Shown piece by piece: positions 1-34,011 of a stretch of DNA of 34,011 nucleotides (the stretch's first letter is position 1; every line of letters begins with the position of its first letter). Where the stretch lies: the IMG/VR virus record IMGVR_UViG_3300048833_000701, positions 1-34,011 of that record; one strand, 5' to 3'. The notes below the pieces were generated by a model. It was given only the letters and a program-made list of their open reading frames with translations. It made no database searches and was not told the DNA's origin. The DNA comes from a virus. The translations under genes were made by a program, and so were the position numbers.

Positions 1-1476
1 CTGCAGCACGCCGGATGCCACCCGCTGCGCCCATCCCGGCGTGTTGAACTCCTCCTGATATCGGTGCAGCGTGCCCATCCGCTGCGCCATCTCCTCGGCC
101 AGCAGGCCGGATCGCACGGCCACCCGCCGTTCATCGCCCTTCAGGCGGGGCGCCATCCAGGCGATGTAATCGCCCAGCGTTTTCGCTGCCGGCAGCCCGT
201 TGAAGCTGCGCGTGGTCATCTGGAACCCGACGTCGGTGATGGCCGTGATGGCGGCCCCGCCCAGCTTGGCGGCTGTCTGCAGGGCTCGCGCGGCGCTGAA
301 ACCCCGCGCCACCTGTCCGTTCACCGGCCGGTTCAGCTCGCCGTTGAACAGGCCCCACATGGTGCGAACCTGATATTTCGCGGCCTCGGCCTTGCTCTCC
401 ACCGTCAGCACGCGGCCCTTGCTGATCGCATCGGTGGCGGCCGCCTTGTCCAGCATGTTTTCCAGCCAGCGCACGGTGGCGGCCGGGTCCGGCCCCAGCA
501 CCTCCATGGCGCCAATGTCGCGCGCCATCCCGTCCAGGTGGCCCATCATCACGTCGAACAGGGCCGAAGGGTCGCCGGCGGTATCGCCAGCGCCGAAGCG
601 CGCCTGATATTCCAGCCACTGGTCGGCGGTCCTGAACACCAGGAAACGGCTGTCCGCATGCCGGTTCGCCAGGCTGCCGCTGCCGCGCGAACCCAGTGTG
701 CGGTCATCCCATCCGCTGGTGATGATGCCATCATAAACGTCGCGCAGCGCGCGGGTCAGCTGCGCCCCGGTGAAGGCCTGCCCGGTGCTGCTGTTCACCA
801 TGCGGTTCAGGTCCAGCATGGGGGTGATGAAGGCGCGCCACTCAGTGAAGCTCGCCGCCTTCACCTTCACCGCGTCGTGGATCTGCGGCATCCCCCAGTT
901 GGTCAGCCGCCCGATATCGCCGCCGGCCGCATTGAACCGCTTGCGCAGATACTCGGCCGCCTCGCCCCAGGCGCGCGCCAGCTGCTGGGCGCTGGCGTCG
1001 CCGGTCGATTGCCCGAACGCCTCGCGCACCACGTTCAGGAAGCGGGCTGGCTCGCGGATGCTTCCAGTCAGGGTGCGGTCGAAGGTTTCCAGCAGCTCGG
1101 CCATCATCCCCTGCGCCTTGCCCAGGATCACCTTCCGGCGGCTTTCGATGTCCCACATGCCCGGCGCCCGCTCGTCGAAGTCGAACAGCGCCGGCACTGC
1201 GATATCCAGTTCCACGCCATCGTTACCCAGCCGCTGCAGGTCGCCGGCGATGGATTTTCGCGTCTGGTATCGCAGGCCCGCCAGCCTCTGCCGCCGCAGG
1301 ATCTGCGCCCGCATGGCCTGCATCGTCTGGTTGGTGGCGGCCGCCGCCGCCGCAGCGGCGGACATGCTCTGCCGCAGGTTGGTTTGCAGCTCGTCAAAGG
1401 TGTCCAGATACAGCTGCGCCTGGGCGGCCGTGATGCTGCCCTGCTGCCGCAGGTTCAGGATGCAGGCATGGATCAT
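1..1476 (-). CDS. Large internal virion / ejection-type protein, partial (C-terminus off the left edge)
   Basis: The frame is open for 492 codons from an ATG at 1476 to the window edge, so only the N-terminal part is present. The start overlaps the stop of the upstream gene as ATGA, like most neighbours in this operon. The protein is mostly helical by composition, with an Ala-rich stretch near residues 35-42, and shows no catalytic motif I recognise. In podoviruses of this layout, the long genes after tail tubular proteins A/B and the gp13/gp14-like proteins encode internal core proteins ejected with the DNA (T7 gp15/gp16 role). I assign that role by position only. The full length is unknown, so a C-terminal enzyme domain, such as a lytic transglycosylase, could lie outside the window. 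Confidence 0.75.
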   Translation of the reverse strand, partial: MIHACILNLRQQGSITAAQAQLYLDTFDELQTNLRQSMSAAAAAAAATNQTMQAMRAQILRRQRLAGLRYQTRKSIAGDLQRLGNDGVELDIAVPALFDFDERAPGMWDIESRRKVILGKAQGMMAELLETFDRTLTGSIREPARFLNVVREAFGQSTGDASAQQLARAWGEAAEYLRKRFNAAGGDIGRLTNWGMPQIHDAVKVKAASFTEWRAFITPMLDLNRMVNSSTGQAFTGAQLTRALRDVYDGIITSGWDDRTLGSRGSGSLANRHADSRFLVFRTADQWLEYQARFGAGDTAGDPSALFDVMMGHLDGMARDIGAMEVLGPDPAATVRWLENMLDKAAATDAISKGRVLTVESKAEAAKYQVRTMWGLFNGELNRPVNGQVARGFSAARALQTAAKLGGAAITAITDVGFQMTTRSFNGLPAAKTLGDYIAWMAPRLKGDERRVAVRSGLLAEEMAQRMGTLHRYQEEFNTPGWAQRVASGVLQ

Positions 1477-4400
1477 TTCAGGCAGCCCTTCACTGCGTCG
1501 AAGGCTGCAACGTCCGCGTCTATCGCGCCCAGCTCGGCGCGCGGGTCCACCTCGTCCCCGTCGAACAGGGCGAACAGCCCGCCCGGTTCCTCAGGCTCAG
1601 CACCCGCGTCCAGATCGGCGCGCATGTCATGGGTCAGGTGCTCGGCCTGGCTGGCCGCACCGGCCCCCAGCGGATCGTCAAAATCGTCCACCACGCGGTT
1701 GCCCAGCGCGTCGCTGGCCAATTTGCCTTCCGGCCCGTCCAGCCCTATATTCGGTTCGAAAGGATCGCCGATGTCGGTCGAACTGCTCGAATTGGAACTC
1801 CGGCCCTGCGCGCTGGTCGATGGCGTGGGGTTCGTCTGGTCTGAAGGCCGCTGGAAAGCCCCTTCTGACGCATTCTCGTCCAAGGTCGAATGGGAAGGCG
1901 CTTCCATGTCAGAGGCGGATTTCCGTAAGGAATTCCCCGAGGCGGACTTGGACAAGCTGCCGAAATCCTCAAAGGGGGAACCGGCCCGCGCGGCTGCGTA
2001 ACCGGCCTTGCTTTCCGCCAGCGCGGCGGCCGCTTCCGGCGAACCGCGATTGGCCAGCTCAATATTGTAAAGCTCCGTTCCACGGCCGGATTTGAAATCA
2101 TAGACGCCCTGCGGAATGATCTGAACCTCGGCGGCGCCGCCGTTCTCAAAGCGTAGCACCAGCTTCCGGTCCAGATATCCACTGGCTCGGTTCTCCACCC
2201 ATCCTTTGTCGAACAGCGCATTCTGGCGTCGCAGCCGGGCAATGATCGCGTCGGCCTCTTCCGCCGTCCGCACGGTAAATGCAGCCCGCGCCAGATCCAT
2301 CAGCTGGCCCGGCTCGGCATAGCCCTCCTTCTCGACCTTCTCGATGATCCGCGCGCGAGCTTTCGGCTTCGCTTCCACCCCCTTCACGCCCAGATCGCGG
2401 GCAATCGCCCGCACCTGATCGTTCAGCGCTACCTGATTGGCGGCTGCCATCCGCTCCAGCTCGTCCAGCGATTTGCCCAGCTGGCCCGCCTCGGCCTCTG
2501 CGCGCGTGATGGTCGGCTTCAGCTCTCCGGCGTCGCCTCCTTCTGCGCCGCCAGCACGCGCGCCGCCTTCCGCTGCAGCACCAGCGCCTGTGCCGCCTGC
2601 GCGTCCCGCACCCCCTGCATCATCTCCGCCAGCGCCTCGTCCGGTGACAAGCTCGTTAACAAGGTCGGGTTGCGCCCGAAGCTCTCCAAGGAAGTCTCTT
2701 GCGGCGGCATCAGCCCTTTTTCCTTCGCTCATGGCGACGGCCGCGCGCGATAGCGCGGCATTCACCGGGTTGTCCGTCACGCGCGCCAGGCGCTCGATCA
2801 CGTCGGCCAGCTGGGCGTTCTGTGCGGCCACGGCGGCGGCGCGGCCCCTGTCGATCCGGGCGCCGGCTTCGGCCAGCGTGTCGGCATTGTCGGCCGCTGA
2901 AACCAGCGCGCGCTTCGCATCGCGCACAATTTTCAGCGTGCGCTCCAGAATGCGCGCCCGCTCGGCGTAAAGGCTGCGCGTCACCTCCATCACGCCGAAC
3001 ATGTCGTGCTGATGCTCACGGCTGCGCGGGGCCGCCAGCATGTCGCGCAGCATCAGTTCGCGCTGGCCTTCGCTGGAAACGTCGGCGGTGCGCAGCGCCT
3101 GGATCATCTGCGCGTGCAGTTCCGGCGTCTCCGGCGCCACCTTGCCCACGATCGCGCCGATGATCATGGTCTCATCGTCGCCATTAATCACAAGTCCGAA
3201 GGCGTCATCCGAAAGGCGGGAAAGCCCGATGGCCTGCTGTCCGAAGGCGCTGGCCCGGTTGAAACCGCGCAGATGCTCGCTGTCCAGCCCGGCAAGGCGG
3301 ATGATCCGCGCCGCGTCCAGCGGGGTGCCGGTGCCGGCAAGGATGTTCGCGCCGGCGGCCCGCATCATCGCCTGCCTCGCGCTCACGCCGTCCGCTTCGC
3401 GATACACGTGCGCCAGCAGGCCGATGTCATCATAGCGCCCCTCGCCGATCAGCCGGCGCGCCAGCCCGCTGCGCTGGTGCCCGTCCGCCACGAACAGGGT
3501 GCCGTCGGCGCGCTCCCACACCATGATGGCGCCGGCGGCATCGGCGTTCCATTCCGTCACCCCGCGCAGCTTGTCCGTCACGCCCTGTCCGTCGCCGCCG
3601 GCCTTGTATTGGAACGTCTCCGGGTCCGTCTGCAGCACTTTCGCGGAAAGGATGCGGTAGTTCCCCGGCAGTTGCGCGTCGATCGCGGCCGGTTCGGGCG
3701 CAAGGGAAACCTCCGGCTGCGGCAGCGGTTCACCATGCAGCAGGGCATCTTCCGTCTCGTGAAGGCGGCTCAGATGCACTCCGTCTGCAACGGAGCCTGG
3801 CTGATATGGCGATGCGTCCAGGTCTTCGGCCTGCCGCCGCAGCACTTTCACCGCCGCCATCTCGTCAGGCGTCAGTTCAACACCCCGCGATTGCGGCAGG
3901 GCCTCCAGCTCTCGCGCCAGCTGCCGCGCCGTATAGCGTTCAATGCCCTTGTCCGCCGCAAGGCCCAGGCCGGCCGCGCCTGCGCCGAATGCGCCCCCCA
4001 CAACAGCCGAAAGCCCAAGGTCCAGGGCGGCATCGCCGATGTCATATTCGCGGCCAAGCTCTTCGGCGTTCTCGGCCTTGAAGGCCAGCGCCGGCACGGT
4101 CGCGGCCGTGTTCAGCGTCGCTTCGCGCAGTGCGGTGATGCCGATCCGCCTGGCGATCCCGCCGGTTACAGGCCCGCCGAACGGCAGTGTCAGGCCCGTG
4201 GTGATCCACGTCACCGGGTCGCGCAGCGTGCTGTCCGCCGCGCCCAGGAAGCCGCCGACCGCGCCGCCGATGCCACTGCTGCGCGCCAGCACGGCCTCGG
4301 CGTCGCCCAGGTCATGCTTGCGCCTGGCCAGCACCGCAGCCTCGAATGCCTCCCGGTCAGGCAGGTCTTTCAGGAATTCGGGGTCGCGCTCGCGCTCGGC

Positions 4401-4706
4401 CGCCACTTCCTGCCAGATGCGATCGGCGACAACCTGCCGGTCCCGCGCGAAGTTGCGCGGCGTGATGGCGATGCGGCGGCCATATCCTGTCTGGATCGCG
4501 GTTCGCCCGCGCTGGCGCAGCGCGTCCACAACGGGCTGAGCCAGTTGCTGGGCATACAGGTCATAGCTGTCCGAACGGTCCAGCACATTGCCGGCCTGCA
4601 GGGCGGCGCCCCAAGTCTCACTGAACGTCGCCGGCGGCATGGTTCCACCGGGCGCGATCAGCCGCCCAAGGTCCGGTGTGCGGAAGGCGTCAAGCGGCCC
4701 GCTCAT
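1473..4706 (-). CDS. Large polyvalent virion protein with ParB-like and RelA/SpoT-like regions (1077 aa)
   Basis: I place the start at 4706: this ATG overlaps the preceding stop as ATGA, whereas an upstream in-frame start (4985) would overlap the preceding gene by 280 bases. Residues 143-250 hold two Gly/Ala-rich hydrophobic stretches that could be membrane-active. Residues about 350-470 resemble a ParB/sulfiredoxin-like domain, with VADGHQR at 406-412. A Gly/Ala-rich linker precedes residue 730. Residues about 796-890 have the spacing of a RelA/SpoT-type nucleotidyltransferase fold: an MDLARAAF strand, GYLDRKL (843-849), EVQI (860-863) and GTELYN. The tail is Ser- and Asp-rich. Position among ejection proteins suggests it is packaged and delivered into the host. 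The fold calls are read by eye, and activity is unproven. Confidence 0.8.
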   Translation of the reverse strand: MSGPLDAFRTPDLGRLIAPGGTMPPATFSETWGAALQAGNVLDRSDSYDLYAQQLAQPVVDALRQRGRTAIQTGYGRRIAITPRNFARDRQVVADRIWQEVAAERERDPEFLKDLPDREAFEAAVLARRKHDLGDAEAVLARSSGIGGAVGGFLGAADSTLRDPVTWITTGLTLPFGGPVTGGIARRIGITALREATLNTAATVPALAFKAENAEELGREYDIGDAALDLGLSAVVGGAFGAGAAGLGLAADKGIERYTARQLARELEALPQSRGVELTPDEMAAVKVLRRQAEDLDASPYQPGSVADGVHLSRLHETEDALLHGEPLPQPEVSLAPEPAAIDAQLPGNYRILSAKVLQTDPETFQYKAGGDGQGVTDKLRGVTEWNADAAGAIMVWERADGTLFVADGHQRSGLARRLIGEGRYDDIGLLAHVYREADGVSARQAMMRAAGANILAGTGTPLDAARIIRLAGLDSEHLRGFNRASAFGQQAIGLSRLSDDAFGLVINGDDETMIIGAIVGKVAPETPELHAQMIQALRTADVSSEGQRELMLRDMLAAPRSREHQHDMFGVMEVTRSLYAERARILERTLKIVRDAKRALVSAADNADTLAEAGARIDRGRAAAVAAQNAQLADVIERLARVTDNPVNAALSRAAVAMSEGKRADAAARDFLGELRAQPDLVNELVTGRGAGGDDAGGAGRAGGTGAGAAAEGGARAGGAEGGDAGELKPTITRAEAEAGQLGKSLDELERMAAANQVALNDQVRAIARDLGVKGVEAKPKARARIIEKVEKEGYAEPGQLMDLARAAFTVRTAEEADAIIARLRRQNALFDKGWVENRASGYLDRKLVLRFENGGAAEVQIIPQGVYDFKSGRGTELYNIELANRGSPEAAAALAESKAGYAAARAGSPFEDFGSLSKSASGNSLRKSASDMEAPSHSTLDENASEGAFQRPSDQTNPTPSTSAQGRSSNSSSSTDIGDPFEPNIGLDGPEGKLASDALGNRVVDDFDDPLGAGAASQAEHLTHDMRADLDAGAEPEEPGGLFALFDGDEVDPRAELGAIDADVAAFDAVKGCLK

Positions 4707-6763
4707 GGCTCGGCGGCTTTCTGCCCCACGCGCAGCGCGAACAGCTGCCCGTCCGGCCGCCGCAGCGGGTTGGTGGCACCAGGCAGCACCACATAATAGT
4801 GGCCGTCCCCGGCGGGGTATAGCCGCCCGCGCTTGACGGCCTCGGCGCTGATGTCCTGCCCACGCTCCCCCACTGGCCGCAGGCCTGCCACGCTGCGCAG
4901 TTGCCCGTCCGTCAGGTTCATCAGCGTCCTGTCGAACTGTTCCTGCGAAACCCCGCTGGGCAGGGGCAGCGGGGCGCCGGCCCATTCGCCAAGTCCGCCG
5001 CGCTTCACCCCATCCGCGCCCACGATGCCGCCGAACGCCATGTCGGTGCCGGCGTCGAACGCCTGGTGCCGCCAGTCTGTCCCGCCGTCTCGGCCCCAGC
5101 GCGCGGCATAGATGTTGGTGGCTGCGGCCTTCGCGGCCTGCCCTGCCGCCGGCCAGAAGCGGAACATGTCACCCACCAATCCAGCCCAGCGCTCGTCCAC
5201 CTTGTCTTTCGGCGCCAGCTTCGGCGTGGATCTCAGATAGTCCGCGCCGTTGAACAGGTCCTGTGCCGCAGCAAACCGCCCCTGCGATGAAAGGCCGATT
5301 GCCCAGCCCGCCAGCTGGTCTTTCTTCGCCACCTGCGCAGCCGCTGCCGTCGCATCCCGGCCAAACAGGGAAAGGGTGCGGGCCGCCTGCATCTTCTGCT
5401 GTGCAGATCCGGTGGCAAAGGTCTCGGCAAAGGCATCCACTTCGGTGGAACGCAGCGGCTGCACTGGCGCACGATAGGTGCGCGCCGCATTGCGGGCGAT
5501 GTCACCGCGCTGGCGGAAACTATCCGGGTTCGCCGGGTCCAGGTCAGGAATGGAGGTTCCCTGTTGCGCTGCCCATCCAAGGAGGTCCGTGCGCGTGACA
5601 TCGTGCTGCCTGGCGCGCAGCGTGCGCAGCTGGTCGCGCGCGGCGATCATGGTCGGGTCGGCACTTGCCCCGGCCTTCGCGATCTCGGTTGAAAGCTGCT
5701 GCTCGGCCCGCTGCAGCTCAACCGGGCTCATCCGCCCATATTGCGTGTTCACCGCGTTGCGCGTGCCGATGGTCGCGGCTGTCAGTGCAGCGCCGGGGTT
5801 CCCCTGTCGCGCATAGACAGAGGCCGCCCGGCGCATCACATCCATGGGAATTGGCACGCCCTCGCGGGAAGCTGCTACGATCCCATCCGCCCAGTCCTTG
5901 TCTGCTGCCCGCTGTGCGCGCGCCGCTTCCCGCGCGGCTGCCTCGGCTGCCCGCGCTTCCGCTCGCCGCTGCGCTTGCTCGGCCCGCACCTGCGCCTCGC
6001 GTCCCCGGATTTCACCGTCAGCCCGGTTGCGCAGCGTGGCAATCGCATCAGGGTTCAGCAGCGCGTTCAGGCTGCCGCCGTCGATCTCGCCGCGCAGGGC
6101 ATAGGGGTCGCGCTCCGCCAGCCCTTGCGCATAGCTTTCCGCGAACTGCGCCCTGTTCTCGGCCTTCAGCTTCGCCTTCACGTCGGCAGGCAGGGCCAGC
6201 CCATCCACCAGCTGCTCATGCTGCGCCACGGTGGTGTCTAGCTGCCGGCGGTCGGGCGCGGTGAACAAGCCGTTCGCTGCCACATCGCGCGCCATCGAAT
6301 AATCGCCCGCCGTCTTCGCCGCGCGCAGCCCGGCGGCCCATCCGGCCTCGCGTACGTCCACGTCGCCGCGCAGGCTCGTCAGCCGCAGCTCGGCCCATTG
6401 CCGCGCGCGTGGGTTGGATATCGCCCCCAGTACTTCGCCGCTGCGCTCGTCCAGATAGGTCAGCACAGCTTCGGCATGGCCACTGCCATCGGCTCCGGCC
6501 GACTCGCGTGCTGCCAGCGCCCGCTTGTTGATGTCCGCCTGCGCCCGTTCCACGGCCAGCGCGGCTTCCGTCATCGCTGAATTGTCGGCAGCTTCCTGCG
6601 CCTCCCGTTCGGCCCGCATCTCGCGTTGCCGCATCTGCCCGCCTGCTCGCTCCAGAGACGCACCGAACCCGCCGCCGAACGCCTCCGCACTGGCACGCGG
6701 CAGGTCCAGCTGCGTCCCCACAGCCGCGCTCGTCTGCCGCTGATAGATGGGAATTCTGGCCAT
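4703..6763 (-). CDS. Internal virion protein, coiled-coil rich (686 aa)
   Basis: This is probably an internal core or ejection protein of the podovirus particle. The N-terminus (MARIPIYQ) is followed by long Ala/Arg/Glu/Gln-rich helices. Residues about 255-295 are almost entirely A, R, E, Q and K, which reads as a long coiled coil. No catalytic motif is recognised. The gene lies between the gp14-like gene and the two largest internal proteins, the place of T7 gp15-type genes, and is coupled to the next gene by ATGA at 4703-4706. A 109-base spacer with stem-loops separates it from the gene upstream, unlike the tight joins elsewhere. The ATG at 6763 has a purine-rich GGGTGG some bases upstream. 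Confidence 0.8.
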   Translation of the reverse strand: MARIPIYQRQTSAAVGTQLDLPRASAEAFGGGFGASLERAGGQMRQREMRAEREAQEAADNSAMTEAALAVERAQADINKRALAARESAGADGSGHAEAVLTYLDERSGEVLGAISNPRARQWAELRLTSLRGDVDVREAGWAAGLRAAKTAGDYSMARDVAANGLFTAPDRRQLDTTVAQHEQLVDGLALPADVKAKLKAENRAQFAESYAQGLAERDPYALRGEIDGGSLNALLNPDAIATLRNRADGEIRGREAQVRAEQAQRRAEARAAEAAAREAARAQRAADKDWADGIVAASREGVPIPMDVMRRAASVYARQGNPGAALTAATIGTRNAVNTQYGRMSPVELQRAEQQLSTEIAKAGASADPTMIAARDQLRTLRARQHDVTRTDLLGWAAQQGTSIPDLDPANPDSFRQRGDIARNAARTYRAPVQPLRSTEVDAFAETFATGSAQQKMQAARTLSLFGRDATAAAAQVAKKDQLAGWAIGLSSQGRFAAAQDLFNGADYLRSTPKLAPKDKVDERWAGLVGDMFRFWPAAGQAAKAAATNIYAARWGRDGGTDWRHQAFDAGTDMAFGGIVGADGVKRGGLGEWAGAPLPLPSGVSQEQFDRTLMNLTDGQLRSVAGLRPVGERGQDISAEAVKRGRLYPAGDGHYYVVLPGATNPLRRPDGQLFALRVGQKAAEP

Positions 6764-6784
6764 CAGCGCACGCCACCCATATCA

Positions 6785-6830
6785 CGGGCGAAAGCCCGCA
6801 AGCGCGACCGCGCTCCGGCGCCAGTGCGCC
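6785..6830. other. Three back-to-back stem-loops in an operon spacer
   Basis: Three perfect inverted repeats follow one another in the 109-base gap between the gp14-like gene and the 686-aa gene: CGGGC-GAAA-GCCCG (6785-6798), AGCGCG-AC-CGCGCT (6801-6814) and GGCGC-CAGT-GCGCC (6817-6830). No U-run follows on the minus strand, so they are not classical terminators. They may slow decay of the upstream mRNA or set expression of the downstream genes. The rest of the gap shows nothing else. Confidence 0.6.
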
Positions 6831-6872
6831 GATGCCAAGCCCCGGATGGGGCGCGGAGGGAGAAAACACCCA

Positions 6873-7310
6873 TCAGCTTCCGCCGCCGCCCATGAAGGCG
6901 CTGGCCGCGTCGGTTGCACTGGCCAGCAGCTGCCACCCGCCCTGCCGCTGATACAGCCGCGATTGCGCCTGCTTGGCGGCATAGGTGTTTTTCGCCTGCG
7001 TCTTCACGCGCAGGCGGTCCAGCCCGCTTTCCAGCTCGATATCGCGCATGGCGTCCAGTGCGCTGCCGGTGCCGATCTGGCCGCCGTTCGCGCCCATGGC
7101 GGCGATGGCCTCGCCGGCCGTGCGGCGGGCCGTGCTGCGGATTTCATCGTCCTGCGCCACACCCTGCCGCAAGGCCGCATTGGCCTCCGCCCGCGCCATG
7201 CGCGCATTCGCCTTGCCGGCCTGAAATCCGGCGATGCCCTGCATCAGCGCACCGCCGCCCTGCACGGCCTGCCCGGCGGTCATGCCGCTGCCGCTCGCAG
7301 CCTCAGCCAC
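6873..7310 (-). CDS. gp14-like internal core protein (145 aa)
   Basis: The pattern matches small internal core proteins of T7-like and related podoviruses: an N-terminal Gly/Ala/Gln stretch (GGALMQGIAGFQAG), helices rich in Ala/Arg/Glu, then the family-like segment GANGGQIGTGSALDAM at about residues 73-88, and a C-terminal AKQAQSRLYQRQG helix. These proteins form part of the internal core and enter the cell envelope during DNA ejection. The start at 7310 is GTG and overlaps the GNAT-like gene by 8 bases; an ATG nine codons later (7283) is the alternative. Order after the gp12- and gp13-like genes supports the call. Confidence 0.82.
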   Translation of the reverse strand: MAEAASGSGMTAGQAVQGGGALMQGIAGFQAGKANARMARAEANAALRQGVAQDDEIRSTARRTAGEAIAAMGANGGQIGTGSALDAMRDIELESGLDRLRVKTQAKNTYAAKQAQSRLYQRQGGWQLLASATDAASAFMGGGGS

Positions 7311-7761
7311 GGTTCACCACCCTTTCATACAGCCAGAAATCCTCGCCCTCCGGCCCGGCCGCGCGCACCAGGAACGCGCGCGTCAGCCCCACCAGCCCGG
7401 CCCATCGGGCGCCCGCCGGATGGTCGGCGCGGATAAGGGCTTCGACGCGCGCATACCCGGCGCCGGCCATGTGGCGGCGAACGCCGCGCGTCAGCGAAAG
7501 ATGGTGTCGGCCGATCCGGCCCAGCAGCGCCCAGGCCACGGCATAGCGCGCATGGATCAGCTTGAAGCCCAGCACCGCCAGCGGCCACCCGGCCATGTCG
7601 GTCACGGTCCAGCAGGGGCCGGCTTCCACCAGCTCCTGGCCATAGGCTTCGTCCAGCTTGGCGTCGTCGCCCATCCACTGGCGCTGCGATGTCTGCAGCG
7701 CCAGCAGCGGCAGGTCCGCCGGCTTGAAGGGAAGGGCCCGTACGGATCCGCTCTCGATCAA
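7303..7761 (-). CDS. GNAT-fold internal virion protein, gp13-like (152 aa)
   Basis: The protein has the layout of a GNAT domain: an N-terminal strand and helix (ALPFKPADLPLLA), a central WTVTDMAGWPLAVLGFKLI beta hairpin, and a C-terminal helix and strand (RVEALIRADHPAGARWAGLVGL) resembling the acyl-CoA-binding end of the fold. T7 gp13 and its relatives, encoded between the tail tube and core genes, often score as GNAT acetyltransferases although enzyme activity is doubtful. The start overlaps the tail tubular B stop as ATGA, and the 3' end overlaps the next gene by 8 bases. Confidence 0.72.
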   Translation of the reverse strand: MIESGSVRALPFKPADLPLLALQTSQRQWMGDDAKLDEAYGQELVEAGPCWTVTDMAGWPLAVLGFKLIHARYAVAWALLGRIGRHHLSLTRGVRRHMAGAGYARVEALIRADHPAGARWAGLVGLTRAFLVRAAGPEGEDFWLYERVVNRG

Positions 7762-9983
7762 TCGGCCTCTCCCACATCCAGCCTCGGGCCGATGCTGTTC
7801 AGGGTGAAGGGCAGGGCCTGCCAGCTCTCCACGATCACGCGCGCCTCGCGGTCATACCCGCCGGGAAAGCCCACGATCTTCTCGCCCGTGAACAGCTCCA
7901 CTGGCGCATCCATCGACATCGCGCTGGAACGGAACGGCACATCCTCGTTGCGCCCACCCGGCCGCCGCACGCGGATGCCCAGCGTTTCCTGCAGGCCCAG
8001 CGCCAGCTTCACCACGCGCTTCGTTTTTGAAATCGTCGATCCGCCGCGCCCCTCTTCGATCAGCCGCATCGTCTCCACATGCGCGCTGAAAGGCAGGCCG
8101 GCATGCACAACCGATGCGGCGCGGTTCAACACGATCTGCCCGCCGCCGCTCACCACACAATCCGGGTGCGCCGCGCCGTCCGCCATCACCGCAACCGTTT
8201 CACCGGCCAGATGGTCCAGGCCGGAAATCAGGGTGGCGGGCGCCCCGGAATAACTCAGGCCGCAATCCACGAAGTATCCGGTCTCGGGCGCCTGATCCTG
8301 CGTCCACAGCGGTTCCAGTCGTTCGATGGTGCGCCGCTCCGTCCCTGCGATGTTGCGCCGCACCGAAAGCCACAGCTGATCATGGGTGCCGTCCGGCGCG
8401 GGGATGGTGGCGATGCTTTCCACCGCCGCGCCGGCGCCGCCCAGCACCAGTCGGGAAAAGCCGCGCACTTCCTGCTCTTCGTTCCATGTCAGGCACACCA
8501 GCACGCCATCGGCGCGAAGCGCCCAGATGGAGGCTTCCGGTTCCGGCTGCGCCGCAAGCCGGATGATGCCGGTGCGGGTGATATGCTCGGATTTCACCGT
8601 GGTGTCGGGGCTCACGAACTTGTCGCGGTCGAACGCGAAGTCGGCGGCGCGCATCTTTCGGCCGCCGCGCTGCACGAACAGGGTGGAACCGCCCGCCGGC
8701 GCCGGCCGCACCCGTGCGCAGCCATGGCGGGATTGCAGGGGGCTGCGCACATTGTTGTAGGCCACCGCCTGCGCCGTGTTCACCGGCGTGATGGCATATT
8801 CGGCGGCTGCCGTGCCCACCAGCAACTCCTTGTCGTCGGCGATCCAGCGGATCGGCTCCGGCCGGCTCAGTCGGTGCCGGAACGCAAGGTCGGCCTGCGG
8901 CAGCCCGCTGTCGTCCCGGTGGCTGAAGTTTTCCAGGTCGCCAACCACGCCCGCGAACAGCTCATTGCCTTTCGCCAGCCACAGCCGCTCGCCATGCAGC
9001 AGCACCGCCTGCGGCCAGCCAGCCGCATCGGAAAAGGCGCCCATAGCCCACAGGTAACTGCCCTGCGAAACGATCTCGTCGGGCAGCCGCCGATCAACCG
9101 TCGCATTGGCGACCGTGGGCGAAACCACCGCCGTGATGCGCGCGACGCTGGCGCGGGAATAGACATATTCCCACAGCACCCCCCCGGCCTTCTTGTCGTT
9201 CACATCCTCGCCGCTGCCGCTGCCGTCGCGCTCGCGCCCCTCCGTGTGGGTCGGCCTGTCAGTCCCCGTCCGCTTGGACGAACTCAGCGGCAGCCCGACT
9301 GCGCGATAGACCTTGCCTTCGGATCGCCGCAGCTCGCCCAACGAAATCTCGATGTTCGGTTCCCACGCCGGCACACTGCGGAAGTCCACTGCCTCCAGCT
9401 CGATCAGCCCGCCCACATGGCCGGGCAGGAACAGCGCGGCGGTCGCGGTCAGCATCACGCCGCCGGTCGCGGCACTCGCTGTCACGCTATGGGTCTTGTC
9501 GCTGTTCTGGTCCTGAAACGGGCCATCTTTCAGGGTCAGGGGCGCCAGCGCGAACGTGGTGGCGCTGGTCCGGCTCAGCTTGCGCGGCTGCCGCTTGCCA
9601 TCCACCAGATAAAGCACGTCCGCGCTCTGCGCCCAGTCCAGCAGCGGCAGGTCCGCCTGCGGCCAGGGTGTGCTGATCTGGTAGGGCACACCCGGCGCCG
9701 TCTCGATGCGCACGTCATTGGTGAAGAAGCGCATGGCTTCGTTCAGCGCCTCGATCACATAGCCCTGCGTCACATTGTGGGCGAAGGGGATCAACTCGCC
9801 ACGCCCGCCGGCCTCGGCCACATAGCGCGTGCCACTGCGCTTCACCGCCGGGCCCTGCACCGTCAGCAACATGTTCTCCACGCTGCGCCCGGAAATGCCA
9901 TAGGCGGCTAGGTCCGGTCGCCCCTCCATCCGCGCGGAAAGCTCGCCGCCGTTGAAGCTGGTCTGCTGCAGCGTGGTGGTCAT
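7758..9983 (-). CDS. Tail tubular protein B (gp12-like nozzle protein, 741 aa)
   Basis: The first 60 residues carry the family signature: SFNGGELSARMEGRPDLAAYG, then a VENMLLTVQGPAVKRSGTRYV block. This is typical of the protein that forms the distal nozzle of short podoviral tails. The length (741 aa) is close to T7 gp12 (about 794). Beta-rich sequence continues through the protein, as expected for propeller blades. It is coupled by ATGA to tail tubular A upstream and to the gp13-like gene downstream, the expected order. No enzymatic motif is seen. Confidence 0.93.
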   Translation of the reverse strand: MTTTLQQTSFNGGELSARMEGRPDLAAYGISGRSVENMLLTVQGPAVKRSGTRYVAEAGGRGELIPFAHNVTQGYVIEALNEAMRFFTNDVRIETAPGVPYQISTPWPQADLPLLDWAQSADVLYLVDGKRQPRKLSRTSATTFALAPLTLKDGPFQDQNSDKTHSVTASAATGGVMLTATAALFLPGHVGGLIELEAVDFRSVPAWEPNIEISLGELRRSEGKVYRAVGLPLSSSKRTGTDRPTHTEGRERDGSGSGEDVNDKKAGGVLWEYVYSRASVARITAVVSPTVANATVDRRLPDEIVSQGSYLWAMGAFSDAAGWPQAVLLHGERLWLAKGNELFAGVVGDLENFSHRDDSGLPQADLAFRHRLSRPEPIRWIADDKELLVGTAAAEYAITPVNTAQAVAYNNVRSPLQSRHGCARVRPAPAGGSTLFVQRGGRKMRAADFAFDRDKFVSPDTTVKSEHITRTGIIRLAAQPEPEASIWALRADGVLVCLTWNEEQEVRGFSRLVLGGAGAAVESIATIPAPDGTHDQLWLSVRRNIAGTERRTIERLEPLWTQDQAPETGYFVDCGLSYSGAPATLISGLDHLAGETVAVMADGAAHPDCVVSGGGQIVLNRAASVVHAGLPFSAHVETMRLIEEGRGGSTISKTKRVVKLALGLQETLGIRVRRPGGRNEDVPFRSSAMSMDAPVELFTGEKIVGFPGGYDREARVIVESWQALPFTLNSIGPRLDVGEAD

Positions 9984-10546
9984 GGCCGGTTTCTCGAAAG
10001 CAGCCAGTCATCCTCGGCCAGGTCCTGCGGCGCATCCTCTTGCCCATTCACCCGCTTGGCGCTGGAAAGCGCGGCTTCATACTCCCGCGCCACCCGGTCG
10101 CGGATGCCTACTTGGCCCGTGATCTGAATGGCCACCTGCTGCGCGATGCGCGCCGCCAGCGCTTCAACGAACAGCGGGTCGAACCGGCCCGTGTCCGTCA
10201 CGCGGCGGACATAAAGCAGGTTCAGCGGCCCGCCTTGTGGCGCCAGGATGGCGTCACCCTCCAGGCTGTAGGGGCTGTCCCGCTCGGTCAGTATGAAACG
10301 GATGAAGTCGGCAGGCTTCTGGAACGCAGTCAGCCCGCCCCAGGCAGGCCCGCTGGAAAGCGCCGGCAGCTGCACCCGGTGGCGGGCGAAATCCCACGGA
10401 TGATCGCGCAGCACGGCGTCGCGCATGTCGGCAAAGCAGGCCGCCACGGAACGGGCGGCGCGGGTGTCCTCGTCCAGGCTGGATATCTCGCCTTCGTCGC
10501 CTAGCTTCTGCAGGGCCAGATTGGCGATGCCGGTTTCGGATGCCAT
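9980..10546 (-). CDS. Tail tubular protein A (gp11-like adaptor, 188 aa)
   Basis: The protein is recognised by its helical N-terminus (IANLALQKLGDEG), the R-DAVLRDHPWDFARHR block at about residues 42-57, and the FQKPADFIRF motif near residue 75, all typical of the gp11/adaptor family that forms the ring between portal and nozzle. The length matches T7 gp11 (about 196 aa). The start at 10546 lies four bases after the stop of the 66-aa gene and has only a weak ribosome site, so it is probably translationally coupled. It overlaps the tail tubular B start as ATGA. Confidence 0.93.
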   Translation of the reverse strand: MASETGIANLALQKLGDEGEISSLDEDTRAARSVAACFADMRDAVLRDHPWDFARHRVQLPALSSGPAWGGLTAFQKPADFIRFILTERDSPYSLEGDAILAPQGGPLNLLYVRRVTDTGRFDPLFVEALAARIAQQVAIQITGQVGIRDRVAREYEAALSSAKRVNGQEDAPQDLAEDDWLLSRNRP

Positions 10547-10550
10547 GGTC

Positions 10551-10751
10551 TCAGGCGGCGGGCGGCCAGGGGCAGGTCAGCAGCGATCGCTCCATCTTCA
10601 CCAGATGCCGCCTCAGCTCGCCACGGCTCATTTCTGCGCCATAGTCGATGTTCACTTCGATGCCGGCCCCGGCGCTGATCGTGGTGCCCGCGCTTTCCAC
10701 CACGGCGCCGGGCTTCTGCCCCAGGGCCAGCTTGTATTTGCGGTTCGCCAT
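10551..10751 (-). CDS. 66-aa virion module, paralogue of the tail-fibre N-terminus
   Basis: The protein starts MANRKYKLALG, ends in CPWPPAA, and has a central IEVNIDY strand. It aligns along its whole length with residues 1-65 of the tail fibre at 16423-18807 (MAAMRYRLLLG, VEVNFDF, a helix with M-R-L-K in register, DWPPSA): about 20 identities by eye, one short gap. It is a real gene because of this match, a good ribosome site (AAAGG, 7 bases before ATG) and tight spacing to tail tubular A. Its function is unknown. I infer a structural role, either docking on the same virion site as the fibre base or acting as a minor head/tail subunit. Confidence 0.75.
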   Translation of the reverse strand: MANRKYKLALGQKPGAVVESAGTTISAGAGIEVNIDYGAEMSRGELRRHLVKMERSLLTCPWPPAA

Positions 10752-10778
10752 CAGCTCGCCTTTCCATCTGGAAGGGGT

Positions 10779-10810
10779 GGGCGGCGGCGCACAGGGAAGC
10801 GCCGCCGCCC
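10779..10810 (-). terminator. Strong 12-bp hairpin between the decoration and 66-aa genes
   Basis: GGGCGGCGGCGC (10779-10790) pairs perfectly with GCGCCGCCGCCC (10799-10810) around an 8-base loop; GAAG/CTTC can extend the stem past a bulge. It sits in the 80-base gap after the decoration gene. No U-run follows on the minus strand, so it may be a partial attenuator or an mRNA 3'-end stabiliser rather than a full terminator. Confidence 0.55.
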
Positions 10811-10831
10811 CTTCGTCACGCCGGGGTCAAA

Positions 10832-11287
10832 TCAGCGGGCCGAACTCACGAAGATGTCCACCACGATGGTGCCTGCGGTCGGCAGGTTTGCGTCCGTGGT
10901 CAGATACATCTTTGCCGGGGTCTTCGACGGCGCGGCCTTCTGGGCGGCTGTCTTCCCGAACAGCGCCGGGGTTTCGGTGGTCGTGGCCACGGCCGCGCCG
11001 CGATACTGGCCGTTGCTGGCATGCGTTGCGTTGGTGCCGATGGCCACGTTCGCGGCCCCCAGCGACGCGCTCACGGTCAGCACGCCATAGGCGAAGGCGG
11101 CGCCGGCAGGCAGATCACCCAGCAGAACGGCATCCGCCGCCTGCACCAGCCCGTTGCCCGCTGCCGCCAGCTCGATGGTGCTGCGGAACCGGTGCAGCCC
11201 ACCGCCGACCACCGCGCCATCGGCCTGCAACTTCGGCACCGTGCCGTCCTTCACCCCCTGAAGCTCAACAGGATATTTCGTCGCCAT
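10832..11287 (-). CDS. Putative head decoration / structural protein (151 aa)
   Basis: The start is the ATG at 11287 (MATKYPVEL), preceded by AAAGGACGAG with 7 bases of spacing; a longer in-frame start at 11311 would lose this site. The protein is beta- and small-residue-rich (G, A, T, V), has two cores around residues 27-75 and 120-151, and has no cysteine or catalytic motif. A small gene directly after the major capsid gene is commonly a head decoration or fibre protein in podoviruses. That role is inferred from position and composition, since I do not recognise the family. Hairpins flank the gene on both sides. Confidence 0.7.
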   Translation of the reverse strand: MATKYPVELQGVKDGTVPKLQADGAVVGGGLHRFRSTIELAAAGNGLVQAADAVLLGDLPAGAAFAYGVLTVSASLGAANVAIGTNATHASNGQYRGAAVATTTETPALFGKTAAQKAAPSKTPAKMYLTTDANLPTAGTIVVDIFVSSAR

Positions 11288-11311
11288 TGTCTCGTCCTTT
11301 TGTCTGGGCAA

Positions 11312-11327
11312 CCCGGCCTGGGCCGGG
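11312..11327 (-). other. Hairpin between capsid and decoration genes
   Basis: CCCGGC-CTGG-GCCGGG is a perfect 6-bp stem with a four-base loop (7 bp if the loop closes to TG). It lies between the capsid stop and the decoration ribosome site. There is no U-run. Likely roles are mRNA processing or stability. Confidence 0.5.
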
Positions 11328-11347
11328 CGCCTGTCAGGGGTTCGGGG

Positions 11348-12271
11348 TTACGCCTCCAGGCACAGCACCTGCCCGCACTTCTTCTCGTCGGTGCGGGTGC
11401 CGGTCTGGCAGTTCCGGGCGTAGATCTGGATGGCGTAGTGATTGCCGGCCAGCTCGCTCACGCGGCTGAACTGTTCTTCCCACGTCGCCATCGCCATCCC
11501 GCTGCGGGTCCAGAACGGCACGCGCCGATATCCGCTGGGGTCCAGCGTCAGCGCCGCCACCTCGTCGCCGAAGCTCTCGGCGTCCCCGAACTGGCAGGCG
11601 ACGAAGTTGAAGCCCAGCAGCCGCGAAAGCTTGCCGTCGCGCAGGACCGGGCTGTCCGTGCGGTTGAAGTCCGCATTGGTCATCTCGATCTCGGCCTGCA
11701 GGTCGGCGATCTGGTCTGCGGAAAGCGCCATGAAGCATTCCTCGGCTTCAAGGTCGACATGGTTTTCCCGCAGCACCTTCTGTGCGGCGCGCAGCTTGTC
11801 CACGTTCATGCCCGTGGCGGCGGCCGCACCTTCGTTCACCGGAATGATGTTCCCGGCCGCGAACGTCACGATGGTGGAGCCGGCCTTGCCGGTGTAGTTC
11901 GGGCCATAGAAGCCGCGCAGGAAGGCTTCATCCTTCGCGCGCTGCAGCGTGCCCGCGCTGGACATGGTGGCGCCGCCCTGAATGTCGATCAGGGTTTTCA
12001 TCTCGTCGAATTTGTCGACGGTCTCTTCGAAGTAATAGGGATCGTCGATGGGCGCCCAGCGCTTCACATAGTCGCCGCTGGTGTGGGTGATCGGTTCGAA
12101 GCGCGCGGTCTTGCGGCGCGCCCGGCGCGGCTGCACCAGGTTGTTGATCTGCTGCAGTTCGCCGCTGGCCGGCTGCTGGATGGCCAGATGCGCCAGCTTG
12201 GAAGTGGTTTGCGCCAGCGCCAGCGCCAGATTGGCGGTGAAGGTGCTGGTGGGAAGTGCGAGGATAGACAT
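11348..12271 (-). CDS. Major capsid protein (307 aa)
   Basis: I assign this as the main shell protein by size, by its place between scaffold and tail genes, and by sequence features typical of podoviral capsid proteins: an N-terminal helical arm, THTSGDYVKRWAPIDDPYYFEE at about residues 61-82, a middle FLRGFYGPNYTGKAG loop (118-132), and a C-terminal domain ending in NHYAIQIYARNCQTG and a Cys-containing tail. The gene is set apart from its neighbours: an intrinsic terminator and a 277-base leader lie upstream, and a hairpin lies downstream, unlike the overlapping joins elsewhere. The ATG follows AAAGGG with a spacing of about 8-9 bases. Confidence 0.87.
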   Translation of the reverse strand: MSILALPTSTFTANLALALAQTTSKLAHLAIQQPASGELQQINNLVQPRRARRKTARFEPITHTSGDYVKRWAPIDDPYYFEETVDKFDEMKTLIDIQGGATMSSAGTLQRAKDEAFLRGFYGPNYTGKAGSTIVTFAAGNIIPVNEGAAAATGMNVDKLRAAQKVLRENHVDLEAEECFMALSADQIADLQAEIEMTNADFNRTDSPVLRDGKLSRLLGFNFVACQFGDAESFGDEVAALTLDPSGYRRVPFWTRSGMAMATWEEQFSRVSELAGNHYAIQIYARNCQTGTRTDEKKCGQVLCLEA

Positions 12272-12451
12272 GGTTCAAACCCTTTGCTCATCAGTTGAAA
12301 AGCAGAGGGCTTGTCCGGGTCTCCGGGGCCTTCCTGTCGTTTTGCGCCCGCATCGGCGGGCGGCATCCGCCGCCAGGGCCGGGGGAGGTGGCCCACCCCT
12401 TCGATCGAAGAAATGGGCCAGCGCACCTTGTCCGGTCTTGGCACCTTATCT

Positions 12452-12490
12452 GCCGAACGCACGCCCCCCCCGCGCAAGGGGGGTGCGAAA
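12452..12490 (-). promoter_or_regulatory. GC-rich inverted-repeat element, copy 1 (capsid leader)
   Basis: The element contains eight C (12464-12471), GCGCAA, six G (12478-12483), then TGCGA, flanked by CGCACG. It can fold as a C-run/G-run hairpin closed by GCA/TGC. A near-identical element lies at 21698-21737 ahead of the terminase genes. Each copy lies in a leader upstream of a minus-strand gene block. It may be a phage-specific promoter or an RNA leader structure. The remaining 12272-12451 leader holds only short GC hairpins. Confidence 0.5.
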
Positions 12491-12518
12491 AAAAAGCGCC
12501 GGCTGTTCACACCGGCGC
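12488..12518 (-). terminator. Intrinsic terminator after the scaffold gene
   Basis: On the minus strand GCGCCGG pairs with CCGGCGC (12518-12512 with 12502-12496) around a 9-base loop and is followed at once by eight U (12495-12488). This is a textbook Rho-independent terminator placed 30 bases after the scaffold stop, with no hairpin of comparable quality elsewhere in the late region. Transcripts covering terminase to scaffold would stop or be reduced here, so the capsid gene needs read-through or its own promoter. Confidence 0.88.
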
Positions 12519-12548
12519 CAGTGGCACACGAAAGGTGAGGGGGGCGCC

Positions 12549-13424
12549 TTACGCCGCGCGCCCGTATCCCTTTTCCAGCGCTGCCGCCTCGGCAGCGATG
12601 ATGCGGTCCCATTCGGCCTTCAGTGTGGCGTCACCCTCGCGCAGTTTCTTCGAAAGCTCGGGCGACTTGATGATTTCCTGCTTGCGAGCCGCCATCTGTT
12701 CGGGCGTCTGAGCCCCGCTGCCACGTCCGGGCAGGCCGCCGTCTTCGGAAATGCCTTTGCCCACCCGCGCCAGCAACTGCATGGTCCTGGCCAGCCCGAA
12801 CCCGGCCGCCATCTGGTTCACGTCGTCCGGCGTCAGCCCCAGCGTACCCATGGCGCGGCGGCCAAGCTCCAGATTGGCGTCGTATTCGCCTTTCCACTCC
12901 GTCTGCAGTTCGGCCTTCGCCTTCGTCGCATTGCTGTTGGCCTGATCCACCAGGCTGTCGCCCAGCCAGGCCGCCAGCGCCTGCGTCATGTGCGGCGGAA
13001 TGCCCAGCTCGTGCGCTTTTGCGGCATAGCCCTTCAGCAGCTCGTCGTCGGCTTGCACGCCCTTCATCTCGATCTGGTAGCCGTCCGGGCTGTCCGGCAC
13101 GCCCAGCGCCTTCCCCAGCGCCGCCCAGCCTTCCTTGTCGTCGGGGCCGGTGGGCGCCACCAGCTTGCTGCCCACTTTCCCCTCCAGCTCGCGCGTGGAT
13201 TTGATCAGGTCCGGCAGGCCGCCATAGTTCTTGTTTTGCAGCCATTCCGCGTCGGAAAGCCGCCCCTCGGCCTTTTCGGCCGATATGCCCAGCGGGCTCC
13301 ACCAGCTGTCACCGGCCGGGGCCGCAGGCTTTCCTGCATCCGCAGCGGCCCCGCCTTCGGCGGCGGCGCCAGCGGAACCATCGCCCAGCAGGGCAGCCAC
13401 GCCTTCGGCTTCAGTCGTCGTCAT
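12549..13424 (-). CDS. Scaffolding / capsid assembly protein (291 aa)
   Basis: The protein is charged and helical with a low-complexity Gly/Ala N-terminus (residues 10-38), a central region of Lys/Glu-rich helices (LIKSTRELEGKVG; ATKAKAELQTEWKGEYDANL), and a final lysine/glutamate helix ending KGYGRAA. It lies directly before the major capsid gene, the usual place for a scaffold, and is lost from mature heads in such phages. The start at 13424 has GGAG seven bases upstream and overlaps the Bbp19-like gene by 14 bases. An intrinsic terminator follows its stop. Confidence 0.85.
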   Translation of the reverse strand: MTTTEAEGVAALLGDGSAGAAAEGGAAADAGKPAAPAGDSWWSPLGISAEKAEGRLSDAEWLQNKNYGGLPDLIKSTRELEGKVGSKLVAPTGPDDKEGWAALGKALGVPDSPDGYQIEMKGVQADDELLKGYAAKAHELGIPPHMTQALAAWLGDSLVDQANSNATKAKAELQTEWKGEYDANLELGRRAMGTLGLTPDDVNQMAAGFGLARTMQLLARVGKGISEDGGLPGRGSGAQTPEQMAARKQEIIKSPELSKKLREGDATLKAEWDRIIAAEAAALEKGYGRAA

Positions 13425-13698
13425 CGTCCGTCTCCCTGATATTGGCGATCTGATCGTCTCTCAGCGCCAGAAACTGCTGAATGCGCAGCCACACTTCGCG
13501 CCGCCCCTCGCGCATCGCGTGCACGCGGGCGTCAATGTCGAATGTCGGCGTCTCGGCGTGGCAAAAGCGCTTCAGGTCGGCCAGCACCGCCGTCTGCGCC
13601 GGGCTGAACGCGCCGCCGGGGCCGGGGCCGAACAGATCCCGATATCCCGCCCGGCGACGCTTCATCAGCCGCACCCGAAAGGTCTGGATCATGCCCAT
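13411..13698 (-). CDS. Bbp19-like small phage protein (95 aa)
   Basis: I choose the ATG at 13698 because AGGTGAGG stands 9 bases upstream; a GTG five codons earlier (13713) is possible. The body matches the Bbp19-type pattern: RAGYRDLFGPGPGGAFSPAQ..VLADLKRFC, then a helix with AMREGRREVWLRIQQFL. The C-terminus is a run of Asp. Homologues occur between portal and scaffold genes in BPP-1-like podoviruses. Their function is unknown, and a role in head assembly is inferred from position. Confidence 0.78.
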   Translation of the reverse strand: MGMIQTFRVRLMKRRRAGYRDLFGPGPGGAFSPAQTAVLADLKRFCHAETPTFDIDARVHAMREGRREVWLRIQQFLALRDDQIANIRETDDDDD

Positions 13699-13715
13699 CA
13701 CGCCATGCCTCACCT

Positions 13716-15359
13716 TTATGCAGCCGCCGCCAGCGCCTGCGCCTCGGCCAGCGACTTGGCCGCGTCACCAGCCACCTTGGCGCCCTGCACCAGCTGCATC
13801 AGCCCGGCGGCCTGGGCTTCGTCATCCTGTTCGGTCTGCCGCTGCTCCGGGTCTTTCATCCAGCTCACCGGCACGCCATTGTCTTCCGCCAGCCCGCGCA
13901 CGGCCGCGTCGATGTCGAACATCGCCATGATCTTCGCAGCGCCCTCCGGGCCGGCCGCCGTCATCAGCGGGGTCAGCGCCTCCAGCGTGCGCAGGAAGCC
14001 GATGCTGCGTTCGCTCCGCGCCGCCCTCTGCAGCGGGTTGTCATAGGTGATGCGATACTCGCCCTCGGCTTCCACCAGCTCGGCCGGCATTTCCGGTAAA
14101 CGGCCCATCCGCGCCAGCAGGTCGATTTCCCGTTCGATGGTGGGGCCAAGGATTTCCGCTTCGATCATCCCGGCGGCGGGGTTCAGCAACATGCCCTTTT
14201 CCTGGCTGCGCTCCAGCACTTCGGTCGCCGTCATGCGGTCCGGCGTGTCTGTCAGGATGGAAAACAGCGGAACCAGGAATGCACGTTCCACCACCTTGCG
14301 CGCCATCTCCACCATCTCGATCCCGGCGCCGATCTGGCCGCCGGTCTGAAGCGGCTGCACCATGGGCCGGCCGTCCGCCGAAACCCCGCCCACGTTCACC
14401 GCGTCCGGCTTCAGCGCCACGCGCGTCAGAACGCCGTCGTCATGCACCAGCAGCGGCGGCGAAACAGCCCGGTGGGCGGCGCGCAGCAGCGTCTTCTGCA
14501 TCTCGTTCGTCATCTTGATGTCGGGCAGCACCTGCACGGCAGGCGGGCGGCCGTATTTGGCGGTGGAAAGCGCAGTGAAGCGCCCCACCAGCAGCGGCAT
14601 GGAATGGAAGCCGCCCTGCCGCACCACTTCCTTGTCGGCGATGGAAACCACCAGGCTTTCCATCGCCATGCCGCGCGCATCCCAGGCCTCGGGGTCACGG
14701 TCGGCACGCGGGCGGATGCATTGAATGAATTCCAGCTCGCGATGGCCCTGTTTCGCGGCGATGGCCTCGCGCACCGATTTCAGGTTCACGGCCCCCGGCC
14801 ACCGCTTCTCCCACAGCGCCGCCGCCAGCTTCGCCCGGCGATACACCGTCGAAACGCGGCCATGCTCGTCTTCCTCGATCCACAGTTCGTGGCAGGGCAC
14901 GTTGCGGTAAACCATCTGCCCGCGCCCCACCACTTCGTCCACCCACAGGCCGCCGGGGCCGAACAGGCCCATGCTCAGCATGGTGGCATGAAACTGGTTG
15001 GCGAAGTTCGAACGCGGCGAATATCGATGATAGAACAGGGCGTCGCGCACCGCCTCGAAATAGGCTTTCACGCGCGGGCGCCGGTCCAGATCTTCCACGC
15101 CGCTCCGCAGGCCGTGCCACACCTTCTCGCGCGGCACGATCATGCCCATCAGCGCGGCGGCGAAGCTGGTGGCGGCCATGGAAGCCGTGCTGTCGAACTG
15201 CTTGTCGGTTCGGGCATGGCCGGGCGAGAAGGTCGAATTGAACAACGCCAGCTCCGGCGCACACCGCTCCGCGATCTGCTGCCAAACCCCGTCATAGCCG
15301 GACCGCTCGCTGGCCAGTCGCCCCTGCTCGCGGATGATCTCCTGCGCCAGCTCGCTCAT
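13716..15359 (-). CDS. Portal / head-to-tail connector protein (547 aa)
   Basis: This is a member of the podoviral head-to-tail connecting protein family by eye: N-terminal SGYDGVWQQIAERCAP, then DSTASMAATSFAAALMGM, LFGPGGLWVDE, and the clip/wing region LLRAAHRAVSPPLLV followed by VPLFSILTDTPDRMTATEVLERSQEK (about residues 363-388), a strongly conserved block. The length is typical (about 500-560 aa). The portal forms the DNA channel at one vertex and docks terminase and tail. The start overlaps the beta-helix gene stop as ATGA. The Ala-rich C-terminus is a predicted helix. Confidence 0.93.
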   Translation of the reverse strand: MSELAQEIIREQGRLASERSGYDGVWQQIAERCAPELALFNSTFSPGHARTDKQFDSTASMAATSFAAALMGMIVPREKVWHGLRSGVEDLDRRPRVKAYFEAVRDALFYHRYSPRSNFANQFHATMLSMGLFGPGGLWVDEVVGRGQMVYRNVPCHELWIEEDEHGRVSTVYRRAKLAAALWEKRWPGAVNLKSVREAIAAKQGHRELEFIQCIRPRADRDPEAWDARGMAMESLVVSIADKEVVRQGGFHSMPLLVGRFTALSTAKYGRPPAVQVLPDIKMTNEMQKTLLRAAHRAVSPPLLVHDDGVLTRVALKPDAVNVGGVSADGRPMVQPLQTGGQIGAGIEMVEMARKVVERAFLVPLFSILTDTPDRMTATEVLERSQEKGMLLNPAAGMIEAEILGPTIEREIDLLARMGRLPEMPAELVEAEGEYRITYDNPLQRAARSERSIGFLRTLEALTPLMTAAGPEGAAKIMAMFDIDAAVRGLAEDNGVPVSWMKDPEQRQTEQDDEAQAAGLMQLVQGAKVAGDAAKSLAEAQALAAAA

Positions 15360-16423
15360 GCCCTCGCCCTCAGCTTCGCCAGCGCGGCCAGCGCGTCGGT
15401 CGGCCAGCCCGAACTGTTGCCTTCGAACAGCACGCCGGGGCGCTGCATCGAATTATCATACCAGTGCGCCACATTATGCCGCACAATCCCCGTCGAGCTT
15501 TCGCCCATGCTGATGCAGGGCGTCAGCGCACCGCTGGTGCGGCCGCCGTCCTGGCCCTTGGCGTAGCCGGAACCGCTGTGGAACGTCGCAAGGACGATGT
15601 TGTGCTCGATCAGGCCGTCGTCCACCCCGCCGAAGCAGATGCCCCATTTGGCCGACACCATCACCAGATTGCGCCGGGCGGTGATCCGCTTGTGGCGGAA
15701 CTCCGGGGCCGACTGCTGCGTGGTGAAGAAAATGCCGCCCATGGCTCGCTGACCGAGGTTGATGATCCGGTTGTCGCTCAGTTCGACATTCTCGCAGCCA
15801 CGGGGCAGGCCGTTATTCTGTCCCTGAATGCCGTCAGGGTGCTCACCCTTGTGATAGCGCGGCCAGATGTCCGAAATCTCGTTGCGGCTGATGATGCTGT
15901 CTTTCAGCGCCCCCAGCGTCACCCCCTCTCGCACCTCCCAGATGCGATTTCCGTCCAGCCTCACGCCCTCGCTTTCGGTCGCCGCAAAGCCTCGATAAAG
16001 ATCGGTCATGTCGCAGCCGGTGACGGTCACACGCGCCGAACCGCTCACCCGCACGCCGGTTCCACCATCATCCCAGGCGTCGCGGTTCGCGTTGATCCCG
16101 ATCGCGCGGCAGTCCTCAATCCTGAAGTCCGTACAGGCGTTGATCGCGATGACAGACGACGTGCTGCCCTGCACCGTGAAACCGGACACGGTGATGCCGC
16201 CCCAGCCTTTCCACTCCCAGCCGGGGATGATGGTGTTGCGCCTGGCCGCCACCACGCGGACGGGGTTTTCTGGATCGAACTTGCGAGGGCGACCGATGTT
16301 CAGCACCTTGCCGCCCAGAAGCGCCACCCAATCGACTTCGGCCAGCCGGATAACGTCGCCGGAAACGCACGTCTGGAGCGCGTTCGCCAGTTGCGCCCGA
16401 TCGGATACCTCGAAGATCGCCAT
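15356..16423 (-). CDS. Right-handed parallel beta-helix protein, probable tailspike or receptor-binding protein (355 aa)
   Basis: Repeated short strands with Asn-rich turns (VSGFTVQGSTSSVIAINAC, FRIEDCRAIGINAN, VTGCDMTDLYRG, LDGNRIWEVREG, ISRNEISDIW, LSDNRIINLGQ, ARRNLVMVS, EHNIVLA) spaced about 20-25 residues apart are diagnostic of a right-handed parallel beta helix. Such folds in phages are tailspikes that bind or degrade surface polysaccharide; DGGTG and HPDGIQGQNNG near residues 116 and 200 could be sugar-contact loops. The ATG at 16423 gives a TGATG overlap with the fibre gene and is preferred to an in-frame TTG one codon earlier. Placement between terminase and portal is unusual for a tail gene. 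Confidence 0.82.
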   Translation of the reverse strand: MAIFEVSDRAQLANALQTCVSGDVIRLAEVDWVALLGGKVLNIGRPRKFDPENPVRVVAARRNTIIPGWEWKGWGGITVSGFTVQGSTSSVIAINACTDFRIEDCRAIGINANRDAWDDGGTGVRVSGSARVTVTGCDMTDLYRGFAATESEGVRLDGNRIWEVREGVTLGALKDSIISRNEISDIWPRYHKGEHPDGIQGQNNGLPRGCENVELSDNRIINLGQRAMGGIFFTTQQSAPEFRHKRITARRNLVMVSAKWGICFGGVDDGLIEHNIVLATFHSGSGYAKGQDGGRTSGALTPCISMGESSTGIVRHNVAHWYDNSMQRPGVLFEGNSSGWPTDALAALAKLRARA

Positions 16424-18807
16424 CAACTCGCCACCACATAGTCGTTGCCGGATGAATGGAAGTAGGGCTGCACCGGCGGGTTCATCGCCTCGCCGCTGAA
16501 CACGCCCCGGATGGCGGCCGCGTTCGCCGCCAGATTGTCGCGGATCGCCGTCAGCCCGGTATAGACGTTGACGTTCCGGCCATAGGGCTCTCGTCCCCAG
16601 GCGGCGCGCACATAGGTTGCCCCCGGCGCGCTGGCGAAGCCGAACACCACCGTCGAACCCGAAACCGTCGCGCTTGTCGGGAAGATGGGGCTGGCGAACG
16701 CCGCATCGCTGGCGAAATCCAGCCCGCAGCGGAAGTCGCTGGCATAGGACGTGCCGGTGATCTCCAGCGCGCTGGCTCCGTTCAGGTCGAACGTCACCGC
16801 GATGTTCGATCCAGAGCGCGATGCCGAAACCATCTTCGGCCCCGTCCGGTCGGCAGCCGCCACGCCCAGCATCCTGGCGATCCCCCAGCCGTGACGCCGG
16901 AACTTCTCGATATTGCCAGCCCCGGTCAGGTGATACTGGTCGCCGCTGTTATGCTGGCAATCCAGCGGGTTGTTCCCGATGAAGAAGCGCGTCGGATAGG
17001 TCTGCGTCAGCTCCCACTGTTTTCGGCGGATCGCCTGCGCCTGCTCGTCGGTGACGTTCCACACCGCGCCCAGGTAGGAAAGCGAACAGGGCACCGCCGA
17101 ACCGGACAGCGCGTCGATCGCGTCCATCATGGCGATCAGCTGCGCCTGATAGTCCGCCGTCGCCTCCACCCCGCCCGAAGGGTAGAACCCCCCCGTCGAG
17201 CTGCTGGCGATCTCATATTCGCCCGAGCTGTCGGCCACATAGCTCAGGCGCCCTCCGACGTGGCGGAGCGTGTCGACGATCCCGTCCCACATCCCGGCCG
17301 TACCGCCGGGGTTGCGGGCTTTCACCACCGTGTTGCCGATAGCGGACATGGCGATGGCGTGCGGCCCGCTCAGGCCCGCCGTCTGCATCGCGCTGATGGC
17401 CGCCGCCGCCGCGCCGCCGCCAGTCGAAACCTGCCGCTGCACCCGGCTCATCGCCACCGAGCTGACCGAATAGCCCTCCGCCTTGAAGCAGTCGCCAGTC
17501 ACGGCATCGGAGCCGCCAGAGGCCATTTCCAGGCCCTGCGCGTTCAGGCTCTGCCCGGTCCACGCGCCCACGGTTCCGGCGCGGAACGTCGGGGTCATGC
17601 CGATGGACTGGCCGCCGCCGTCGATGTCCTTCCGACGCACCACGAGATAGGCGCCGCCTGCCGGGATCGTCAGCGCGGCCGTCTCCGCCCGCCAGGTCGG
17701 CCCGGCGCTAGTCAGGTTCGTCAGCGGCTGATCGTTATGGCCGCTGATGATCGCCCCCGTGGCGGCGTCCACCGCGTCATAGTAGATCGTCGCCGGAACC
17801 CCGCCGGCGCATTCGCCATACAGCACCACTACGGAAGCGCTGCCGGCGGCCGTCGTCGTCGCCCGCACGCGGGCCGGGGCCTCCACGATTAGGCCGCCGT
17901 CCACGTCCGGGTTCGAAACGATGATCGCGTCTAGGCCGTCCACGGGCGCGCAGCCGCGAATGGCCGTTTTTCCGGTCACCGGGATCACCAGGCCCGTTTT
18001 CTGTGCCTGCGGGCGGCCGTTCAGCAGAAGCGTGGCAACATTCGTGCCGCTGCCCTGCTCGTGCTTCATCGTCAGCACATCACCGACGCGTAGGCTGACA
18101 TTCGAAACCGAAATCGTCGAGCCGACAACCGATCCGGCCTGCGTCTCACGGAAGCCGATCGTCGTCGGGCTGTCCCCAGGCGACGAGCCGGAAACGATCA
18201 GGATGCCGTCGCTCGCGGTCGCCGGGTAGGGCTGGTGGCTGGTGATGAGGCAGGGCCTGCCGCTGCCGGAACTCACTGCCATGCGATCGCGCAGCTTGAA
18301 GCTCGCCCAACGGCGTGGGTTTGCGCTGACCGTGCCGGACTGGAAGCCGGCATGCACCTCGCCCACGGCCGTCGTCGTCACAGCCGAACCGGCCAGGATG
18401 CCGCTCGTCGCGATCGAAATCCGCGTGTTGTCGACGCGGCCGTTCGTGTTCATGTCCTCCCAGACGACACCGCCGCTCTCCAGCGGACGGCCCGCGAAAC
18501 TCGCGGCCGCCGTCACCCCGATGAAGGTATCCACGAACGGCGCCGGATAGCTCGTCGGCGTTGGCGTCGGCGTCGGCGTCGGCGTTGGGGTCGGCGTCGG
18601 CGTGGGCGTCACCGCTGAAGGCGGCCAGTCATGGCTGTGGATGTGCTTTCGCACTTTCCGCAGCAGGCCAACCGCCTGCAGGCGGGTCATCTTGGTGAAA
18701 TCGAAGTTCACCTCCACGGCATTTCCGCCGGCGATGGCGCTGCCTTCCTCCACGGCGATGGTGGCGGCGCTGGCGCCAAGCAGCAGTCGGTAACGCATCG
18801 CGGCCAT
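16423..18807 (-). CDS. Tail fibre with (TP)9 linker and SASA/SGNH-like esterase domain (794 aa)
   Basis: Residues 1-65 form a module also encoded alone at 10551-10751, probably a virion anchor. Residues 67-84 are nine Thr-Pro repeats, a stiff linker. Residues about 90-305 are beta-rich, possibly lectin-like. Residues about 413-645 look like a sialate-O-acetylesterase-type SGNH hydrolase: WTGQSLN (candidate nucleophile Ser420) and DQYHLTGAG (candidate Asp623/His626). The last 130 residues look like a beta sandwich. I infer deacetylation of host surface polysaccharide during adsorption. An alternative is a non-catalytic adhesin of the same fold. Start and stop overlap both neighbours as TGATG. 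Confidence 0.85.
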   Translation of the reverse strand: MAAMRYRLLLGASAATIAVEEGSAIAGGNAVEVNFDFTKMTRLQAVGLLRKVRKHIHSHDWPPSAVTPTPTPTPTPTPTPTPTPTSYPAPFVDTFIGVTAAASFAGRPLESGGVVWEDMNTNGRVDNTRISIATSGILAGSAVTTTAVGEVHAGFQSGTVSANPRRWASFKLRDRMAVSSGSGRPCLITSHQPYPATASDGILIVSGSSPGDSPTTIGFRETQAGSVVGSTISVSNVSLRVGDVLTMKHEQGSGTNVATLLLNGRPQAQKTGLVIPVTGKTAIRGCAPVDGLDAIIVSNPDVDGGLIVEAPARVRATTTAAGSASVVVLYGECAGGVPATIYYDAVDAATGAIISGHNDQPLTNLTSAGPTWRAETAALTIPAGGAYLVVRRKDIDGGGQSIGMTPTFRAGTVGAWTGQSLNAQGLEMASGGSDAVTGDCFKAEGYSVSSVAMSRVQRQVSTGGGAAAAAISAMQTAGLSGPHAIAMSAIGNTVVKARNPGGTAGMWDGIVDTLRHVGGRLSYVADSSGEYEIASSSTGGFYPSGGVEATADYQAQLIAMMDAIDALSGSAVPCSLSYLGAVWNVTDEQAQAIRRKQWELTQTYPTRFFIGNNPLDCQHNSGDQYHLTGAGNIEKFRRHGWGIARMLGVAAADRTGPKMVSASRSGSNIAVTFDLNGASALEITGTSYASDFRCGLDFASDAAFASPIFPTSATVSGSTVVFGFASAPGATYVRAAWGREPYGRNVNVYTGLTAIRDNLAANAAAIRGVFSGEAMNPPVQPYFHSSGNDYVVAS
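18556..18609 (-). repeat. Nine-copy hexamer tandem repeat coding for Thr-Pro
   Basis: Nine 6-bp units of the GGCGTC type (variants GGCGTT, GGGGTC, GGGCGT) encode nine consecutive Thr-Pro pairs in the tail fibre linker. Because the unit is 6 bases, slippage changes linker length without a frameshift. Confidence 0.85.
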
Positions 18808-19121
18808 CAGAATATCACTCCACCGGCGGGCAGGAACAGGGCATGGCCGCCGCCCACCATCACCGGCGTCACCAGCTCGCAGCGGCCGGCAACCTCCCCG
18901 TCGATCAGCAGAAACACGGCCGTCACCTGTTCCGGCTCGACCGATCCGGCGATCTCGACCGGCGCCATGATTTTCATCTTTCCAGGCGAAAGCGCGGCGA
19001 TCAGCGCGCCTTCCGGCACTTGAACCGGAACAATCACTGCCGATGGCTCGTCTGTTCCCAGCGTCAATGCCGCCCCTGTCGGGCGCACCTTCTCCGATTT
19101 CGCTTTCGCATTCTTCGCCAT
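18807..19121 (-). CDS. Small structural-region protein (104 aa), unknown
   Basis: The start is the ATG at 19121 (MAKNAKAKSEK), two bases after the stop of the preceding 61-aa gene; longer in-frame starts would run through that gene. The N-terminus is Lys-rich, followed by beta-rich sequence with VQVPEGALIAALSPGKMKI, a VFLLIDGEVAGRCELV hairpin and a hydrophobic end (GGGHALFLPAGGVIF). No family is recognised. Coupling to the tail fibre by TGATG suggests a fibre-related or tail accessory role, such as assembly chaperone or adaptor, but that is a guess. Confidence 0.7.
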   Translation of the reverse strand: MAKNAKAKSEKVRPTGAALTLGTDEPSAVIVPVQVPEGALIAALSPGKMKIMAPVEIAGSVEPEQVTAVFLLIDGEVAGRCELVTPVMVGGGHALFLPAGGVIF

Positions 19122-19123
19122 CG

Positions 19124-19309
19124 TCACTCTCCAGTCAGCTGCTTGGGCGGCGCGGTCTGCGCCTCCGCCCCGGTTGATCCCAGAAGCTCGTTCGCGCCCG
19201 ATCCGCGCCGCAGCCGCAGCCGCCGCAGCTCGCCGGCCTGCGTCTCCACCGCGTCCATTGTCGGCGTCGGCTGCACTTTCACCTTCGGTGTGGAAAACAG
19301 GGCCGCCAT
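19124..19309 (-). CDS. Small podoviral protein (61 aa), unknown
   Basis: The N-terminal MAALFSTPKVKVQ and the downstream LRRLRLRRGSGANELLGSTG resemble short proteins that commonly sit between terminase and portal genes in related phages. The protein is basic and proline-rich in its first 20 residues, then helical. It shares a one-base TGATG join with the terminase stop and is separated from the next gene by 2 bases. Function unknown. Gene order and spacing make it convincing as a real gene. Confidence 0.75.
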   Translation of the reverse strand: MAALFSTPKVKVQPTPTMDAVETQAGELRRLRLRRGSGANELLGSTGAEAQTAPPKQLTGE

Positions 19310-20778
19310 CAGGCTGCGTCCCCGAACATCGAATAGTCGCTGTCCACCGCAATCTCCCCTCGCCGCACAGAAAGCCCCTTCACGGCGGCAAGCCCGCCCG
19401 GCCCGCCCAGGGCGAGATATTCCAGGGCCTCGGCAATGTGGCTCCAGGGGTTCTTGTTGGGCCTGTCGTCATAGCGGCCGGTGGCGCCGTGCAGCTTGAT
19501 CCGCCGATAATGATACCCGCTGTTCAACGCCTTCCGCAGATGCTTGCAGCGCGGGTCCAGCAGGAATGCCGGGGTGCCTTCCACCATGCGCGCCAGCGGG
19601 GTGCGCATGGCTTCCTGCCGCATCGCCGGGCTGTTTGTGGGGGCCGGGCGAAGCCGGAACTTCGTGACCTGCTGCACGGTAGCCAGCCAGTCCCTGTCCG
19701 TGCCCGTGGCATCGCCACCAAACGCGGCAGAGGGGTCAACCCAGCCGAAAACGTCATGATCGCGGAACCGGGCGCTCACCACGTCCAGGATCAATTGCCC
19801 GAACCGCTTAGGCCCGGTGCCCGGCCCCGTCACGATCTCGTCCAGCACGCGGAACTGCCCGTTCGGCAGGAACTGGCCGAACGCGGCGGCCGGCGTGCCC
19901 CCGGCATCAACGCCAATGCCGATAGGCAACCCGCGTACAGGATCCAGCGCAACCGGGCTCACATGCACCGCGTCGCGAAATTCCGGGTAAACCGGCTTGC
20001 CGTCCCGGCTATAGCCCCACTGGTTGTGGATCAGCCGGCGCGCGCGCCAGTCTGGCATGGTGCCCAGCATCCGGTCGTAATAATCCGCCGGCAGGTTGCG
20101 GCGGTTTTCAGCCTTCGGGTCCATCCCGCCGGGCTGCACATGGAAGCTGAAGCCTTCCGCCTTCAACTCCGGGTCGGTTTCGGGAATGATCCCGTCCACC
20201 AGCAGCTGATACAGCCAGTGGTCCTGCTCGGGCGCGTTGAAATCCAGCCATCCGCCGCGCCAGGTGGCGCCGCCATCCAGCGCACTGGGGTAGCGGCCCG
20301 TCCGGCTGAACAGGAAGTCGATCGTGCCATAGCCCAGCAGGTCGCATTCGTTGGCGTAGAAGCCGGTCATTTCGTAACCGCGCAGCAGGTTTTCGATGGC
20401 GTCGTCACCCAGGCCCATGAAGTCCACCTGAAGATGGATCGGGCCCTGGCCGTCATCGAACTGCAGCCGGTGCACGGCCGGCGGGCCGCCAACGAAGTCG
20501 CCCGCATCCTTCGGAAAGATCGCGAACCAGCTGGGCAGGATCGTGCGCTGGATATTCACGAAGGTGTCGCGGATCACCAGATGGCGATACCGCCGCACGC
20601 CGTCGCGGGGGCTGGGCTTCTGCAGCCTCGCATGGCGCACGATCTTCACCAGCGCCGCCGTCGTCTTGCCGGAACCCACCGGCCCCATGATCGCGCTGAT
20701 CGGCGCCATGTCGGCCATGAAGTCCGCTGCCACCGGGCCGGGCGGCGCCCACTCCAGGTTGATCGCGCCGCCGCTCAC
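19309..20778 (-). CDS. terL: Terminase large subunit (489 aa)
   Basis: This is the ATPase-nuclease motor that packages DNA. The Walker A motif MGPVGSGKTT lies at residues 31-40 when counted from the GTG at 20778. That start gives the usual N-terminus of this family (INLEWAPPGPVAADF) and overlaps the upstream ORF as GTGA. Then come QKPSPRDGVRRYRHLVIRDT, an adenine/coupling-type region, a FYANECDLL segment in the Walker B position, and the nuclease-domain start IGIGVDAGGTPAA with its first catalytic Asp. An ATG 50 codons further upstream is in frame but adds non-conserved, oddly composed sequence. Confidence 0.93.
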   Translation of the reverse strand: MSGGAINLEWAPPGPVAADFMADMAPISAIMGPVGSGKTTAALVKIVRHARLQKPSPRDGVRRYRHLVIRDTFVNIQRTILPSWFAIFPKDAGDFVGGPPAVHRLQFDDGQGPIHLQVDFMGLGDDAIENLLRGYEMTGFYANECDLLGYGTIDFLFSRTGRYPSALDGGATWRGGWLDFNAPEQDHWLYQLLVDGIIPETDPELKAEGFSFHVQPGGMDPKAENRRNLPADYYDRMLGTMPDWRARRLIHNQWGYSRDGKPVYPEFRDAVHVSPVALDPVRGLPIGIGVDAGGTPAAAFGQFLPNGQFRVLDEIVTGPGTGPKRFGQLILDVVSARFRDHDVFGWVDPSAAFGGDATGTDRDWLATVQQVTKFRLRPAPTNSPAMRQEAMRTPLARMVEGTPAFLLDPRCKHLRKALNSGYHYRRIKLHGATGRYDDRPNKNPWSHIAEALEYLALGGPGGLAAVKGLSVRRGEIAVDSDYSMFGDAA

Positions 20779-21113
20779 GCCCGCACCCCGCGCCCAGTTC
20801 GGTGGATGGCGGCCCGATACCCCAACCCATTCCCCGGCCCGCCTGCCGTTGCTTCTTGGCCCCGCCCCCGAACCCCTTGGGTCGCGGGATTTTGATTTTC
20901 GGTGATTTTGCCAGAAATTTTCGCACACCCTGTCCGAACAGCCATCGGGGGCCGGCGCCGGGCGCTGGGGGGGGTGCCCCCCGGGCGGCGATCCGGGCCG
21001 GGCCGGGCGATGACGGTTAGCCGGCCAAGCTGAATACCAAGTCCAGATTGCCGAACGACTTCAACGCCTTGGCGTCCGCTGTCCAACACGCGCTGTCCAA
21101 CACGCGCCGTCAT
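20775..21113 (-). CDS. Doubtful 112-aa ORF bridging the two terminase genes
   Basis: This frame starts at an ATG overlapping the small-terminase stop (ATGA, 21110-21113) and ends in a TGA overlapping the large-terminase start (GTGA, 20775-20778), exactly the joins used across this operon. Against it, the product is a low-complexity Gly/Arg/Pro sequence with no recognisable fold, its third codon positions are not GC-biased like the neighbours, and no good ribosome site precedes it. A different frame starting at 20926 (MRKFLAKSPKIKIPRPKG) is equally unconvincing. The stretch may instead be non-coding, with a G8-TG-C6 hairpin at 20967-20982. Confidence 0.35.
   Translation of the reverse strand: MTARVGQRVLDSGRQGVEVVRQSGLGIQLGRLTVIARPGPDRRPGGTPPSARRRPPMAVRTGCAKISGKITENQNPATQGVRGRGQEATAGGPGNGLGYRAAIHRTGRGVRA
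21077..21104. repeat. 14-bp perfect tandem duplication beside the small-terminase stop
   Basis: CGCTGTCCAACACG occurs twice head to tail (21077-21090 and 21091-21104), six bases beyond the end of the small terminase gene. The unit is not a multiple of three, which argues against strong coding constraint here. Terminase recognition sites often lie in or near terS, so this is a weak pac/cos-associated candidate. Confidence 0.6.
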
Positions 21114-21658
21114 CTTTCGCTAACCTCTTGATTTCCCACGGCCTGCATGATGGCCAGCGCCACATTCTCGCCGTCGATGGCATCGGGCTCGCGCGGCCCG
21201 CCAGGCGCGGCCTCATGGATCGTCAGCTGGATCACGCGATTGTCCACCTGCACCGCCACCGGCTTCTTGCTCTCGAAGTAGGGCAGCGCCTCGGCTGCCG
21301 CGCTCTTCTGGATCGCCAGCGCCTGAACCTCGTCGCACTTCAGCTCGGCCGCCAGCGCGTGCGTCGGCCGCGATGCCATCTGCACCAGCACCTCCAGCGG
21401 ATGCGCATAGCGCTTCAGCAGATAGCCGATCAGCTCCTCGCTGCGCCGGTTCCGGCTGCCCTTCGGCCGCCCCCGCCGCCGGGCCGCGTCCACCGCCAGG
21501 GCACGCGTCGGCAGCACGTCCAGCGCCAGCGTCAGGGCCTCGCCATCGGCCAGCGGCAGGCGCGACTGCGCAAAGCGCAGGTCATCGCCGGGCAGCAACC
21601 GCCCCGCCTCCCGCGCCGCGTCCGCGATCTCCTGGGCCACCGGCCCCAGCTTGGCCAT
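21110..21658 (-). CDS. Putative terminase small subunit / DNA-binding protein (182 aa)
   Basis: The start is the ATG at 21658 (MAKLGPVAQEIAD) with GGGGTGG just upstream; the in-frame start at 21694 lacks a site. Residues about 60-85 contain RRRGRPKGSRNRRSEELIGYLL, an AT-hook-like basic motif followed by helices (YAHPLEVLVQMA), as seen in proteins encoded directly ahead of podoviral large terminases. It would recognise packaging sites and present DNA to TerL. I do not see a canonical small-terminase helix-turn-helix, so the call rests on position and the basic motif. It heads the late operon, and its 5' flank holds the GC-rich element and repeat cluster. Confidence 0.75.
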   Translation of the reverse strand: MAKLGPVAQEIADAAREAGRLLPGDDLRFAQSRLPLADGEALTLALDVLPTRALAVDAARRRGRPKGSRNRRSEELIGYLLKRYAHPLEVLVQMASRPTHALAAELKCDEVQALAIQKSAAAEALPYFESKKPVAVQVDNRVIQLTIHEAAPGGPREPDAIDGENVALAIMQAVGNQEVSER

Positions 21659-21697
21659 TTCCACCCCTAAACAATTCGGGTTCGAAGGCCGCACGCT

Positions 21698-21737
21698 GCC
21701 CGGCGCATGCCCCCCCCTGTCAACCGGGGGTGCGATG
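21698..21737 (-). promoter_or_regulatory. GC-rich inverted-repeat element, copy 2 (late operon leader)
   Basis: The element contains CGCATG, eight C (21710-21717), TGTCAACC, five G (21726-21730) and TGCGA. It matches the capsid-leader element at 12452-12490 at most positions, including the C8 run, the CAA and the G-run-TGCGA end. On the minus strand TTGACA (21723-21718) looks like a -35 box, but no -10 box stands at the right distance. It may be a phage-specific promoter, a leader hairpin, or both. Confidence 0.5.
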
Positions 21738-21999
21738 TAACTGCAAGTTACACTCGGTTGCAGGGAAAGTTACAAACTTAACTCTATATCTCAATAAGAT
21801 AGATGAATTGTAACTTGTAACCGCATTTCCTCGCGCATGACGCGAGGATGAAGGCGCGGGCTTCCATGGCCATCGGCATGGTCGCCCAATCCCTCACACG
21901 TGCGCGCGCGCGAGGTTGCAAGTTACAACGCCCATAAGGCGCTGAATTCGCATGGCTTTTGGCGTAACTGAATTCGTAACCGCTGCAACCGCCGGTTAC
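21737..21999. repeat. Nine TGTAAC-type repeats around an AT-rich stretch (candidate origin or late control region)
   Basis: GTAAC or its complement GTTAC starts at 21737, 21747, 21769, 21810, 21817, 21922, 21964, 21976 and 21995, in both orientations. Extended, several agree with TGTAACTTGCA; the first two form a perfect palindrome GTAACT-GCA-AGTTAC, and TGCAAGTTAC recurs at 21742 and 21917. Between copies 3 and 4 lies an AT-rich stretch (21774-21809) rare in this GC-rich phage. A perfect 7-bp hairpin lies at 21829-21847. The region separates the leftward late operon from a rightward gene. Iterons plus AT-rich DNA fit a replication origin, but sites for a late-gene activator fit equally well. 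No convincing gene is seen in 21659-22143. Confidence 0.6.
21829..21847. other. Perfect 7-bp hairpin within the repeat region
   Basis: CCTCGCG-CATGA-CGCGAGG. No U-run follows on either strand, so it is not an intrinsic terminator. Its place between repeat groups could make it part of a structured origin or regulatory leader. Confidence 0.5.
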
Positions 22000-22143
22000 A
22001 CCCCCAACCCCTTGGGGCGATCAGCCTTCGCGACGATATCTTGCCCGAGGCAACGGTTCAAGGTGTGGGTGGCAGGGAATGGGCCGGCCATTGCGGATCA
22101 GGGCCGCACAAGCCATTGTCCCGCCCTCGGGTAGGGGGTGGGA

Positions 22144-22392
22144 ATGAACTTGATCCTCGCGCTGGCTGTCATCGCCGCAAGTCTGTTCGCCCGGTCATGG
22201 GTTCCAGGGCTGATCGCGGCCGCGATTGCCGGCGCTTTCGCGGCCTGGGTGACGTGGCGCAACGCAACGGGCCTCGGGCTGGAGCCGAGGGCGGCATATC
22301 TCGCCGGCCGCGTGCTGGCGCCGATCCTGTTCTATCTGCTGCTGCGCGCCGGCCGCGCGGCCTGGCTGCGCTGGCGGCGCCCGGCCGGCTAG
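22144..22392 (+). CDS. Small membrane protein, lone plus-strand gene (82 aa)
   Basis: The ATG at 22144 follows a strongly purine-rich GGGGGTGGGA. The product has about three hydrophobic helices: residues 2-16 (NLILALAVIAASLFA), 20-38 (VPGLIAAAIAGAFAAWVTW) and 57-73 (RVLAPILFYLLLRAG), with a short basic tail. Codons are GC3-rich like the phage genes, supporting a real gene. It is the only plus-strand gene between 1 and 27 kb, and its stop touches the convergent helicase gene stop. No family is recognised. A holin, an envelope-modifying or superinfection-exclusion protein are possible; none is proven. Confidence 0.65.
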   Translation: MNLILALAVIAASLFARSWVPGLIAAAIAGAFAAWVTWRNATGLGLEPRAAYLAGRVLAPILFYLLLRAGRAAWLRWRRPAG

Positions 22393-24228
22393 CTAGAACT
22401 CGTCGGGCCCTTCCTCTCGCGCCAGCGCCAGCGGCACCAGAACGCATTTCTGCGTCTGCCCGTTCAGGCGAACCGCCACGTCCCGTTCGGCGCCGGCCAG
22501 CCGCGCCAGCGCCTGCGCCCACACGCCGTCGGTGCCGCTCGCCGCCTGCCAGTGGCTTCCGCCGAACAGCCGCCCCAGCCCTTGGTTGGAAACCGCAACC
22601 GCCACCCATCGGCTGCCGTCCCTGCGCTTGATCACGCGCAGCCCGAACACCGCCAGCCCCTTTTCGCCTGTCCTGGCCTTCGTGGTGTCCAGGTCCGGGT
22701 TCTCGATCTCTTCGGCCGCCTTGTCGATCCAGTGCGCCACGGTCTGCGGCCGGCCGCCGCCGTCCAGCATCACGGTGGAGGACAGCAGATGGCGCAAACA
22801 CCGCGAGGCGTCGCCTTCGTCCTGGGCGGTTTCGCTCATGGCGCCCACCGCCATCAGCTCGGCATATTCGGCGGCCTGGGCGGCAGTGGGCGCGGTGTCC
22901 GCCACCAGCAGGTCCATGGTCGCCAGCAGCGTGCCGAACTGGTCGGCGCCGCGCGCGCTGTGCCCGGCATCCTCCAGCATCGTCCGATAGGTATCCAGCG
23001 TCTGTTGCCAGCGCGGCCAGCCGTCGATCAGCCGCCGCTGCATGGCGGCAGACATTCGTCGCAGCCATTCGGGCGTCAGGTTCGGCCGCGCCGCGCCTTT
23101 GGGCAGCGGGTCAAGGCTCAGCACGGCAAGGCGGCTCCGATCGGTGCCCTTCAACGGCTGCACCAGCACCGAACTGAACAGGAAGCAGCTGCGCGCAAGG
23201 AAATCGTGCGCCTGGTGGTCGCTGCCGCCGCGCACGATCTTGCCGCCGCTGGACGCCTGCCGCGCCAGCGTCAGCAGCGCCTGCTGCTTGCGGTTGTCCT
23301 CGCCCGGCTCCAGTTCGTCCAGCGCCACGGGCAGCGTCTGGTTGCCCAGCGTCTGCCGCACGCCGGCCTCGGATGCGTCCGAGGCCTGCAGCAGCCCGCC
23401 ACCCAGCACCCCTTCCACCAGCTTCTGCAGGGTGGATTTGCCGGTGCCCTTGTCACCCGTCAGCCAGGCGGCCGGTCGCCACTCCAGCGCGCCGCCCAGC
23501 CGGGCGGCGCCCAGCCAGCCCAGCATCAGAAACGGATCGACGGCCGGGCGCTGCCAGGCCCATGTCTGCAACATGGTCAGCAGCTCGTCCATCATCGTGG
23601 CAGACACCTTTGCCTGCGCGGGCCGGGGCAGGGGGGCGGCAGCTGGATAGACATGGCCGTGGTGCAAGCCCGGCTCGTGCCATTCCCCCTCGATCAGCAC
23701 CGCGTCTCCGCAATGCAGGATCAGCCCGCCGGCGCTGTCCTGCCAGGCACCTCGGCCACGAACCCGCTCGCTGGCGTTCCAGACGCCCTCGCGGGCGCAG
23801 GCATTCATCAGTTCCTCTCCGCAATCCTCCGGCCGCCAGCCCGTGATCATCCCCTTCACGTTCACACGCGGCCAGCTGGCGTGCACGAAATCCGTGCGTG
23901 GGGCGAACAGCGCCAACAGGTCCTTGTTGCCATGATCGCGCGCCTTCAGCTCGCGCATCTGCCCCACAACGTCCAGATAGAAGAAGGTTCCGCCATCCTT
24001 TCCTAACGGAGTCACAGGGCACCCCGCCGGAAGCCCTTCAACTCTCGGACGCCCCTTCTTGCCACCGCCGCCCCTGCGGCCGCTGCTGGCGCCCGGCTCT
24101 GGCTCGCCGTCAGGCGCCGGGCCGGATCGGGCGCCGCCTGCTTTGCCGCCCCGGCGCGCGGGCAGCGAAACAACCTCCGCACTCTGCAGGGCCGCGCGCG
24201 GGTCGTCTGGTGATGCATCGTCTGTCAT
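22393..24228 (-). CDS. P-loop replicative helicase-like protein (611 aa)
   Basis: A disordered Gly/Arg/Pro-rich N-terminus (residues 20-65) is followed by an N-terminal domain and a P-loop ATPase domain: Walker A TGDKGTGKST at 257-266 and a Walker B-like VALDELE at 301-307. The layout resembles DUF927/phage helicase proteins that pair with Toprim primases. It would unwind DNA at the phage origin. ATGA coupling to the Toprim gene supports a shared role. The family name is by eye only; the first 200 residues are not assigned. Confidence 0.83.
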   Translation of the reverse strand: MTDDASPDDPRAALQSAEVVSLPARRGGKAGGARSGPAPDGEPEPGASSGRRGGGGKKGRPRVEGLPAGCPVTPLGKDGGTFFYLDVVGQMRELKARDHGNKDLLALFAPRTDFVHASWPRVNVKGMITGWRPEDCGEELMNACAREGVWNASERVRGRGAWQDSAGGLILHCGDAVLIEGEWHEPGLHHGHVYPAAAPLPRPAQAKVSATMMDELLTMLQTWAWQRPAVDPFLMLGWLGAARLGGALEWRPAAWLTGDKGTGKSTLQKLVEGVLGGGLLQASDASEAGVRQTLGNQTLPVALDELEPGEDNRKQQALLTLARQASSGGKIVRGGSDHQAHDFLARSCFLFSSVLVQPLKGTDRSRLAVLSLDPLPKGAARPNLTPEWLRRMSAAMQRRLIDGWPRWQQTLDTYRTMLEDAGHSARGADQFGTLLATMDLLVADTAPTAAQAAEYAELMAVGAMSETAQDEGDASRCLRHLLSSTVMLDGGGRPQTVAHWIDKAAEEIENPDLDTTKARTGEKGLAVFGLRVIKRRDGSRWVAVAVSNQGLGRLFGGSHWQAASGTDGVWAQALARLAGAERDVAVRLNGQTQKCVLVPLALAREEGPDEF

Positions 24229-25379
24229 GTCGGTTGGTGCTGGCCCGCTGTTTGTCTGTTTATCGGGGTCGGGGGGCGCAGCTGCACCCAGTCATTGAAA
24301 TCCTTGATGCCGGGCGGCGGCTTCGCCACCCGAACTGTCCGCCCATGGCGCGCGTGGGCGGCAATCGCGTCCAGCTTGGCCTGGGCGGTGGGGTGCGGCA
24401 GCCCGTTCGGCAGCGTGGCAGGATCGTTCTGATCCACCAGCACAACTTCGCCCACCTGCGGCGGCAGCCAGATGGCCGCCATGTTGGCAATGCTGATCGC
24501 GGCCACCACGCGGGCTTCGGGCATCAGCAGCGCCACGGAAAGCGCGTCCTCGATGCCCTCGGTGATGTAAACGGGCACGCCGTCCGGCAGGCCGCGCAAC
24601 GGCTGCTTGTGTTCGCCCTTCCACACGGGGATGCAGGCGCCGCGAAAATCGCCCAGCACCATCTTCACCGGATCGACCGGCGCTTTCCGAACTTCGCCGG
24701 CCGCGCCTGGAATTCGCGGCTCTACAACCTGCAGATAGGTTCGGTGTGTCGCCACATGGCGCCCGTCCGGCGCCACCACGGCGGCAAGCATGGCCGGCCA
24801 GTGCGCACCGTCGCGATGAACGATGGACTGGCCGGCATGCAGGCAGCCGGGCCGCCTGCCCAGCTGCGAAAGCCCGATGCCACGCGATGTCAGATACCTG
24901 TCCACCACGTCGCCGGGCTCCAGCTTCGGCGCGGATAGCCACAAGCGCTGCGCCTTGCGGGATCGCCAGTCACTGTCTTTCTCCGCCTCACGCGCTTTTG
25001 CCTCGCGTGCCTTCCGCGCCCGCGCCTCGGCTTGGGCGTCGGGTTTCCACCCTTCGCCGTCGCCGATCCCCAGCCAGTGTTTCGCCCATTTGATCGCACC
25101 GGCCTTGTCTCCATGCGTTTTCAGGTAAGTCACCAGATCCAGCGCGTCGCCACGCGCGCCACTGGCAAAATGGCTCCAGATGCCGGCGCGCGGCCCGGAA
25201 AGGCGGACGGAAAGGCTGTCGCCCATGCCCCCGCGCGAAGCTGGCGCATCCTGCCATTCGGCACCATGGCGCTTGCCCAGCGGGATCAGCTCGGCCGCCA
25301 GCTCCTCGATGCGGTCTGTCAGCAGCCGCACGATTTCCGAAACCGCGATCAGGGGGGGGCGGGGCGCTGCGCCGCTCAC
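24225..25379 (-). CDS. Toprim-domain primase-like protein (384 aa)
   Basis: The Toprim signature lies at residues 271-285 (YITEGIEDALSVALL, catalytic Glu274) with a VVLVDQND acidic motif at 312-319 and a conserved C-terminal GIKDFNDWVQL. The N-terminal 110 residues (DSLSVRL…GIWSHFASGARGDALDLVTYL) match the catalytic-core partner region seen in phage and plasmid DUF7146/Toprim proteins, followed by a Lys/Arg/Glu helix (114-145). No CHC2-type zinc ribbon is present. It probably makes primers for the adjacent helicase. The start is GTG, overlapping the upstream stop as GTGA; an extended G/C run (CGCCCCCCCC) lies inside codons 7-9. Confidence 0.85.
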   Translation of the reverse strand: MSGAAPRPPLIAVSEIVRLLTDRIEELAAELIPLGKRHGAEWQDAPASRGGMGDSLSVRLSGPRAGIWSHFASGARGDALDLVTYLKTHGDKAGAIKWAKHWLGIGDGEGWKPDAQAEARARKAREAKAREAEKDSDWRSRKAQRLWLSAPKLEPGDVVDRYLTSRGIGLSQLGRRPGCLHAGQSIVHRDGAHWPAMLAAVVAPDGRHVATHRTYLQVVEPRIPGAAGEVRKAPVDPVKMVLGDFRGACIPVWKGEHKQPLRGLPDGVPVYITEGIEDALSVALLMPEARVVAAISIANMAAIWLPPQVGEVVLVDQNDPATLPNGLPHPTAQAKLDAIAAHARHGRTVRVAKPPPGIKDFNDWVQLRPPTPINRQTAGQHQPT

Positions 25380-25711
25380 GCCGTCCGCTCCCCGTCATCC
25401 TCGGGCCACTCTTCGCCGATATCCGCCCGCCGCTGCCAGCTCGCCACTGGTGCAGGCCATTCGCAGCTGGCCGCCGCGCCGATCTCGCCGGCGCGCAGCG
25501 CGTCCTTCGTGCCGGCGGCGATCTCTTCGCAGGCCTCCAGCAGCTGGATGCAGGCGGTTGGCCATCGGGGCAGCTCTGCACTCGCCCGGGCGGCCGCCGT
25601 CACCGCCTCGATATCGATCCGGCATGTGAACGGCGCCATGCCCGGCAACAGCCCCACCGCCACAATCATCAGCTCCGTGAAGGCCGGATCGATCCGGCGC
25701 GGCCCGCGCAT
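25376..25711 (-). CDS. Small replication-operon protein, unknown (111 aa)
   Basis: I choose the ATG at 25711 (MRGPRRIDPAFTELM), one base after the stop of the winged-helix gene; earlier in-frame starts overlap that gene. The product is helical with a Trp/Pro-rich centre (ELPRWPTACIQLLEACEEIAAGT) and an acidic C-terminus (IGEEWPEDDGE). No family is recognised. Location between the wHTH and primase genes suggests an accessory replication or regulatory role. Confidence 0.7.
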   Translation of the reverse strand: MRGPRRIDPAFTELMIVAVGLLPGMAPFTCRIDIEAVTAAARASAELPRWPTACIQLLEACEEIAAGTKDALRAGEIGAAASCEWPAPVASWQRRADIGEEWPEDDGERTA

Positions 25712-25712
25712 G

Positions 25713-26162
25713 TCAGGCTGTCCGCCCGCTGCTGCGCGCTCGCCCGGCTCCGGCCGCCGCATAGCGGGCCGGCTTGGCGCTGGCGGTCGCATAGCCGTCG
25801 GGAAAACGCACCACGCGGGTGCCCGGGCCGCGTTCGATCAGGATCGCGCCACCTCGTTCCAGCGCCGCCAGCGCAGCCGTCACCGGGGCCGCGCACGTCA
25901 GTTCCATCTGCTCGGCAAGCTGCCCGTTGCTGGGGCAGCAGCGCCCGGCCAGCGCCAGCGCGCGCAGATGCGCAGCCAGCCTGTCCCTCAGGTGCAGGGT
26001 TTCCACGGGTTCGGCAGCCGCCAGCTTGCGGTGTGCCTCGCCCAGCTGGCGCAGCAGCAGGTCGATGTCATCGGGGTGCAGCTCGGCGCGCGAATGGCCG
26101 ATCTGCACTTCGATCCGATGGCGGTTCACCATCGCCCGAACGGCTATGGCCGCTGCGCCCAT
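25713..26162 (-). CDS. Winged-helix DNA-binding protein (149 aa)
   Basis: Residues about 20-75 form long helices (DDIDLLLRQLGEAHRKLAAA; HLRDRLAAHLRALALA). Residues about 77-120 read as a GntR-like winged helix: CPSNGQLAEQMELTCAAPVTAALAALERGGAILIERGPGTRVVRFPDG, with helix-turn-helix followed by a beta-wing. The tail is Ala/Arg-rich. Likely roles are recognition of the phage origin (replication initiator) or operon regulation, so it is a candidate ligand for the TGTAAC repeats. The start is three bases after the previous stop; an ATG ten codons in is an alternative. Confidence 0.75.
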   Translation of the reverse strand: MGAAAIAVRAMVNRHRIEVQIGHSRAELHPDDIDLLLRQLGEAHRKLAAAEPVETLHLRDRLAAHLRALALAGRCCPSNGQLAEQMELTCAAPVTAALAALERGGAILIERGPGTRVVRFPDGYATASAKPARYAAAGAGRARSSGRTA

Positions 26163-26165
26163 CGG

Positions 26166-26375
26166 TCAGCAGCCCCGCTGCGCCGGGTGCTGCCCTTCGG
26201 CAATGATCAGCGCGCGGTCCAGCTGCCGCACCAGGTCGCGGGCCTCGCGCACGTCCAGCAGCAATTCGCCCACGTCCTGGTCGCGCAGGTCGATGATGCG
26301 AACCCGTCCCTGCCCCCCGGCTCCACCGGCCACCACAACGATGCCGGTCAGCTGTTCCCCCCCGGCGGCGCTCAC
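26166..26375 (-). CDS. Small protein, unknown (69 aa)
   Basis: A GTG start at 26375 overlaps the preceding stop as GTGA, matching the operon style. The product has a beta strand (LTGIVVVAGG), a Gly-rich turn, a RVRIIDLRDQ strand and a long helix (VGELLLDVREARDLVRQLDRALIIAE). No family is recognised. Coupling makes it a probable real gene of the replication operon. Confidence 0.65.
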   Translation of the reverse strand: MSAAGGEQLTGIVVVAGGAGGQGRVRIIDLRDQDVGELLLDVREARDLVRQLDRALIIAEGQHPAQRGC

Positions 26376-26752
26376 AGCAACCGCCGCCCATGAAAGCTGC
26401 CACCGGCGGCGGCAGTCTTGCGGCCGTCCAGATTTCCGCCGGCCTCGTCATGCGCCGGTCCAGCTGCCGCTGCCGTCTCCCGCTGGGCGGCTTCCCAGCG
26501 CCGCACCAGCGGCATGGGGTCAACGCCGCAGTCGGCGGCCAGCCCGTCCATCAGGTCCACCAGCAGCACCTGCGCCTGCGCCACACTCAGCCCGGCCTGG
26601 GCCATGGGCGCGGCGCCATAATCAGCGCGATCGCCGTGCACGCACAGCACCAGCGGACGGTCCGCGCTGTCCTGCGTCCATACCCGCACGCTGCCGGTCC
26701 GTCGCAGGAACTCGGCCATGTCGGCCCGCTGCCTGATCAGTGGGCCCGTCAT
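26372..26752 (-). CDS. Early-operon protein, unknown (126 aa)
   Basis: The start overlaps the XRE gene stop as ATGA and the stop overlaps the next start as GTGA. An N-terminal helix-strand region (MAEFLRRTGSVRVWTQDSADRPLVLCVHGDRADYG) is followed by helices (LSVAQAQVLLVDLMDGLAADCG) and a Gly/Ala/Arg-rich tail. I recognise no family or catalytic motif. As the second gene of the leftward early operon it is probably expressed with the regulator and replication genes. Confidence 0.68.
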   Translation of the reverse strand: MTGPLIRQRADMAEFLRRTGSVRVWTQDSADRPLVLCVHGDRADYGAAPMAQAGLSVAQAQVLLVDLMDGLAADCGVDPMPLVRRWEAAQRETAAAAGPAHDEAGGNLDGRKTAAAGGSFHGRRLL

Positions 26753-27048
26753 GCGGCGTGCTTTCGCGATGTCGTTAAGGTCGTTTGCCGGTTGCCATCG
26801 CTGTCAACGCCGCCACTATCCGGCGCGGGGGTGTCATGCGGCGGCAAGTCATAGAAATCATTGGCGGTCACGGCGGCGCCCGTCATCGCCACCAGCTTCG
26901 CCATCAGATCAGGGCTGGGGATGTTCTGCCCGCTTTCCCACGAATACCAGGTCTGCCGGGTGCAGCCGATTTCGGCAGCTGCCTCGTTAACGCTCTTTCC
27001 GGCTTCGGCGCGCCACGAGCGGAGCTTGTTTTGGGCGGGGGCGGTCAT
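26749..27048 (-). CDS. XRE-family regulator heading the replication operon (99 aa)
   Basis: The helix-turn-helix lies at about residues 9-45: LRSWRAEAGKSVNEAAAEIGCTRQTWYSWESGQNIPSPDLMAKL, a clear XRE/Cro-CI DNA-binding domain, followed by a short disordered tail. I use the ATG at 27048 (MTAPAQNK); an ATG at 27069 lies inside a palindromic operator and is less likely. No ribosome site is obvious at either, so the mRNA may be leaderless. As first gene of the leftward operon and divergent from the other XRE gene, it is a Cro-like or activator candidate. The stop is coupled to the next gene (ATGA). Confidence 0.85.
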   Translation of the reverse strand: MTAPAQNKLRSWRAEAGKSVNEAAAEIGCTRQTWYSWESGQNIPSPDLMAKLVAMTGAAVTANDFYDLPPHDTPAPDSGGVDSDGNRQTTLTTSRKHAA

Positions 27049-27060
27049 ATCTGCAGCGGT

Positions 27061-27134
27061 GTAAGACATTCTCTTACGAATGCGCAAGGCCAATGTAAGA
27101 CACTATGAGATAGACATGTCAGCTACCGTCTTAC
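27061..27134. promoter_or_regulatory. Operator set A in the divergent regulator region
   Basis: Sites of the form GTAAGA-N5-TCTTAC: 27061-27077 is a perfect 17-bp palindrome; 27095-27111 has only the left half GTAAGA; 27118-27134 is GTCAGC-TACCG-TCTTAC (10 of 12 arm positions). Centres are 34 and 23 bases apart. They lie between and over the starts of the two divergent XRE genes, so the two genes' promoters probably overlap these sites. No strong -35/-10 pair is obvious for either direction. Confidence 0.7.
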
Positions 27135-27532
27135 ACTTTCCCGATATGGCAAGGCTTCCCAACAGGTTGCGGGAGCTGCGCGAGGCGCGCGGCATGTCCC
27201 AGCAGGAACTGGCCGATGAAGCTGGCTGCTCCAAGATGCAGATCTCCACGCTGGAACGCGGCCGCCCCAGCCTGGACATCGTGTGGATGCAGCGCCTGGC
27301 GCCCATCCTTCGTGTGGAGCCGGGCGAGCTGCTGAACCCGGACGATAACAGTCGTGCCGCCCGGGACGCGGAAGAGCTGCGGCTGATCATGCTCGCCCGC
27401 CGCATGCCGCATGCCGTGCTGGAAAAGTTCCTGGGTGTGGGCGAGGCTCTCGCCGGCGATTATGTGGCCGAACCGGCGGCCAGCCCTAGCCGGGCTGCGC
27501 CCGACGATGCGGACGAGCATCGCGCGGCGTGA
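27116..27532 (+). CDS. XRE-family repressor-like protein without peptidase domain (138 aa)
   Basis: The helix-turn-helix at about residues 12-50 (RLPNRLRELREARGMSQQELADEAGCSKMQISTLERGRPSLD) is a clean XRE domain; the rest is helical and acidic. There is no S24 peptidase (Ser-Lys) domain, so RecA-triggered self-cleavage is not expected. Several starts are possible: 27080, 27116 and 27146. I choose 27116 because a weak TATGAG box at 27104-27109 would give a leaderless start there, but 27146 (MARLPNRL) is credible. The gene is paired by GTGA with a small membrane protein. It is the likely prophage repressor binding the GTAAGA palindromes. Confidence 0.82.
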   Translation: MSATVLHFPDMARLPNRLRELREARGMSQQELADEAGCSKMQISTLERGRPSLDIVWMQRLAPILRVEPGELLNPDDNSRAARDAEELRLIMLARRMPHAVLEKFLGVGEALAGDYVAEPAASPSRAAPDDADEHRAA

Positions 27533-27807
27533 GGAACGGCCCCGATCTGCGCACTTTGTCGGATCGCTGGAGCGACCCCGCCTTTATCGCTCGCCATGGG
27601 CACCGGCCCTTCATGCTCCTAATGGCGGTGCAATTCATCATATTGCCCGCAACCGTCGCCGCCGTCGTCTCCACCCACAGCTTCTATTTGCCGTGGAGCT
27701 GGGCGGAGAGCGGGTTTGCCTGGTTCGCCTTCGCGTTCATGGGCAACTGGATACTTGGCAATGGCTTCTCGCTGGGCGTCCTGTTTGCGGTCTGGCTGCT
27801 GATGTAA
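27529..27807 (+). CDS. Small membrane protein paired with the repressor gene (92 aa)
   Basis: The GTG start overlaps the repressor stop. Residues about 28-48 (MLLMAVQFIILPATVAAVVS) and 63-92 (FAWFAFAFMGNWILGNGF…LFAVWLLM) form two transmembrane stretches, and the first 27 residues are polar. Expressed with the repressor in the lysogen, such proteins often act in superinfection exclusion or immunity; that is inferred from context and I recognise no family. Operator set B overlaps its stop codon (27804-27820). Confidence 0.72.
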   Translation: MRNGPDLRTLSDRWSDPAFIARHGHRPFMLLMAVQFIILPATVAAVVSTHSFYLPWSWAESGFAWFAFAFMGNWILGNGFSLGVLFAVWLLM

Positions 27808-27853
27808 AGAAATATCTTACATCACCCCTTGACTATGTAAGACGATAGCTTAC
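27804..27853 (+). promoter_or_regulatory. Operator set B and early rightward promoter candidate
   Basis: GTAAAG-AAATA-TCTTAC (27804-27820) and GTAAGA-CGATA-GCTTAC (27837-27853) are 17-bp palindromes of the same type as operator set A, centres 33 bases apart. TTGACT at 27829-27834 and TACAAC at 27851-27856, 16 bases apart, form a plausible sigma-70-like promoter with the second operator between the boxes, so binding would repress the early plus-strand operon. Confidence 0.7.
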
Positions 27854-27857
27854 AACC

Positions 27858-27878
27858 GCCTCCGTAACGAACGGAGGC
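27858..27878 (+). promoter_or_regulatory. 8-bp hairpin covering the ribosome site of the first early gene
   Basis: GCCTCCGT (27858-27865) and ACGGAGGC (27871-27878) are perfectly complementary around AACGA. The right arm contains GGAGG, the ribosome site five bases before the ATG at 27883. If transcription starts upstream of 27858, translation would be blocked until the stem opens; if the start is near 27863 (predicted promoter), the stem is broken. It could alternatively be a DNA palindrome bound by a regulator. Confidence 0.6.
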
Positions 27879-27882
27879 CACT

Positions 27883-28185
27883 ATGGCTCACAGCGTCAAC
27901 TGGAATATCAAGGCTCACGACGAATGCGCGATTGCCCGCATCGTCGAACGCTTTCTGGCGTTCTACGGCCGGAGCAGACGGATCGAAGAAATCGAACGGC
28001 GCATGGATCTGATCGCATGCCATCTGAATGGCTGCCCGCTCGATCTGGCGAAGCTGGAAGCCTTCGATGATCTCAACCTGGTCCACGATATCTGCGGCAT
28101 CGGCCGGCACATCGACCGCCGCACCGGGAAGCTGCAGAACTTCTTCCAGCCTCGTTGCGCCCAGCCTGAACAGGTGGGGGCCTGA
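27883..28185 (+). CDS. DUF6874-like early protein (100 aa)
   Basis: The ATG has GGAGG five bases upstream. The core block MDLIACHLNGCPLDLAKLEAFDDLNLVHDICGIGRHIDRRTGKL…FFQPR is the recurrent pattern of a small phage/prophage family I associate with DUF6874; the number is from memory and needs a search. His, Cys and Asp residues in this block suggest a possible metal site. It is the first gene of the early rightward operon, directly under operator set B, two bases from the DUF2786-like gene. Function unknown. Confidence 0.72.
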   Translation: MAHSVNWNIKAHDECAIARIVERFLAFYGRSRRIEEIERRMDLIACHLNGCPLDLAKLEAFDDLNLVHDICGIGRHIDRRTGKLQNFFQPRCAQPEQVGA

Positions 28186-28186
28186 C

Positions 28187-28822
28187 ATGTGGACCGAACA
28201 AGACGCGCGGCGGAAGATCGCCGCACTGTTCGCAAAGGCCAAGGGTGCGGGCTCTGCCGCCGAAGCAATAGCGTTCGCCGCCAAGGCGGCCGAACTCGCC
28301 CGGCAATATGGCATTGATCCCGCCTCGCTCGATCCCGACAGGATCGGCCATTCCTCGCGGTGCGTAACGCGCGGAAAAGTCCCTGTCTGGCGCATATGGC
28401 TGGGGATGGCCGCCGCGCGACTGAACGGCTGCGAGACTTTCCGCCAGGGCGGCAACCTGATGTTTGTGGGTCGGCAAGGCGACAGGGTCTCTGCAGAACT
28501 GATGTTCGACTATTTCGAACAGATCTGCGATCGGGCGGTTCAGCGGCACCTTAACGAAGGGCGCGTCCAGCGCCCCCGCCACGCCGCACGTTGTTTCCGC
28601 AACAGCTTTGCCCACGAAATCATCACGCGGGCCGAAAGCGCTGTCGCCATGGATCGTGGCCGCGAAACGGCCATCGCCGAATATATGGCAAGCACACTTG
28701 GGCCAAAGGCGCGCTTCGGCAGGGTTCTCGGCAGCGAAGCCGGTCGCCGCGCCGCTGCTGGCGTCGGCCTCAGTCGGCAGGCCATGGGCTCAACCCCCCT
28801 TGCCATAGCAGGTGCGGCATGA
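28187..28822 (+). CDS. DUF2786-like protein (211 aa)
   Basis: The start at 28187 is one base after the previous stop; longer in-frame starts run through that gene. The N-terminus (EQDARRKIAALFAKAKGAGSAAEAIAFAAKAAELARQYGID) is the DUF2786 helical repeat pattern, and the following domain with a WLGMAAARLNGCETFRQGGNLMFVGRQGD segment and AARCFRNSFAHEI helix fits its usual C-terminal partner. The function of the family is unknown; it is common in phages and prophages. Coupled to the next gene by ATGA. Confidence 0.8.
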   Translation: MWTEQDARRKIAALFAKAKGAGSAAEAIAFAAKAAELARQYGIDPASLDPDRIGHSSRCVTRGKVPVWRIWLGMAAARLNGCETFRQGGNLMFVGRQGDRVSAELMFDYFEQICDRAVQRHLNEGRVQRPRHAARCFRNSFAHEIITRAESAVAMDRGRETAIAEYMASTLGPKARFGRVLGSEAGRRAAAGVGLSRQAMGSTPLAIAGAA

Positions 28823-29184
28823 ACGCGCCCGCCAACCTCCCGCGCTTCACCTACAGCTTCGCCTGCGTCTGCCGGCTGCTGGGGATCGAACAGCGAAGCC
28901 GCGCCTGGCAGTCCAGTCATGTCCGCCACCTGATCGAAAACGGCGTCTTTCCTGAGCCGCTGCCAACGCGCGGCGCCTGGCGCACGCGCAGCCAGCAATG
29001 GGATCGCCGTGCGGTCGATGCCTGGATGGATGGCCGGCTGTCCCCCGCCGCCGCCGCACAGGCCACCGCAGCCGCCGCCCAGGCGGCCGAAGCGCTGCTC
29101 GCCGCCCGCGCCGAAAGCCTGTTCGCGCCCGGAGCCGGAGACGACCGCAGGTCAATTCGCGAACCGAAAGGATCCCTCGCATGA
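28819..29184 (+). CDS. AlpA/excisionase-like helix-turn-helix protein (121 aa)
   Basis: The start overlaps the previous stop (ATGA). Residues about 5-70 read as a winged MerR/AlpA-type domain: FTYSFACVCRLLGIEQR… HVRHLIENGVFPEPLPTRGAWRTRSQQWDRRAVDAWMDGRL, where the wing and the WDRRAVDAW helix are typical. The remainder is an Ala-rich coiled coil. In the early operon it could be the excisionase partner of the integrase at the far end, or a transcriptional regulator. Confidence 0.75.
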   Translation: MNAPANLPRFTYSFACVCRLLGIEQRSRAWQSSHVRHLIENGVFPEPLPTRGAWRTRSQQWDRRAVDAWMDGRLSPAAAAQATAAAAQAAEALLAARAESLFAPGAGDDRRSIREPKGSLA

Positions 29185-29498
29185 AGCCGCGCCAATTCAA
29201 CGATTGCCCGGTCGATCGCCACCCGATGCCTGACCTCCCGCCGTTAACGCTGCCGGTCCAAGGGCAGGACATCAAGTTCCTGCAAGCCTCGGACATCATG
29301 ATCGGCGGCGCAGCCTGCGATCTGCCCGAAGGGCAGGCTTATTTCGTCACCCTCAACATCAGCTGCCCGGAAAAGTCAGCCATCGGCCTCTTCATCGCGC
29401 TTCACCCCGAACACGCGCGTGATGTCGCCGGCGCGCTGAACAAGAGCGCCGCCGATATTGAAGCCGAAATCCTGAAAGGAGCCCCCAATGCGATCTGA
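29181..29498 (+). CDS. Early protein, unknown (105 aa)
   Basis: The ATG overlaps the previous stop and follows AAAGGATCC. A polar, Pro-rich first 30 residues are followed by beta strands (IKFLQASDIMIGG; AYFVTLNISCPEKSAIGLFIAL) and a helix (HARDVAGALNKSAADIEAEIL). The strand-then-helix plan recalls the next gene product, so the two could be diverged relatives. No family is recognised. Confidence 0.65.
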   Translation: MKPRQFNDCPVDRHPMPDLPPLTLPVQGQDIKFLQASDIMIGGAACDLPEGQAYFVTLNISCPEKSAIGLFIALHPEHARDVAGALNKSAADIEAEILKGAPNAI

Positions 29499-29745
29499 TC
29501 GCCTCCCCATGGCGCTTGGCCCCGAACCGGCCGATTGTGCCGCCGGCCCGTTCGCGATCCGCGTGAACGATGGCCTCGCCTTCCTGGTGGTGCGTGGAAC
29601 CGGCATGTCGTTCACCGCCTGCCTCTCCGCCGCGCAGCTGCGCCAGCTGGCCTCGGCATCCGGCCTTGCCGCCAGCCTGCTGGAAGCGACGCCGGCGGCG
29701 GCTTCGGGCGCCAATGTCGTGCCCCTGTTCGGCGCCACCGCATGA
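29488..29745 (+). CDS. Early protein, unknown (85 aa)
   Basis: GAAAGGAG stands seven bases before the ATG, and the gene overlaps its predecessor by 11 bases. The product has a beta hairpin (FAIRVNDGLAFLVVRGTGMSFTACLS) followed by a helix (AAQLRQLASASGLAASLLE) and a low-complexity end. Similar design to the previous protein. Function unknown. Confidence 0.65.
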   Translation: MRSDRLPMALGPEPADCAAGPFAIRVNDGLAFLVVRGTGMSFTACLSAAQLRQLASASGLAASLLEATPAAASGANVVPLFGATA

Positions 29746-29972
29746 GCAGCATCACCGATCCTGAAAGCCACGTCAGGCGGATGCTGGCAGAGCTGGAGGC
29801 GATGGGTCGCACGGCAAACCCCGGCGCCACGATCGGTCGCGCCATGGCCGATGTGGATGCGGCGCTGGCCACCACCAACACCAGCCTGGCGGCCCTTTAC
29901 TGCCTGCTGGCGGCCGCCCGCCTCGTCCGCGCCGCGGAACGGTTGGAAGCCCCGGCAGGGGAGGGCGAATGA
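29742..29972 (+). CDS. Small helical early protein, unknown (76 aa)
   Basis: The ATG at 29742 overlaps the previous stop and the stop overlaps the next start (ATGA on both sides); upstream in-frame starts would run into the previous gene. The product is nearly all helical (ESHVRRMLAELEAMGRTAN; AMADVDAALATTNTSLAALYCLLAAARLVRAAERLEA). No family recognised. Its coupling on both sides is the main support. Confidence 0.65.
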   Translation: MSSITDPESHVRRMLAELEAMGRTANPGATIGRAMADVDAALATTNTSLAALYCLLAAARLVRAAERLEAPAGEGE

Positions 29973-30331
29973 AGAACCTTCTCACGCTTGCCGCCTATGT
30001 CCATCCCGAACTCACCGTTCAATGGTCAGGCATGCGCCCCGGCATCAACCACGGCGTGTTCATGCTGCCGTCACTGCGCACAGGGCGCACCCTTCGCATC
30101 CTCGCGAGCGCCGATGATGGCTGGGATCATGTCAGCGTATCGCTAGAAGACCGCTGCCCCACCTGGGGCGAAATGGATCTGGTGAAGCGGACGTTCTTTG
30201 AACCCCATGAAGTGGTGATGCAGCTGCACCCTGCAGAAGCCGATCACATCAACATTCATCCCTACTGCCTGCACCTCTGGCGCCCATGGCAGATGACGAT
30301 CCCGCTGCCGCCGAAAAGCATGGTGGCATGA
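29969..30331 (+). CDS. DUF7694-like early protein (120 aa)
   Basis: The C-terminal block WDHVSVSLEDRCPTWGEMDLVKRTFFEPHEVVMQLHPAEADHIN…HPYCLHLWRP…IPLPP is the recognisable pattern of a small phage family that I associate with DUF7694 (number from memory). The conserved His, Cys, Asp and Trp residues suggest a defined fold, possibly metal-binding, but the function is unknown. Coupled by ATGA to both neighbours. Confidence 0.8.
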   Translation: MKNLLTLAAYVHPELTVQWSGMRPGINHGVFMLPSLRTGRTLRILASADDGWDHVSVSLEDRCPTWGEMDLVKRTFFEPHEVVMQLHPAEADHINIHPYCLHLWRPWQMTIPLPPKSMVA

Positions 30332-30456
30332 AACCCCGCCCGCACGATCGCGGCCGGCCGCTTCCCCAGGCCGCAACTCTCAGGCGTCACCGCGCCGGCG
30401 CCACGCTGGCGGCCGCCGCCTTCATCACCCTTCTGGCCGTCCTGGCCTTCACCTGA
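30328..30456 (+). CDS. 42-aa single-pass membrane microprotein
   Basis: The ATG overlaps the previous stop. A basic N-terminus (KPRPHDRGRPLPQAATLRRHRAG) is followed by one hydrophobic helix (LAAAAFITLLAVLAF) that ends two residues before the stop, so the C-terminus is within or just outside the membrane. Very short, but coupling and fitted spacing to the GapR-like gene support it. Function unknown. Confidence 0.5.
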   Translation: MKPRPHDRGRPLPQAATLRRHRAGATLAAAAFITLLAVLAFT

Positions 30457-30470
30457 GCAAAGGATCCCCC

Positions 30471-30716
30471 ATGTCGACTGCGAACGTCTCCGCCGATCAG
30501 CTGAAGCTGTTCATCGAACGGATCGAAGCCCTGGAAGAAGAAAAGCGCGGCACCGCCGAAGACATCAAGGATGTCTACGCCGAGGCCAAGGCCAACGGCT
30601 ATGATGTGAAGACGATGCGCGCCATCGTCCGCCTGCGCCGCATGGAAGCCAACGCCCGCGCAGAGGCCGAAGCCCTGCTGGAAACCTACAAGTCCGCCCT
30701 CGGGCTGGAGCTTTAA
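30471..30716 (+). CDS. GapR-like (DUF2312) nucleoid-associated protein (81 aa)
   Basis: The sequence matches DUF2312/GapR strongly by eye: DQLKLFIERIEALEEEKRGTAEDIKDVYAEAKANGYDVKTMRAIVRLRRME, then LLETYKSALGL. Cellular GapR (Caulobacter, about 89 aa) forms a dimer-of-dimers clamp that binds overtwisted AT-rich DNA ahead of replication and transcription and stimulates topoisomerases. The ribosome site AAAGGA is good. A phage copy could serve its own replication or manage host chromosome supercoiling. The host probably has its own copy, not seen here. Confidence 0.9.
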   Translation: MSTANVSADQLKLFIERIEALEEEKRGTAEDIKDVYAEAKANGYDVKTMRAIVRLRRMEANARAEAEALLETYKSALGLEL

Positions 30717-30719
30717 GCC

Positions 30720-31010
30720 ATGCGCAGCCACGCCGACTGGTTCAAACATGTCTCCGTCGGGGCGTCTGCGCGAGCGGCAGACAGGCTGGAACAGGAAGCG
30801 AAGGCGCGCGAGGCAATCGCCGCCCGCTTCAAGGCCGCCGCCAGCGCCGCATTGGCGGTGGAGCGCCGCGAGGCCTTCCATCGCCTTGCACTGGCCCATG
30901 GCTGGAAGGGCGGCCGGACGATGGCAGGCGTCATTCCGATCGAGGAGCGCCGGATTTTCACGCGCTTCTGGAATGCCATGGGCGCCCCCGCCTGCAGGGA
31001 GGAAGCATGA
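30720..31010 (+). CDS. Early protein, unknown (96 aa)
   Basis: The gene starts three bases after the GapR stop and ends in an ATGA overlap. The first half is a long Ala/Arg/Glu helix (RAADRLEQEAKAREAIAARFKAAASAALAVERREAFHRLAL); the second has GWKGGRTMAGVIPIEERRIFTRFWNAMG. No family is recognised. A structural helical protein or DNA-binding partner of GapR are possible but unproven. Confidence 0.65.
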   Translation: MRSHADWFKHVSVGASARAADRLEQEAKAREAIAARFKAAASAALAVERREAFHRLALAHGWKGGRTMAGVIPIEERRIFTRFWNAMGAPACREEA

Positions 31011-31519
31011 CCGATCTTCCGAGTTCCACAGATGCTCCAGGGTTGGAGCAGGCCGCCGAAGGTGCAGGGTCGGACGTTGCGCCCCCCAAGGCAACGCCTT
31101 CACCTTCGGTGGCCGACAAGTTCGCGAGGGCGCGGGCCATCGCGAATAGCCACTATGTGCTGCGGGTGTTCGCCGCGCCCGAATGGGACGAGCTGGGCGA
31201 CGACGGCAAGCAGTGGATCGCTGAAATCGTCCATCTGGCCCAACTTCCCCTTGCCGCTGCGAACGAGCGCGCGGACCTGAATGCAGCAGCCTGCGCGCGC
31301 GAGGCCGATGCACGCCGTGCGGCAGAGGCCGAGGTGGCAAGGTTGCGGGTGGCAAAGGACGCAGCCTGGGCGATCATCACTCATGCGGCCACCATGTCCG
31401 TGGAAGCCGAGTGCTTCCTTGCCGCCGCAATCGAAGGCGACACAAAAGAATGGTCGGGCAAAGAAGCGGATCTGATCCGAGCGGGTGCCGCCCTCTCGCA
31501 GGAGCCGGGCCATGGCTGA
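31007..31519 (+). CDS. Early protein with coiled coil, unknown (170 aa)
   Basis: The start overlaps the previous stop. A disordered first 35 residues (Ser/Pro/Ala) are followed by a small domain with SHYVLRVFAAPEWDELGDDGKQWIAEIVHLA and then a long Ala/Arg/Glu helix (about residues 88-130). No catalytic motif. The ASCH gene begins 8 bases before its stop. Confidence 0.65.
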   Translation: MTDLPSSTDAPGLEQAAEGAGSDVAPPKATPSPSVADKFARARAIANSHYVLRVFAAPEWDELGDDGKQWIAEIVHLAQLPLAAANERADLNAAACAREADARRAAEAEVARLRVAKDAAWAIITHAATMSVEAECFLAAAIEGDTKEWSGKEADLIRAGAALSQEPGHG

Positions 31520-32030
31520 GCCAACCATTCAGCTGAAAGCCCTAACCGTCTGGCAGCCGTGGGCCTCGCTGATCATCATCGGCGCCAAGACCTACGAGTT
31601 CCGGGGGTGGCCCGCCCCGAAATGGCTGGTTGATCAGCAGCTCGTCATCCACGCGGCCGCCCGCAAGGTCGATTGGCGCGAAGTCTGGCAGCTCGTTCGC
31701 CTGCTGGAGGCCGGCGGGCGCTATGCCGCCCAAACCTGCCTGCACCCTGAAATCGCCCTGCCGTTCCTGAAGGCCTGCCAGCAGCAGCCGGATCTGTTGC
31801 CGCTGGCGGCCGGTCTCGGCACCGCCCGCGTCGGCGCCGCGCGCAACGGCCTTCAGATCGCGGCCGAATTCGGCGTCTCCCGCGCGAACGACAGCGACCG
31901 CGAAGCGCACGCGAATTGGGGCTGGCCCATGCGAGATATCGAACGCTGGGAAACGCCCGTCCCGATGAAGGGCATGCAGGGCCTGTGGAACTGGCCCGAC
32001 GCCACCAATTTCATGGAGGGTTTGTCGTGA
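31512..32030 (+). CDS. ASCH-domain protein (172 aa)
   Basis: The ATG at 31512 (MAEPTIQLKAL) gives the ASCH signature at once: LTVWQPWASLIIIGAKTYEFRGWPAPKWLVDQQLVIHAA, the beta-barrel (PUA-like) fold with a K-x-Y/E-R/F-R-x-W motif. ASCH proteins bind or act on RNA/nucleotides, and some hydrolyse N4-acetylcytidine; phage examples are poorly understood. The centre (60-120) is helical and a further strand block (MRDIERWETPVPMKGMQGLWNW) completes the fold. Overlap with the previous gene is 8 bases. Confidence 0.87.
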   Translation: MAEPTIQLKALTVWQPWASLIIIGAKTYEFRGWPAPKWLVDQQLVIHAAARKVDWREVWQLVRLLEAGGRYAAQTCLHPEIALPFLKACQQQPDLLPLAAGLGTARVGAARNGLQIAAEFGVSRANDSDREAHANWGWPMRDIERWETPVPMKGMQGLWNWPDATNFMEGLS

Positions 32031-32383
32031 CGATCAGCATCACCGAGGTAACGTATCGCGCGCTGCGCACAGGGCGAGGCTACAATAACACCAGCGTTGA
32101 AGCGAAGGCCGCCGTTCCGGCCACGCTCACGCCAGAGGCGGTCTTGTCCGATCTGCGCATGTGGGTCGAAAGACAGATCGATGCACATCTGGAGCTGGAT
32201 GACGCATGGGCCGATCTGCAATCGGCACAGCGCAGGGCGAAGGGATACAAGGAGGAGGCCGAACAGCTCCAGAAGAAGATCGACGCACAGCGCAAAGTCC
32301 TCCAGGAACATAGCAAGCTGGCCGAGATCGCCCGCCGCGAAGGGCTGGGCGGGCCGGCAATGCTGCTGGAGATGGGCGGATGA
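32027..32383 (+). CDS. Early protein with coiled coil, unknown (118 aa)
   Basis: I use the GTG at 32027, which overlaps the ASCH stop and has GGAGGG 7 bases upstream; an earlier in-frame start at 31916 lies inside ASCH. Residues 1-45 are polar/beta (ITEVTYRALRTGRGYNNTSVEAKA), and about 55-105 form a long charged helix (DDAWADLQSAQRRAKGYKEEAEQLQKKIDAQRKVLQEH). No family is recognised. Confidence 0.68.
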   Translation: MTISITEVTYRALRTGRGYNNTSVEAKAAVPATLTPEAVLSDLRMWVERQIDAHLELDDAWADLQSAQRRAKGYKEEAEQLQKKIDAQRKVLQEHSKLAEIARREGLGGPAMLLEMGG

Positions 32384-32733
32384 CCAAGCCTCCGCGCCTT
32401 CTCGATCACCCATACTATCAGGTCAATTGGGGTGCGCTTCGCAACGCCCACCCGCGCGCCGGAGTGGACGAAGCCCATGAATGGGCGAAACGCACGCTGA
32501 AGGTGGGCGACAGGATCACGGCTTCGCGCTGCGGCGGCCGCTCTACGTTCACCTTTGATGGCTGGGATGGCAGATGGCTGGTCAGCCGCTCCGGCCGCGA
32601 TGATATCGCACCGATCTGCATCCTGCGCATCAACGGCGTCCACGTCGTCAATCCGGGGATAGAGGCCGCGATGGAACTTGCCGGCACCGTTTCCACCCCT
32701 CTTGCGTCGATCCCGCCAGACCAGCCACAATAA
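32380..32733 (+). CDS. Early protein, unknown (117 aa)
   Basis: Coupled to the preceding gene by ATGA. After a polar start, the protein has a helical part (HPRAGVDEAHEWAKRTLK) and a beta-rich part (GDRITASRCGGRSTFTFDGWDGRWLVSRSGRDDIAPICILRINGVHVVNPG) that could be a small beta-barrel, possibly SH3/Tudor-like. No family recognised. A 7-bp hairpin and the integrase follow. Confidence 0.68.
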   Translation: MTKPPRLLDHPYYQVNWGALRNAHPRAGVDEAHEWAKRTLKVGDRITASRCGGRSTFTFDGWDGRWLVSRSGRDDIAPICILRINGVHVVNPGIEAAMELAGTVSTPLASIPPDQPQ

Positions 32734-32734
32734 T

Positions 32735-32754
32735 CCGCCGCTTCACTGCGGCGG
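32735..32754 (+). terminator. 7-bp hairpin ahead of the integrase ribosome site
   Basis: CCGCCGC-TTCACT-GCGGCGG, immediately after the stop at 32733. It is not followed by U but by GGAAGGG, the integrase ribosome site. It may partly terminate early transcripts or limit integrase translation. Confidence 0.55.
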
Positions 32755-32769
32755 GGAAGGGTCAGCCCA

Positions 32770-34011
32770 ATGAAAATCCGCGTGCCTCACCTTGTCGCCA
32801 AGCCGGCCCGTCACGGCCGCACCCGCTACTATTGGCAGCCCAGCGCCACGCTGAAGGCGGCGGGCTGGGAACCGCAGACGCTCGGCCATGATCTTGATCA
32901 GGCCATGAAGCTGGCGGCCGAATGGAACGGCCGCGTGAATGATTGGCGCGACGGCGCCACCGATCAGGAAGGCGCCCGCGCTGCCAAGGCCCGCATCAAG
33001 CGCTTTGCCCGCCCGCTCACCATGCGCGCGCTGATCGCGGATTTCCGGGCAGATCGCTGGCCCCACCTGGGCGCGGCCACCCAGCGCACCTATTCCTCCG
33101 CGCTGGAGGCCATCGACAAATGGGGGGGCGATCAACAGCCGTCGTCTATCTCGGCGGAAAGCTGCCGCAAGCTGCTGGCGGCGCTGGCCCGGCCGGCCGC
33201 GCCCGGCGGCGAAGAACGGCTGCACCGGGCGTCCGGTATCGGCCGGGTGCTGCGCACCCTGATGCAATGGGCGGTCGATAACGATCATGTCGCGGCGAAC
33301 CCCATGGATCGTGTCCGCATCCGGCAGGCCCCGCCGCGTCACCAGATCTGGCCGGATCACTGCATAGAGGCGATGGTGGCCATGGCCGATGCCATGGAGT
33401 TGGGGGCAATCGGCACTGCAACGCTTCTCGCGGCTGACACGGGCCAGCGCGAGGGCGACATACTCAAGCTGGGGCGGGGCCGTATTTTAACTGAGGGCGG
33501 CCGCCGCTCGATCCGTCTGCAACAGGGCAAGACGAAGGTGTGGGTGCAGGTGCCGCTCACGGCCCGCCTGTCGGCCAGGCTCGATCAGCTGGATGCGGAA
33601 AACAAGCGCCGCGAGGTTCCGGTCACCACGATCATCGTGCGCGCGTCCGGCCAGCCTTATGCCTCCAACTGGTTCATCCGCCAGTTCGCCGCCGTGCGCG
33701 CCGCCACCATCGCGGGAGACATGGAAAAGGGGCTGCAGCCCTGCCCTGAACTGGAAGGCCTGCAGTATCGCGATCTGCGCCGCACGCTGATCGTGCGCCT
33801 GGCTGAAGCAGAGGTGGACTTGCCCGGCATCGCCGCGATCAGCGGCCACCAGATCGAAGCCTGCAAGAAGATCCTCGAAACCTACATGCCGCGCACCGGC
33901 AAGATGGCGGCCGCCGCCGTCCAGAAACTCGAAGCCCACCGCGCCGAACGCGGGGCGGAAGGGCAGGGCGAAGCAGCTAAAGGATTGACGGCGGAAGGCC
34001 ACGTCGCCTAA
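32770..34011 (+). CDS. int: Tyrosine recombinase integrase (413 aa)
   Basis: The start ATG at 32770 has GGAAGGG eight bases upstream. Residues 82-180 form the core-binding (SAM-like) domain. Catalytic candidates: Arg227 (ADTGQREGD), Lys253/255 (QGKTK), the HxxR box as R334-D-L-R337 in LQYRDLRRT (the usual first His is Arg), His360 (AISGH) and the nucleophile Tyr372 (LETYMPR). The length is typical of phage integrases. It ends exactly at the window edge. It is last in the early operon, so it could be expressed by read-through or its own leader. No attachment site is visible here; attP normally lies beside int, probably beyond the edge. Confidence 0.93.
   Translation: MKIRVPHLVAKPARHGRTRYYWQPSATLKAAGWEPQTLGHDLDQAMKLAAEWNGRVNDWRDGATDQEGARAAKARIKRFARPLTMRALIADFRADRWPHLGAATQRTYSSALEAIDKWGGDQQPSSISAESCRKLLAALARPAAPGGEERLHRASGIGRVLRTLMQWAVDNDHVAANPMDRVRIRQAPPRHQIWPDHCIEAMVAMADAMELGAIGTATLLAADTGQREGDILKLGRGRILTEGGRRSIRLQQGKTKVWVQVPLTARLSARLDQLDAENKRREVPVTTIIVRASGQPYASNWFIRQFAAVRAATIAGDMEKGLQPCPELEGLQYRDLRRTLIVRLAEAEVDLPGIAAISGHQIEACKKILETYMPRTGKMAAAAVQKLEAHRAERGAEGQGEAAKGLTAEGHVA

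Follow-up and report, generated by a model that had tools for sequence, protein, structure and literature searches.

The closest published match to the region described here is phiKO2, in which three OR and two OL operators lie ~630 bp apart. In lambda, the genes run in the order replication, cro, cI, rex slot, PL operon and int. Looping between operator sets is known for HK022 CI across ~700 bp and for phiKO2 CB across ~630 bp (PMC8053113). We analysed a stretch of viral DNA, called the window throughout, whose 34,011 bp make up the whole of one virus record (IMGVR_UViG_3300048833_000701). Judging from its sequence, we consider it highly probable that the window carries a lambda-like immunity region, in which a CI-like repressor, XREp, would bind five putative 17-bp operators, O1-O3 resembling OR and O4-O5 resembling PL/OL. 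In our literature search, whose coverage was incomplete, the switch of this phage group was nowhere described.

Results

Operator sites in the window

A scan of the whole record for GTAAGA-N5-TCTTAC at up to three mismatches returned four places in 34,011 bp (27061, 27118, 27804 and 27837), all within one cluster. Over the 12 specified bases, the site at 27061 has no mismatch, 27837 has one, 27118 and 27804 have two each, and a fifth site at 27095 has four, with one half-site exact. All five sites that an earlier note had proposed here are therefore present, with mismatch counts of 0-4. The spacings it gave, 34/23 in the first set and 33 in the second, are likewise correct, and they prove to be family features among relatives. 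Exact half-sites follow the same restriction: GTAAGA occurs in the record solely at 27061, 27095 and 27837, and TCTTAC solely at 27072, 27129 and 27815. When four mismatches were allowed, the count rose to 30 places, and by score alone the 27095 site is no better than the ~25 four-mismatch places outside the cluster. What makes it credible is that its exact half-site occurs nowhere beyond the cluster and that a site recurs in relatives at this offset.

The sites and their restriction to two places were computed directly, which leaves the question of whether such palindromes could arise by chance. The bare count would allow it, being little out of the ordinary (at three mismatches or fewer, 4 of 100 shuffled sequences have four sites), but quality and clustering would not: Markov simulations gave a mean of 0.07 sites with at most two mismatches, and none of 2,000 placed three within 800 bp. 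Relatives, moreover, keep the layout with a changed operator sequence. On the simulations and this conserved layout we rejected chance, whose probability we regard as negligible.

Gene order around the switch

The operators are embedded in a gene order of primase/helicase, Cro-like gene, CI-like gene, small gene, PL operon and integrase. On the minus strand, XREm (26749..27048) encodes a 99-aa Cro/C1-type HTH protein (HTH_31, E=1.3e-10) in a Cro-like position at the head of the primase/helicase operon, and its orthologues in relatives keep NDFYD(L/V)P. Small genes follow it on the same strand, then a Toprim primase (24225-25379) and a primase/helicase-like protein (22393-24228). One product of this Cro-side operon, a 149-aa protein (25713-26162), has a weak GntR/LexA-type winged-helix match.

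On the plus strand, XREp (27116..27532) encodes the 138-aa CI-like repressor, with an HTH and two C-terminal helices in a SinR-like arrangement. A 92-aa protein with two predicted transmembrane segments (27529..27807, plus strand) occupies a rex-like position between the repressor and the second operator set. The gene in this slot differs among relatives and is absent in some phages; many of the slot genes encode small proteins with predicted transmembrane segments, making this a candidate superinfection-exclusion slot. The first gene of the PL operon encodes DUF6874 (27883..28185, plus strand; Pfam PF21779, E=1.7e-28), and the same-strand gene run ends in an integrase of the tyrosine recombinase type (32770..34011, plus strand; Pfam Phage_integrase, E=8.1e-9). 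As in a lambda-like OR/OL region, divergent repressor and Cro-like HTH genes have operators between them, a second set of the same sequence lies at a second early promoter past the repressor gene, and the Cro side leads to replication genes while the OL side leads to int.

Predicted promoters and their operators

At the switch, the perfect palindrome O1 (27061..27077), identified by the pattern scan and by an equivalent dyad in relatives, lies over the XREm promoter and overlaps its predicted -10 (TTACAC, 27059..27064, minus strand), which is in the register of the relatives' TTGTCA-N17 element. The degenerate O2 (27095..27111), with one perfect half, overlaps the spacer and the predicted -10 of the XREp promoter (TATGAG, 27104..27109, plus strand; same register in relatives). 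O3 (27118..27134) is a near-palindrome over XREp codons 1-7. The offsets of O2 and O3, +33 and +57/58, recur in the switch of relatives. Between O1 and O2, the -35 elements of the divergent promoters overlap at 27081..27087 (TGCGCA at 27081-27086 on the plus strand, TTGCGC at 27087-27082 on the minus strand); the shared overlap reads TGCGCAA in the window and TTGACAA in most GTAA-type relatives.

The predicted XREp transcription start, ~27116, coincides with its ATG, so the repressor mRNA would be leaderless. This start codon is backed by an MSAxVLxF-like N-terminal peptide kept across GTAA-type relatives. Because O3 overlaps the first codons of XREp (ATG 27116; MSATVLHF...), its conservation is partly coding; two relatives, L006 and L008, keep the N-terminal peptide while the palindrome decays, which makes O3 the least certain of the putative sites.

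The second set accompanies a PL-like promoter on the plus strand, with a -35 at 27829..27834 (TTGACT), a predicted -10 at 27851..27856 (TACAAC) and a predicted start at ~27862-27865. The putative distal operator O4 (27804..27820) lies 8 bp upstream of the -35, whereas the putative strong operator O5 (27837..27853) sits in the spacer and reaches into the -10, supplying the first three bases of TACAAC. The earlier note had this set bracketing the TTGACT/TACAAC promoter, a description that does not hold strictly, since O5 fills the spacer. In most relatives TTGAC(N) is equally placed with respect to the operator, ~8 bp after the first downstream site and 2 bp before the second, which runs into the -10 as in the window. 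In 21 of 30 loci, the two sites of the downstream set are separated by 32-35 bp. All three -10 elements were assigned by reading the sequence; the window's hexamers are weak, and a strict consensus sigma-70 scan of the window returned zero promoters, so that the promoter positions at the divergent switch and at PL are given as predictions.

Conservation of the two-set layout

When viral contigs and genome contigs were searched with a single protein, be it one of the XRE proteins or the helicase, no close relative or one was returned. Relatives were instead gathered by aligning the helicase with three of its homologues and searching with that alignment, which gave ~100 loci in viral contigs and in bacterial genomes, the sources including Sphingomonas, Sphingopyxis, Albimonas, Palleronia and Brevundimonas. 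Profiles of both XRE proteins located the divergent pair in 47 loci, 42 of them with distinct intergenic regions, and removal of near-duplicates left 36 distinct loci. For each, we compared the switch with a stretch of up to 1.2 kb past XREp and took the best ungapped 17-mer match, with a threshold of at least 15/17.

Twenty-three of the 36 loci have a 17-mer at this threshold common to the switch and the region downstream of XREp. When the switch was instead paired with the downstream region of a locus with an unrelated operator, 11 of 1,088 pairings reached at least 15/17, and none of 20,000 permutations attained the 23-locus total. The use of one operator type at the divergent switch and again at the plus-strand promoter downstream, which the earlier note had proposed for this phage, is thus a family-wide design. 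The remaining 13 of 36 loci fall below 15/17 in this comparison, and in several loci (L015, L020, L022, L095 and L096) there is no convincing second set.

The shared sequences are dyads of ~17 bp that differ between phages and comprise at least eight operator sequences: GTAAG-CTTAC, GTAAC-GTTAC, ATTGCCA-TGGCAAT, AATACCA-TGGTATT, GTCACAT-ATGTGAC, TATGTCG-CGTTATA, TTAGC-GCTAA and direct copies of ATATAAGC. The layout, as computed across these loci, is kept while the operator changes.

Two further observations concern site arrangement. Among the ATTGCCA-type relatives, L023, L069, L063 and L056 have switch sites ~24 and then 32 bp apart counting from the XREm side, an order that mirrors the 33/25 found in GTAA-type relatives. 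In L060, extra high-scoring operator-like sites occur ~7.2-7.7 kb from the switch on its XREm side, far from both sets, and perhaps mark a third controlled promoter.

Covariation of operators with both recognition helices

Operators, chosen as the best switch/downstream pair at each of 30 loci, were compared with the proteins by Mantel tests. Operator distance correlated with the recognition-helix distance of XREp (r=0.39, p=0.0005) and equally with that of XREm (r=0.39, p=0.0005), in contrast to helicase distance (r=-0.01), the loci not being independent of one another in any of these tests. Each helix kept r=0.29 (p ~0.001 or less) once the helicase, the remainder of the protein it belongs to and the helix of the other XRE protein had been controlled for. 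Because the operator covaries independently with each recognition helix, a result computed directly, both XRE proteins probably read the sites in a CI/Cro-like manner. The proposal of a single XRE regulator for both control points therefore stands for the operator, one type being present at both, while the covariation points to two regulators in place of one.

A variant in which only one XRE protein uses all the sites, the other reading a subset or acting elsewhere, has a precedent in phiKO2, where Cro binds OR3 only and CB binds all five operators, and the dyads of the window are unequal in quality. Against it, the operator covaries with each helix after controlling for the other. We hold this variant to be possible but do not favour it.

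A putative repressor of a different type

In Pfam, XREp matches HTH families only, plus a sub-threshold match to sigma-70 region 4, and neither Pfam nor the structure model places an S24 peptidase/autocleavage-oligomerisation domain in it. Its AlphaFold2 model (pLDDT 82.9) consists of the HTH and two further helices (H85-96 and H99-113). The top Foldseek match is SinR; the overall superposition is loose (rmsd 6.5), and the HTH alone aligns well. Because XREp has no S24 domain in this model, RecA-type autocleavage is unlikely, and an antirepressor may be required for induction. Not every lambda-like switch relies on such a domain: the CB repressor of phiKO2 is without a cleavage site. XREp would thus work like CI but falls outside the CI family, in which CI carries peptidase S24.

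The best PDB sequence match of XREp is C.AhdI, and C-proteins use paired dyads, so XREp could in principle be a restriction-modification controller (C-protein) or a toxin-antitoxin autoregulator, not a phage immunity repressor. However, no adjacent restriction or toxin gene was found: around the switch, the searched proteins comprise HTH, primase, helicase and integrase proteins and others of unknown function. The divergent pair has primase/helicase on one side and the integrase operon on the other, and this arrangement is kept in phage relatives. We rejected the restriction-modification controller on these grounds and consider either regulator of this kind very improbable.

With XREp as a phage immunity repressor, its binding to the perfect O1 would shut the promoter of the Cro-like XREm, the head of the primase/helicase operon. 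At O5, aided by O4 three helical turns away, it would shut PL, which heads the plus-strand operon ending in the integrase. The weak O2 and O3 over its own promoter would serve autoregulation, or repression by the Cro-like XREm reading the same sites. Repression itself, cooperativity and which protein wins at which site are what we infer from the computed features.

Looping between the two sets

The earlier note had also suggested looping between the two sets, which in the window lie ~0.75 kb apart. A lambda-like region with long-range looping, in which repressor multimers bridge OR and OL, would fit the distances over which HK022 CI and phiKO2 CB loop (~700 and 630 bp; PMC8053113), and SinR, the top structural match, is described as tetrameric (PMC3163267). 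Across relatives, however, the OR-OL distance varies from ~0.43 to 1.25 kb, without helical phasing when repeats of 10-11.5 bp were tried (n=11 relatives, Rayleigh p 0.42-0.83), and XREp has no C-terminal domain like that of lambda CI. The suggestion is thus unsupported by these comparisons; looping is possible, and we judge the bridged form of the region unlikely.

A predicted Shine-Dalgarno hairpin at PL

Just past the PL -10, the sequence GCCTCCGT-AACGA-ACGGAGGC (27858..27878, plus strand) can form a hairpin whose 3' arm carries the Shine-Dalgarno of the next gene, DUF6874. Its predicted folding energy is -15.0 kcal/mol, compared with -4.0 for shuffles (z -5.5). The Shine-Dalgarno of the first PL gene is predicted to be hairpin-paired in 23 of the 25 leaders scored, against 17% for comparable structure at other genes of the same loci. 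With the arms anchored separately by a rule that misplaces a few loci, pairing in register was 74%, compared with 27-53% when the arms were slid, and some compensatory changes amount to partial covariation.

The predicted PL start falls inside the 5' arm, just past the anti-Shine-Dalgarno bases, and the plus strand from XREp to PL yielded no intrinsic terminator. A similar arrangement is described for T4 gene e, where the promoter lies within the DNA for the 5' arm of a Shine-Dalgarno-covering hairpin and late transcripts escape the hairpin that silences longer ones (PMC3014915). By a corresponding translational lock, transcripts reading through from the repressor operon would be kept untranslated by the hairpin at the start of the PL operon, whereas PL transcripts, beginning within the 5' arm, would escape it. 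The setting differs from gene e in that the promoter here would be a repressed early promoter of a temperate phage, and the mechanism is proposed from the predicted fold and start.

Discussion

In phages that infect Sphingomonas and other proteobacteria, the lambda two-set design with fixed operator spacing appears to be run by another kind of repressor. A broader generalisation is tentative, and we give it somewhat less than even weight: that lambda-like switches are widespread in which small SinR-like repressors without autocleavage, induced by a route other than RecA (perhaps by a small antirepressor), are combined with a PL hairpin silencing read-through and with operators repeatedly switched in step with both recognition helices. 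The ~30 pairings of operators with helices are a natural data set on the joint change of DNA specificity in two HTH proteins, and from their sequences superinfection-immunity groups are predicted. The PL hairpin provides a route, open to testing, to silent prophage early genes despite a repressor gene that points into them.

Comparison with known systems

The window shares with the phiKO2/N15 immB region (CB, Cro) the 3 + 2 operators, the repressor gene between the sets, a separation of the same order (~630 bp in phiKO2) and a repressor without a RecA cleavage site. It differs in its 138-aa repressor (CB is ~37 kDa), its 17-bp operators (16 bp in phiKO2), its ~three-turn spacing and a PL that heads a run ending in the integrase, whereas OL of phiKO2 controls repA and its Cro is confined to one operator. 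With lambda OR/OL it has in common the divergent CI/Cro-like switch, 17-bp operators, slot gene(s) in the rex position, a PL that reads the same way as the repressor gene and leads to int, and a leaderless repressor mRNA, predicted here. In contrast to lambda, the repressor has no S24/CTD domain, there are two OL operators and not three, operators are ~three turns apart and not two, the sets are separated by 0.75 kb and not 2.3 kb, and a Shine-Dalgarno hairpin lies at PL. HK022 OL/OR has sets at a similar distance (~700 bp), but its CI is homologous to other lambdoid repressors (PMC8053113), whereas XREp, a small HTH protein, lacks the C-terminal domain that those repressors have. SinR of B. 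subtilis resembles XREp in combining an HTH with C-terminal helices but is a chromosomal biofilm regulator. What is new here is that an OR/OL region of the lambda/phiKO2 kind combines a repressor of another type with an additional, predicted translational feature.
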